A stretch of 64,000 bases of DNA from Nitrospira sp. ND1 (GTDB lineage: Bacteria > Nitrospirota > Nitrospiria > Nitrospirales > Nitrospiraceae): positions 576,501 through 640,500 of the forward strand of contig NZ_FWEX01000006.1 in the NCBI RefSeq assembly GCF_900170025.1. Direction: 5' to 3'. The translations under genes were made by a program, and so were the position numbers. Numbering within the stretch: position 1 is the first letter of the stretch; the number at the start of each line of letters is the position of its first letter. A model generated the notes under the pieces. That model was not told the DNA's origin. It did not search any database and was given only the letters and a program-made list of their open reading frames with translations. Below are positions 1 through 64,000 of the stretch, piece by piece.

Positions 1-222
1 CAAGACAATTCTTTCAAGCCTTGGAACCTGCATCAAATTTCCGTAGCTGAACTCTTTCATGAGAGCCGGAACCACCTGTTCCCGATAAGTCTCCCTGAGT
101 CGCGGCGCGAACTGATGCTCATTGCCGGAGTCCTGAGAGATCTCAGGAACGGCCGCTTCCTTCTTTGCTGGCGACTTTGGAGTAGCTCCTTTGCCGCTTT
201 TACCCTTCTCTACTTTTGCCAT
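1..222 (-). CDS. rplE: 50S ribosomal protein L5 (N-terminal part)
   Basis: Only the first 74 codons are inside the window; the gene runs off the left edge. The frame opens with ATG at 222 and holds a Lys/Ala/Pro-rich leader of about 35 residues before the typical L5 start ([18 protein letters not shown], then [13 protein letters not shown]). L5 binds 5S rRNA and forms part of the central protuberance of the large subunit. It follows rplX by 20 nt, as in the usual spc gene order. The basic N-terminal extension is longer than in most bacterial L5 proteins; whether it is translated as shown depends on the ATG at 222, which is the first in-frame start seen. Confidence 0.93.
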
Positions 223-242
223 GAACGTCTTTCCTGTTCCGA

Positions 243-569
243 CTATTCGACGATTTCTTTTGATTTCTTACTCAGCCGGGCCCGCCGACCATCTTCCTGG
301 CGCTTGACCCCCAACCGAGTTGGCTTCTTCGCAACTGGACACAAAAACATCACATTGGAAATGGCAAGCGGGGCCTCGCGCTCAAGAATCCCACCTTGAC
401 GAAGTTTTTGATTCGGCTTGGTGTGACGCTTGATCATGTTCAATTTTTCAACCAAGACCTTGCCGTTTATAGTGTCCACAGACAAGACCTTGCCTGACTT
501 GCCACGCTCACGCCCGGTCACCACCACGACGGTGTCGCCCTTGCGAATTTTCGTTTTGATTCGTGCCAT
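243..569 (-). CDS. rplX: 50S ribosomal protein L24
   Basis: A 108-residue L24, the assembly initiator of the large subunit that binds 23S rRNA near the exit tunnel. The KOW motif is at residues 8-30 ([19 protein letters not shown]), followed by the conserved [11 protein letters not shown] segment around residue 45. Length is normal for the family. It lies between rplN and rplE in the spc part of the superoperon with gaps of about 20-26 nt, so co-transcription is expected. Confidence 0.97.
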
Positions 570-595
570 CCCTACCAGAACCTTTCTTCCTTCAA

Positions 596-964
596 CTACA
601 AGACTTCCGGCGCAAGCGAGATAATTTTCATAAACTTCTTCCAGCGAAGCTCACGAGCGACTGGGCCGAAAATACGGGTACCAACAGGCTCCCCTTGCGC
701 GTTGATCAACACACAGGCATTGCGGTCAAACTTGATGTAAGACCCGTCGTCACGGCGCACTTCCTTCGTAGTACGGACGATGACTGCGCGACTCACATCA
801 CCCTTCTTCACACCGGCCTGAGGAATCGCTTCCTTGACGGCCACGACAACAATGTCGCCTAACGATCCGTACCGACGCCTGGTCCCACCAAGCACATGAA
901 AACACATGACTTGCTTCGCGCCTGAATTATCGGCCACATCCATGTATGTGTAATTCTGAATCAT
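596..964 (-). CDS. rplN: 50S ribosomal protein L14
   Basis: A 122-residue L14, the exact usual length. It opens with [21 protein letters not shown] and has the conserved [17 protein letters not shown] and [15 protein letters not shown] segments. L14 sits at the subunit interface and bridges to 16S rRNA. It follows rpsQ by about 60 nt, the normal rpsQ-rplN-rplX order. Confidence 0.98.
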
Positions 965-1024
965 GCCCTGCCCTACTCACTGCCAAGGATCAAATCACCT
1001 CAGCGGTTCAAGTGTGTTCCGTAG

Positions 1025-1294
1025 TTACTTTTCAGGTTGCCCCTTGACCATGACGCGTACCACACGCCAATGCTTATCTTTGCTGATGGGACGTGTCTCA
1101 CTGAGCTGTACCCGATCCCCTACTTTGCACACGTTACCTTCATCGTGCGCCTTAAGCTTTGTCACCCGGCGAAGAACCTTCTTGTAGATGGGATGAATTA
1201 CCGAGCGCTCCACGGCAACGACCACCGTCTTATTCATCTTGTTGCTGACGACGTTGCCATACCATTCACGTCGATGTTGTTGGCCTTCCTTCAT
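1025..1294 (-). CDS. rpsQ: 30S ribosomal protein S17
   Basis: An 89-residue S17, an OB-fold protein that binds 16S rRNA early in 30S assembly. Recognised by [18 protein letters not shown] near the N-terminus and the [19 protein letters not shown] segment, which is strongly conserved. It starts 14 nt after the rpmC stop codon in the usual rpmC-rpsQ order. Confidence 0.97.
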
Positions 1295-1308
1295 ACGACC
1301 CTTCTCTC

Positions 1309-1530
1309 CTACTTACCAACCGGTTGGTCGGCTTGTGTCTGCAGCAATTCCAGTTGGCGCCTGACCGTTTTGAGCCGAGCAATATCTCGCTTCGTACTCC
1401 GCACTTGCATCGGGTTCTCCAACCGCCCGATCCCAAGCTGGAATCGGAAATTAAACAGTTCATGACGCAACTGCTTTTCTTTTTCGGCCAACTCATCAAT
1501 TGAGAGACCGCTCAGATCTTTCACATCCAT
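1309..1530 (-). CDS. rpmC: 50S ribosomal protein L29
   Basis: L29, a two-helix protein near the peptide exit tunnel that helps dock SRP and trigger factor. The family pattern is clear: [22 protein letters not shown], then [19 protein letters not shown] take the ATG at 1530 ([10 protein letters not shown], 73 residues) because family members begin this way and a GAGTGG stretch lies just upstream. An in-frame GTG at 1548 would add six residues and cannot be excluded. Confidence 0.95.
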
Positions 1531-1558
1531 CACATCACCACTCAACACGCGCTACAGG

Positions 1559-1975
1559 TTACTGAAACTCACCGCGGACAACGAATTTGGTTGCGATAGG
1601 AAGCTTGTAAGCAGCCAACTTCAGTGCCTGCTTAGCGACATCGGGAGCCACGCCACCCATTTCATACATGATCCGACCTGGCTTGACTACGGCCACCCAA
1701 TACTCAGGGTTCCCCTTACCTTTACCCATGCGAGTCTCTGCTGGCTTCTTGGTAATTGGTTTATCAGGGAAAATCCTTGTCCACACCTGACCACCACGCT
1801 TGACGAAACGAGTGATAGCAATACGCGCTGCCTCAATTTGGCGGCTAGTGACCCAACCGGGCTCCAATGCCTTCAAGCCAAACTCACCAAGCGTGATAGC
1901 TCCTCCGCGGTAGGCCTTCCCCCGCATCCGTCCCTTTTGCATTTTTCTGAACTTAACTTTCTTTGGCGCTAACAC
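1559..1975 (-). CDS. rplP: 50S ribosomal protein L16
   Basis: A 138-residue L16, located near the A site and peptidyl transferase centre. The N-terminus [19 protein letters not shown] and the [22 protein letters not shown] stretch are diagnostic, as is [20 protein letters not shown] in the middle. The start codon is GTG at 1975 behind a GGTGGG ribosome-binding site. It lies between rpsC and rpmC as expected. Confidence 0.98.
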
Positions 1976-2003
1976 AAACCCACCTTTTCCTTATCGAGGC
2001 TTC

Positions 2004-2672
2004 TCAGCCAAGCCGGCCTAGCGCCGAGTCTGGTTTCAGTTGAAGGGCAGGCAACAGTTCACCCTTGTAGATCCAGGTCTTCACACCAATCTGCCCCATC
2101 GTGGTATGCGCCTCGGCGAAACCATAGTCCACCTCGGCACGCAAGGTATGAAGGGGTACACGCCCTTCTCGATACCACTCGGTTCGAGCGATTTCTGCAC
2201 CGCCCAAACGTCCCGCTACCATGATCTTGATTCCTTGGGCCCCCAGACGAAGAGCAGACTGCACACTGCGCTTCATCGCGCGACGAAATGCAACGCGCTT
2301 CTCCAATTGGGTCGCCACATTCTCGCTAACCAATTGCGCATCCAATTCAGGCTTCTTAATTTCTTTGACCGTGATGTACGCCTGACCAGAGTATTCCCTC
2401 TCCAGAGCGGCCTTGAGCTTGTCAACCTCGGCGCCTTTGCGCCCAATGATAATGCCTGGACGAGCCGTATGGATGATCACCCTCGTCTGGTCGCCTGAGC
2501 GCTCAATTTCCACTTTGGCGACTCCAGCATGGTACAACTTGGCTTTCACCATCTTTCGGATCTTAATGTCTTGATGCAAAAGCCTGGCATAGTCCTTATC
2601 CGCGTACCAGCGGGAGCTCCACGTGTAGTTATACCCGATGCGATACCCAATTGGATGTGTCTTCTGACCCAT
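2004..2672 (-). CDS. rpsC: 30S ribosomal protein S3
   Basis: A 222-residue S3, which forms part of the mRNA entry channel and has helicase-like activity on mRNA. It shows [13 protein letters not shown] at the start, a type-2 KH domain with [19 protein letters not shown] (about 67-85), and the C-terminal domain with [20 protein letters not shown] and [30 protein letters not shown]. Length is normal. Order rplV-rpsC-rplP is standard. Confidence 0.98.
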
Positions 2673-2704
2673 GAAGAATAACCCTCAGTCTAAGTGTAAA
2701 AGCT

Positions 2705-3058
2705 CTAGCTATTCACCGCGGCGCCAGGAGCAGCAACCGCAATTGTGATATGGCTGGTGCGCTTCTGAATTGAATTGGCCCGGCCCATCGATCGCGCACG
2801 AAAACGCTTATAAATTGGGCCGCAGTTCACCACGGCTTGAGACACCCACATTTCGTCACTATCCCCCAATTCCTTCTGCTCCGCATTGGCGACGGCGGAA
2901 CGAAGGAGCTTCTCAATGACACGTGCGGCATGCTTCGGAGTGTGCCGGAGCATAGCCAACGCCATCGGGACCTGCTGCCCGCGAATCATGTCGATGACAA
3001 TGCGCGCCTTCCTAGGCGTCACTCTCACAAAACGTAATATTGCTTTTGCTTCTGCCAT
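2705..3058 (-). CDS. rplV: 50S ribosomal protein L22
   Basis: L22, which lines the nascent-peptide tunnel; its beta hairpin is the macrolide-sensitive constriction. The family pattern AKAILRFVRVTPRKARIVIDMIRG opens the protein, and the hairpin region (RFRARSMGRANSIQKRTSHITI) closes it. I choose ATG at 3058 (MAEAKAIL, 117 residues) because it gives the family N-terminus and has a GGTGGGG stretch upstream; a longer frame opening at 3094 would add 12 atypical residues. Confidence 0.96.
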   Translation of the reverse strand: MAEAKAILRFVRVTPRKARIVIDMIRGQQVPMALAMLRHTPKHAARVIEKLLRSAVANAEQKELGDSDEMWVSQAVVNCGPIYKRFRARSMGRANSIQKRTSHITIAVAAPGAAVNS

Positions 3059-3102
3059 AGCTGACCCCACCCAAACCTTCCGATCCTTCAGCAAACCAGC
3101 GA

Positions 3103-3390
3103 TTACTTAAGAGCCACTGCTTTTTCGGTCTTTGCCTGCCCATGCCCTTTAAAAAACCGGGTAGGAGCAAATTCACCGAGCTTATGGCCAACCATGTTTT
3201 CTGTGACGAAGACGGGAATAAACTTCTTCCCATTGTGCACGGCAAACGTGTGCCCAATCATATCCGGCACAACCGTAGAACGACGCGACCAGGTTTTAAT
3301 CAGCTTCCGATCCTTCGTCTGATTCATCTGCTCAACTTTTTTCATCAGATGATCGTCAACGAATGGACCCTTGGTAATTGAACGAGGCAT
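3103..3390 (-). CDS. rpsS: 30S ribosomal protein S19
   Basis: A 95-residue S19, at the head of the small subunit and part of the bridge to L5. It begins [19 protein letters not shown] and carries the conserved [24 protein letters not shown] and [17 protein letters not shown] segments. It starts 11 nt after the rplB stop, consistent with tight co-expression in the S10 group. Confidence 0.98.
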
Positions 3391-3401
3391 TCTCGGCTCT
3401 C

Positions 3402-4229
3402 CTACTTCTTCCTACGCGAGATGATGAACTTATCGGTCGCCTTGTTCTTGCGGGTCTTATAGCCCTTAGCTGGCGTACCCCAGGGAGACACAGGGTGAGG
3501 ATTGCCCTGCCCTGACTTTCCTTCTCCACCACCATGCGGGTGGTCGACAGGGTTCATAACCACACCTCGAACGTGGGGACGCTTACCCTTCCACCGTGCA
3601 CGACCAGCCTTACCGACAACAACGTTTTCATGATCAACGTTACCGACCTGACCAACCGTAGCCATGCAAGTCGACAGGACCTTGCGCATCTCGCCGGACT
3701 TCAGACGAATCTGAACGTAGGCCCCATCACGCCCCATAACTTGAGCAGATCCCCCGGCGCTGCGGATCAACTGACCACCCTTGCCAGGCTTCAGTTCAAT
3801 GTTGTGAATCGTAGTACCAAGGGGAATATTCACGAGCGGCAACGCATTCCCCGGCCGAACCTCGGCGCCGACACCGGACTGCACCTCATCATTGACGGAC
3901 AATCCTACGGGAGCAAGAATGTAACGCTTCTCACCATCCGCATAGTGCAGCAAGGCAATTCTTGATGATCGATTGGGATCGTATTCAATAGACGCGACCT
4001 TAGCTGGAATACCTGCCTTATCCCGACGAAAATCGATCTGACGATAAAGTCGCTTATGCCCACCCCCACGAAATCGAATGGTTTGGCGTCCGTCATTGTT
4101 ACGCCCGCCCGTCCGGAGATGGAAGCCGGTCAATGACTTCTCAGGCTTCTTCTTAGTCAGCTTCTCTCCCTGGATAGCGGTCATGCCACGCCGACCAGGT
4201 GTCGTCGGTTTATAAACTTTTAATGCCAT
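3402..4229 (-). CDS. rplB: 50S ribosomal protein L2
   Basis: A 275-residue L2, needed for subunit association and peptidyl transferase activity. It starts [19 protein letters not shown], contains the RNA-binding region with [18 protein letters not shown], and has the C-terminal [17 protein letters not shown] motif, whose histidine is conserved in the active L2 proteins. Length and position between rplW and rpsS are normal. Confidence 0.98.
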
Positions 4230-4262
4230 AGCTGATTCTCACTCTATCGAGAGGCCCACCGG

Positions 4263-4556
4263 CTAAACGCTTTCGAATAGCTCCAGCTTCTCGCCTTCTT
4301 TCAACGTGACAAATGCTTTCTTCCAATCAGAGCGCTTTCCAACAAATCGACCGAGTCGCTTCACCTTGCCGCGAATATTGACCACGTTCACGCGGGAGAC
4401 CTTGACCTTTAAAAGCGATTCAACGGCCTGCCTGATCTGAATCTTATTCGCATCAGGATGCACCAGAAACCCAACCGTATTACCTTGCTCACGCAAGGCC
4501 GTAATCTTTTCAGTCAACAACGGCTGTATTAATACTTGATGGAGGTCGCCCTTCAT
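4263..4556 (-). CDS. rplW: 50S ribosomal protein L23
   Basis: L23, the tunnel-exit protein that docks trigger factor and SRP. Family features are LLTEKITALREQGNTVGFLV and the NKIQIRQAVESLLKVKVSRVNVV core. The start is ATG at 4556 (MKGDLHQVL, 97 residues): it overlaps the rplD stop as ATGA and has AGGAGGTG a few bases upstream, inside the end of rplD. An in-frame GTG at 4562 would add two residues but has no such spacing. The overlap suggests translational coupling to rplD. Confidence 0.96.
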   Translation of the reverse strand: MKGDLHQVLIQPLLTEKITALREQGNTVGFLVHPDANKIQIRQAVESLLKVKVSRVNVVNIRGKVKRLGRFVGKRSDWKKAFVTLKEGEKLELFESV

Positions 4557-5176
4557 GACCACACCTCCTTAACCCGATTTACTTCACTTTGCGGTATGAC
4601 CAGGGAGTGGCATCGGAGGACGTCGTACACATTCAGCTCTTCAGGCCTTAAGACCGTGACATTCGAAAGGTTCTTTCCTGCCTGGACGAGATGCGAATTG
4701 GCGTCACCAACAACAAGCAATGCCGTGCCTGAAATGCCGAGTTGCGACAGCGCGTTGGCGAGCAACTTCGTCTTGGCTTGATTGATGGCTAAATCAGACA
4801 CTACAAGAACATTCCCTTCCAGCACTTTTGCCGACAAGGCGCTCTGCAGCGCTGCACGGTATTTCTTTCTTGGCATGCCAAACGCGTAGCTTCTCGGCTT
4901 CGGACCGAAAACGGTCCCTCCATGCCTCCAGACAGGGGAGCGCAAAGACCCAGCACGAGCCCGTCCGGTATGCTTTTGCTTCCACGGCTTCTTACCAGAA
5001 CCACTCACCTCGCCCCTGCGCAAAGTTGAAGCGGTTCCCTGACGATCACAAGCACGCTGCATCACAACGGCTTCATGCACCAACGGGACATGCGGCTTGC
5101 AGCCGAATACTTCGCTTGGCAAGTCAACTGTACCGACTTTTTTCTTCTTCGAGTCAACAACATCAACGATCGGCAT
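4553..5176 (-). CDS. rplD: 50S ribosomal protein L4
   Basis: A 207-residue L4, a tunnel-wall protein that also represses S10 operons in some bacteria. The extended loop STLRRGEVSGSGKKPWKQKHTGRARAG (from about residue 50), rich in Arg/Lys/Gly, is diagnostic, followed by SLRSPVWRHGGTVFGPKPRSY. It begins 3 nt after the rplC stop and overlaps rplW by 4 nt at its end, so rplC, rplD and rplW are tightly coupled. Confidence 0.97.
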   Translation of the reverse strand: MPIVDVVDSKKKKVGTVDLPSEVFGCKPHVPLVHEAVVMQRACDRQGTASTLRRGEVSGSGKKPWKQKHTGRARAGSLRSPVWRHGGTVFGPKPRSYAFGMPRKKYRAALQSALSAKVLEGNVLVVSDLAINQAKTKLLANALSQLGISGTALLVVGDANSHLVQAGKNLSNVTVLRPEELNVYDVLRCHSLVIPQSEVNRVKEVWS

Positions 5177-5179
5177 GGC

Positions 5180-5800
5180 TCAACTCTTTTTCGATTTCCG
5201 CACAATAAGCAATCCATTCACACCACCAGGGACTGCTCCGCGGACGAACAACAGGTTTTCATCTGGACGGGCGTCGACCACCTTTAGTCGCTGAACCGTG
5301 ACGCGCTCATCCCCCATATGCCCAGGCAGGGCCTTATTTTTCCAAACACGGGACGGATACGAACTGGCGCCGATGGATCCTGGCGCGCGGTGGAACATAG
5401 AACCGTGCGTTTCAGGGCCACCCGCATAGTTGTGGCGCCGAACCACCCCCTGGAATCCCTTACCTTTAGAGACACCGACCACATCAACCCAATCACCTTT
5501 TTTAAACATATCGACCTTAATCGTCTGGCCGACAGTCGCATCCCCGACTTTCGGAAACTCGCGCAACCAACGACTCGGAGGAGCTTGATGCTTTTTCAGA
5601 TGACCGAGCTCGCCCTGCGACAACCTCTGCTCCTTGACTTCGCCGAAAGACAGCTGCACAGCCTCGTAGCCGTCACGCTCTTTCGTCTTAACTGAAACGA
5701 CGCGGCAAGGGCCTGCCTCGATCACCGTGACCGGAGCCAACACACTCTCGTCATAAACTTGGGTCATCCCCAACTTTTTTCCCAATAATCCGTTTGTCAT
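5180..5800 (-). CDS. rplC: 50S ribosomal protein L3
   Basis: A 206-residue L3, which binds near the 3' end of 23S rRNA and starts large-subunit assembly. It opens with a short MTNGLLGKKLGMTQVY and has the conserved VSKGKGFQGVVRRHNYAGG and HGSMFHRAPGSIGASS segments, including the Gln-Gly site methylated by PrmB in other bacteria. Order rpsJ-rplC-rplD is standard. Confidence 0.98.
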   Translation of the reverse strand: MTNGLLGKKLGMTQVYDESVLAPVTVIEAGPCRVVSVKTKERDGYEAVQLSFGEVKEQRLSQGELGHLKKHQAPPSRWLREFPKVGDATVGQTIKVDMFKKGDWVDVVGVSKGKGFQGVVRRHNYAGGPETHGSMFHRAPGSIGASSYPSRVWKNKALPGHMGDERVTVQRLKVVDARPDENLLFVRGAVPGGVNGLLIVRKSKKS

Positions 5801-5842
5801 CGTCTTCCTGTCAGCTCAAATGAGATTGGCTGAACCCAATCG

Positions 5843-6160
5843 TCAGAGCTTAATCTCCACGTCAACACCGGCCGCCAAATTCAACTTCATGAGCGAGTCC
5901 ATCGTTTCCGGCGTCGGCTCCATAATATCTAACAGCCGCTTGTGAGTGCGGATCTCAAATTGCTCACGAGACTTCTTATCAACGTGAGTCGAGCGCTGCA
6001 CTGTAAACTTTTCAATTCGAGTCGGCAAGGGAATGGGCCCGACTACCCGAGCACCACTACGCCTCACAGTCTCAACGATCTCGACTACCGATTGATCAAG
6101 CACGCGATAATCAAAACCGCGCAACCTGATTCGAATTCTTTGATCGACTTTCACGCTCAA
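5843..6160 (-). CDS. rpsJ: 30S ribosomal protein S10
   Basis: A 105-residue S10, a head protein of the 30S subunit and, as NusE, a partner of NusB and NusG in antitermination. Conserved features are [48 protein letters not shown] and the C-terminal [21 protein letters not shown]. It follows tuf by 34 nt, so the S10 group is fused directly to the str group here. Confidence 0.98.
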
Positions 6161-6194
6161 CTCCTCACATGCCGGCCAATGGACCGGGACAACA

Positions 6195-7400
<1,206 letters not shown>

Positions 7401-7435
7401 CCCCTATCCTCCCCTAATTCACAAAACGAAACACT

Positions 7436-9517
7436 TTACTCACCCCGATGCTTTGCGGTAATTGCTTCCGCAATTTGACGCGGCACCTGGTCGTAGCGGT
7501 CGAATTCCATGCTGTATGTTGCGCGCCCCTGCGTTCTGGAACGCAAATCGGTCGCATAGCCGAACATTTCCATGAGCGGCACGGTTGCCTCGATAGCCTG
7601 AGCACCGGCGCGCACTTTCATGCCCTGAACCTTCCCTCTGCGACCGTTCAAGTTACCAATGACATCACCCATGAAATCTTGAGGCACGAGCACCTCAACT
7701 TTCATGATCGGCTCAAGCAAGACTGGATCAGCCTTTTTGCAGGCGTCAGCAAATCCCATCGAGGCGGCGATCTTAAACGCCATTTCATTCGAGTCGACAT
7801 CGTGATAGGAGCCATCAATGACGGTGACCTTGACATCGCGCAACGGGAACCCAGCCACGACGCCGGTCTCCATGCGCTCCTTGACACCTTTTTCAATGGC
7901 GGGAATATATTCCTTCGGAATGGACCCACCAACAGTCTTATTAATAAACTCCAGCCCCTTACCGGACTCCGAAGGCTCTACGGTCATAACCACGTGACCG
8001 TACTGGCCACGACCACCAGTCTGCTTGATGTACTTTGACTCCGCCTCAGCCTTTCGACGGATGGTTTCCCGAAACGCGACTTCAGGCTTGCCGACATTGG
8101 CCTCAACCTTAAATTCACGCATCAGCCGATCAACAATGATCTCGAGATGCAACTCACCCATACCGGCGATAATCGTCTGGGCAGTCTCCTCATCGGTCCG
8201 CACCCGGAACGAAGGATCTTCCTGCGCCAACTTCTGCAAGGCGAACCCCATCTTTTCCTGGTCCGGCTTGGTTTTTGGCTCAATCGCCATAGCAATAACC
8301 GGCTCAGGGAACTTCATAATTTCGAGCAGCACAGGCTGCTTCTCATCGGCCAGCGTATCACCGGTAGTAGCATTCTTAAGACCAACCGCAGCGGCAATAT
8401 CACCGGCGTAGACGATATCGATCTCTTCACGCTTGTTGGCGTGCATCTTCAACAGACGACCAACACGATCCTTTGTTCCTTTGGTCACATTCAGGACCGG
8501 CGTACCGGTCTTCAACGTGCCCGAGTAGACACGGAAAAATGTGAGCTGACCAGCGAACGGATCCGTCATGATCTTGAAGGCCAAAGCCGAAAACGGCTCG
8601 GAATCAGAGGGACGCCTTTCGACTTCCTTCGAAGTATTGGGATCGACGCCAATCACAGGAGGAATATCCACCGGAGAGGGAAGGAAATCAACGACGCCAT
8701 CCAGAAGTTGCTGAACGCCCTTATTCTTAAATGCGGATCCGCACAAGACAGGCACCACCTTCATGGCGATAGTCCCGGCGCGAACGACCCGCCGCACCTC
8801 CTCCTCGCTCAAGGGCTGACCGTTGATATACTTCTCCATCACTTGATCGTCGAACTCAGCCACTGCATCGAGCATCTTCTGACGATACTCATTGGCCTGA
8901 TCGACCATATCAGCAGGAATCTCACCGATCTTATACTTGGCGCCCAGCGTCTCGTCGTCGTAAAAATAGCCCTTCATCGAAATGAGATCGACAGACCCGC
9001 GAAACTCAGCTTCCCGCCCAATCGGAATCTGAATGGGCACGGGATTGGCACCCAGCCGATCGATAATCGACTGAACACTGGCATAAAAGTCCGCGCCAAT
9101 TCGATCCATCTTATTCATGAAAGCGATACGCGGGACTTCGTACTTATCAGCTTGACGCCAGACGGTTTCAGACTGAGGCTCGACACCCTGAACGGAGTCA
9201 AAAGCGGCGACCGCACCATCCAGTACACGCAGGGACCGCTCGACCTCGATCGTAAAGTCTACGTGACCAGGCGTATCGATAATATTGATACGGTGTTCAC
9301 GCCAGAAACACGTCGTAGCAGCAGCCGTGATCGTAATACCACGCTCACGCTCCTGCTCCATCCAATCCATGGTGGCGGCGCCCTCATGAACCTCGCCCAT
9401 CTTATGCGTCATTCCCGTATAGTAGAGAATTCGCTCTGTAGTCGTAGTCTTGCCGGCATCAATGTGCGCCATGATGCCGATATTTCTTGTTCGCTCTAAC
9501 GGTGTCTGCCTAGCCAC
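7436..9517 (-). CDS. fusA: Elongation factor G
   Basis: EF-G, the GTPase that drives tRNA-mRNA translocation and, with RRF, ribosome recycling. G1 motif [19 protein letters not shown] near the N-terminus, G3 [22 protein letters not shown]4 NKMDRIGAD, and the domain IV to V region with [17 protein letters not shown] choose a GTG start at 9517 ([14 protein letters not shown], 693 residues, the family's normal length) because GGGGGAG lies directly upstream; the frame stays open to 9574 but those residues are not family-like. Confidence 0.96.
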
Positions 9518-9630
9518 AACTCCCCCAGAAAAAACGAACGTGCTGCCTTCCGAGCCGCAAACCTTCCACCGCAATGCCGAATCTTATCCGGCCACATTGC
9601 AGCCCGGCTCATCAGCAGCACGACACAACA

Positions 9631-10104
9631 CTACCAACGATAATGAGCAAAAGCCTTATTGGCTTCGGCCATCCGATGAACATCCTCGCGCTTCTTCACT
9701 GACGCACCGGTATTATTGGAGGCATCCAACAATTCAGCGGCAAGCCGATCCTGCATACTTTTCCCGCCACGCGAACGGGAGTATTCGGTAATCCATCGCA
9801 GAGCCAGCGAAACACGACGAGACGGGCGTATCTCAACAGGAACCTGATAAGAAGCACCACCAACCCGACGCGACTTCACCTCAACTACCGGCTTCACGTT
9901 ATCAATGGCAGACTTGAAAATCTTCATCGGATCACCACCATTGGTTTTCTCCTGAATCAAATCAAACGCCCCATAACAGATCCGCTCAGCAGTGCTCTTC
10001 TTTCCACCGCCCATCAGGACATTCAAAAACTTCCCGACAAGCTTATCGCGATACTTAGAGTCCGGCTGCGCCTCTCGATGACCAAAAAATTGTCCGCGTG
10101 GCAT
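9631..10104 (-). CDS. rpsG: 30S ribosomal protein S7
   Basis: A 157-residue S7, the organiser of the 30S head domain and often the translational repressor of the str operon. Features: [53 protein letters not shown] and the C-terminal [21 protein letters not shown]. Normal length. Between rpsL and fusA as usual. Confidence 0.98.
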
Positions 10105-10165
10105 CGTTATCCTATTAAATAAAATCGGTTTTCACTGCGCAATCACGCAATGACACAATCAATTA

Positions 10166-10537
10166 CTACTTGGGCCGCTTCGCCCCATACTTCGAACGCG
10201 CCTGCTTCCGATCGGCAACACCGACGGCATCCAAGGAGCCACGAACGATGTGATAACGCACACCTGGCAAGTCCTTTACGCGACCACCACGAACCAGCAC
10301 AATCGAGTGCTCCTGGAGGTTGTGTCCGACACCAGGAATATAAGTCGTAACTTCCATCCCGTTCGTCAGACGGACGCGAGCCACTTTCCGAAGCGCGGAG
10401 TTAGGCTTCTTCGGAGTGGTAGTATAGACACGGAGACAGACGCCGCGCTTTTGCGGGCAGCGCTTGAGCGCCGGACTTTTCGTCTTTGACTTTACGAGCG
10501 TCCGACCTTTTCGCACCAGCTGATTAATCGTTGGCAT
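10166..10537 (-). CDS. rpsL: 30S ribosomal protein S12
   Basis: A 123-residue S12, the decoding-centre protein in which streptomycin resistance arises. [12 protein letters not shown] opens it; the [22 protein letters not shown] segment keeps the lysine mutated in resistant strains of other species, and the [28 protein letters not shown] region with PGV..H is intact, so a streptomycin-sensitive type is expected. It is the first gene after the strong promoter at 10601-10629. Confidence 0.98.
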
Positions 10538-10600
10538 GCACTATACTCTTTCTTGAAAAACAGACAGTTGCTCAAAAATGCTCGTGAGCGAAGCCGTCGG

Positions 10601-10629
10601 ATTATAGAGATGTGTACTACTTATGTCAA
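10601..10629 (-). promoter_or_regulatory. Consensus sigma-70 promoter ahead of rpsL
   Basis: Read on the minus strand: TTGACA at 10629-10624, a 17-nt spacer, then TATAAT at 10606-10601. Both hexamers match the consensus exactly. It lies between the rpoC stop (10647) and the rpsL start (10537), so the str and S10 groups can be transcribed independently of rpoBC. A palindrome AAGAACGTTCTT overlaps the upstream edge of the -35 box. Confidence 0.88.
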
Positions 10630-10646
10630 GAACGTTCTTTTTCTTT

Positions 10647-13600
10647 TCATCCATTATTTTCTGGATCAGCGCCGGCGGAACCGGCTGCATGCTGACCCAC
10701 GGCAACCGGCTGCGGTTGACCACCGGACAACTCCCCAGGGGCCTTGGCACTGGCCACGAACGTTTCCCGATACTCCTCAAATCCGCTTCCGGCAGGTATG
10801 AGGCGGCCCACGATCACGTTTTCCTTCAAGCCGAGGAGATTATCCTCGCGGCCATTGATCGCGGCCTCGGTCAGCACGCGAGTCGTCTCTTGGAACGACG
10901 CCGCAGAAATGAAGCTATCCGTGGTCAGGGCTGCCTTGGTGATGCCCAGCAAGACCGGCTTACCGAGAGCCGGCTTCCCGTCTTTCTCCAAGACTCGCTG
11001 ATTTTCTACATCGAAGAGCCCCTTGCTCACCTGACTGCCTGGCAAGAACGAGGTATCCCCTGGGTCCTCAATCCTGACCTTGCGCAGCATCTGCCGCACG
11101 ATGATCTCAATATGCTTGTCGTTGATCGACACACCTTGCAAGCGATAGACATCTTGCACTTCATCCACCAGGTATTTCTGCAGCTCCTTTGGCCCGAGCA
11201 CGTCAAGGATGTCGTGGGGATTGGCTGAACCGTCCATCAACGGCTCACCGGCCCGAACCCAATCGCCCTCATGGACGTTGACGTGCTTACCCTTGGGAAT
11301 GAAATACTCCTTGACGTCGCCCATTTTATTGTCGACCAGCACCTTCCGCATACCCTTCACAAAGCCGCCATACGACACTTCGCCGTCGATCTCACTGATC
11401 ACCGCCTGCTCCTTAGGCTTGCGTGCCTCAAAGAGTTCGGCAACGCGCGGGAGACCTCCGGTGATGTCCTTGGTCTTGGTCGTTTCACGCGGAATCTTGG
11501 CCAGAACGTCGCCGGGATGCACCATCGCACCCTTCTCGACGAAAATGTGAGCGCCGACCGGTAAGAGATAGCGTGCAACCGGCGCTCCTCCAGAGCCGGA
11601 CACTTTGGCCGTCTTTCCGCTATCATCCTTGATCGAGACGCGCGGTCGAAGCGTGGCCCCGCTCTGCTCGATGATGACCTTGCGTGACAGTCCGGTCACT
11701 TCGTCGAATTCTTCCTTCATGGTGACGCCTTCGAGAATGTCGCCATAGGCGACCTTTCCGCCAGTCTCGGTCAGGATGGTCAACGAATAAGGATCCCATT
11801 CGACCAATTTCTGACCAACGTCAACCCGATCGCCATCCTTCACCTTGATCTTGGCGCCATAGACAACCGGATATTTTTCGCGTTCGCGACCGCTGTCGTC
11901 AACGATCGCGATTTTGGCGTTGCGGTTCATGACAACCCATTCGCCCTCTTTGTTCCGAACCGCAATGCCCGCATTGTGCACATCGGCATTTTTCTTCGCA
12001 TCCAGGCTCATGTATTTCAAATGACCCGCGTGCTTGGCCTCCAACACCGTCTGTTCGACCACTTTACTGGCCGTACCACCGATATGGAATGTACGCATCG
12101 TCAACTGAGTACCAGGCTCGCCGATGGATTGCGCCGCAATGACTCCAACAGGCTCGCCTTTTTCAACAAGACGTCCGCGGGAGAGATCACGTCCGTAGCA
12201 GAGTCGGCAGACGCCACGAGCAGATTGGCAGGTCAGCACTGATCGGATTTTGACCCGATCGACGCCGGCTTCCACCACCGCCTTCGCCTGCTCTTCGTCG
12301 ATTTCTTCGTTGAAGGAAACGATGATCTCACCCGTCACCGGATCGCGAATGTCCTCGCCGGCAAGCCGGCCAAGGAGGCGCTCTTCCAAGGGCTGAATGA
12401 TTTCTCCGCCTTCGAGGAGGGCACTCACCAAGATACCATCCGTCGTGCCGCAATCCTCCTCGGTCACGATGACGTCCTGGGCGATGTCGACCAATCGACG
12501 CGTCAGATAACCTGAATTGGCCGTCTTGAGCGCCGTGTCCGCCAAACCTTTTCGGGCACCGTGCGTGGAGATAAAGTATTGCAACACCGTCAACCCTTCA
12601 CGGAAGTTCGCCGTGATCGGGGTTTCGATGATTTCACCGGATGGTTTGGCCATCAGTCCGCGCATACCGCCGAGCTGACGAATCTGCTGCGAACTACCCC
12701 TCGCACCAGAATCGGCCATCATGAAGATCGGATTGAAGGACTCGATCTTCGCCGGATCGCCTCCGGCGCCCAATTCCTTCATCATCTCATTGGCCACCTG
12801 CTCGGTGACGTGCGCCCAAATGTCGATGACTTTGTTGTATCGCTCACCGTTGGTGATCAAACCTTCGGAATACTGTTTTTCGATTTCGTTGACTTCATGC
12901 TGGGCCTTCCCGATCAGGTCTTCCTTACGGGATGGAATATGCATGTTATCGATACAGATGGACATCCCCGCCCGGGTTGCATAGTGGAACCCGAGATCCT
13001 TGATCTTATCCAGGAATGTCACCGTCTCGCGATGCCCCGCCTGCCGATAGACCGCGTCGATCAGCTTCGACATTTCCTTCTTAGTCATCAGCTTATTGGC
13101 GTCCGCGAACGGCATCATCGGAGGCAGAATTTCGGCCAGGATGACGCGGCCGGCGGTCGTCTGCACCATCGTTCCGTTGACGCGGACCTTAATCCGCGCA
13201 TGCTCGTCCAGCGCTCCGGCATCGTACGCAATCCGCGCTTCTTCAGGTGAGCCGAACAACTTACCTTCACCCTTCGCGCCGACCCGCTCCTTGGTCAACC
13301 AGTAACAACCAAGCACCATGTCTTGCGAGGGAACGGCAATCGGTTTCCCGTTGGCCGGAGAGAGAATGTTGTTGATCGACATCATCAGCACGCGAGCTTC
13401 GACCTGCGCCTCCACGGACAACGGCACGTGGACCGCCATTTGGTCTCCGTCGAAGTCGGCGTTGAATGCCGCGCAAACCAACGGGTGAAGCCGGATCGCC
13501 TTGCCCTCAACCAGGACCGGATCAAAGGCCTGAATACCCAATCGGTGCAGGGTTGGAGCGCGATTGAGTAACACCGGGTGCTCCCGGATGACTTCATCCA

Positions 13601-14837
13601 ACACATCCCACACTTCAGGTCGCTCTTTTTCAACCAGCCGCTTGGCACTCTTAATGGTCGTGGCCGCGCCACGCTCTTCCAGCTTGTGGAAGATAAACGG
13701 CTTGAACAATTCCAGGGCCATTTTTTTAGGTAATCCACACTGGTGCAGACGCAACTCCGGCCCAACGACGATAACGGTTCGGCCCGAGTAGTCCACTCGC
13801 TTTCCTAGCAAATTCTGCCGGAAACGCCCTTGCTTGCCCTTGAGCATGTCGCTCAACGACTTCAATGGACGCTTGTTTGGCCCGCGAATCGCCCGACCGC
13901 GCCGGCCGTTATCGAACAGCGCGTCCACTGCCTCTTGTAACATCCGCATTTCATTGCGGATGATGACACCTGGCGCCTTCAATTCGATCAAACGCTTCAA
14001 GCGATTATTCCGGTTAATCACTCGACGATAGAGGTCATTGAGGTCTGACGTCGCAAAACGGCCCCCGTCCAACGGGACGAGCGGGCGCAATTCCGGCGGC
14101 AGCACCGGGATGACATCCATAATCATCCACTCCGGCTTATTGCCGGAACGGCGGAACGCCTCCAAAACCTTCAAACGCTTGGCATACTTTTTCTTGAGCG
14201 CAGCGGAGGCAGAGGCCTTCGCCTTCACATGCAATTCATCCCACTGCGTGTTGATGTCGACTTTCCTGAGGAGTTCGCGAATAGCCTCAGCGCCGATGCC
14301 GACCTTGAACGCACCGCTCCCGTACTCCGACTGCAAGGACCGCAACTGCTCTTCCGAGACCAACTCCTGCTCGCTCATACTGGTAGAGCCGGGATCGACC
14401 ATGACGTAGCTCTCGAAATAGAGAATCTTTTCGAGCTGCTTGAGGCTCATATCGAGCAACGTTCCGATTCGGCTCGGCACACCCTTCAGGAACCAGATAT
14501 GCGCAACCGGAGCGGCGAGTTCGATGTGCCCCATCCGTTCACGGCGCACCTTCGATTGAATGACTTCGACACCGCACTTGTCGCAGACGATGCCGCGGTG
14601 TTTCATCCGCTTGTACTTGCCGCAATTGCACTCCCAATCCTTGATCGGACCGAAAATCTTGGCGCAGAACAACCCGTCCTTCTCAGGCTTGAACGATCGA
14701 TAATTGATCGTTTCTGGCTTCTTGACTTCGCCATATGACCACGACCGGATTTTTTCCGGCGACGCAATGCGAATCCGCATCGAGTCGAACGACACCGAGT
14801 CGCGCGGCTTTTCGAATAATGTGTATACACCTTCCAA
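10647..14837 (-). CDS. rpoC: DNA-directed RNA polymerase beta' subunit
   Basis: A 1396-residue beta' subunit. Near the N-terminus is the zinc-binding cluster [19 protein letters not shown]; further in are [15 protein letters not shown], the catalytic magnesium motif [12 protein letters not shown], the trigger-loop region, and a second zinc site ([16 protein letters not shown]). The C-terminal end matches the conserved [20 protein letters not shown] (omega-binding) region. It follows rpoB by 84 nt. Length is typical of non-split bacterial beta' proteins without very large lineage insertions. Confidence 0.98.
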
Positions 14838-14921
14838 GGTTGATCCCTCCTTAACGGCCGCCTGAGCGCAGTTCTGAGTGGTGAGCTATCCGGCTTCCGA
14901 TCTCAAGACTCAGCACTAGAA

Positions 14922-17900
14922 TCAGTCCTTTGATTTAACCAGCTCGACATCGAGCCCAAGACTTTGCAGCTCTTTGACTAACACGTTGAACGATTCCGGC
15001 AATCCAGGCTCCAGGAACGGTTCGCCCTTCACAATTGCCTCATACATGCGGGACCGGCCTGGCACGTCGTCGGATTTCACAGTCAGGAATTCCTGGAGAA
15101 TGGACGCGGCCCCGTAGGCCTGAAGTGCCCAGACTTCCATCTCTCCCAAACGCTGACCACCGAACTGCGCCTTTCCTCCGAGTGGCTGTTGCGTCACGAG
15201 GGAGTATGGGCCGATCGACCGGGCGTGAATTTTATCGTCCACCAGGTGGTGGAGCTTCAAGACATACATATATCCGACCGTGACGGGACTGCTGAAGGAT
15301 TCACCGGTACGCCCGTCCATCAACATCGTTTGTCCGCTTGGAGACAACTTCGCCTTCTTGAGCAGTTCTTTGATCTCTTTCTCGGAAGCCCCGTCGAACA
15401 CCGGGCTCGCCACCTTGATCCCCAACGCTCGGGCGGCCCATCCCAAGTGCGTCTCCAGGATTTGCCCAACGTTCATACGGGACGGTACGCCCAACGGATT
15501 CAGAACGATTTCCACTGGAGTTCCGTCCGGCAAATAGGGCATATCCTCTTCCGGCAGCACGCGTGAGACGACGCCCTTGTTCCCGTGTCGTCCCGCCATC
15601 TTGTCGCCAACCTGGATCTTCCGCTTCATCGCGATGTAGACCTTGACCAGCTTGATCACACCGGGCGGAAGTTCATCGCCTCGTCTCAATCGACCGACTT
15701 TTTCGTCGTACAGGGTCTGCAGGATTTCAATCTGCTCCTTGGCACGGCGCTCGACATCCTCCAGCTCCTTCTGCTCGTCTGGATCGCTCAGAATGATGTG
15801 TCGCACCATGTCGTCCGGCAACCGCTTCAAAATTTCCGCAGTGAGCTTGCCCTTCTTCTTCAGAATGACATCGCCCGTCTCAGGATCCATCAGATCCCGT
15901 CCGACCACCTTACCGAGTAACAGCTTGCGGACCTTCTTGGTCTTTTCATCTTCAATGATCCGCAGCTCTTCCTGGTGGTCGCGCTGCAACTTCATGTGAT
16001 CTTCGCTCTCGATACTCTTGGAGCGTTCATCCTTATCCAAGCCTTTGCGGGAGAAGATCTTCACATCGACGACGATGCCTTCCACGCCGGGCGGCACCGT
16101 GAGGGACGTATCCTTGACGTCCCCGGCCTTCTCACCGAAAATTGCGCGCAACAGTTTCTCTTCCGGCGTTAGTTGAGTCTCACCCTTCGGAGTCACCTTC
16201 CCGACGAGGATGTCGCCAGGCTTCACTTCCGCGCCGATCCGGATAATTCCGCTCTCATCGAGATCCCGAAGCGCTTCTTCACCGACATTCGGAATGTCGC
16301 GGGTAATATCTTCCTTGCCCAACTTGGTGTCGCGGGCTTCGACTTCGAACTCCTCAATATGGATGGAGGTGAAGGCATCTTCCCGCACCAGCTTTTCGCT
16401 CAACAGAATCGCGTCTTCGAAGTTATACCCGCCCCACGGCATGAACGCGACGAGCACATTCTTTCCGAGCGCGAGCTCCCCATGATCGATAGCGGGACCA
16501 TCGGCCAGCACCTGCCCTCTCTTGACCGGCTCACCGATCCGGACCACCGGGGTCTGGGTGATACAGGTGTTCTGGTTGGAGCGTTGGAACTTGATCATTT
16601 CATACACATCAAGGCCGGAATCGTTGCGCTTGCGGCCCTCTTTGGCATCAGCCCGCACCACAATTCTGGTAGCATCGACACTTTCCACGACGCCTTCGCG
16701 CTTGGCCTGAACAACATAGCCTGAGTCACGCGCAACTACGGCTTCCATGCCGGTGCCGACCAGCGGCGATTCAGCCTTCAACAGAGGCACCGCCTGGCGC
16801 TGCATGTTCGATCCCATCAAGGCGCGGTTCGCGTCGTCGTGCTCAAGAAACGGCACCAACGCCGTAGCGACGCTGACGACCTGCTTCGGAGACACGTCCA
16901 TGTATTCGATCTTGTCAGGGGTCGCAGTAATGAAGTCCCCGGCTGAACGTGCCGACACCGTCTCGGACACCAGTCGACCTGAGGTGTCAACCTTCGAATT
17001 GGCTTGGGCGATAATGTATTTGTCTCCCTCGATCGCCGAGAGATACTCCAACTCGTCACTGACCCGACCTTTCACAACCTTCCGATAGGGCGCCTCGATA
17101 AATCCGAATTCATTGATGCGCGCGTAGGTAGCCAGGGACGTAATCAAGCCGATGTTCGGACCTTCCGGCGTCTCAATCGGACAAATGCGGCTGTAGTGAG
17201 AAGGATGGACGTCACGCACTTCGAAGCCCGCGCGCTCACGAGTCAATCCGCCCGGCCCGAGGGCCGAGAGTCGACGCTTGTGCGTAATCTCGGCGAGGGG
17301 ATTCGTTTGGTCCATGAACTGGGAGAGCTGACTGCTGCTGAAAAACTCCTTCACGGCTGCCACGACCGGCTTGGCGTTGATCAAGTCGTGCGGCAACACG
17401 GTCTCCATATCCAGGAGATTCATGCGCTCTTTGATGCTCCGCTCCATACGCACAAGTCCGAGCCGGAACTGGTTCTCCAACAGCTCGCCGACAGACCGCA
17501 CACGGCGGTTCCCCAAGTGGTCGATGTCGTCGATCTCACCGCGACCGATCTTGAGATTCACCAGATAGCGCACCACCTCGACAATGTCCTGCGCCGTAAG
17601 GGTCCGCTGCTCAAGGGCGAAATCAAGGCCCAGCTTCTTATTGAGCTTGAGCCGTCCGACCGGCGACAGATCGTACCGTTTCGGACTTAAGAACAAATTA
17701 TCGAATAGGGCTCGAGCAGTTTCGACAGAGGGGGTCTCACCCGGCCTGAGACGGCGATAGATCTCGACCATCGCCTCTTCCTTCGACCCGGTGCGCTCCA
17801 TGTCGAGCGTATCGAGGATGACCAGCGTGGCATTGGTCGTATCCAGATAAATGACCTTGAATTCCTCGATATCGCTATCAAGGATCTTCTCCAGAATCTC

Positions 17901-18881
17901 TTCGGTCAGACGCTGATTTTTCTCCGCCAGCGACTGCTTCTTGCCGCTGTCGACCAACTCCGTCAGCACCGCGCGCCCCACCAACTCGGCGGGGGTGACA
18001 GGAATCTCCTTGATGCCCGCCGCCTTCAGCTTGGCGATCAGAACCTTCGTCAGCTTCGCTCCTTCGCGAACGAGCGGGTCCTTACCGCCTTTCTCCATCA
18101 CTTCCGTCGAACACTTCAAGCCGTGATGGATTTCAGGATCGAGCTTCCGGTAGAGCTTCCCCTTGGAGACACGAATCTCCTCCACGGGGTAATACATCCG
18201 CAACAGGTCGTCGGTGCTATACCCGAACGCCTTCAACAGGATCGTGGCGGGCATTTTCCGACGGCGATCGATGCGAACGTAAAGAATGTCCCGTGCGTCG
18301 AATTCGAAATCGAGCCAGGAACCGCGATAGGGAATAATCCGGGCAGAGTACAATACCTTGCCGCTGGCATGGGTCCGCCCCTTATCGTGCGTGAACGACG
18401 CGCCGGGCGAGCGGTGCAACTGGCTGACCACCACTCGCTCGGTCCCGTTGATGAGGAACGTACCACGCTCGGTCATGAGCGGAAGTTCGCCGACATAGAC
18501 TTCCTGCTCCCGAACGTCGAGCACCTTCTTCTTCGGCCCCTTGTCCTCTTTATCGAAGACAATCAAGCGCACACGCAGCTTCAAAGGAACGGCAAACGTC
18601 ATGCCCTGCTCAAGACATTCCCGTTCGTCGTACTTCGGGGTCCCCAACGAATAATTGGAGAACTCCAAGGCCGCCGTGTTGTTGTAGTCGGTAATGGGAA
18701 AGACGCTAGCTAACGCCGCCTGCAAACCCTGATCCTTGCGACGGTCCGGCTCGACTTCCATCTGGAGGAACTCTTCGTAGGACCGCTTCTGGATTTCGAT
18801 GAGATCGGGAATATCGATGCTCGTGCGAATCCGAGAAAAATCCTTACGTTCGACAAACTCCGAAAGAGTCGATTCCGACAT
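14922..18881 (-). CDS. rpoB: DNA-directed RNA polymerase beta subunit
   Basis: A 1319-residue beta subunit. The rifampicin pocket reads [23 protein letters not shown] and keeps the residues of sensitive enzymes, with Thr where many species have Asn after DQ. Conserved regions include [22 protein letters not shown], the active-site lysines in [11 protein letters not shown], and the C-terminal [29 protein letters not shown] lies 7 nt before the ATG at 18881. Gap to rplL is 81 nt, with no obvious intrinsic terminator seen. Confidence 0.98.
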
Positions 18882-18962
18882 TCGTTAGCCCTCCAAGCTC
18901 ATAAGGAGATGAACGCCCTGCGCCATCCCAACGGACAACTCACACTGCCGCCCAACAAATCG

Positions 18963-19361
18963 TTACTTAACTTCGACCTTGGCTCCGCTCTCCTCGAGCT
19001 TCTTCTTCATCGTGTCGGCTTCTTCCTTCGTGGCACCGGCCTTGATGGGCTTCGGAGCGCCCTCGACCAGGTCCTTCGCTTCCTTGAGTCCGAGGCTGGT
19101 GAGCTCACGCACCACCTTGATGACCTGGATCTTCTTGTCTGCCGGAGCACTGACCAGGATCACGTCAAAGGAGGTCTTCTCTTCCGCCGGCGCGGCTGCC
19201 GCCCCGCCACCACCCACAGCCGCCACGGCCACAGGCGCCGCCGCCGTCACGCCAAAGCGCGTTTCCAGTCCCTTGACCAGATCGGCCAATTCCAACACGC
19301 TCATGCCCTCGATTGCCTTGATCAATTCATCTTGTGACAACTTGGTTCCTGCTGCTGACAT
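18963..19361 (-). CDS. rplL: 50S ribosomal protein L7/L12 (internal start within the L10 frame)
   Basis: L7/L12, the flexible stalk protein that recruits translational GTPases, normally 4 to 6 copies per ribosome. From ATG at 19361 it is 132 residues: N-terminal dimerisation region ([26 protein letters not shown]), Ala/Gly/Pro hinge around 38-60, and the C-terminal domain with [25 protein letters not shown]. The ATG has GGGGAGG 4 nt upstream, a good ribosome-binding site, so free L7/L12 is probably made even though the same frame continues upstream into rplJ without a stop. Confidence 0.95.
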
Positions 19362-19895
19362 GTCGCCCTCCCCTTTCTTTTTATCCTGAATGGCTGCAAT
19401 GACTCGCACAAACTTGCTTAACACTCCGCTCAACGCGTACACCACACCGCGAATCGGCCCCTGCATGGCCGATAGCAGCATCGCAATCAACACTTCTTTT
19501 TTCGGCAGCTGCGCAATGGCGTTCAGATCCGCAGCCTGCACTAGCCGGCCTTCCAGCACTCCGACTGTGACCTTGATTTTTTCGGAGCGCTTTTCAGCCT
19601 GAATGAAATCACGCAAGATTTTCGCCGGAAGAACCGGATCGTCATATCCGATCACCAGGCCGGTCGGCCCCTTGAAATGGTCTTTCGCGTCCGCGAGAAT
19701 CGTGCCGGTCGAGGCGCGCACGGCCAGGGTATTCTTGATGACGCAATACTCCGCCTTCGCGCCGCGCAACTGTCTGCGCAACTCGGTCATCTGATTGACG
19801 GGCATCCCGGCGCACTCCGTCAGAATCGCCAAGCGGGCGCGACCGAATTTTTCCGTCAACTCTGCGATCGCTGTTGCCTTCTCTTCTTTCTTCAT
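18963..19895 (-). CDS. rplJ: 50S ribosomal protein L10, open in frame into L7/L12 (possible L10-L12 fusion)
   Basis: The first 178 codons are L10: [55 protein letters not shown], ending in the C-terminal helix [12 protein letters not shown] that binds L12 dimers. L10 proteins normally stop right after such a helix; here the frame runs on through KGEGD into the rplL start Met with no stop, giving 310 codons in total. Either a fused protein is made along with free L7/L12 from the internal ATG, or one base is wrong in the A/G-rich junction (19365-19383). I checked the codons across the junction and none is a stop. Confidence 0.9.
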
Positions 19896-19926
19896 GCCTC
19901 TCCCCTTACTGAGAACCTGCCTGTTC

Positions 19927-20619
19927 TCAACTCCACAACTTCGACAGCGCCACAGGATCCAGCTTCACGCCGGGCCCCATGGTGCTCGACATCGTCACAC
20001 TCTTGATGTATCGGCCCTTGCAGGAGGAGGGCTTCGCTTTTACCACAGACTCCAGCACGGCCTGCGCATTGTCATACAGCTTCTGAACGTCAAACGAGAC
20101 CTTACCGACAGGCACTTGCACGATTCCGGCTTTCTCGACCTTGAACTCGACACGGCCCTTGCGAATTTCACTGACGGCCTTGCCGACCTCAAACGTGACC
20201 GTGCCGGTCTTCGGATTGGGCATCAGCCCGCGGGGACCGAGCACCTTTCCAAGCTTACCGACAGAGGCCATCAGATCAGGCGTGGAGATCGCGCAATCAA
20301 ACTCCATCCACCCGCCCTTGATCTTTTCCATCAGGTCATCCGAGCCCACGTGATCAGCGCCCGCCTGGCGAGCCTCCTGCTCTTTTTCGCCCTTGGCAAA
20401 TACGAGCACACGGAGCTTCTTACCCGTCCCATGCGGCAACGCCGTGGTCCCGCGCACCATCTGATCCGACCGCTTGGGATCAATCCCCAGACGAATCGCC
20501 AGATCGACGGACTCATCGTACTTGGCAAAGGCCGCCTGCTTGACAGCCTCGACTGCCTCTTTCAATCCATAAAACCTGGGCTCGATCTTTTCTTGAGCCG
20601 CGGTCAATTTCTTTCCCAT
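19927..20619 (-). CDS. rplA: 50S ribosomal protein L1
   Basis: A 230-residue L1, the mobile stalk protein at the E site and translational repressor of the L11 operon in other bacteria. Conserved: [30 protein letters not shown], the [14 protein letters not shown] loop, and the C-terminal [21 protein letters not shown]. Between rplK and rplJ as usual. Confidence 0.98.
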
Positions 20620-20663
20620 ACTACTGCTCCTTCACATCCGCCGGAGGTTCACTCTGCAGAAAC

Positions 20664-21086
20664 TTACTGGACGGTGATACCCATGCTACGCGCAGTCCCC
20701 TGGATAATCTTGATGGCGCCCTCAAGATCGGCCGCATTCAGGTCGGACAACTTCTTCTGCGCGATTTCACGGACCTGGGCCTGACTCACTTTCCCCACCT
20801 TGTCCTTATGCGGCACGCCCGATCCCTTAATGATCCCGGCGGCCTTCTTCAGTAGGTCCGATGCCGGAGGCGTCTTCATGATGAAGGTAAAGCTCCGGTC
20901 CTTATAGACCGTAATGATCACCGGGATGATGCTATCCCCGTCCTTCTGCGTTTTGGCGTTAAACTGCTTGCAGAACTCCATAATGTTCACGCCGTGCTGA
21001 CCCAATGACGGACCAACGGGCGGAGCAGGATTGGCCTTGCCGGCCGGAATCTGCAATTTAATCTGCGCTGATACTTCCTTGGCCAT
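20664..21086 (-). CDS. rplK: 50S ribosomal protein L11
   Basis: A 140-residue L11, base of the GTPase stalk and needed for RelA activation. [37 protein letters not shown] at the N-terminus carries the proline-rich thiostrepton-binding region, and the C-terminal rRNA-binding domain has [22 protein letters not shown]. Normal length, between nusG and rplA. Confidence 0.98.
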
Positions 21087-21164
21087 GAGTTACTCCCTGA
21101 GAACTGCGGACTGAGCACGAGGGCTGAGAACGGCTCTCAGTCCACCATCTCGAATCCAGTGACC

Positions 21165-21704
21165 TCAAATACGTTCGACCTGCAAGAAACCAAGCTCGAC
21201 CGGCGTAGACCGGCCAAAAATACTCACAAAAACTTTTACCCGGCTATGATCGGCATCCACGTCATCGACCGCGCCATTAAAGCCGAGGAACGGACCATCC
21301 ACAATGCGAACATTGTCGCCCTTGATAAACCGGACCTGCTCGCGCGGTCCCGCCGCACCGGCATCCACCTGCTTCAGCAAGGAATCGACCTCTTCGGAAG
21401 ACAGCGGAGTGGGCTGAGCCCCCCCACCGACGAACCCAGTCACCTTGGGAGTCTCCTTGATCATCTGCAAGGTTTCGTCAGCGAGCGGCGCTTCCAGCTC
21501 GATCAAGACATACCCCGGGAAAAATTTTCTCCGGGACGTACGTCGCTTTCCATCCTTGATCTCGATCACATCTTCCGTGGGAACCAAGACCTGCCCAAGT
21601 CGCTCGGTGAGCCCCATTTGACTTGCGCGCTCAAGGAGACTGGTCTTCACGCGACCCTCAAACCCCGCATAGGTATGGATGACGTACCAGTTCTTATTGC
21701 TCAT
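21165..21704 (-). CDS. nusG: Transcription termination/antitermination protein NusG
   Basis: NusG couples RNA polymerase to the ribosome through S10 and modulates Rho termination. N-terminal NGN domain: NWYVIHTYAGFEGRVKTSLLERA, FPGYVLIELE and VTGFVGG; C-terminal KOW domain: FIKGDNVRIVDGPFLGFNGAVDDVDADHSRVKVFVSIFGR. Two adjacent ATGs exist (21707 and 21704); AGGAG abuts the first, so the second is slightly better placed (179 residues). Confidence 0.97.
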   Translation of the reverse strand: MSNKNWYVIHTYAGFEGRVKTSLLERASQMGLTERLGQVLVPTEDVIEIKDGKRRTSRRKFFPGYVLIELEAPLADETLQMIKETPKVTGFVGGGAQPTPLSSEEVDSLLKQVDAGAAGPREQVRFIKGDNVRIVDGPFLGFNGAVDDVDADHSRVKVFVSIFGRSTPVELGFLQVERI

Positions 21705-21777
21705 CATCTCCTCTCAGCTGAACATCCAGCATCGTATCGTCCGGGCAACGCCGGACCTGTCCAGCCGCACCACGCAA

Positions 21778-21972
21778 CTAAATGACCTTGCGCATCAGCC
21801 AGCCCAGCACGGAATCCATCATCGACAGATAAAGGGACATGAGGATACAGAACACGATCACGACCGTGGTGGCGCCGACCGTTTCCGCTCTCGTCGGGAA
21901 AGAGACCTTCTTGAGCTCACCGCGCACACCGTCGATGAATTCTCGAATAGAGGCGATCAATCGCTGAAACAC
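21778..21972 (-). CDS. secE: Preprotein translocase subunit SecE
   Basis: A 64-residue, single-span SecE, the essential partner of SecY. The amphipathic segment with the family pattern FIDGVRGELKKVSFPTRAE precedes one transmembrane helix (TTVVIVFCILMSLYLSMMDSV). Short SecE proteins of this type are common outside Gammaproteobacteria. It lies directly upstream of nusG, as in most bacteria. Confidence 0.95.
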   Translation of the reverse strand: MFQRLIASIREFIDGVRGELKKVSFPTRAETVGATTVVIVFCILMSLYLSMMDSVLGWLMRKVI

Positions 21973-22061
21973 GGTTACAATCCTCTCTTAGAACTTCACG
22001 GGCACTTGATTGACCAGAACCAGCCGGCACCGGTCTACGCACTCATTCACTTACAAGGGCT

Positions 22062-22136
22062 TGGCAGGGGCACTAGGATTTGAACCTAGACTCTCGGTTT
22101 TGGAGACCGATGTGCTGCCGTTGACACCATGCCCCT
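22062..22136 (-). tRNA. tRNA-Trp (CCA)
   Basis: On the minus strand a complete cloverleaf can be drawn: acceptor stem AGGGGCA pairing with TGCCCCT, anticodon stem TCGGT/ACCGA with loop CTCCAAA (anticodon CCA), and T arm TAGGTTCAAATCCTA. The 3' GCCA is encoded. Position between rpmG and secE is a common arrangement. Confidence 0.96.
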
Positions 22137-22194
22137 CCACCCGGAACATGAGCGCTGCCGAGCCAAGGGCCATGCCCAACCCAGCAGAAAAAGC

Positions 22195-22344
22195 CTACTT
22201 CACTTCCTTATGAGCGATGTGCTTCCGGCAGAACTTACAGAACTTGTTCCGCTCCAATCGATCCGGATCGTTCTTCTTGTTCTTGCGGGTCGTATAATTT
22301 CGCTGCTTACAGACCGTACAGGCCAAATCGATAATATCTCGCAT
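22195..22344 (-). CDS. rpmG: 50S ribosomal protein L33
   Basis: A 49-residue L33 read directly from the minus strand: ATG at 22344, TAG at 22197-22195. It has two CxxC pairs (CTVC at 9-12 and CKFC at 36-39), so it is the zinc-binding form, with the typical [21 protein letters not shown] stretch between. It lies between tuf and tRNA-Trp upstream of secE, the usual place. Confidence 0.95.
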
Positions 22345-22422
22345 TTGCCATCCCCTGAGCCGTCAACTCTCAGCCATCAGCCCTAACTCGCGAGCTGACC
22401 ACTGATCGCCGATCGCGCATTC

Positions 22423-23628
<1,206 letters not shown>

Positions 23629-23716
23629 GATTCACTCCTTTTCTCAGAAAACACTCAAGGTTTTATCCGGTCGCCTCGAACCACCCTCAGGGCTCCCGGT
23701 CGGGTCAAGCATGGTA

Positions 23717-23792
23717 TGGAGCCCACGACGCGAATCGAACGCGTGACCTCGTCCTTACCAAGGACGTGCTCTGCCAACTGAGCTACGTGGGC
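23717..23792 (-). tRNA. tRNA-Thr (GGT)
   Basis: Minus-strand cloverleaf: acceptor GCCCACG with CGTGGGC, D arm TAGCTCAGTTGGCAGAGC, anticodon stem GTCCT/AGGAC with loop TGGTA region (anticodon GGT), T arm ACGCGTTCGATTCGCGT, encoded 3' TCCA. 76 nt. Directly upstream of tuf. Confidence 0.96.
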
Positions 23793-23859
23793 CCTGAACT
23801 CACAGTCTTAGTCCGCCCTCACACGCTCTGTCCGCACCCGCGGTCGAGCACGCTGGATT

Positions 23860-23934
23860 TGGAGCGGGCGATGGGATTTGAACCCACGACAGCCAGCTTG
23901 GAAGGCTGGAACTCTACCACTGAGCTACGCCCGC
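23860..23934 (-). tRNA. tRNA-Gly (TCC)
   Basis: Minus-strand cloverleaf: acceptor GCGGGCG with CGCCCGC, D arm TAGCTCAGTGGTAGAG, anticodon stem CAGC/GCTG with loop CTTCCAA (anticodon TCC), T arm GTGGGTTCAAATCCCAT, encoded 3' TCCA. 75 nt. Second in the tRNA-tuf transcript. Confidence 0.96.
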
Positions 23935-24077
23935 CCACAGTGACCCGACCAACACTCCAACGATCCGACGGCGACACGCTCGGCCACACAATGCTGCGCA
24001 CCGCCAGATCGCGCTCATTATCATTGTCCAACCGGACGCACACGTTTCACGTGAGATTCGGTCGAATACGCTCAGTT

Positions 24078-24163
24078 TGGTGGGCAGGCAAGGATTCGAA
24101 CCTTGGAAGCCATAAGGCAGCAGATTTACAGTCTGCCCCCTTTGTCCACTTGGGTACCTGCCC
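24078..24163 (-). tRNA. tRNA-Tyr (GTA)
   Basis: Minus-strand class II tRNA of 86 nt: acceptor GGGCAGG with CCTGCCC, anticodon stem GCAGA/TCTGC with loop CTGTAAA (anticodon GTA), a long variable arm (TGCCTTATGGCTTCC region), T arm AAGGTTCGAATCCTT, encoded 3' ACCA. First gene after the promoter at 24345-24373. Confidence 0.96.
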
Positions 24164-24344
24164 GCTAGGCACACGTTCCCAAACTCAAGCGAATATTATT
24201 TATTTCAAATAAATCCCGAACCAGAGCCACTTCATTCCCTGAAGAGAAGAATGAAAGTAAGCCCCACCATGCACAGCTCCCCAGCAAAACAACAGGGCTG
24301 GAGCGCTGATGAAATGAGGATTGACCTGGCTTCGAAAGCAGCCG

Positions 24345-24373
24345 ATTTTATTTGCGACGCGTTCCATTGTCAA
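24345..24373 (-). promoter_or_regulatory. Strong sigma-70 promoter of the tRNA-tuf-rpl-rpo superoperon
   Basis: Minus strand: TTGACA at 24373-24368, 17-nt spacer, TAAAAT at 24350-24345. About 180 nt of leader separates it from tRNA-Tyr; that leader (24164-24344) has an AT-rich stretch near 24190-24215 and no gene I can see. It is the only strong promoter I find ahead of the cluster. Confidence 0.82.
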
Positions 24374-24400
24374 GGGGGTATGTTCTATGCAGGAACAAAT

Positions 24401-25336
24401 CTACGATGCGGCAGGAGCCTCACAGGCTCCACGGGAGGCAGGAACAACCCTCCCGCGCGTCAATACCTGATCAGCCTGGCGAGTCATGTCCGCTGGACTA
24501 CCCAAAACTTCCTTCATGAGTAACAAGAGTTCCGGAGCAGACAGGCGAAAGTCCGGCGCCAGAAATCGCTTGCGTGCCATCGCCTTTTCACTTGGATCCT
24601 CCGGCTCGTAATATCCTCTCAGGCTTGCGTCCTGCTCCGCCTGACTGAGCCGGGCAATCCAAGCCGGCACGTTCAGCGACCGACCGGATGATCGAAGCTC
24701 ACGCGCTCCCTTCCTCTCCACTTCCAGTTGGGTCCAGATCGCCCATCCCACAAACACCGCCCAGGTTTCATTCAACGCTTCCCACGACTCCGCCTCGCTG
24801 AGAAAGCGCTCCTCTTTCAAATCTTTCTTTTGGAGCACCGGCGTGATGAGGACCTGCTGATAGCGACACCGTTGCTGCTCGCGGGCGAACGCCATAAACG
24901 ACGCGTGGGCGGCTGACGGCGCACGCTCCTGCTCGAGAAAATCCATGTAGGCATGAAACAGTTCGTGATAGAGCGTTTCCAACTCCTTGTGCGTCAACCG
25001 CGCCAATGGACGCAGAGCCCTCCCCGCCGCATTCAGGGAGAGCGATCGATCCAACACCATTCGATGCTCGACCGGGTGATACTCCGCGGCAAACGCGTGC
25101 AGATCCTCAAACTCAAACGCCACAAACTGCGCTGGAATTTGTTCCAGGAACCGAGTAGGAAGATGGAGGGCTTTCGCTTCCGCCATCAATGCGCCCCAGA
25201 GGCGCGAAGAGTCCGAAGATGGCGCGGCCGTCTCTGCGCTGGCCTGGCCGAAGATCAGAAGTCCCAGCACCAGCCCCGCGGCCATCGTGGGCAGCACAGC
25301 TCGGAACCAACCGTTATAGACGAGCACCGGACGCAT
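24401..25336 (-). CDS. Secreted protein with HExxH metallopeptidase-like motif
   Basis: A protein of about 311 residues from ATG at 25336, opening with a signal-peptide-like segment (hydrophobic AVLPTMAAGLVLGLLIFGQASA). The middle carries ETLYHELFHAYMDFLEQ: an HExxH zinc-site motif with a downstream Asp/Glu, preceded by hydrophobic residues as in zincin helices. The rest is unlike any family I recognise. The substrate is unknown; peptidase activity is inferred only from the motif. A TTG start at 25369 would add 11 residues. It lies downstream of the helicase gene on the same strand, with a 66-nt gap. Confidence 0.7.
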   Translation of the reverse strand: MRPVLVYNGWFRAVLPTMAAGLVLGLLIFGQASAETAAPSSDSSRLWGALMAEAKALHLPTRFLEQIPAQFVAFEFEDLHAFAAEYHPVEHRMVLDRSLSLNAAGRALRPLARLTHKELETLYHELFHAYMDFLEQERAPSAAHASFMAFAREQQRCRYQQVLITPVLQKKDLKEERFLSEAESWEALNETWAVFVGWAIWTQLEVERKGARELRSSGRSLNVPAWIARLSQAEQDASLRGYYEPEDPSEKAMARKRFLAPDFRLSAPELLLLMKEVLGSPADMTRQADQVLTRGRVVPASRGACEAPAAS

Positions 25337-25402
25337 GATGATCTTGAATCGTAGAATGGAGTACGGCAACCCAACCAGAGTTATACGGTGGGAACGATCG
25401 AC

Positions 25403-27487
25403 CTAGACGTACCGGTCATGCTCGTGCCCCCACTCGTGCCCATGGCCCTCTTCGACCAGAGCCAACGTTTCAAACAGACGGGGCGACACGTGATCCAGGA
25501 ATCGCGATGGCTTGGATAACAACATGCCGGAACTCCGGTCATACACATTGATCGGATAGGTCAAAAACAGGTAGCGCTTCGCCCGAGTCACCGCGACATA
25601 CAATAACCGCCGCTCCTCGTCCAACTCTTCATCCGTATTGAATGCGAAGACCGAGGGGAACTTCCCATCCACCACCCATAACAAAAATACGCACTGCCAC
25701 TCCAGCCCCTTCGCCGAATGAATCGTCGACAGCACCACCTGCTCGTCGTCGCGCCCCGCAGGTTCCACACCCACCGCACTGCCATCCGGCGGGGCCAGCG
25801 CTAAATCAGAGAGGAACTCTGTCAGGCTGGGGTAACTCTCCGCGATGGTATGCAAATGGTCCAGATCCCGGATCCGCTTGGGATAGTCATCATGATGATC
25901 TTTCAGGATCGGCAGATAATACTCATAGACCCGGTTGACCTGCTCGGTCGGGCTCAGATCATCACTCTTCGACAGGTTGTCGAGCACCAGCGCCAGCTCC
26001 TTCAACCCCTTGCCCGAGCGGCCGCTACTGTCCCACAGCACCTGATACGGATCGTTCACCCTCACCATGGCCGCCACCAGATCCTGCGCCTTCTTGGGAC
26101 CGACCCCTTCGACCAGCATGAGCACGCGATGCCAACTGACCGCATCCTGAGGATTCACGACCACCCGCAAATGGGCCAGGAGATCCTTCACATGTGCCGC
26201 CTCAATGAACTTGATTCCTCCCCGCTTCACGAACGGCAAGCCGCAGCGCGACAGCTCAATTTCCAGATCGAAGGAGTGAAAGCTGGAGCGAAAGAGCACG
26301 GCAATCTCACTGAGCGGCACGCCTTCTTCGCGCAGTTCCAGGATTTTTTGCGCCACAAATCGAGACTGCGCATTCTCCCCGGCCGCCTCCACCAGCGCCG
26401 GCAGAGGCCCGTCCAACTTACGCGTGAACAGATGTTTCGTATATTTCTCAGGGGCTTCCTGAATGATCTCGTTGGCCAGGCTGAGAATCGGTTGCGTGCT
26501 GCGGTAATTTTCCTCCAGTTTATAGATCTTGGCGCCGGGGAACCAGGAGGGAAACTCCATGATGTTGCGGAACGTCGCACCGCGGAACGCATAGATGGAC
26601 TGTGAATCGTCACCCACGACCATGACGTTGTCGTGAGTAGCCGCCAGCTTTCGAATGAGTTCCGCCTGCAGCCGATTCGTGTCCTGATACTCATCCACTA
26701 GGATGTAGCGGAATTGTTGCGAGACGGTCCGCCGGATGGGTTCGTCCTTGGTCAACAAGTCCCGCAACAGCACCAGGAGATCGTCATAATCAAGCAACTG
26801 GCGCTGGCGCTTCGCAGCCTGATAGGCACGCTGGAGCTTCCCCAGCGCCTCCAGATGGTCCGCAAAGTGGGAAAACTCGTCGAGGACAATCTCTTCCAAT
26901 CCTCGCAACGTGTTCTCACACTTGCTGTAAATCTCCGCAATGGTTCCCTTGCGAGGGAATCGCTTATCTTTTTCGTTCAGGCCCAATTGGGCGCGCAAGA
27001 GGGCGATCAGATCTTCGGCATCGCCGCGATCCATAATCGTAAAGCCCGGTTCGATCCCGAGGACTCGCCCATGGCGCCGCAGCAGCATGTTGGCGACCGA
27101 GTGAAAGGTACCGCCACAGACTCGCTGGCTACGCGATCCGATCAAAGCGCCGACTCGCTCCAGCATCTCCTCAGAAGACTTCCTAGTGAAGGTCAGCAGC
27201 AAAATGTGCGAGGGATCCACCCCGGAATCGATCAGATAGGCGACGCGATGCACGAGCGTCCGCGTTTTGCCGCTTCCGGCACCGGCAATGACCAGCGCAG
27301 GGCCATCGGCCGCCGTCACGGCCGCATACTGCTGCGCGTTCAACTCCTTGGCATAATCCAACGAGAACTTCCGGACGTGGTCTTGATCCGGAGTCCGTTT
27401 CAGAATGTAGGGCTTACTCTCTCGGTCCATGTTGGCATCCGACTGGGCAGTGAGGCTCATGACGGGAGCGGTCGCGCTGTATAACAT
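25403..27487 (-). CDS. UvrD/Rep-family ATP-dependent DNA helicase
   Basis: A 694-residue SF1 3'-5' helicase of the UvrD/PcrA/Rep type. Walker A AGAGSGKT at 68-75 after the Q-motif LNAQQYAAV, motif Ia TFTRKSSEEM, Walker B VDEYQDTN, motif III GDDSQSIYAFRGA, motif IV ENYRST, motif V STIHSAKGLEW and motif VI VAVTRAKRYLFLTYP. Shorter than UvrD by loss of much of the C-terminal tail; it ends in a His/Glu-rich tail (HGHEWGHEHD), a possible metal-binding oddity. The first 20 residues may be untranslated since further Mets occur at 10 and 20. Likely role: repair or replication-fork processing. Confidence 0.93.
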   Translation of the reverse strand: MLYSATAPVMSLTAQSDANMDRESKPYILKRTPDQDHVRKFSLDYAKELNAQQYAAVTAADGPALVIAGAGSGKTRTLVHRVAYLIDSGVDPSHILLLTFTRKSSEEMLERVGALIGSRSQRVCGGTFHSVANMLLRRHGRVLGIEPGFTIMDRGDAEDLIALLRAQLGLNEKDKRFPRKGTIAEIYSKCENTLRGLEEIVLDEFSHFADHLEALGKLQRAYQAAKRQRQLLDYDDLLVLLRDLLTKDEPIRRTVSQQFRYILVDEYQDTNRLQAELIRKLAATHDNVMVVGDDSQSIYAFRGATFRNIMEFPSWFPGAKIYKLEENYRSTQPILSLANEIIQEAPEKYTKHLFTRKLDGPLPALVEAAGENAQSRFVAQKILELREEGVPLSEIAVLFRSSFHSFDLEIELSRCGLPFVKRGGIKFIEAAHVKDLLAHLRVVVNPQDAVSWHRVLMLVEGVGPKKAQDLVAAMVRVNDPYQVLWDSSGRSGKGLKELALVLDNLSKSDDLSPTEQVNRVYEYYLPILKDHHDDYPKRIRDLDHLHTIAESYPSLTEFLSDLALAPPDGSAVGVEPAGRDDEQVVLSTIHSAKGLEWQCVFLLWVVDGKFPSVFAFNTDEELDEERRLLYVAVTRAKRYLFLTYPINVYDRSSGMLLSKPSRFLDHVSPRLFETLALVEEGHGHEWGHEHDRYV

Positions 27488-27608
27488 ACCACCGGAGACC
27501 TTGCAACGACACAGTTCGTGAGTCGCTTGCTCCGATCGCGTCCATCGAGATCAACACTTGGACCTTCAAATTGAGTTGTATATAATGCCGGACCAGCAGG
27601 GGACTTTT

Positions 27609-28445
27609 ATGACGACCAGACCGCATTCGTTCGCTCAACAGATCCAAACCGTGGCGGAGCTCATGCTCGCGGTCGCGGGAGAGTCCGTCTCCGTGATCAA
27701 ACGGGCGGCTCCGGAACAGGCCTTAAAGCTCAAACACCAGGATGAGTGGACCATTTACCTTGAATTCCTGCGCGTCATGTTTAACCTGACCGACCGCGTG
27801 TCAGCGCTCCACATCCCGCTCAAGGAGCAACCGCAATTCATGGACGAGTTGACCGACACGGTCATCGACCAACTCAAGAAAGCCCTGGAACCGGCCTTCG
27901 GTGCCGGCAGCGACCAGACGGAAATCGTACTGACCATCGGAACGGCCGTGGCCGAAAGCCGACAGACCTATGAGCGCTACCGGTTTCTCGTGACGGAAGA
28001 CAGCCCGGCGAAGAACGACATGTACCGGGATTTCAGTGATCGCGTCGCCCGTGCGGTCGGAGTTCCACGCAGTCCGGGTGTGACCGCCGCGGCCACGCTC
28101 TGTGTCAGCGCCGTCATTCCGGCCCTCATCGGGATTTTCGAAGGGCAAGCGCCGCCCGTCGCCGCCGATGCGGCAGCCAACCCGGCCACGGCTGGGGGAA
28201 GCAGCGCGCCTCGGGGAGCCACCGGCGCCGATATTAAGCTGGTGAGTGTCATGTCGAGCATCAAAGGCGAGGAGGTCGAGACGCGATGGGGGCTCCATCC
28301 GCGTTTCCGCCAGGACCTGACGCAAGAGGAGGCGAAACAACTGACGACGACCATGAATCGAGTCGCCAAAATTCTCGGAGAGCGCTACGCCACCGTCGCC
28401 TTTTCTGACCAATGGGCATCCTGGCACAAAGCCGGACACGCCTGA
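27609..28445 (+). CDS. Conserved-looking protein of unknown function
   Basis: A 278-residue protein from ATG at 27609 behind GGGG; a TTG at 27558 is less likely. The N-terminal two thirds look helical and soluble (FAQQIQTVAELMLAVAGE, TIYLEFLRVMFNLTDRVSAL), then a short hydrophobic stretch (VTAAATLCVSAVIPALIGIF), an Ala/Gly/Pro-rich linker and a C-terminal segment. No signal peptide or known motif. It is divergent from the helicase and 69 nt upstream of glgP. A long reading frame on the opposite strand is judged a shadow. Confidence 0.7.
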   Translation: MTTRPHSFAQQIQTVAELMLAVAGESVSVIKRAAPEQALKLKHQDEWTIYLEFLRVMFNLTDRVSALHIPLKEQPQFMDELTDTVIDQLKKALEPAFGAGSDQTEIVLTIGTAVAESRQTYERYRFLVTEDSPAKNDMYRDFSDRVARAVGVPRSPGVTAAATLCVSAVIPALIGIFEGQAPPVAADAAANPATAGGSSAPRGATGADIKLVSVMSSIKGEEVETRWGLHPRFRQDLTQEEAKQLTTTMNRVAKILGERYATVAFSDQWASWHKAGHA

Positions 28446-28514
28446 CGCAGCATTCAGGAAACGGGACAACACAGTCCCCTTCCTCACCCATCGATCACAT
28501 TCCACGGAGGCGTC

Positions 28515-30674
28515 GTGCAAGCACCCGACCACATACAACCCCCTCAAGATACGGTTCCCCAAAGCCTGCATCGACTCGGTGAACTGGCCCGCAATCTCTG
28601 GTGGAGTTGGAATCAACCGGCACGTCAGCTGTTTGAGTCCATCGACCCTACACTCTGGTTCCTCACCCATCACAACCCGGTCCAGCTGCTCTCCGGCGTG
28701 AAACCTGAACGCTTTGTAACCTTGGCCGGCGATCCGAATTTCGTCCGGCAATACTCCGCGGTGTTACGCGCCTTCGACGAATATCTGAGTAATAAGAACA
28801 CCTGGGCGGCGACGGAGTTCTCCGCACTCCAGAATTCTCCCATCGCCTACTTTTCGGCCGAGTTCGGACTCCACATTTCTATTCCAATCTATAGCGGCGG
28901 ACTCGGCATTCTTGCCGGAGACCATTGCAAAGAAGCCAGCGACTTGGGCATTCCTCTCGTCGGCATCGGCTTCATGTACCCGCAAGGATATTTCAAGCAG
29001 CGTATCAACCCGGAAGGATGGCAGGAAGCCACCTACGCCCCCTTCAATCGATACGATTCGCCGATTCACCAGGCGATGACGCCGACGGGGATCCCCTGCT
29101 CCATCAAGGTCGAGATCGGCCACCGCCAGGTTACGGTGCTGGTGTGGCAAGTACGTAACGGACGAATGTCCCTCTATCTCATCGATACCGATGTGCCGGA
29201 AAACACGCCCGAAGATCGCGCCCTCTCCGCGAGGCTCTACGGTGGAGACCAGGAAATCAGGCTCTGTCAGGAGTTTCTGCTCGGGATCGGCGGCGTGCGG
29301 ATCTTGCGCGCCCTGGGCATCAATCCCGCGGTCTGGCATTGCAATGAAGGCCATTCGGCCTTCCTGACCGTAGAACGCATCCGGGAATTCGTCACCACCG
29401 GACACAGTCATGCTGAAGCGAGTGACCTGGTTCGACAGAGCACCGTCTTCACCACCCACACCCCCGTTCCGGCCGGGCACGATATTTTTCCGTTTCACCT
29501 GATGGATCGCTACTTCAGCAATTATTGGGGCCAACTCGGACTCTCCAGAGAAGAGTTCCTACGCCTGGGCGAAACGCCGGAAAACGCAGGACACGGCTTC
29601 AACATGACCGCCCTTGCGATGCGGCTGTCGGCCCACGTCAACGGCGTGAGCCGCGAGCACGGGCGAGTCTCTCGACAAATGTGGCAACACTTGTGGCCTG
29701 GCCTGGCGCAGGACCTCGTCCCTATCCGCAGCCTCACCAACGGCATCCACGCGCCCACCTGGATCTCCCCGGAGTCGAACTCCCTCTATGCCAAATATCT
29801 CAGCCCTGACTGGGCGGAACGGGTCGATGACCCCACCATTTGGCAACGGGTCACGGACCTGCCGGATGACGCTCTTTGGGCCGTTCGACAAACAACGCGA
29901 CGCAAACTGATGCGGTTTATTCGCGAGCGCGCGCGGGACGGCTGGATTCGCGGCCATCTCCAGCCCATGCAAGCGATCGCCAGGGGAACGCTGCTGGACC
30001 CGGAAGCCCTCACGATCGGATTTGCCAGACGGTTCGCGACCTACAAACGTGCGACACTCCTCTTCCGCGATCTCGACCGACTCAAACAGTTGCTCCACAA
30101 TCGGTGGCGGCCCGTCCAGATCGTGTTTGCAGGCAAAGCGCACCCGGCCGACGAACCTGGGCGCTACTTCATTCACGAGGTGCTGAGTTTCTGCAACGAT
30201 CACAAACTCGGTGGTCACGTCGCTTTCCTCGAAGACTATGACATGCATATGGCAAAGTACCTGGTGCAAGGCGTCGATATCTGGCTGAACACTCCGAGAG
30301 CCCCACTCGAGGCGAGCGGGACCAGCGGCCAAAAGGCCGCGCTCAACGGCGTGATTAACCTCAGTGTCCTCGATGGTTGGTGGCAGGAGGGGTACAACGG
30401 CGCCAACGGATGGGGCATTCAACCCCTGCCTGAGGGATCGGACACCCAGGCGCAGGACGCTCACGATGCGGAGCAATTGTTCCGGTTGTTGGAACAGGAG
30501 GTCGTACCGCTGTTCTACCAACGCGACTTGGATGGCATTCCACGCGGATGGCTCCAGATTGTTAAGGAGAGCATCAAAACCGTCGCCCCCCGCTTCTGCA
30601 CCAAACGGATGGTCAAGGAATACATGAGGCAGCTGTATGCACCGGCCACCGCGCGCACCCCGAACAAGTGGTAG
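28515..30674 (+). CDS. glgP: Alpha-glucan (glycogen/maltodextrin) phosphorylase
   Basis: A 719-residue GT35 phosphorylase that releases glucose-1-phosphate from alpha-1,4-glucans with PLP. It is the short bacterial/archaeal type: N-terminal LGELARNLWWSWNQPARQLFE (the typical DUF3417-like opening), IAYFSAEFGLHISIPIYSGGLGILAGDH, WHCNEGHSAFLTVERIRE, FARRFATYKRA, and the PLP-lysine region EASGTSGQKAALNG (Lys near 606) followed by DGWW. GTG start with GGAGG 5 nt upstream. With malQ at 55161 it forms glycogen turnover capacity. Confidence 0.95.
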   Translation: MQAPDHIQPPQDTVPQSLHRLGELARNLWWSWNQPARQLFESIDPTLWFLTHHNPVQLLSGVKPERFVTLAGDPNFVRQYSAVLRAFDEYLSNKNTWAATEFSALQNSPIAYFSAEFGLHISIPIYSGGLGILAGDHCKEASDLGIPLVGIGFMYPQGYFKQRINPEGWQEATYAPFNRYDSPIHQAMTPTGIPCSIKVEIGHRQVTVLVWQVRNGRMSLYLIDTDVPENTPEDRALSARLYGGDQEIRLCQEFLLGIGGVRILRALGINPAVWHCNEGHSAFLTVERIREFVTTGHSHAEASDLVRQSTVFTTHTPVPAGHDIFPFHLMDRYFSNYWGQLGLSREEFLRLGETPENAGHGFNMTALAMRLSAHVNGVSREHGRVSRQMWQHLWPGLAQDLVPIRSLTNGIHAPTWISPESNSLYAKYLSPDWAERVDDPTIWQRVTDLPDDALWAVRQTTRRKLMRFIRERARDGWIRGHLQPMQAIARGTLLDPEALTIGFARRFATYKRATLLFRDLDRLKQLLHNRWRPVQIVFAGKAHPADEPGRYFIHEVLSFCNDHKLGGHVAFLEDYDMHMAKYLVQGVDIWLNTPRAPLEASGTSGQKAALNGVINLSVLDGWWQEGYNGANGWGIQPLPEGSDTQAQDAHDAEQLFRLLEQEVVPLFYQRDLDGIPRGWLQIVKESIKTVAPRFCTKRMVKEYMRQLYAPATARTPNKW

Positions 30675-30675
30675 C

Positions 30676-32082
30676 ATGACCGGGCCTGGGCCGGAGCTCG
30701 CTCGAGTGCGCCGACACACGACCTGGGTACTGCCAGTTGGGCTTGCGCTGCTTGCCTGGGCCATCCCGCATTCCGCAACGGCAGTCCCATCAGCGACCAA
30801 GCCCGCCGTCACCCCCGTCGAACGACAAGCCATGACGCTCTACCAGGCGGCTGAATACAGCCGCGTGCTGGAGCTACTCCAGCAGATACCCGCTGGCCAG
30901 CAACCAGCGTTGGAACTCCTGCGTTATGGCATTCTGAGTCATCTCAAACTTGGTAAGCCTGAGGAAGCGTGGAAGCTCTACACCAAACTCGTTGCGGACA
31001 ATCGTCCAGACGAACCAGCCGTATTGCGGGACATTGCACGAAGCTTTATTGTGACTCGTGTCCGTGATACTCAGGAACATATCCGCATTGCTGCCTATAC
31101 GGCGCTGGCGGAAATGGGCGAAAGCGACACGTTACCGATACTCGAAGACGGCCTGTTGGATTCATCGGCGCTCGTCCGCGCTCGCGCAGCCGAAGCCATT
31201 GGACGAGCCGGCCTGGCCGGACGCTCCTCTGCGCTCAAACGAGCGCTGCGCGACGAGGCGCCCGGAGTTCGCATTGCGGCAATCAATGCCCTCAGTGATG
31301 CCAAAGTCGCCGGCATAACGGATCAACTGACTGAAATCGCCCGCGTCGATGAGGGTCCGGAATCCATCTTTGCCTTCGCAGGATTGTACAAGCTTGGACG
31401 AACGGACGTCCTGACCGACATCTCCAATGCCGTCACGCTCCCCGACCCTGAGGTGCGCATGGCAGCACTGGGTGTGCTCGGACGATTGCGTCGACCTGCC
31501 AGCCTGTCGATCTTGAGCCAAGCCGTCTACGATCCCCATCCTGCCGTCCGTGCCTTCGCAGCGGGGGCTCTAGGAGAATTCGGTAGCACCGACGGGATCG
31601 CTCCACTGACACACGCTCTGAGTGATGAGAATCCGCGCGTCCGCAGTGTCGCCGCTTCCAGTATCGGTCGACTTGGCGCCACTGAAACTCGTAGCGTTGT
31701 CCAACCGCTATTGCGAGACCCCGATGAGCATGTTCGTATCAGCGCCGTCGAAGCTCTCCTCCGACTCGGTGATGCCAGTGCAGTTCTGAATGCCGCAGAC
31801 CTCGCCCGACATCCCGATCCCTCCGTACGTGGGGGTGCTGCGCATGCCCTGGCGGCCGCCACCACCCCCAATGCCCTGACCGTGCTCGAAAGCTTACTTC
31901 GAGACCAGCAGCCGCTCCCACGACTCATGGCCGCACGGGCGCTGGGCAAACTGCAACAGAAATCCCTCATCTCTCCACTTAAAACCGGCCTCCAAGATTC
32001 GGATCCCACGGTTCGGATAGCTTCAGCAGGAAGCCTTATCCACATATTGTCTCGAAAAGACAAACAAGGGAGCGCCCGCTAG
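30676..32082 (+). CDS. Secreted HEAT-repeat protein
   Basis: From ATG at 30676, one base after the glgP stop (TAG C ATG), giving 468 residues and probable coupling. A signal peptide (TWVLPVGLALLAWAIPHSATA) is followed by a TPR-like helical pair (YQAAEYSRVLELLQQIPAG, LSHLKLGKPEEAWKLYTKL) and then about ten HEAT/PBS-lyase-type repeats of roughly 31 residues, e.g. ALVRARAAEAIGRAG, PGVRIAAINALSDA, PAVRAFAAGALGEFG, PRVRSVAASSIGRLG. Such arrays bind proteins; the partner is unknown. Likely periplasmic. Confidence 0.85.
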   Translation: MTGPGPELARVRRHTTWVLPVGLALLAWAIPHSATAVPSATKPAVTPVERQAMTLYQAAEYSRVLELLQQIPAGQQPALELLRYGILSHLKLGKPEEAWKLYTKLVADNRPDEPAVLRDIARSFIVTRVRDTQEHIRIAAYTALAEMGESDTLPILEDGLLDSSALVRARAAEAIGRAGLAGRSSALKRALRDEAPGVRIAAINALSDAKVAGITDQLTEIARVDEGPESIFAFAGLYKLGRTDVLTDISNAVTLPDPEVRMAALGVLGRLRRPASLSILSQAVYDPHPAVRAFAAGALGEFGSTDGIAPLTHALSDENPRVRSVAASSIGRLGATETRSVVQPLLRDPDEHVRISAVEALLRLGDASAVLNAADLARHPDPSVRGGAAHALAAATTPNALTVLESLLRDQQPLPRLMAARALGKLQQKSLISPLKTGLQDSDPTVRIASAGSLIHILSRKDKQGSAR

Positions 32083-32097
32083 GGGCTGAGAATCAGT

Positions 32098-32532
32098 ATG
32101 CTCAGATTCATAGGGCTATTGATGCTACTAGCCCTCTCGTTCGGATTCGGATACCTCTGGGGCAAACAGCCGGCGAACAATCTTGAGCAAACGGTGCGGG
32201 ATTTCTCGCGGAATGTCGTGGATACCACCCTGGGAGTAGAACGGGATCTGCATCGCCGCCAAAGCCTCATCGACGCAAAATCCAAAGTAGTGCAAGCGAA
32301 GGCTGAACTTTACGACAAAAATACAACCAATGCTGCAAAGGAACTGGCAGCGGCTATCGACTCACTCGAGCTAGCCACCCGTGGGGGGAAACAAGTAGAT
32401 CCTAATGCTCAGGTCAAAGAGCTGGCAGGAAAAATCAGAGAACTTCGCTTGGAACTATCCCTCGGAAAGAAGGTTTCTGCTACGAAGCTCGACGACGTCC
32501 AAAAAGAACTAGACCTCCTGCTCCGCAAGTGA
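32098..32532 (+). CDS. Small membrane-anchored coiled-coil protein
   Basis: A 144-residue protein with one N-terminal membrane helix (FIGLLMLLALSFGFGYLWG) and a charged, heptad-like remainder (RRQSLIDAKSKVVQAKAELYDK, AKELAAAIDSLELA, VKELAGKIRELRLELS). No known domain. It starts 15 nt after the HEAT-repeat gene and is probably in its operon, so it may anchor or scaffold with it. The gene ends 8 nt from a convergent HEAT-repeat gene. Confidence 0.75.
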   Translation: MLRFIGLLMLLALSFGFGYLWGKQPANNLEQTVRDFSRNVVDTTLGVERDLHRRQSLIDAKSKVVQAKAELYDKNTTNAAKELAAAIDSLELATRGGKQVDPNAQVKELAGKIRELRLELSLGKKVSATKLDDVQKELDLLLRK

Positions 32533-32540
32533 AGCTGTCG

Positions 32541-33371
32541 TTAAACAGCGGCCGGTTGCTTCTTCCACTTTGCAAGAATACGCTCAACTCGCATCTTAAC
32601 CACCATATCACTGTCTTTCAGCAATGGCTTGATCGCTTCGCGACCACGCTCATCGCCGATAGCTTCAAGTGCCGCGGCAGCTGTCAGCCGAGTGAACCAG
32701 TCCTTATTCTGCAACATTTCAATCAGCGGATCGATGGCTTCGGGAGACTTAATCCGCCCCAACGCAATCACCGCTTGCTTCCGCACTAACTCTTCTTTGT
32801 CTTTCAACGCCTTGATCAAACCAGGCAGAGCCGGCTCACCAAGATTAACCAAGGCATCGGTGGCATCCTCCATGAACTCATCATTTCGGAGCTGTTGCAT
32901 CAGAGGCTCAAGCACCCGTTCATCACGAATTTTCCCCAGAGCCATGATTGCGGACTTCCGCACATCCCAATCTCTGAGCAACTTAAGCAACACCTCGACG
33001 GCAGGAGAACCGATCTGCCCGATCCCCTCAATCGCAACTTCCCGCACCTGCCAGTCACCATCGCGAAGAGCCGCAGCAAGCGGTTCGACGCAACGCTCAT
33101 CGCCCATTTCTCCCAGCGTGATTGCAGCTTCTCGCCTGACCACCCAATCAGGATCCTTGAGAAGATCGATTTGAATATCGATCTCGTCCTTGACCTGCTC
33201 CTCCTCAAGAACCACTTCCTGCAATGGATCAGTGAGGTCCTGGGCGCCTGCCGAAGAATCCAAGGAAGCAGCCAGTTGATCTGAGACCTGATCTGTCAAA
33301 GTCTCATCCTCAACCTGACTAATGGGGGAAACAGCCTGGGCCTGTTCTTCTTTTTCACCAGTGTGTTCCAT
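32541..33371 (-). CDS. Cytoplasmic HEAT-repeat protein
   Basis: A 276-residue protein with an acidic, disordered N-terminal 75 residues (no signal peptide) and then about six HEAT repeats: DPDWVVRREAAITLGEMGDER, GDWQVREVAIEGIGQIG, WDVRKSAIMALGKIRDER, DEFMEDATDALVNLG, EELVRKQAVIALGRIK, KDWFTRLTAAAALEAIGDER. The C-terminus is basic (RVERILAKWKKQ). The DER motif recurs at repeat ends. Function unknown; protein-protein docking is the usual role. Convergent with the upstream membrane protein gene. Confidence 0.85.
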   Translation of the reverse strand: MEHTGEKEEQAQAVSPISQVEDETLTDQVSDQLAASLDSSAGAQDLTDPLQEVVLEEEQVKDEIDIQIDLLKDPDWVVRREAAITLGEMGDERCVEPLAAALRDGDWQVREVAIEGIGQIGSPAVEVLLKLLRDWDVRKSAIMALGKIRDERVLEPLMQQLRNDEFMEDATDALVNLGEPALPGLIKALKDKEELVRKQAVIALGRIKSPEAIDPLIEMLQNKDWFTRLTAAAALEAIGDERGREAIKPLLKDSDMVVKMRVERILAKWKKQPAAV

Positions 33372-33435
33372 ATCAATGTTCCTTGTTCCGCAGAGGGGTG
33401 GGCGTGGCGATCAAATCCGTCAATCCCGCAACCGC

Positions 33436-41443: not shown

Positions 41444-42508
41444 TCAACAAGTTAGCGAAACCTGCTCTGGCCGAATCGCCGCTTGTGCTAAATTTGTGCT
41501 AAACGCCCTTCCCGCATCGAAAATCGCCACTCCATCCCGCAAACTTTCCGGATAATGATGCGCATACCGCTGCGTCATCATCGGCGATTTATGCCCGAGA
41601 ATCCGCTGAACCTTGTACAAGTCCACACCAGCCTGCACCATGCGTGTCGCACAGGTATGGCGCAGGTCATGGAACCGGAAATCAGACACCTGTCCGTGCT
41701 TGAGCGCTAATCGGAAACTCCGTCGTAGATTGGGAGCGTCCAAGGGTGTGCCTGCCGCGCTCGTAAACACTAACTCCGAATCAACACGCCGGCCACGAGC
41801 TTGAAGAGCCTGCACCAGCGTATGACTGAGCGGAATTGTCCGCCGCTCCCCGTTCTTCGATTTAAACACCGTGGCGGTTCGTCGATTGAGGTCCACACCG
41901 GCCCATGTGAGGTTGAGAATTTCCCCACATCGCATCCCCGTATGAATCGCGAAGACGATCACGTCCTGTAACCACGGTGCTGCAGCCGCAAGGAGTCGTC
42001 GCTCTTCCTCACACGTCAGCCATCGATCCCTCGTATTGTTCTCTCGTTCCATGGACACCCGGCACACCGGATTCTCCTTGGTCCATTCCCATTCGCGACA
42101 AGCCAAATTGAAGGCCTTCTTCATGAGCGCCAATTCGCGATTGATCGTGGCCGGTCTTACCCCATCCGCATACCGCTTATTCTTAAAGGCCACGATCGTT
42201 TTCGGCATCACTTGCTCCAACTTGGGATTCCCAAAATGCGCATTAAGATTCGTCACCATGTTCACATATCGACGGTAGTGCGACCGTCGGCTGGCATGCT
42301 CGCGCAAATAACGATCCATCAACTCTCGGAATGTCCTGGCTTCCTCTTTCGGCTTGTCGAAGTACTTTCCTTCCACAATCTGCACTCTGACTTTACTGAG
42401 AATGGCTTCGGCCAACTTTTTGTCCGAGGTTTCCGTCGATCGCCGCACTTGCCGCCCTTGAAACGTAAATGACATCCACCAGATATTGTTCCGTTTAACG
42501 AGCCCCAT
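41444..42508 (-). CDS. int: Tyrosine recombinase / integrase
   Basis: From ATG at 42508 (AAGGAGGAGCAGC directly upstream) the protein has 354 residues. SAM-like N-terminal core-binding domain about 60-150, catalytic domain 165-330 with Arg193 (HTGMRCGE), H280-x-x-R283 (HDLRHTC), His306 (LGHKS) and nucleophile Tyr315 (TQRYAHH). All four catalytic signatures are intact. Its 3' end abuts tRNA-Arg, and the arm-type repeat at 41484-41503 lies within its last codons (FSTNLAQA). It overlaps the excisionase-like gene by 14 nt. A longer frame to 42655 lacks family features. Confidence 0.93.
   Translation of the reverse strand: MGLVKRNNIWWMSFTFQGRQVRRSTETSDKKLAEAILSKVRVQIVEGKYFDKPKEEARTFRELMDRYLREHASRRSHYRRYVNMVTNLNAHFGNPKLEQVMPKTIVAFKNKRYADGVRPATINRELALMKKAFNLACREWEWTKENPVCRVSMERENNTRDRWLTCEEERRLLAAAAPWLQDVIVFAIHTGMRCGEILNLTWAGVDLNRRTATVFKSKNGERRTIPLSHTLVQALQARGRRVDSELVFTSAAGTPLDAPNLRRSFRLALKHGQVSDFRFHDLRHTCATRMVQAGVDLYKVQRILGHKSPMMTQRYAHHYPESLRDGVAIFDAGRAFSTNLAQAAIRPEQVSLTC
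41484..41503 (+). repeat. Arm-type repeat, left copy
   Basis: A 20-bp sequence made of two TGTGCTAAA units 11 bases apart. It recurs exactly and in the same orientation at 46608-46627. The pair flanks the attachment core in the circular form of the element, as integrase arm sites do. Confidence 0.7.
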
Positions 42509-42803
42509 GCTGCTCCTCCTTCGTGCGTGGGCTCGGTGTGATAGTTTCCCCGTGGCGAGTATAGACCTCGGATTTGGCCGCTTCAATGAGTCGGTCGAGG
42601 TCGCTGGTCTCGTCGTGAGTCGGCAGTGGGAGCGGCTTGTCGAGACTGGTTTCAAAGCTTTTCAGCCAGGCCTGGATCGCCTCAGGTTCAAAGCGGACAA
42701 GACCATGAATACGACGGCAAGGAATCTTGCTCTTGGAAACCCAGAGATAGAGTGTGGATTCTTTGATATTGAGCCAAGCCGAGAGCTCTTTGACGGTAAG
42801 CAT
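42495..42803 (-). CDS. Excisionase-like helix-turn-helix protein
   Basis: About 102 residues from ATG at 42803 (GTG at 42815 possible). N-terminal winged-HTH of MerR/excisionase type: LTVKELSAWLNIKESTLYLWVSKSKIPCRRIHGLVRFEPEAIQAWLKSF, the classical layout of DNA-binding domains of Xis and plasmid regulators. The C-terminal half is charged and unrecognised. It overlaps int at its 3' end, consistent with a role in directing excision. Confidence 0.8.
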   Translation of the reverse strand: MLTVKELSAWLNIKESTLYLWVSKSKIPCRRIHGLVRFEPEAIQAWLKSFETSLDKPLPLPTHDETSDLDRLIEAAKSEVYTRHGETITPSPRTKEEQHGAR

Positions 42804-42816
42804 GTGCAGATACACC

Positions 42817-42838
42817 GGGGGAGTCTGCCGACACCCCC
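42817..42838 (-). other. Short hairpin between rep and the excisionase-like gene
   Basis: GGGGG at 42817-42821 and CCCCC at 42834-42838 with inner GTC/GAC pairing around a GGCA-type loop. It lies between the rep stop (42846) and the next start (42803) and might slow transcription there. No T tract. Confidence 0.35.
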
Positions 42839-42845
42839 AGTCCCC

Positions 42846-43850
42846 CTAACATGGGCTGCCCGCGTGGCCGCCGGCAGTCCGGTGAAACCGAGTGGGTTGC
42901 TTGAGCAAGCTCCGGTGTCGGTCCTTCCACCTGGAGATGCCCCTGACAATTTCGTTCAGTAGCCATTCTTCCCCTCCAGGGGTGGCACAAATGACCGCCA
43001 ACATCGGCGTCAGGGTGTCACTCACCCATCGTTTCACGTTTTGCAGGGTCTGCACCTGCTTCTCCTGGGCCAATCGCCCCTTCTGAAATCCCTCCGTCAG
43101 GAGGGCGTACCACTCCAACACTGGAGCCCGGTACCGTTCTTCATCCTCGGCATCCTTCGGAATCTGCCGGAAATCCACATACGATCTCAGTAAGCCAACT
43201 ACCAACTCCTTCCAATCGGCTTCATCTAAACTGGCTAATGCTCTCGCGCATTGTTCGGCGCGATCCTTCTTGAGTTCTAATTCCCACCGTGTCCCGTAGT
43301 CCTGCCAGTTCTCATGTCCTTTGCTCTGAAGTTCGAGCCGCTTGTCATAAATCCGCAAGAGGGTCTGACTCTGCGGACTTCCAAAGTACATCGTCTCACC
43401 GGTCGTCGCCCCGGTGCCGTGGGTCAGGTTCGAGACGATATGCCGGACCTGAGCTGCCCTTGTGACGCATTGGCCTGCCGAGACCGCTTCTCGGATGGTT
43501 GCCACTGGCACCGTTCCCCCTCGGTCATCCAGCGCACAATCAATCCGTGTCACGTGCCCTTGCTGCTTGTGCACCCACTTGAGGAGGGTTCGGATCTGAT
43601 CCAGTGTCAGGGCGGACGCCAGGCCGCCCGACAAATCCACATGGATTTCATTCGGACGACGAGGCGCATTCGTGCCCAGTTTTCCGACGCCGCGTAGCCC
43701 GTCTGCCCGCATCCAGGACAAGGGATAGCCTCGAAATCCACCTTTGGCCTTGCTCCAATCGCCACCGAGGACCTTCATGGTTTCTTGGGGATTGGTGGCC
43801 AGGACCGTAAAGGCGAGCCAATCAATGGTGAGGGTGAAGCTCGAATCCAT
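42846..43850 (-). CDS. Rep_trans-like replication initiation protein
   Basis: A 334-residue protein opening with FTLTIDWLAFTVLATN, the typical start of the replication initiation factor family (PF02486-type, as in pT181 RepC and filamentous-phage RstA relatives). Further marks: HVTRIDCALDDRGG (metal-binding strand pattern), TMYFGSPQSQTLLRIYDKRLEL (candidate Tyr nucleophile region) and WELELKKDRAEQCARAL. These proteins nick a double-strand origin to start rolling-circle replication. In integrated elements they drive replication after excision. Nested inverted repeats lie 22 nt upstream of its start. Confidence 0.82.
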   Translation of the reverse strand: MDSSFTLTIDWLAFTVLATNPQETMKVLGGDWSKAKGGFRGYPLSWMRADGLRGVGKLGTNAPRRPNEIHVDLSGGLASALTLDQIRTLLKWVHKQQGHVTRIDCALDDRGGTVPVATIREAVSAGQCVTRAAQVRHIVSNLTHGTGATTGETMYFGSPQSQTLLRIYDKRLELQSKGHENWQDYGTRWELELKKDRAEQCARALASLDEADWKELVVGLLRSYVDFRQIPKDAEDEERYRAPVLEWYALLTEGFQKGRLAQEKQVQTLQNVKRWVSDTLTPMLAVICATPGGEEWLLNEIVRGISRWKDRHRSLLKQPTRFHRTAGGHAGSPC

Positions 43851-43871
43851 AGAATCTATCGAACTCCTGTA

Positions 43872-43926
43872 CGGAGCGCTGTGGGTAGCGCCCCCGTGTT
43901 ACCAAGACGGGGGCCATTCCGCTCCG
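43872..43926. repeat. Nested inverted repeat upstream of rep (candidate nick/origin site)
   Basis: Inner arms GCCCCCGT (43890-43897) and ACGGGGGC (43907-43914) around the 9-nt loop GTTACCAAG; outer arms CGGAGCG (43872-43878) and CGCTCCG (43920-43926). It could extrude as a cruciform. Position between the RHH gene and rep fits an origin or an oriT-like site; an attenuator for rep is the main alternative. Confidence 0.6.
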
Positions 43927-43994
43927 CCCCGCAGCCTTCCGGCATGCGGCGCGGACCGGCATCACCTCTTGATGGTAGGCCGGATAGCACGTTC

Positions 43995-44243
43995 CTAGCG
44001 TCCCTCCGTGGTCGGTCGGACAAGCTTCTGTCTGACTACGCCAAAGGCTTTTTCTCCGACCTCTCGCGCCACGATTTTGATCGCCTCGGCCTTGCCATCC
44101 ATCACCATGCTCATGAGGACCGCACCACGGACGTACTTGGACACGGTCGTGCCTTCGTCCTGAGCACACCGCTCGATCAGTTTGCGTTCTTGGTCGGTGA
44201 CCTTGAACTGTAGTGTTTCGGTCTTTGCGTCATCGGTCCGCAT
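43995..44243 (-). CDS. Ribbon-helix-helix DNA-binding protein (MobC/antitoxin-like)
   Basis: An 82-residue protein. LQFKVTDQERKLIERCAQDEGTTVSKYVRGAVL fits a ribbon-helix-helix fold: one beta strand then two helices, as in DUF1778 antitoxins and small mobilisation accessory proteins. A C-terminal extension (AEAIKIVAREVGEKAFGVVRQKLV) follows. GGGAG precedes the ATG at 44243. No toxin gene partners it directly; being ahead of rep and next to repeats, it more likely controls copy number or acts at the origin. Confidence 0.7.
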   Translation of the reverse strand: MRTDDAKTETLQFKVTDQERKLIERCAQDEGTTVSKYVRGAVLMSMVMDGKAEAIKIVAREVGEKAFGVVRQKLVRPTTEGR

Positions 44244-44261
44244 AGCTTCTCCCTATTAAAT

Positions 44262-44283
44262 ATATTATATCGTATATTATATC
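44262..44283 (-). promoter_or_regulatory. Repeated AT-rich promoter/operator of the RHH gene
   Basis: Two perfect 10-bp direct repeats (GATATAATAT on the minus strand) 2 bp apart. They include TATAAT hexamers, with TTGCCG 16 nt upstream of the proximal one, so the promoter and a two-site operator coincide. RHH proteins usually bind such paired short repeats, so autoregulation is likely. Confidence 0.55.
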
Positions 44284-44588
44284 CACGGCAATATCAAGTT
44301 GCCTATTTTGACATGGACTCACCATACACGGCGTTTCGGTCTTTTGTCGTATGCGGCAACCACATACACCTAAGATTGCTGGACGTCATAACATCGGTAG
44401 GAATTCACCCTACCCCATATGATACGAGCCTTCCCCCCTGAAGCTCAGTAGCTGGCTCACAACCCGCCCTGTAGATTCACACGCAGCATTCGATATTTCG
44501 TGAGATAACGCACATTCAGTCGTTCGAATAATAAGACGAATGAGCCAATTAACTCTCAGCTCATCGGTAATTACAAAGGAGAAACAGA
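44284..44588. other. Intergenic region ahead of the lipoprotein pair
   Basis: About 300 bases without a gene. A short inverted repeat GGCAA/TTGCC lies near 44288-44304, and TTGACA occurs near 44311 without a good -10 at standard spacing. AAAGGAG directly before 44589 is the ribosome-binding site of the next gene. Confidence 0.4.
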
Positions 44589-44960
44589 ATGAATAAGCTG
44601 TCTCGTTGGTCCACTCTGGCTCTAATGAGCTGTGTAATCCTGACCGGGTGTAGTTCCACCGGAAATCTCGGAATTGTGACAAAACCTTCTGCCGATAACG
44701 CCGAGCGTCTCCGCTCAGGCGTGAAGTTCGAAGAACTCGGTCCAGTAGAAGGTTCATCCTGCCGGCATTTTGTGCTCGCCGTGATCCCTTTCGGAGATGG
44801 CAGCTTCTCTAAAGCAGTGGAGGATGCGCTGTCCGCTCGAGGCGGAGATGCATTAATCAATGTCACGGTGACGAACAGCCTCTATGGCTTCATTCCGATC
44901 TATAACGTCTACACCTTCACCTGTACGTCAGTCAGCGGCATTGCGGTTAAATATAAATGA
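44589..44960 (+). CDS. Small TRL-like lipoprotein on the element
   Basis: A 123-residue lipoprotein with lipobox LTGC (Cys21) and a compact domain: GSSCRHFVLAVIPFGDGSFSKAVEDALSARGGDALINVTVTNSLYGFIPIYNVYTFTCTSVSG. The pattern of a conserved Cys/Gly core, a helix of repeated Ala, a GGDALIN strand and a Cys before the end resembles TRL-like lipoproteins. Role unknown. A good AAAGGAG site lies 7 nt before the ATG. Confidence 0.75.
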   Translation: MNKLSRWSTLALMSCVILTGCSSTGNLGIVTKPSADNAERLRSGVKFEELGPVEGSSCRHFVLAVIPFGDGSFSKAVEDALSARGGDALINVTVTNSLYGFIPIYNVYTFTCTSVSGIAVKYK

Positions 44961-44982
44961 CCTTGAAGCGCGGGAGTGGCCG

Positions 44983-45585
44983 ATGAGATTGATAAAAATA
45001 GGTCTTCAGGTAACTGTGTTGTCGTTGTCGTGCCTGGCCACAGGCTGCATGATGGTACGAGGTGACCAACTTCAACCACCCACGCAATGGCCACCTGACA
45101 AGCCTCTACAAATGAAATCGATAGCCCTTGCGGTGAAAAGTCAGTTTGAATCCAGCGGCCAATCGAAGCAAAACGAAGCAGCCATGCATCTCATTGAAGG
45201 GCAGGCGCAGAAGGCATATGCGGATTCGGCGCTTTTCTCTCATGTCTCGGTGGCGAAGGAACGCGCGGATCTGTTTGCCGAGATTCAAATTACGGAAGAT
45301 GGAAATAAGGGTCTAGCAGGGATCTCCGGCTTTATAAGCGGGTTTACCATGGGAATCATTCCAGGTTACGCCCATGCGACACTGACAAGTCAGACGGTCT
45401 TCCGAAACAACGCCGGTGAGGAAATTGGGACAATCAAGAAATCAGAATCCATATCATTTTGGATTCAACTCTTTCTGGTGGCTGCCATGCCGTTCCGAGA
45501 TGAACCGAAGGTGGTCGTGCGGGACGTGTATTATGATCTGAACCGCGCAACTTTAGCCGAGGCTCGATCCAAGGGATACTTCTGA
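44983..45585 (+). CDS. Second lipoprotein on the element, unknown function
   Basis: A 200-residue lipoprotein from ATG at 44983 (GGGAGTGG upstream), 22 nt after the previous gene, so the two are probably co-expressed. Lipobox LATGC (Cys19). The rest has a helix-rich region then a hydrophobic Gly-rich segment (GLAGISGFISGFTMGIIPGYAHATLTSQTVF) and another (FWIQLFLVAAMPF), which hints at membrane contact or a glycine-zipper-like module. No family recognised. Confidence 0.72.
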   Translation: MRLIKIGLQVTVLSLSCLATGCMMVRGDQLQPPTQWPPDKPLQMKSIALAVKSQFESSGQSKQNEAAMHLIEGQAQKAYADSALFSHVSVAKERADLFAEIQITEDGNKGLAGISGFISGFTMGIIPGYAHATLTSQTVFRNNAGEEIGTIKKSESISFWIQLFLVAAMPFRDEPKVVVRDVYYDLNRATLAEARSKGYF

Positions 45586-45776
45586 TCAGACAATGGAGGC
45601 CTTCCCAGGAGCACTCTCCATCATCGCTCCGCCTATGCGTGAGCAGACCGACTCCTTCCGGAGGAGGTGTTGGTGCCTCCACTAGGAACCGGATACTCAG
45701 GAGATGCCGGGAAATCAACGCTGCATGGTGGCTTGTGTGATCGTTGTGAAGAGACAGTCTCGATGTGGGGATGCGG

Positions 45777-46193
45777 TTAGGCTGACCGTTTCCAGTTTTC
45801 GACGCTGAGGCCAGCGATGCGCTGGAAGTGAGCGAGATTGTTCGTGATCAAGGGTCGCTGCGTTTCCAAGGCGGTGGCAGCAATGAGGAGGTCCGCATCG
45901 GGCAGCAAGGCTCCCTGTCGATGGAGGTCACCGTATAATGTCGCCGCACGTTCCACGACTTGGTCGGTGATCGGGAGAATGAGACTCGCCTGGCATAGCA
46001 ACGTGAAGGCCGCCTCTTGAGTCCGCGCCTGTTTCGCCTTCAGTCCCCGCAGGAGTTCATAACGCGTGATGATCGAGAAGGCAAGCCGCTGGTGCTCCGC
46101 CAGACAATTCCGCACCCGCTGCACGACGAGAGGATGTTGCTTGAGGAGTTCTGAGAGAATATCGGTATCGAGCAGAACGGCGGGTTGCGGCAT
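45777..46193 (-). CDS. vapC: PIN-domain toxin (VapC-like)
   Basis: A 138-residue PIN ribonuclease. Acidic metal-binding residues are in place: Asp9 (LLDTDILSELL), Glu46 (TRYELLRG), Asp99 and Asp101 (LLPDADLLIAATAL), then TNNLAHFQRI at the end. Such toxins usually cleave tRNA or rRNA. Start and the antitoxin stop overlap as TAATG. Likely stabilises the element. Confidence 0.9.
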   Translation of the reverse strand: MPQPAVLLDTDILSELLKQHPLVVQRVRNCLAEHQRLAFSIITRYELLRGLKAKQARTQEAAFTLLCQASLILPITDQVVERAATLYGDLHRQGALLPDADLLIAATALETQRPLITNNLAHFQRIAGLSVENWKRSA

Positions 46194-46429
46194 TAGGCAG
46201 CCGGTTCACGGAAGAAGTGCTGTCGATCTAATGCGATGGACTCAACCTGCGTGATCTCGTCAGCACTCAGCCCTTGATAAACCTGTGCGGCACGCCGCAG
46301 AATTTCGTCCGTACCGAGCGCAAGGTCGGTATCGACCGTCACTTGTACTTCCGCGTCATCGTTCAGCGCGAGAGGTTCCAACGGCTGTAACACTCCGTCA
46401 TGATAACGAGCTTTGATCGTTTGTCGCAT
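46193..46429 (-). CDS. Antitoxin of AF2212/PG0164-like (DUF104) type
   Basis: A 78-residue protein from ATG at 46429 with GGGAGGG 7 nt upstream. The N-terminus, RQTIKARYHDGVLQPLEPLALNDDAEVQVTVD, is the typical beta-barrel opening of AF2212-like antitoxins, followed by a helical tail that would bind the toxin. Paired with the PIN gene through a 1-nt overlap. A longer frame to 46471 is possible but lacks a site. Confidence 0.85.
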   Translation of the reverse strand: MRQTIKARYHDGVLQPLEPLALNDDAEVQVTVDTDLALGTDEILRRAAQVYQGLSADEITQVESIALDRQHFFREPAA

Positions 46430-46607
46430 CGGAAAACCCTCCCATGCATTCACCTGTATGCGGCACTGCATTGGTAGACCCCATTCTACTCAAACCGCGC
46501 CCAAATCTCACCACTTGCCGCAAGATTGCACATCATTCTGTCAAGAGAGTTCGGGCTATCGCTGTCTCTAACTAACCGTCTCAGTGAAGGGGGTCGCCCC
46601 AAAACAC

Positions 46608-46627
46608 TGTGCTAAATTTGTGCTAAA
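46608..46627 (+). repeat. Arm-type repeat, right copy
   Basis: Same 20-bp double TGTGCTAAA sequence as at 41484-41503. It lies 127 bases left of the attR core within a 325-base gene-free end (46430-46754). Confidence 0.7.
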
Positions 46628-46754
46628 AATTTCCAAAATCGACCAATACCCTTCGAATCTATCGAACCAGTGGAACGCGCACAAGTATCTATTTTGGCGA
46701 CAAAAAATGGGGAAACCATTGATACACCGAGCGTTTCAAATTCTGTCCTGGCCT

Positions 46755-46801
46755 GTTTCCTAAACCGCGGGTCGCACGTTCAATTCGTGTCGGGGGCACC
46801 A
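46755..46801 (+). repeat. attR core: 47-bp direct repeat, right copy
   Basis: Partial tRNA-Arg, from the anticodon stem to CACCA, identical to 41392-41438. No 5' half precedes it, so it is not a functional tRNA; it marks the right junction of the element. Confidence 0.93.
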
Positions 46802-47232
46802 TTCCATCCCACTTCAACTTGCACTGCTCGGTCACCCGCTCGCCCACGCGGTCGCCCATTCTTTCGCGATTGCTCCAAGTCATGGAGCTATCACCCTCCT
46901 GTCCTACCTGTACCTCACGCCTGGCGCGCAGGGACTTCCGGCAGGGCCCGCTTTCGCCCCCCATTTCGTTATGAACCCTGCTCGTTGTTTTCTATCCGAA
47001 TTGGGAGCGCTTGCCCGACCGGCGTCTACCTTTTGGACGGCTACCCTTAGGCCTTCCGGCTCAGCGCAAAATGTTCTCATTGCACAGTTCTCTACATCGA
47101 TTCTTGCGTTGCATCAGCTTAGCTTATTAGGAAGGCGCTTCTGAGCGCTATAGGAATCAACGTGTTAGGGCCAGAGCAGAGCACGGTATCGAGATTGCAC
47201 TGGATGCTCCACATAACAAAGGAGTTTCCACC
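46802..47232. other. Gene-poor stretch beyond attR
   Basis: About 430 bases of flank with no convincing gene; frames on both strands that cover the attR copy have no domains or plausible start sites. An inverted GCGCT/AGCGC near 47130-47145 is too short to name. AAAGGAG at 47218 serves the small protein at 47233. Confidence 0.4.
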
Positions 47233-47364
47233 ATGATTGAGTTCCCGTTGATCCTGATCGGTTATGCACTTCTCCCGCTGATTGCCATCCAACTCATGAT
47301 CATGGCTGACCGGCCCCAGAAGACAGGCGAGCAAAACGCCTTTCCGCAGGTCGAGATCCTGTGA
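47233..47364 (+). CDS. Small (43-residue) membrane peptide
   Basis: ATG at 47233 with AAAGGAG 9 nt upstream, TGA at 47362-47364. The N-terminal half is one hydrophobic helix (FPLILIGYALLPLIAIQLMIM), then a short polar tail (ADRPQKTGEQNAF). A strong intrinsic terminator follows 4 nt after the stop, which supports real expression as a monocistronic unit. No known family. Confidence 0.6.
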   Translation: MIEFPLILIGYALLPLIAIQLMIMADRPQKTGEQNAFPQVEIL

Positions 47365-47368
47365 GACT

Positions 47369-47407
47369 GCGGCGGTTCTGTCAGCCATGAGCAGAACCGC
47401 CGCTTTT
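47369..47407 (+). terminator. Intrinsic terminator after the small membrane peptide gene
   Basis: GCGGCGGTTCTG at 47369-47380 pairs perfectly with CAGAACCGCCGC at 47392-47403 around an 11-nt loop, followed by TTTT. The stem is GC-rich and 12 bp long. Confidence 0.85.
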
Positions 47408-47590
47408 CCAGGCACGTTCCGCATCCCTGCCGCCTGCCTCGGCACTCGTTCCAGCCGCTCTAGCCCCTCGACCGGTGCGCCGAACGATCTTTCGCAATTC
47501 GCGTAAGTAGGTGAGGGTAGAGGACCTCGCCCTGCTTCGAGAGCGGAGTCCGCTCGACGAATAGAGCAGACGTAGGTAGAATTGTTCATG

Positions 47591-47596
47591 TATAAT
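47591..47596 (+). promoter_or_regulatory. Possible -10 box upstream of the CsgG-like lipoprotein gene
   Basis: TATAAT at 47591-47596, about 80 nt ahead of the start at 47675; no convincing -35 is seen at normal spacing. The stretch 47408-47590 holds no gene I can support. Confidence 0.35.
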
Positions 47597-47674
47597 ACCG
47601 TCGTCCGAACGGTCTCTTGATTACAATCCTGGGCTCCCGACGTGCTCGCAGCACATGCTCTTCCGAAGAGACCC

Positions 47675-48364
47675 ATGAAACCGGCGAATCTGTTCATCTG
47701 CCTATCGCTCCTCTTCTTGGCAACAGCGGGTTGCCATGGATACGCGTTCATCGAAACCCCGACGACGGATGGCTTCCACTCCAAACTCCCCTCCCCATAC
47801 ACCAGGGCGGTCGTCTGGGGCGGACGTCCGGACACGGTTCAGAGTGCGAGTACATGGTTGCTCAAAAAAGGCGTTCTCGTCGTGGACCAGACGAAGGTGT
47901 TGCAGGCGGCGGCCGACCAGAAGGTAAGCCTCACCGGCTACCAGTATCTGGAAACGGATGTGCTGCGAATGGCCAAACTCGTCGGCGCTCGGCTGGTGGT
48001 CTTCAGCAATGCCGAGGTGGGTTCCTGGGAAGCACTGGATTGGAGTAGCGGCTTTCCTCACAGCCAGCGCGTCTATTCAGCCACCGTTGCCCTCAGGGCC
48101 GTGGATGTAAATACCGGCGAAATCGAATGGAGCGGCAAGGCTCAATCGACCGAACGCTTCAGCAATATCGAGGAAGGGGTCAGCCTCCTCACCTGTCATG
48201 CCCTCGCAACGGCCTGGGGTCTGCGCAATCCTGGCGCTGTCGCGCCGGAGAGCATTTGCCCGCCTGGGTCCGGCCTCATGAGCACCGAAATGAGCCCGCC
48301 GAAGGCCCACGCCGCCCCCGCCTCGTCGGGCAGGGAGAATTTGACTCCCTCCATGAATTACTAG
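47675..48364 (+). CDS. CsgG/LpoB-like lipoprotein
   Basis: A 229-residue lipoprotein from ATG at 47675. Lipobox TAGC (Cys near 20). The mature part reads as alternating strands and helices with STWLLKKGVLVVDQTKVLQAAA, MAKLVGARLVVFSNAEVG, YSATVALRAVDVNTGEIEWSGKAQS, the layout of the CsgG/LpoB nucleotide-binding-like fold in which a W/KG pair ends the strand. These proteins serve outer-membrane secretion or activate penicillin-binding proteins. Which applies here cannot be told. Confidence 0.65.
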   Translation: MKPANLFICLSLLFLATAGCHGYAFIETPTTDGFHSKLPSPYTRAVVWGGRPDTVQSASTWLLKKGVLVVDQTKVLQAAADQKVSLTGYQYLETDVLRMAKLVGARLVVFSNAEVGSWEALDWSSGFPHSQRVYSATVALRAVDVNTGEIEWSGKAQSTERFSNIEEGVSLLTCHALATAWGLRNPGAVAPESICPPGSGLMSTEMSPPKAHAAPASSGRENLTPSMNY

Positions 48365-48528
48365 CTATTGCCCCGCTGCCTGGCTCTACAGTCCAGCCCC
48401 CGGACCCGACTCACAATCTCTGTCCGACAATCCCTGGACGTGCATAATCGCTCTTTTGTCGTATTTTTTGCCTCACGCGATATACTGCAAGGGTGCCGTT
48501 CCGCAACGTCCTTGCTCCGGCCGCGCAT

Positions 48529-49371
48529 ATGGCTCACTACCTTCTCCTCACATTATTGAGTCTTGCGGTGACCTCCACGACACATGCTGCGGAGAATCGT
48601 CCGTTTTGGACCGAGCAAGCGCTCTTTCATTTCGGGGATGACGTGTTCTTCACAGGGCGAGCTTCATGCGCTCCTAACATAGAAGACGGGCGCCAACGCG
48701 CATACGTCGCCGCCGTCCAAGAGGTCAAAAATTTCACTCGTACTCAGGAAGTCGGCGGCTTTCCTATCGATACGCAAATGATTTTCGAAGACCTGCATCC
48801 GGCTGACTGCGCGCCGGGGCTTATCACGGTGTGGCGATTGCTGCGCGTGCCGCGCACCGCGCTGGAATCACTCTCGAGACACAGCAGCCCCGGGAAGCAG
48901 AAAGACATTTCTCCGATACAGGCGCAGATCACGGCGATCCGGAATCTCACTCCACGGGTGGGCATGCTGCGTGACGAGATCTGGAATCGATACGGTCTGC
49001 CTCGCTCCATCTGGGCGCGCCCGGAGCAGGGAGAACTGATCTGGGACTACTCCCAGTTCGGCTTGATCATTGTGTTCAATCAGGACGATGTGTTGACACG
49101 CTGGCGGTTGAACGGACCCCACCCTAGATCCAGTGAAGATGAACCGATTCTATCACGCCAGGACAATCCGACGGGCAAAGATCTTCCAGCCATCGACCTC
49201 ACCGTTCGACTTCAGCAACTCGAAGAACAACAAGACCTCGACCGGAGACGCCAGGCCCAACGCTATTGCACCATCCGTTTCGCGGATGTCCCTGAATCCC
49301 TGCGCCCCAAGCATGGCAGTTGCGAACAACGCGAATACGAACGATTGAAGGAGCAACACCCTCCATTCTGA
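48529..49371 (+). CDS. Secreted protein of unknown function
   Basis: A 280-residue protein from ATG at 48529 with a signal peptide (YLLLTLLSLAVTSTTHA, cleavage after AxA-like site). Contains ALFHFGDDVFFTGRASCAPNIEDGRQRAYVAAVQEVKNF, the kind of strand-helix opening also seen in LPP20/FlgT-type envelope proteins, then a segment LRDEIWNRYGLPRSIW..GELIWDYSQFGLIIVF resembling SmpA/BamE-like repeats (short strands around a G-xP motif). Charged tail. A GTG at 48493 would spoil the signal peptide's start. Confidence 0.65.
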   Translation: MAHYLLLTLLSLAVTSTTHAAENRPFWTEQALFHFGDDVFFTGRASCAPNIEDGRQRAYVAAVQEVKNFTRTQEVGGFPIDTQMIFEDLHPADCAPGLITVWRLLRVPRTALESLSRHSSPGKQKDISPIQAQITAIRNLTPRVGMLRDEIWNRYGLPRSIWARPEQGELIWDYSQFGLIIVFNQDDVLTRWRLNGPHPRSSEDEPILSRQDNPTGKDLPAIDLTVRLQQLEEQQDLDRRRQAQRYCTIRFADVPESLRPKHGSCEQREYERLKEQHPPF

Positions 49372-49408
49372 GGCCTCGGGATACAGACACCGAACAGAGG
49401 AGTCCAGC

Positions 49409-49903
49409 ATGGCCCCCGGTCAAAAACAGCCCTCGACGATCTTAATAGTCGACGACGACCCCAGCGCCCTTCTTGTCAGTACCAAACCCTTGCGGGATGC
49501 CGGCTACACGGTGCTTCAGGCACCGGGCAGTGCCGAAGCGCTCAAACTCTATGCAGAACACCCCAGCCCGATCCACCTCGTGATCGCCGATGTCTTTCTG
49601 CCTCCACCGGGCTTTCAACTTTCCGTCGACAGGAACCCCTATCCCCGCGTGAACGGTCTCGACATGGTTGAGCGGCTCCTGCAAGACAAGCGCGAGATCC
49701 GCGTCCTGCTCGTGTCCAGCAGCCCGAGTTCTGAGTTGCAGAATCGCGGCCTCGTGCGAGCGGGATTACCCTTTCTCAAGAAACCCTTTACAAGCGAAAC
49801 GCTGTTGTCGCTGGTCCGAGAGGTCTTAGCCGGTCCTCCCGCCGCTCCCGATCAGAAAAATGCGACACGGCCCGGCAACGGCGATGTCGAGTGGGTTGAC
49901 TAA
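49409..49903 (+). CDS. Single-domain response regulator
   Basis: A 164-residue CheY-like receiver. Acidic pocket in ILIVDDDPSA (Asp15-17), phospho-acceptor Asp61 in IADVFLPPPG, Ser/Thr in LLVSSSPSS, and Lys125 in FLKKPFTSE. There is no output domain. An insertion of about 15 residues after Asp61 is unusual (PPPGFQLSVDRNPYPRVNG). GAGGAG precedes the ATG. The partner kinase is not next to it. Confidence 0.9.
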   Translation: MAPGQKQPSTILIVDDDPSALLVSTKPLRDAGYTVLQAPGSAEALKLYAEHPSPIHLVIADVFLPPPGFQLSVDRNPYPRVNGLDMVERLLQDKREIRVLLVSSSPSSELQNRGLVRAGLPFLKKPFTSETLLSLVREVLAGPPAAPDQKNATRPGNGDVEWVD

Positions 49904-50010
49904 CCGCCTGCCCCGCCCGTTCCCGCCTCCGGACTCACGGATGGAAACAGGGATTTCTTGCCAGATATCACCTGCTTGGATAGACTTTTCTCAATAGAGG
50001 GACAGGACAC

Positions 50011-51723
50011 ATGGCACGAGCGAGAGCTAGCGAACCGCAACGCAGCCGATCGAAACAGAACGCCGTCGAAGAACTCAACCGTGGCATCACCACGTTGCGT
50101 GAACTGAGCTCACAGATCGATGACCTGAGCAGAGATGGATTCCCGTATCGTGACGCAGTCCGCGCCAGAACCGAACTTTCCCTCCGGGAATCGATCCGGC
50201 GACTATTCGGTGAAAAGTCGCCGGAATACCAGGCCCACAAGAATCACAAGCTCCGAATCGGCAATCGCACGGAGTCGGCACAGAGCACCACTCTGCTCAA
50301 AGAATTGATCGTCCAGCTGGAGAATCAGAAGGCAGAGCTTTTGGGCCTCACACCGGCAGAAACCGCGCCACCTCCACCGACAGCCCCTGAACGCCCCACA
50401 CTGACGGCAGTTCCTGCGACTCAACCCGCTATTCCAGTCGTGCCACCCCAGGCTCCGAGCACCGCCCCCCTCGCGACCGTCAGTATGATCAACGCTCCGG
50501 CAACCGTCTCAGTAGCGACGACAAGCATCAGCCAACCCGCTCAGCCCATCGCTCCGATCGTTATGACAACACCCGTCTCGTCTACTTCCGCCTCCCCGCC
50601 GGTCACCCAGGGGACCGCATCACAACCGATTCGCGATACATCGATACAACGCCTGCCCCCGCAACCACCATCACCCCCGCTGCACTCCGCCACATCTGAA
50701 GCCTCCGGGATCCCGGCTGAGAAAACTGCGCCGGCATCCCTGCCCGCTTCACCATCACTGCCCGCAGAACCTGTTGTCGCTGCGCCATCAACGAATAGCG
50801 CAACGCCCTCGGAGCAGACAGTGCGCGGCGAGGCCGCCCCGACACCACTACCGCCAATGGCGCCGGCGCGGTCCACGATTCCATCGGGAACCATTCCCCC
50901 CATTCCACGAATGAACTCCGTCCCGGCACCTGTGCCGACTGCTCCTATCGAGCCCCCTCCGACACCGCAGCAGGCCTCCAAGCCAACGGACATCCCGGCA
51001 CAAAAACCGGCTCCAGCCCCCGTCGCGGTGATTCCGGCAAGCCAAGCCACAACCGAGATAGCCGCCGAAAAACAAGCGCGCGATCCTCGACCGCCCGTTC
51101 CCCAAGTTCGAACCGAGATATCGCTCCCACCAGCCATGCCCGCGCTCGCATCAGTTCTCGAGTCCAAACCGGAACCGCCGGTCATATCTCCCGTCAAACC
51201 GCCAGAGACACCAACGGTACTCACAACGCCGCTGGATACGAATAGGAACAATCATCAATCGGAGGGCGCAACGCTCGATACACTCCGCCGAATGTGTGCG
51301 CGCTTCCACCTGGTCGCTCGACAACTGCGGCTGCGAAAAGAATACCGGCCTACACTGGAGATCACGGACGAGTACGATCTGCAGGACCTGTTTTACGCAC
51401 TTCTCCGGTTACAATTCGATGAGGTGGGCACGGAAGAATGGACCCCGCCTTATGCCGACGGTGCTCGCCGGACGAGCTATCTCCTCGACTGGGAAAAAAC
51501 GGTGGTGGTGGTCAAACAGACTCGCTCAGGATTGACGAGCAGAGACATCGCCGAGCAGATCGCCACAGACAAAGCCCATTACTCCGGGCGTCCGAACGGA
51601 GCCACGTTGTTGTGCTTCATCTACGATCCTGACGGGCGAGTGGGCAACCCCCGAGGGTTGGAGGCAGATCTTTCGACAGTCGGCGACACGTACAGAGTAG
51701 AAGTCATCGTGGCTCCCAAGTAA
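50011..51723 (+). CDS. Proline-rich protein with C-terminal DpnII/MboI-type restriction endonuclease fold
   Basis: 570 residues in three parts. N-terminal helical domain 1-110 (NRGITTLRELSSQIDDL, ESIRRLFGEKSPEYQAHK), a Pro/Ala/Thr-rich low-complexity linker of about 300 residues, and residues 421-570 matching the PD-(D/E)xK domain of the DpnII/MboI group: LQDLFYALLRLQFDEVGTEEWTPPYADGARR, TVVVVKQTRSGLTSRDIAEQIATDKAHYS, TLLCFIYDPDGRVGNPRGLEADLS. Typical members have an Asp where Ser489 stands and Glu in the E-x-K where Val500 stands; only Lys502 is kept. So the fold seems kept but catalysis lost. Such domains are often part of defence or signalling proteins. Confidence 0.78.
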   Translation: MARARASEPQRSRSKQNAVEELNRGITTLRELSSQIDDLSRDGFPYRDAVRARTELSLRESIRRLFGEKSPEYQAHKNHKLRIGNRTESAQSTTLLKELIVQLENQKAELLGLTPAETAPPPPTAPERPTLTAVPATQPAIPVVPPQAPSTAPLATVSMINAPATVSVATTSISQPAQPIAPIVMTTPVSSTSASPPVTQGTASQPIRDTSIQRLPPQPPSPPLHSATSEASGIPAEKTAPASLPASPSLPAEPVVAAPSTNSATPSEQTVRGEAAPTPLPPMAPARSTIPSGTIPPIPRMNSVPAPVPTAPIEPPPTPQQASKPTDIPAQKPAPAPVAVIPASQATTEIAAEKQARDPRPPVPQVRTEISLPPAMPALASVLESKPEPPVISPVKPPETPTVLTTPLDTNRNNHQSEGATLDTLRRMCARFHLVARQLRLRKEYRPTLEITDEYDLQDLFYALLRLQFDEVGTEEWTPPYADGARRTSYLLDWEKTVVVVKQTRSGLTSRDIAEQIATDKAHYSGRPNGATLLCFIYDPDGRVGNPRGLEADLSTVGDTYRVEVIVAPK

Positions 51724-51849
51724 CGCCGCGCGACGCCGGCTATCCTGCCCGAGCCGAGGGCGTTCTGTTGACTTCATCCGGAGCAATCCGCTAGGTTTCG
51801 ATTCGTTGGCAGGCGTTGACGCCCCACCACCTCACGGGAGATTTACTCC

Positions 51850-52104
51850 ATGCCGGACCGAGCCTACGTATTGATCAACGTGCATCCCGGCCAAACCGCT
51901 GATGTCGTCAAAGCCCTTGGGGATATTAAGGAAATCAAACAAATCGACCCCTGTTGGGGAAAGCCCGACATCTTCACCATCGTTGAAATTCCCCACCAGG
52001 ACGCACTGACCCAACTCGTGCTCGCGAAAATTCACGCCATCCCCGGTGTCGATCAGACAGATACGCACATGGTCTATCGCCTTCAGGAGGGCAAGCCAAA
52101 GTGA
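51850..52104 (+). CDS. Stand-alone Lrp/AsnC ligand-binding (RAM) domain protein
   Basis: An 84-residue protein: AYVLINVHPGQTADVVKALGDIKEIKQIDPCWGKPDIFTIVEIPHQDALTQLVLAKIHAIPGVDQTDTHMV. This is the RAM domain alone with no HTH, the beta-alpha-beta-beta-alpha-beta unit that binds amino acids in Lrp proteins. Conserved G-x-D after the first helix is kept. It overlaps the next gene's GTG by 4 nt. Confidence 0.88.
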   Translation: MPDRAYVLINVHPGQTADVVKALGDIKEIKQIDPCWGKPDIFTIVEIPHQDALTQLVLAKIHAIPGVDQTDTHMVYRLQEGKPK

Positions 52105-52547
52105 GAACTCGTGTCTCTGGCATTGCGGCGTTCGTGCTCGTCTCGGCGCTCGCCGGATGTGCGGGTGGCCCACCCGCCCCGGAGCCCGATGTGATGGAGG
52201 TAATACTTCCGGTTCCTGCCGAGCAGGTGAAAACGGCACTGTCCGATGTCCTGACCCAAGGGGGCTATACGGTCGACCAAGATGACACCGGCAACATCAC
52301 GACCGGAATGCGGCAGGAGATCAGAAGCCCTTGGAACGGACTATTGCGCTGGAGATTCGGCGTAGGAAAGACTCGGGTCGAGGCGCGGGTCGTCCCGCAG
52401 GACGACAGCACCACACGATTACGACTGCAAGTGTTCCATCGCGGAAAAGACGGGATATTCGATTCGTGGGAGGATGCAGAAACACCGCTGCCGCAAAGTG
52501 CCGCGAACGAAATTCGCCTGCTCAAGAACGCGCTTCGACTATTGTAG
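52101..52547 (+). CDS. Small lipoprotein of unknown function
   Basis: A 148-residue lipoprotein with GTG start at 52101, overlapping the RAM gene as GTGA. Lipobox LAGC (Cys20). The mature part is beta-rich (MEVILPVPAEQVKTALSDVLTQGGYTVDQDDTGNITTGMR, WRFGVGKTRVEARVVPQDDSTTRLRLQVF), reminiscent of the tandem strand-helix-strand of BamC-type domains, but I cannot name it. Ends 7 nt from a convergent regulator gene. Confidence 0.68.
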   Translation: MRTRVSGIAAFVLVSALAGCAGGPPAPEPDVMEVILPVPAEQVKTALSDVLTQGGYTVDQDDTGNITTGMRQEIRSPWNGLLRWRFGVGKTRVEARVVPQDDSTTRLRLQVFHRGKDGIFDSWEDAETPLPQSAANEIRLLKNALRLL

Positions 52548-52554
52548 GGTCATC

Positions 52555-53949
52555 CTACTTCTCCTCGGCCTCATCGCCGAAATCCAATCCAAATCGCTCC
52601 GCCATTCGATATAACGTCCGCCGATCAATCCCCAGAATCTTCGCCGCCTTGACCTTGTTACCCCGCGTTTCTTTGAGTACACGCGCCAGATGCCGCTTCT
52701 CAACCTCATCTAAGGTCAACAGCGCGTCTTGATCCCCCTCGGCGGGTTGCCCCTTGAGCAGCTCACCCGAATCCGGCTCAGCCCTGATCGATTCGGGAAG
52801 ATCTTCGGGCAACAGCAGCGGACCATGACTGAGCGAGACCGCCCGTTCCACCGCATTCTCCAGTTCGCGCACATTCCCCGGCCAGTGATAGCGCTTCAAG
52901 AGCGCCATCGTTTCCGGCAAAAATCCCCTCACATGTAACGACTGCTTGGCGTATTTTTGCAGAAAGTGATGCGCGAGCATCGTGATATCCTCGCGCCGCT
53001 CGGCCAGCGACGGCAGGACAATCCGCACCACATTGAGACGATAGTATAAGTCGTCGCGAAACTTGCCTTCCTTCACGAGCGTGGCCAAGTCCCGATTGGT
53101 CGCGGCAATGATACGCACGTCGACTTTCACCGATGCCGTACTGCCCACACGCCGCACCTCCTGCTCCTGCATCACCCGCAGGAGCTTGACCTGAAGCGCC
53201 TGGCCGAGATCGCCGATCTCATCGAGAAACAGCGTGCCGCTATCGGCGGCCTCGAACAGCCCGGCTTTGGCTCCGACGGCTCCCGTAAACGCCCCCTTCT
53301 CATAGCCGAACATTTCCGACTCCAGGAGATGATCGGGCAAGGCGCCGCAATTGACTGGAATGAACGGTTTGTCGCGACGCGGACTGTTCAAATGGACAGC
53401 CCGCGCAATCAGTTCTTTCCCGGTTCCACTTTCTCCTTCGATGAGCACCGTGCTCCGCCCCTCGGAAACACGGGCCACCAGCTTGTACACCTCCAGCATC
53501 GCCGGGCTGCTGCCGACCAACTGCGACCAGGGTTCGCGTGCGCGCGCATCTTCACGAAAACGGGCGTTTTCCCGCACCAGGCGGCAATGCTCCAGACTGC
53601 GCTGGACGACGAGACGGATCTCGTCCCTCTTAAACGGCTTTGCCAAGTAGTCGTAGGCCCCTTGCTTGATCGCTTCGATCGCGCCCTCCAGAGATCCGAA
53701 CGCGGTCAGCAATACGATCGAGGTGTCCGGGCTGAACTTCTTGAACTCCTTCAACACGAGAAATCCGTCGCCTTGTTCCATCCGGATATCGGTCAGGACG
53801 ACATCGGCCCGCGATTGTTTGCCGCGCTCCACCGCAGCCTGGCCGCTGGAGAAGGCCTCAACCTCGTAGCCCTCCTTCACCAGCGCTTCCGCCAACAAGG
53901 TTCGGGCGGCCTCGTCGTCATCCACTACGAATAACTTCGCCTGACTCAT
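52555..53949 (-). CDS. Sigma-54-dependent response regulator (NtrC family)
   Basis: A 464-residue regulator. Receiver 1-120 with phospho-acceptor Asp54 (VLTDIRM) and Lys104 (YLAKPFK). AAA+ domain with Walker A GESGTGKE (172-179), GAFTGA sigma-54 loop (219-224), Walker B LFLDEIGDL and sensor/R-finger segments (RDDLYYRLNVV). Fis-type HTH at the C-terminus (VKAAKILGIDRRTLYRMAERFG). All catalytic loops are intact. It follows the histidine kinase by 29 nt and is its probable partner. Confidence 0.96.
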   Translation of the reverse strand: MSQAKLFVVDDDEAARTLLAEALVKEGYEVEAFSSGQAAVERGKQSRADVVLTDIRMEQGDGFLVLKEFKKFSPDTSIVLLTAFGSLEGAIEAIKQGAYDYLAKPFKRDEIRLVVQRSLEHCRLVRENARFREDARAREPWSQLVGSSPAMLEVYKLVARVSEGRSTVLIEGESGTGKELIARAVHLNSPRRDKPFIPVNCGALPDHLLESEMFGYEKGAFTGAVGAKAGLFEAADSGTLFLDEIGDLGQALQVKLLRVMQEQEVRRVGSTASVKVDVRIIAATNRDLATLVKEGKFRDDLYYRLNVVRIVLPSLAERREDITMLAHHFLQKYAKQSLHVRGFLPETMALLKRYHWPGNVRELENAVERAVSLSHGPLLLPEDLPESIRAEPDSGELLKGQPAEGDQDALLTLDEVEKRHLARVLKETRGNKVKAAKILGIDRRTLYRMAERFGLDFGDEAEEK

Positions 53950-53978
53950 GACTCTCCCTCTCCTATACCGCTAAACCG

Positions 53979-55133
53979 CTAAACCGCAGCCGAGTCGGAC
54001 GGCAAACCAGGCAGCACCACAGTCACCGTCGTGCCCTTGTCGATCTCACTCTCGAGTGTCAACCGGCCGCCGTGAGCAGACACAGCCTCCCGGCTCAGAA
54101 ATAAGCCTAACCCGGTGCCCTTACCCACCGCCTTCGTCGTGAAGAATGGTTGGAAGGCTCGCTCGACATCCTCCCGAGGCATTCCACAGCCTGAATCACT
54201 CACCACCAGTGTGACCACCGTACTGAGATTGGACCGGCCTGTGCAAGACGCGCTCTCCATCTCCTCCGAGGAAGCCTGACGAATGGTCACGGCGACCGTG
54301 ACCTGGCCCCCCGCCCCGGTGGCCGCGAGTGCATTGCTCAGGAGATTGACCAACACTTGGTGGATCTTTTCGGCATCGGCCCACACCACCAGAGCCGGCG
54401 CCACTTCTGTGTGAAGCGTCACACCCTTGGCATGGTATCCCGGTTCCATCAGCGCTACGACCGGCTCGATCAGGCGTTCCGCCGGATACCATGTCGGCTC
54501 AGGCTTGCGTTGCCGGGTGGACGATAAGAGATCTTGAATAATCCGCACCACGCGATTCAACTGCTCATCGATAATACCAATTCGTTTCTGCATCGCAGGG
54601 GTGACACCGGGCTCCTCCGCCAACGCTTCCACATGCCAGGCAATCGAATGTAACGGTGTGCCGACCTCATGCGCCACCGACGCCACCAACTGGCCCACGG
54701 CAGCCAGCCGTTCGGATCGCGCCAACTTGTCTTTAATCTCGACCAGCTGCGTATTCGCCAGCAACAGGTGCTCGGTTTGCGTCGCCAGCGCGGCCTTGGC
54801 GGCTTCTTCGCGGGCTTTCCGCTCCTCCCATGTCACGCCGATATAGGCCACCCCGGTCAACACACAGGCCACCATAATGCGATTAAACACGACGGCGGTG
54901 AACCGTTCCCGCTTCTTGCCCGGCTGGAAGAGTCCCACAAATGTCACCAGGATGCACAGCGCCAGCGTCACGATCATGAGCCGCCGGTTTCTGACGGTGG
55001 CCACCAGTAAGATCGGGAGCACGAAACCGAATGCGCCGACGACATTCAGCGGGAACATCCATTCCATCACCATGACGATGAGGAAGAGGATTGCGGCGAT
55101 GACCAGGACCACGTGATTCCGGCTCTTCATCAC
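53979..55133 (-). CDS. Membrane sensor histidine kinase
   Basis: A 384-residue kinase with about four N-terminal membrane spans (VVLVIAAILFLIVMVMEW, GAFGFVLPILLVATV, LMIVTLALCILVTFVGLF, IMVACVLTGVAYIGV), a coiled coil, then HisKA with His155 in ASVAHEVGTPLHSI. HATPase: N-box QVLVNLLSNALAAT, G1 DSGCGMP, F-box FQPFFTT, G2 GKGTGLGL. No periplasmic sensing domain is seen, so it probably senses within the membrane. GTG at 55133 or ATG at 55130. It follows malQ by 27 nt. Confidence 0.95.
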   Translation of the reverse strand: MMKSRNHVVLVIAAILFLIVMVMEWMFPLNVVGAFGFVLPILLVATVRNRRLMIVTLALCILVTFVGLFQPGKKRERFTAVVFNRIMVACVLTGVAYIGVTWEERKAREEAAKAALATQTEHLLLANTQLVEIKDKLARSERLAAVGQLVASVAHEVGTPLHSIAWHVEALAEEPGVTPAMQKRIGIIDEQLNRVVRIIQDLLSSTRQRKPEPTWYPAERLIEPVVALMEPGYHAKGVTLHTEVAPALVVWADAEKIHQVLVNLLSNALAATGAGGQVTVAVTIRQASSEEMESASCTGRSNLSTVVTLVVSDSGCGMPREDVERAFQPFFTTKAVGKGTGLGLFLSREAVSAHGGRLTLESEIDKGTTVTVVLPGLPSDSAAV

Positions 55134-55160
55134 GATGTCCTGCCGCGCAGGAAGGACAGT

Positions 55161-57425
55161 TTAGGCAGTTGCGGCCGGAGGGCGGAGAGTACACACGGCT
55201 GCGGCGAGTGCTTGTACGCGTTCATCCCGTTGGAGCTCCTCCAGAGACAGCGACAGTTTGCGCGACCAGTTCGGATAGGCGTCCACGGTGCCCGGGAGAT
55301 TCATTTGTGTCACTTCACCGATCACATCGTCAAGGTTGGCCATGACGACCCAGGCCGGCGACGTCGCAAGATAGACATGAATCGCACGGCACAGAGCGGA
55401 CGTCATCACCGGAACGGAATCAGGCTGATCGCTCACCCCGGAGGGCAACAACCCCGCCCCGTTTAAGACGCGAAGGATGTGCCCCCGGTCGCGCGTGCGC
55501 TCCTCGAATGCTTGCTGTACGGCCTGTTCGTTCGCATACATGCCGAGCCTGGCCCGCAATCGGATATCTTCTCCCGTCCAATAACCGGTCAGCGTCGGAA
55601 GGTCGTGTGTCGTGACGACCGCGAGCGATTGCTCGGGATAGGCCGACGGAGACTTGCAGGACCCATCCCAGTTCCGTTCGAAATAAAAGACTCGGTAGGA
55701 GAGAATCTTATACCGCGCCAGTTGTTCCCGCACATAGTCCGGCACCGTCCCCAGATCCTCTCCGATCACCAGGGTCTGCGCTCGCAGGCTTTCCAGCGCG
55801 AGAATCCGCAGCAGGTCTTCGGCCGGATACTGCACATAGGCTCCCGCCTCTGCGCTCATCCCGCGCGGCACCCAGAACAGCCGGAACAGCGTCATGACAT
55901 GGTCGATGCGGATCGCCCCGCCTTGCCGGAGCGTTTTCCTGAGCAACTCGATGAACGAGCGATAGCCCGTGGACTTGAGGCGCAGCGGATGAAACGGAGC
56001 GAATCCCCAATTTTGCCCTTGCGGCGCAAACGCGTCCGGGGGCGCGCCGCAGTCCGCACCGAGCGCAAGCACGTCCTGCAGCATCCACGCCTCCGCCCCG
56101 TTGCGATCGCTCCCCAGTGCAAGATCGGGATACAAGCCGACCGTCATGTGCACCTGAGCTGCCCGGGTGTTAGCCGCTCGCAACTGATCCGCCGCCACCC
56201 ACTGCATATATTGAAAAAACCGGACCCGTTTACGATGCCGTCTGGAAAATTCACGCAGCGCCGGCGAACCGGGAGCCCGGTACTGTGCCGGCCACTCGGG
56301 CCAAAGCTTGGGCGACTGTTCGATCAGACACCGTTCCTCTTCCAGCACCTGAAATAACGCAAACCGCTCCAGCGACTCCCCTTCGTCCCGGATAAATCGA
56401 TGCAACAACCAACCACGCGCGGTGGTCGGCTCCAGCGACGGTTCGATCCCCGTATAGTTATCCTTCAGAAACTGACGGTAGGCGAGATCCAGCATCATGC
56501 GCTTCGCCTTGATTACGGATTCGGAATCCACCAGATCGGCGGCGCGTGCCTGGTCCAGCTCCTTTTGAAACTCTGCACTGTTCCGCAGCCGTTGCGCATC
56601 CGGCGACGCGTGATACTCCGGGAGCCGATCGAGGTCGATATAGAGCTCGTTCAAAAATAGCCGGCTGGTCGGGGAATAAGGGCTGAGATGGTGGGGACGC
56701 GAATTTTTCAGCGCATGCAATGGATTCAGCCCGATGATGCCGGCGCCCAGCTCCTTGCCTGCCCATTCGACCAACCGAGACAAATCCGTAAAATCGCCCA
56801 CGCCCCAATTGGTCTGCGACCGTAGCGAATAGAGCTGCGTCGCCAAGCCCCACACTCTTCCACCCCGGGCCAGCCCCTCCGGCACAAAACAATGCGGCGG
56901 GGCCACGACCACGCGGAGCGTACCCCTGGTCACCACCTTGCTGCTGCCCATGGTGCCGACCGACAAATCGTAATAGCCGAGTCCCAGGTTCTGAACCAAC
57001 GGCAGTTCAACGCGCACCATGCGCCGCCCGGCCAGCGAACGGACCTCGCATGGATTCAGGCCGGGGCTGGTTTCTTCGCGATGAACGATGGTCCCTTTTT
57101 CATCCGTGAGACTCCAGGCTACCGCGACGTGTTGCTCCTCCCCTTCCTCCAGCGCGGGGCGGAATGTCCACTGCGTGGGGCCATACCCTTGCTGGAGAAT
57201 GAGAATCGTATCGCAGGGTTGTTGCCAGGGCGCCTCGTCCAAGGCGGTCAGTTCCTGTGACAGTACCGCGCCCGACCCGACTTGAAAACCCATGGCGGAC
57301 AGAATGGCTCGACGCGTTTCGTCACTGGTCACGTGGAGCGTACCGGCGATGTCGTGATATTCGGGTGAAATACCGGCCCGTGAGGCGAGGAGACGAAGCA
57401 GGTCTTGCTCGGTGCCATCATACAT
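55161..57425 (-). CDS. malQ: 4-alpha-glucanotransferase
   Basis: A 754-residue GH77 amylomaltase (from ATG at 57425; GTG at 57437 would add four). It transfers maltodextrin units between glucans. Long form with N-terminal domain of about 170 residues. Catalytic region: nucleophile Asp in GGAIRIDHVMTLFRLFW, acid/base Glu in VIGEDLGTVPDYVRE, and Asp in VVTTHDLPTLTGYW. Also SPYSPTSRLFLNELYID. It is upstream of the kinase and regulator genes in a probable operon and complements glgP. Confidence 0.96.
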   Translation of the reverse strand: MYDGTEQDLLRLLASRAGISPEYHDIAGTLHVTSDETRRAILSAMGFQVGSGAVLSQELTALDEAPWQQPCDTILILQQGYGPTQWTFRPALEEGEEQHVAVAWSLTDEKGTIVHREETSPGLNPCEVRSLAGRRMVRVELPLVQNLGLGYYDLSVGTMGSSKVVTRGTLRVVVAPPHCFVPEGLARGGRVWGLATQLYSLRSQTNWGVGDFTDLSRLVEWAGKELGAGIIGLNPLHALKNSRPHHLSPYSPTSRLFLNELYIDLDRLPEYHASPDAQRLRNSAEFQKELDQARAADLVDSESVIKAKRMMLDLAYRQFLKDNYTGIEPSLEPTTARGWLLHRFIRDEGESLERFALFQVLEEERCLIEQSPKLWPEWPAQYRAPGSPALREFSRRHRKRVRFFQYMQWVAADQLRAANTRAAQVHMTVGLYPDLALGSDRNGAEAWMLQDVLALGADCGAPPDAFAPQGQNWGFAPFHPLRLKSTGYRSFIELLRKTLRQGGAIRIDHVMTLFRLFWVPRGMSAEAGAYVQYPAEDLLRILALESLRAQTLVIGEDLGTVPDYVREQLARYKILSYRVFYFERNWDGSCKSPSAYPEQSLAVVTTHDLPTLTGYWTGEDIRLRARLGMYANEQAVQQAFEERTRDRGHILRVLNGAGLLPSGVSDQPDSVPVMTSALCRAIHVYLATSPAWVVMANLDDVIGEVTQMNLPGTVDAYPNWSRKLSLSLEELQRDERVQALAAAVCTLRPPAATA

Positions 57426-57723
57426 AGTGTCGTGCACGAGTGTGAGTGAAGACCTCCATCAAGTCAAGGCATCCTATGCTTTTCCGCAGAGTTGCGACAT
57501 GACTCATGCCGGTCGAGTTCGCGACTGAGCATCGATCCGCCGCATTACCCTTCACGCGACGAGGCTCATGACCGATTGATAGCGGTTCCGTTCCGGGCAC
57601 GAGTGCCGCGCGGCGTCGCATTGCTGCGCCCCCTCACGCGTGGTAGCATAACCTTAGCGTCGAGAGGCGACGACTGTCTTTGCTCATCAGGTGGAACCGG
57701 GCACGGAAAGGGAGGTGGCTCGT

Positions 57724-58455
57724 ATGACCCCGCAGCTGTCGCGTTCAGGAAGCGGTACCTTGCTCGCAATCGCCGCTCAATGTCTCGTGTTTGCCGCAAC
57801 GGCCCAGGCCTTGCCCGAACACTCGCGGGTCGATGTCACCGGGGATTATCGGTACGCCTATCGCGAGCCTGAAACCGCATCAGAAGCGAGGCAACATGCC
57901 TGCACCGAAGCGCTCTATCAGGCAATCAGCACCTCAGCGGCGGTGCGAGAGCAGACCGCCTCGATTGTCGACTCGAAATTATTCCGCAATCTGGTGCATA
58001 CCCTCGCCTCGAAGCATGTGACCGATCAACAGATCATTCAGCAGAGCGAAACGGGACGCACGGTGTACTGTAAGGTGAAGGCCGTCTTCCACGCAGATGC
58101 GGTGGAACGGGTGCTGATCGCACAGACAACGGGCGGAACCGAACCCGGCTTGGATCAGAATCGGGCGCTGAAGATCGTCAGCGCGCGCGAAGAGGCTGAT
58201 GGCACACTCGTCATCGTGTACCAGGCGCTCAAGCGTCTCGATTGGCTGGGAACCGCCTACCAAGGCAGCTTGCGCGAATCAGCGGATGTGATGGTGGACT
58301 TCTATGACGATCAAGGCGTCCTGGTACGGAGCAGTCGTCATCCGGCCAGGAAGACCGCGACCGGTGACGATGTCATGAATCCAGGCGAGGTGGGCACTCT
58401 GCGAATCGCGAAACCGATCAATGCGAAAACCTACCGTGTCTGGGTGGTGAAGTAA
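57724..58455 (+). CDS. Secreted envelope protein of unknown function
   Basis: A 243-residue protein from ATG at 57724, with GGAGGTGG 6 nt upstream. Signal peptide (GTLLAIAAQCLVFAATAQA). The mature N-terminus, SRVDVTGDYRYAYREPETASEARQHACTEALYQAIS, and DQQIIQQSETGRTVYCKVKAVFHADAVERVL, fit the LPP20/FlgT-N-like fold of envelope proteins with a preserved G-x-Y pattern. The C-terminal half is a beta domain. Divergent from malQ. A longer opening at 57691 has no ribosome-binding site. Confidence 0.66.
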   Translation: MTPQLSRSGSGTLLAIAAQCLVFAATAQALPEHSRVDVTGDYRYAYREPETASEARQHACTEALYQAISTSAAVREQTASIVDSKLFRNLVHTLASKHVTDQQIIQQSETGRTVYCKVKAVFHADAVERVLIAQTTGGTEPGLDQNRALKIVSAREEADGTLVIVYQALKRLDWLGTAYQGSLRESADVMVDFYDDQGVLVRSSRHPARKTATGDDVMNPGEVGTLRIAKPINAKTYRVWVVK

Positions 58456-58468
58456 TCCACCAAGGCTC

Positions 58469-58505
58469 CGGGGACAGGACCGGATGTCTTCCGCTCCTGT
58501 CCCCG
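58469..58505. terminator. Hairpin between convergent genes
   Basis: CGGGGACAGGA (58469-58479) pairs perfectly with TCCTGTCCCCG (58495-58505), 15-nt loop. It lies between two convergent stops (58455 and 58541), where a bidirectional terminator is expected; the T tract is missing on both sides. Confidence 0.5.
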
Positions 58506-58540
58506 TCCCGATACTCCCAACACATTTGCATCCGTGAGTC

Positions 58541-59368
58541 TTACCGATCGCTCGCCAGGGGCGGCATGTTAATGCCGACACGTTCCAATCCCATGATGAC
58601 CGTCAAGGCCGACGGCGAGTGCTGCACGATTTCCTTCTGCACTTCGATACGGCGCAGATCGACGAATTCCGGCGCCGTCAGTCCCAACGATTCCCGATAG
58701 GCGCGATCGGCGATCCCGCGCTGCTTTTCGGCTTTTTCACGCGCCTCTTCCGCCTTTTGGAACTCGACCATCGTGATCTTGCGCTGCTCCTGAACAATGG
58801 TTTGAGTCGTCTGCTCGACGACGCCCTTCGGCGGCAGAATGCTACCGACGACGACTCGATTGAGCCGGATCGGCAGGTTTTGCTTGTCGATGAGTTTGGT
58901 CTGCACTTCACGCGCAATGGCATCCTGCAGTTTCGTCCTAGTCGTCGGATCGGTCGTCAACTGAAACAGCGGGTACTTTTGCACTTCTTCCCGAACGAAC
59001 GTGCGGAAAGCTTCCTTCACGTTGTTTTGGTACCAGTTGGTGCCGTAGCGACCGACGATCTCCGGCGAGCGCCCTTCGACCACATTGGCGATCATAAACG
59101 CATCGAAGGAGACCGGAGCGTTTTCAGCCGAAATAATGTCGAAATGTTCCGAATACTGTAATGGCCGGACATCCACTTCGATCACCTTCGTCGTCGGCGC
59201 AACCCAGACCCGGCCCGTCTTGGAGGGAGCCGGATCAACGCCTCCGTGGCCGAAGAAGAACGGTTGTTCGACCATCACCCCCTCATGGCCGGCCTCGATG
59301 GCCACGCAACCCGACGTCAGCAGCAATACCCCCACAGCCCCCAGCATGAAGCAGGCTCCGTGTCTCAT
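58541..59368 (-). CDS. SPFH/band-7 domain lipoprotein
   Basis: A 275-residue protein from ATG at 59368 with AGGAGG before it. Signal and lipobox LTSGC (about Cys21). The SPFH domain covers about 25-200 (EAGHEGVMVEQPFFFGHGGVDPAP, TKVIEVDVRPLQYSEHFDIISAENAPVSFDAFMIANVV, VNLP-like QNLPIRLNRVVVGSILPP), followed by a coiled coil (EFQKAEEAREKAEKQRGIADRA). Prohibitin/stomatin-like proteins of this type scaffold membrane proteases. The lipobox, instead of a membrane span, is unusual for the family. Confidence 0.85.
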   Translation of the reverse strand: MRHGACFMLGAVGVLLLTSGCVAIEAGHEGVMVEQPFFFGHGGVDPAPSKTGRVWVAPTTKVIEVDVRPLQYSEHFDIISAENAPVSFDAFMIANVVEGRSPEIVGRYGTNWYQNNVKEAFRTFVREEVQKYPLFQLTTDPTTRTKLQDAIAREVQTKLIDKQNLPIRLNRVVVGSILPPKGVVEQTTQTIVQEQRKITMVEFQKAEEAREKAEKQRGIADRAYRESLGLTAPEFVDLRRIEVQKEIVQHSPSALTVIMGLERVGINMPPLASDR

Positions 59369-59557
59369 AGGTTCCTCCTGTGAAAAGGTCTGACCAACGA
59401 GGCCCACCTGGCGACGTACTGCGGGCTTCGACGGCCTCGTGATGGCATGCAAATACCTTACGAACCGCACGCGGACATTGTCAAACGAAGGGGTGTTGAG
59501 GGAAAGTGGTCGACGGTAAACACACAGCCTGACGGGGAATACGAACCGGCAGTGACG

Positions 59558-59950
59558 TTAATAAATCCCGGCCTCCCGCTGCAACCATCGCACATATCGA
59601 ATGATATGCTCCACGTCTCCGGACGTCACGCCTTCGATCTTCGGCATGTTGCCGAACTCCCAGTGGTGAGCGCGGACGCCGTTCTCTGCGGCCCGCTGAA
59701 ACGCCATGTCGGCGTGATGATTCGGTTCATAAATCTTATGCACGAGCGGCGGACCTTGCTTGGTCCCGACACCGCGCACACCATGACAGGCGGCACAAGT
59801 GGCAGTGAATTTCGCCTCGCCGACCTGCATCTCCGCCGGGGTCGTACCTCCAGCCGGCTTTGCGGCGTCTTGGTTGGTCGCATTGGATTCACAAGCCGCC
59901 AGAGCTGCAACCATCACCGCAAGCCCGACTCCTATCACCCAGACCTTCAT
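59558..59950 (-). CDS. Cytochrome c lipoprotein (class I)
   Basis: A 130-residue protein from ATG at 59950 with AGGAG 8 nt upstream. Lipobox LAAC (Cys20). One heme-binding motif CAACH at 52-56 in ATCAACHGVRGVG and a likely Met ligand at 102 (FGNMPKI). A small soluble c-type electron carrier tethered to a membrane, probably in the periplasm. A longer frame begins at 59980 but is less fitting. The small membrane protein gene is 26 nt upstream. Confidence 0.9.
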   Translation of the reverse strand: MKVWVIGVGLAVMVAALAACESNATNQDAAKPAGGTTPAEMQVGEAKFTATCAACHGVRGVGTKQGPPLVHKIYEPNHHADMAFQRAAENGVRAHHWEFGNMPKIEGVTSGDVEHIIRYVRWLQREAGIY

Positions 59951-59976
59951 CTGAATACTCCTGACTCTGATTCGTT

Positions 59977-60153
59977 TCATCGCGGGGGCTCAGAAGGCGG
60001 GGTTGTCGTCCGGGGTCCCTGTGATTGCTTCAACTGATCCCGAAGCATTTGCGTCGTGCGATTCAAGGTCAACCGGCGGTAGAGCCGCGCACCGATCGGC
60101 GCAATGATCACGAGGGCGATGATCAAGTACATAAAGAATTCTTCAGGCGTCAT
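59977..60153 (-). CDS. Small membrane protein upstream of the cytochrome c
   Basis: A 58-residue protein from ATG at 60153 (MTPEEFFMYLIIALVIIAPIG), one membrane helix then a basic stretch (ARLYRRLTLNRTTQMLRDQL) and a Pro/Thr tail. Function unknown. It may share a transcript with the cytochrome gene. Confidence 0.55.
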   Translation of the reverse strand: MTPEEFFMYLIIALVIIAPIGARLYRRLTLNRTTQMLRDQLKQSQGPRTTTPPSEPPR

Positions 60154-60249
60154 AGGCACAGCTCTCCAGATTCTTGTGTGATCGCAGGCGGAAATACGAA
60201 CCGGGCTCACGTCACCGCGCGACCGTCACCTCAGTCGCCTCGATGGCCG

Positions 60250-60948
60250 TTAGAGTATCGCATAGGGGACAGGATCCACAACTCCCGCCAGGCGGAAGCC
60301 TTCACGCCGAATCCGGCAACTGTCGCACCGGCCGCAGGCCACGCCATCAGCGCCGGGGTCATAGCAACTATGCGTGAGTTCCAAGGGAGCCCGGAGTTCC
60401 TGCCCGCGTTGCACGATTTCGGCTTTTGACAGCATCAGGAGGGGCGCACGCACTTCGATAGACCGCCCCTCAATCCCCATCTTGGTTCCAAGCCTGGCGA
60501 CCGCTTCAAACGCGCGGATAAAATCCGGTCGGCAGTCCGGATAACCGGAATAGTCCAGCACATTGGCCCCGAAGTAAATTCTCTGTGCCTCAAGCGTTTC
60601 GGCGTACGCCAGAGCCAAAGACAAAAAAATGGTGTTGCGAGCCGGCACGTACGTGACGGGAACCCCGCCCGCCCGTTCCTCTTGGGTGCGGTCCTTGGGC
60701 ACGCTCACATCGTCCGTGAGAGCGGATCCTCCGAACGCCCGCAGATCCACGTCCACCACCACATGAGCGGCGGCACTCAAGGCCTGGGCAACGGCCCTCG
60801 CCCGCTCGACTTCGACACGATGGCGCTGGCCGTAGGAGATAGTCAGACAATAGAGCCGGTAGCCATCCTGCTTGGCAATGGCAGCCGTGACGGTAGAGTC
60901 CAACCCACCACTGAGCAGGATCACCGCCTTCGAATCGACGTGAGTCAT
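60250..60948 (-). CDS. queC: 7-cyano-7-deazaguanine synthase
   Basis: A 232-residue QueC, which converts 7-carboxy-7-deazaguanine to preQ0 in queuosine synthesis with ATP and ammonia. P-loop-type SGGLDSTV at 13-20, then VTYVPARNTIFLSLALAYAE, FGANVLDYSGYPDCRPDFI and the zinc-binding C-terminal Cys pattern THSCYDP...CGRCDSCRIRREGF. Normal length. No other que gene is near. Confidence 0.95.
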   Translation of the reverse strand: MTHVDSKAVILLSGGLDSTVTAAIAKQDGYRLYCLTISYGQRHRVEVERARAVAQALSAAAHVVVDVDLRAFGGSALTDDVSVPKDRTQEERAGGVPVTYVPARNTIFLSLALAYAETLEAQRIYFGANVLDYSGYPDCRPDFIRAFEAVARLGTKMGIEGRSIEVRAPLLMLSKAEIVQRGQELRAPLELTHSCYDPGADGVACGRCDSCRIRREGFRLAGVVDPVPYAIL

Positions 60949-61068
60949 AGGGAACAGGAGAGGGCCGGGCAGACTACCGAGGTTTGGAAACTCGACCGCC
61001 AGTCACGGGCTGAGGCGCGTCACAAGTTGAAGAGGGACGGTGAAATGGATGCGGCTAGCTCCTGCGAG

Positions 61069-61644
61069 CTAGTCGCGATCCTCTTCCTTCTCGATTTTCT
61101 CGAGCAATTCCTGTCGAGACTGGCATTGGACACAGAGCTTGGCGAACGGCACCGCCTCCAACCGCTTTTCGCTGACCTCGATGCCGCATTCCGCGCAAAT
61201 CCCGTATGTGCCCTCGCTGAGTCGAGTCAACGCCTCATCGATGGCCTGGCGCTTCCGGTTCCGCATTTCCATCAACGAAATGCCGAGTTCGCGATCCAAG
61301 TCCATGAGGGCCTGATCCCCCACGTCCCTGGCCGATTCCAAGCGGCGCTGCTGATCTTCGGTCAACGACTGGCCGAGGTTCCCCTCGATCTCGCGCATGA
61401 TTTCCTGGCGTTTACTCAGGAGCATTCGCTGCAGGACTTCACGCCGGCGCTGACGCTCTTCTCGTTCCTTGGGTGTTTCTTTCAGCGTAAGCGCTGCCAC
61501 AACACGCGCGGCAACACTGTCTTCGTCTTTTTCAGTCATAGCAGTAACCGGAGCCGGCCGCTCTTTTTTCACAGGCTTCTCAGGAGCGGGGGCTTTTGCT
61601 TTCGTCGTTGGTGTTTTTTTCTTCGCGTGGACTTTCGTCGCCAT
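61069..61644 (-). CDS. DksA/TraR-family RNA polymerase-binding protein
   Basis: A 191-residue protein with a Lys/Pro/Ala-rich N-terminal 50 residues not usual for DksA, then a helical coiled coil with the tip motif DVGDQA at 107-112 (DxxDxA, needed for ppGpp synergy in E. coli) and a C4 zinc finger C150-AE-C153 ... C171-VQ-C174. The tip and zinc residues are intact, so binding in the secondary channel is likely. Its promoter is at 61693-61721. Confidence 0.9.
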   Translation of the reverse strand: MATKVHAKKKTPTTKAKAPAPEKPVKKERPAPVTAMTEKDEDSVAARVVAALTLKETPKEREERQRRREVLQRMLLSKRQEIMREIEGNLGQSLTEDQQRRLESARDVGDQALMDLDRELGISLMEMRNRKRQAIDEALTRLSEGTYGICAECGIEVSEKRLEAVPFAKLCVQCQSRQELLEKIEKEEDRD

Positions 61645-61692
61645 AGAGTCTCATGCCCTTTCGTGATGAGTGCAAGGCGAAAAAGTTTGGCA

Positions 61693-61721
61693 GGTATATC
61701 ACGCTATAGATCGTTTGACAA
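61693..61721 (-). promoter_or_regulatory. Probable promoter of the DksA-like gene
   Basis: Minus strand: TTGTCA at 61721-61716, 17-nt spacer, TATACC at 61698-61693, about 40 nt ahead of the start codon (61644). Confidence 0.55.
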
Positions 61722-61730
61722 GTACCTAGC

Positions 61731-61748
61731 TCCCCAAGATCTTGGGGA
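61731..61748. terminator. Perfect palindrome after apt
   Basis: TCCCCAAGATCTTGGGGA is an 18-bp perfect palindrome that begins 1 nt past the apt stop. It can fold into a stem with a tiny loop; no T tract, so it may be a terminator core or a binding site. Confidence 0.4.
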
Positions 61749-61749
61749 T

Positions 61750-62265
61750 TTACGGATAGATGATCATCGAATGCACGTCGTAACCCGCCAGCCGATCACG
61801 TCCGTTGAGGCCTTTCAGCTCGATCAGGAAGTCCAACCCAGCAATCTCCCCGCCGAGTTGCCGCACCAAGTCGATCGTGGCCGCTGCCGTGCCGCCTGTG
61901 GCCAGCAGGTCATCCACGATCAACACTCGCTCCCCGGGTGACACGGCGTCCCGATGAATCGCCAACACGCTGGATCCGTACTCCAGGTTGTATTCGACCT
62001 CATAAATATCGGCGGGCAGCTTCCCCGGCTTGCGCACCGGAACGAACCCGGCACCGAGACGGGCAGCCAACGTCCCACCCATGATGAAGCCTCGCGACTC
62101 GATCCCGATGATCTTTGCGATACGCTGTCCTTCGTAACGAGCGGCAAGCTCATCTGCGATGGAGCGGAAGGCCTGCGCATTCTTGAGAAGGGTCGTAATG
62201 TCGTAGAAGAGGATACCGGGCTTAGGAAAGTCTGGAACTTCTCGAATGAGGGCTTTGTAATTCAT
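61750..62265 (-). CDS. apt: Adenine phosphoribosyltransferase
   Basis: A 171-residue APRT, which salvages adenine to AMP with [24 protein letters not shown] near the start, [30 protein letters not shown], and the PRPP-binding loop [19 protein letters not shown] with the two adjacent Asp residues. Normal length. It follows the sigma factor by 24 nt. Confidence 0.96.
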
Positions 62266-62289
62266 ACGTGCAAGCGAATCGGGACGTTC

Positions 62290-63288
62290 TCATAAGAGAT
62301 CCGCCCGCTTCATGGTTTTCCGTTCAATAATGCCGCGGAGCCTGGCCAGTGCAGCCGTCTCAATCTGGCGAACCCGCTCACGGGTCAGCCCCATCTCTTG
62401 GCCGATCTCTTCTAACGTCCGCGACTCGGCCCCGTCAAGTCCAAACCGCGCCAAGATCACGGTGCGTTCCTTTTCAGGCAGCTCTTTCACCCAGGCCATG
62501 AGTTCAGCCCGCCGCATCACGCCTTCGGTCGTCTCCGCCGGCGTCAGGCAGAGCGGATCTTCGATCACATCGCGCAGAAACGTATCCTGCCGGTCACTGA
62601 TCGGGCTGTCGAGGGAGCAAGTGGTGCGGACCAGCTGCTTCAAGTCATCGACTTCCGCAACGCTGGTTTTCAGCTTGGCGGCGACTTCGTCGGCCCTTGG
62701 TTCCCGTCCCAGCTCATGCACCAGCTGCTCAACCTTGCCCAGATACCGGTTCAACCGTTCGACGACATGGACCGGCAACCGGACGAGCTTTCCCTGATTG
62801 ATGATGGCCCGTTCGATAAACTGACGAATCCACCAGGAGGCGTAGGTGCTGAAGCGGAACCCCCGCTTGTAATTGAACTTCTCTACCGCTTTGATCAGGC
62901 CAAGATTGCCCTCTTCGACGATATCCGCAAAGGGAAACCCTCGATTCATGTACCGCTTGCCGATACTGATCACCAGGCGGAGATTCGCCTCGATCATCTC
63001 CAGGCGCGCCGCTTCGTCTCCCTCCATGACCCGCTTGCCCAATGCCTGTTCCTGTTTAAAATTGAGCAGGGTCGACTTGCGTACCTCGCGCAGATAACTC
63101 TTAATCGTGTCGAGGCCCTCGGCCCGCCCGGATTCCGCCGGACGATTGTCCGCTCCGGACTCTTCGGCCTCGGCGTGACTCCCCGACTCCGCATCCTCGT
63201 CCTCATCCCCCCGCGCCACGCGTGGGCGGCGAGCCGAGACGGGTGAATTCACCGCGTTGTCCTGTCGCACTGCTGCACGTCGAGCCAT
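62290..63288 (-). CDS. RpoS-like group 2 sigma-70 factor
   Basis: A 332-residue sigma factor with an acidic unstructured N-terminal 55 residues, region 1.2 ([17 protein letters not shown]), region 2 ([59 protein letters not shown]), region 3 and region 4 ([36 protein letters not shown]). No region 1.1 or large non-conserved insert as in RpoD, and the [19 protein letters not shown] core is RpoS-like. It is 14 nt after the acylphosphatase gene. Confidence 0.93.
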
Positions 63289-63302
63289 AATTCCGTTACC
63301 TA

Positions 63303-63590
63303 CTACTTAATCGTAAAGTCCTGAGATCGGCCCGTGGCGCGACTCCACTCCACCTGCACCTGCGTCACGCGCGACCCGACGGGGCCCTTCTTGAGATCCG
63401 ACAGGAACTCCTCAAGGACGCCCCGGTTTCCTTCAGCATCTACCGCCACCTGCCCGCTATCGAGATTCTCGACGTGACCCGTCAATCCACGCGCAACCGC
63501 CATCCGACAGGTAAAGGCCCGGTACCCAACCCCCTGCACACGCCCGCTGACAAGCATTCTCGCGCGCACTGATTCGCCGGTGTCGGTCAT
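63303..63590 (-). CDS. acyP: Acylphosphatase
   Basis: A 95-residue acylphosphatase from ATG at 63590. The catalytic loop [15 protein letters not shown] holds the Arg, and NLDSGQV the Asn; both are kept. It hydrolyses acyl phosphates. A longer frame to 63650 has no family match. First gene of acyP, sigma factor, apt. Confidence 0.92.

Positions 63591-64000
<410 letters not shown>

Follow-up and report, generated by a model that had tools for sequence, protein, structure and literature searches.

A DpnII/MboI-type nuclease domain without its catalytic acids in a widely conserved protein of the Nitrospiraceae

Organization of the locus and of the encoded protein

The window, by which the whole stretch of 64,000 nucleotides analysed is meant, carries on the forward strand at 50011..51723 a gene for a protein of 570 amino acids, referred to here as the pseudo-nuclease, in which a basic tail and a helical N-domain are followed by a Pro-rich arm and an apparently dead PF18742 (DpnII/MboI-type) domain. 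Residues 1-113 (50011..50349, forward strand) comprise the tail, with a net charge of +3 over 20 amino acids, and an all-helical domain containing the motif FGEKSPEY, as delineated by alignments and a four-helix model. The arm spans residues 116-410 (50356..51240, forward) and contains 73 prolines among its 295 residues, close to the length of about 300 given in the preliminary description; its dN/dS ratio marks it as a fast-evolving segment. The C-domain, residues 424-570 (51280..51720, forward), was matched by the Pfam profile PF18742 (REase_DpnII-MboI) over positions 2-150 of 150 with an E value of 9.8e-52 and 174.9 bits, the curated cut-off being 27 bits, and the profile search of this C-terminal part bore out the DpnII/MboI assignment made earlier. 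Profile match and model together describe a PD-(D/E)XK-like domain which appears to be catalytically dismantled. From the alignments, the codon of Ser489 (51475..51477, forward) stands at the position of the catalytic Asp, and codons 500-502 (51508..51516, forward) include Val500, at the position of the catalytic Glu, and the retained Lys502.

The gene is present as a single copy, no second PF18742 copy being found in the genome. A search of NCBIfam with the protein gave no match, and the closest named records are from Nitrospira, among them 'Candidatus Nitrospira defluvii'. The name of the Pfam family is no indicator of GATC specificity; GATC occurs upstream of the gene in 34 of 60 thinned loci, which is uninformative, and a role for this sequence was dropped. 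A Pfam scan of five neighbouring ORFs revealed no DNA methyltransferase among them.

Promoter and gene neighbourhood

Upstream of the gene lies a promoter-like sequence, TTGCCA-N17-TAGACT (49958..49986, forward; 9/12 matches), which is conserved in orthologues. The pattern TTGYCA-N17/18-TAGACT was found upstream in 77 of 137 orthologous loci, 76 of them with a 17-bp spacer, compared with a mean of 0.1 and a maximum of 1 after shuffling. In its strict form it is absent from 60 of the 137 loci, a count that mixes start-site errors with real absence and in which many near-variants can be seen by eye; the loci retaining a single catalytic acid, described below, are all without it. An extended form, TTTTCTTGYCA-N17-TAGACTTT, recurs in several genera with the surrounding DNA diverged (e.g. 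window 49950-49990), and this element may have a function beyond that of an ordinary promoter.

A lone response regulator is encoded on the same strand and ends 107 nt before the pseudo-nuclease gene, and a signalling partnership of the two had been proposed in the preliminary description. A close homologue (>180 bits) of the regulator was found near the gene in 24 of 152 loci, belonging to one genus and one neighbouring genome, and in 17 of these 24 the conserved promoter lies upstream of the pseudo-nuclease gene, between the two. The signalling unit was therefore rejected.

On the downstream side, at 51850..52104 (forward), a stand-alone Lrp/AsnC ligand-binding domain protein of 84 residues is encoded (PF01037, E 1.7e-10). 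Such a gene lies close to that of the pseudo-nuclease at 137 of 152 loci, and 171 of 175 Nitrospiraceae genomes have some copy of it. The adjacency was not accepted as proof of a common function, since the two genes are separated by a gap with a median of 164 nt (119 cases where it could be set), a second promoter-like box, TTGACW, is seen by eye upstream of the Lrp/AsnC-domain gene, the block is conserved as a whole, and this neighbour persists with the rest of the downstream block in 10 of 10 checked genomes that have no pseudo-nuclease (genera g19, g20, g22 and some of g17). Other neighbours, which we take from their sequences to be a small lipoprotein-like protein, a convergent NtrC-type regulator, a histidine kinase and a 4-alpha-glucanotransferase-like protein, lie near the gene in 118, 140, 133 and 130 of the 152 loci, respectively, some misses in these counts being due to contig ends. 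Elsewhere in the window, on the reverse strand, there is a PIN-domain and AF2212-like gene pair (45777-46471), presumably resembling a VapBC-type toxin-antitoxin module, and a cluster of tRNA genes for Trp, Thr, Gly and Tyr (22062-24163).

Residues at the catalytic positions

The catalytic positions were assigned from alignments of approximately 29-60% identity with few gaps. In all 37 readable relatives outside the orthologous group, Asp, Glu and Lys were read by eye at the positions of S489, V500 and K502. These relatives comprise 13 alignment rows, 3 plasmid proteins, the loci L182, L174, L215, L216 and L244, and 16 further loci, and come from cyanobacteria, proteobacteria, plasmids, viral contigs and Nitrospirota genomes; L281 (Asp alone in view) and the broken frames L272/L274 and L284/L288 were omitted as unreadable, together with L285-L287, which have no profile match, and the 60-aa fragment L220. 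The three residues are likewise invariant in a further alignment (A4).

The orthologue set consists of 147 loci in Nitrospiraceae, one of them unreadable. None of the 146 readable orthologues keeps both acids: 134 have neither, 10 have the Asp alone and 2 the Glu alone, and Lys is found at the K502 position in 138. This tally was made without L182, L174, L215 and L216, which are intact and not orthologous, and without the fragment L220; among the 157 loci fetched, L214, L217, L218, L219 and L221 show no match to the window's domain, L194 (the match in genome G143) is a 10-base placeholder, and L195 and L222 both belong to a single gene of genome G084, each covering a piece of it. In the dead rows the Asp is replaced by T, S, A, M, G, V or R, and the Glu by V, I, L, T, M or A. 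Non-acidic residues at both sites in so large a share of orthologues, with many flanking residues conserved, are far beyond chance. The earlier statement that Ser489 and Val500 stand where related proteins have Asp and Glu, next to a kept lysine, was thus confirmed, as was the conservation of the substitutions among relatives, and the window protein has only the last of the three residues that define an active nuclease of this type. In genomes G015 and G016 a fully dead copy coexists with a second one that has the Asp only (L176 and L186) and shows no Lrp/AsnC gene in the surroundings covered.

Conservation and selection

Median dN/dS values, obtained for the window's genus and one neighbouring genome after pairs outside the usable dS range had been dropped, were 0.08 for the C-domain (95 pairs), 0.11 for the N-domain (245 pairs) and 0.57 for the arm (146 pairs). 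Decay towards a pseudogene was rejected on the value of 0.08 and on the open frames found across Nitrospiraceae. Retention in 56 thinned dead rows was 1.0 for R442, R446, D453/D456/D459, T504 and F536/Y538/D539/P540, 0.98 for K502 and D520, and 0.91 for R505. Despite the loss of the acids, strong purifying selection maintains the lysine, other conserved motifs and the fold. R473 and K493 are invariant in 14 intact rows but stand at 0.0 and 0.02 in the 56 dead rows, and the median net charge of the C-domain is about -1 in the dead rows versus -3 in the intact ones. An alternative Asp or Glu in the active site had been sought as a sign against the loss of the catalytic acids, and in the 56 thinned dead rows no acid is newly conserved in place of the lost ones. 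D453/D456/D459 and the other invariant acids are equally invariant in the intact relatives, and are therefore not replacements for the lost metal site.

Distribution, intact relatives and phylogeny

The PF18742 domain was found in 147 of 175 Nitrospiraceae genomes, a number which includes G040 with the intact type only, in 101 of the 114 good ones, and in 18 of 22 genera, g19-g22 having none. In a draw from the phylum 106 of 395 genomes matched, 98 of them from Nitrospiraceae by our count of the rows; for the phyla to which two of the intact relatives belong, the counts were 7 of 398 and 14 of 386. Among the 28 Nitrospiraceae genomes without a match, 21 are of 2.7 Mb or less, and the absence from 28 of 175 indicates that the gene is dispensable. 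No defence island was seen around the window gene and its inheritance is vertical; the patchiness and association with mobile elements that characterize mobile defence genes were not observed for it. A vertically inherited core role of the pseudo-nuclease is considered highly probable.

PF18742-type proteins were found on 216 plasmid records, 166 of which are conjugative, and on 1 record of a phage collection, and the intact relatives were matched by the PADLOC models Aga_Helical-REase and PDC-S35. Close intact copies within Nitrospiraceae were seen in just two genomes, G017 and G040. In the former, at L182 4602-8978, an intact D/E/K nuclease has as neighbours a phage-type integrase and an ORF resembling nucleoside 2-deoxyribosyltransferase, the whole being a mobile region in a genome of the same genus. 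Intact PF18742 proteins, such as the 285-codon frame of L182, have the same C-domain and may share the helical N-domain as well; the window protein is 48% identical in its C-domain to the intact L046. The intact proteins keep Asp/Glu/Lys, show no long Pro-rich arm in the sequences inspected and are patchy and mobile, whereas the window-type orthologues are dead, near-core and vertically inherited, with an arm of 42-305 residues across 138 loci.

For the quick tree 148 rows were thinned to 68, with 81 rows in all. In the careful tree the 14 intact rows form one side of a branch with support of 100/100. The fully dead rows form one group within the orthologues (85/89), the single-acid rows branch apart, and L192 (Glu only) is sister to L185 (Asp only) with support of 99/90. 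At least three changes are needed at each catalytic site on this tree, whose root was not inferred by the program, the direction being set by the outside relatives. The single-acid forms are the deepest branches among the orthologues, and the active site was therefore dismantled stepwise, along at least two routes. Read most simply, the tree implies that the ancestor was intact, that partial losses occurred repeatedly and that complete loss took place once, prior to the radiation of the large genera. The arm has a median length of 83 residues in single-acid rows (n=11) versus 204 in fully dead rows (n=51), the rows not being phylogenetically independent.

Predicted fold and the N-domain

The AF2 model of the C-domain has a pLDDT of 89.4 and a pTM of 0.85. 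Foldseek returned nothing at E 0.001 or better for this model, and a search of solved structures by sequence yielded a single match, attributed to chance (E 1.7). In VIA-align BstYI came first (Z 7.4), BamHI reached 6.6, and McrC, Can2, EndoMS and Shedu were also listed; the list holds mostly restriction or defence nucleases with some unrelated rows, all Z values are below 8 and thus moderate, and absence from it does not exclude a family. A PD-(D/E)XK-like fold is predicted on these models with moderate support. BstYI and BamHI, among the nearest solved folds at 5-8% identity, are live enzymes, and to our knowledge neither has such a Pro-rich arm.

The model of the N-domain consists of four helices with moderate confidence (pLDDT 77.5). 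Its fold search gave no match better than E 0.93, and Pfam yielded scattered weak matches only. Profile comparison with the N-domains of intact PF18742 proteins gave P 0.008, and a second run 0.046 with a reversed control at 0.16. The PADLOC model PDC-S35 matched the N-domains of 10 of 26 members weakly (best E 0.0042), at the same model positions that match the N-domain of the intact paralogue at E 1.2e-12. The preliminary description had regarded the GEKSPEY domain as a partner of this nuclease elsewhere; these comparisons make the relationship suggestive and leave it short of the known partnership that had been claimed. By description, the domain is also like the DpnII/MboI-NTD in size, helicity and N-terminal place, the latter being characterized in PMC3710099 as a mostly helical unit of about 100 residues located N-terminal to nuclease or HEPN domains.

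Discussion

The window protein is a member of the PF18742 family and, to judge from its residues, not one of its active nucleases. Its best explanation, which has in our estimate an even chance of being correct as a whole, is that a mobile defence nuclease was domesticated and became a core protein which does not cleave and probably binds nucleic acid. The death and domestication of the nuclease are well supported, and its catalytic inactivity may be assumed with great confidence; the binding of nucleic acid as the mechanism is evenly poised. An intact ancestor would have come from the patchy, plasmid- and island-borne PF18742 family. In one long-lived vertical branch of this family in Nitrospiraceae both metal-binding acids are gone, which would leave the present-day protein without catalysis. 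The retained surface formed by R442, R446, K502-T504-R505 and Y538-D539-P540 may grip nucleic acid, probably DNA, without cutting it, and the arm would act as a flexible tether, the basic-tailed N-domain and the C-domain engaging two sites or a partner. The gene would be expressed from its own sigma-70-type promoter, and the product would serve in housekeeping binding, bridging or sensing rather than as a defence effector.

The points counted for a domesticated pseudo-nuclease are the precedent of RecC, the identity of the domain, the presence of D/E/K in every readable outside relative, the orthologue tally, the tree, the retained motifs, the purifying selection, the near-core status, the gene's own promoter, the list of similar folds and the arm lengths. 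Counted against it are the slightly acidic C-domain, the loss of R473 and K493, by which a DNA-facing surface may have been partly removed, the moderate fold matches, the genomes without the gene and the loci without the promoter. With regard to the precedent, RecC is reported in PMC1185551 to contain an inactivated PD-(D/E)xK domain whose role on DNA is non-catalytic, and the window C-domain would be like the C-terminal domain of RecC in being a dead domain of this type kept for a non-cleaving role. RecC, however, belongs to the RecBCD complex, in which its partner is a live nuclease, whereas no second PF18742 copy was found in the window's genome.

The loss of basic residues, the slight acidity and the long Pro-rich arm, which is typical of tethers, could also be expected of a protein-protein scaffold, in which the dead domain would be a docking or dimer surface that binds no nucleic acid and the N-domain and arm would recruit partners. 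This possibility deserves some weight, although it is the less probable for the almost complete retention of Lys502, a residue without an obvious scaffold role, together with T504-R505. It is rather unlikely that the protein has retained a function in immunity, as a non-cleaving sensor or decoy for phage DNA or for a phage inhibitor of the intact relatives, or as a damper of an intact copy: the intact relatives are indeed defence-like, as seen from the PADLOC models, the conjugative plasmids and the integrase-bearing region of G017, but close intact copies were seen in just the two Nitrospiraceae genomes named above, and the neighbourhood is an old conserved block around a near-universal, vertically inherited and not patchy gene.

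A cryptic nuclease, with the metal site rebuilt from D453/D456/D459, E475/E476 or the local D493, might be suspected because the N-terminal helix and the stretch preceding the lost Asp contain several fully or almost fully invariant acids. It appears quite improbable, since none of these acids is peculiar to the dead clade, position 493 carries Asp in 39 of the counted rows and Asn in 86, and both canonical acids were replaced by many unrelated residues. An output or partner of the upstream response regulator in one signalling operon, as the short distance and common strand might suggest, can hardly be credited in view of the rarity of the regulator and the intervening promoter. For the domesticated pseudo-nuclease, one may go further and speculate, with more doubt than confidence, that there was one capture near the base of the Nitrospiraceae, followed by stepwise disarming and lengthening of the arm, which led to a housekeeping chromosomal protein that bridges DNA or reads its sequence.

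Inactivated nuclease domains as such are known; what is new is a near-core, dead, long-armed nuclease of defence type with living intermediates. In the literature searched, and within that scope, no text contained 'DpnII-MboI' or 'PF18742', and nothing on this Nitrospira protein was found in titles or in the beginnings of abstracts. Dead domains were previously known singly, as in RecC. Here a bacterial family as a whole carries one, for which intact relatives outside the orthologous group, intermediates with a single acid and fully dead forms are all available, and extant members thereby offer a test of how a defence enzyme is converted into a core protein; if the capture scenario above is true, these members would be a natural series leading from a restriction-type enzyme to a non-cleaving chromosome protein. 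For annotation, a high-scoring hit in PF18742 or in the Aga_Helical-REase models of PADLOC does not amount to a working defence nuclease, nearly all Nitrospiraceae matches being without the catalytic acids. As a separate observation on annotation, many of the listed plasmid PF18742-type proteins are labelled 'malate dehydrogenase', apparently an annotation error that has been propagated.
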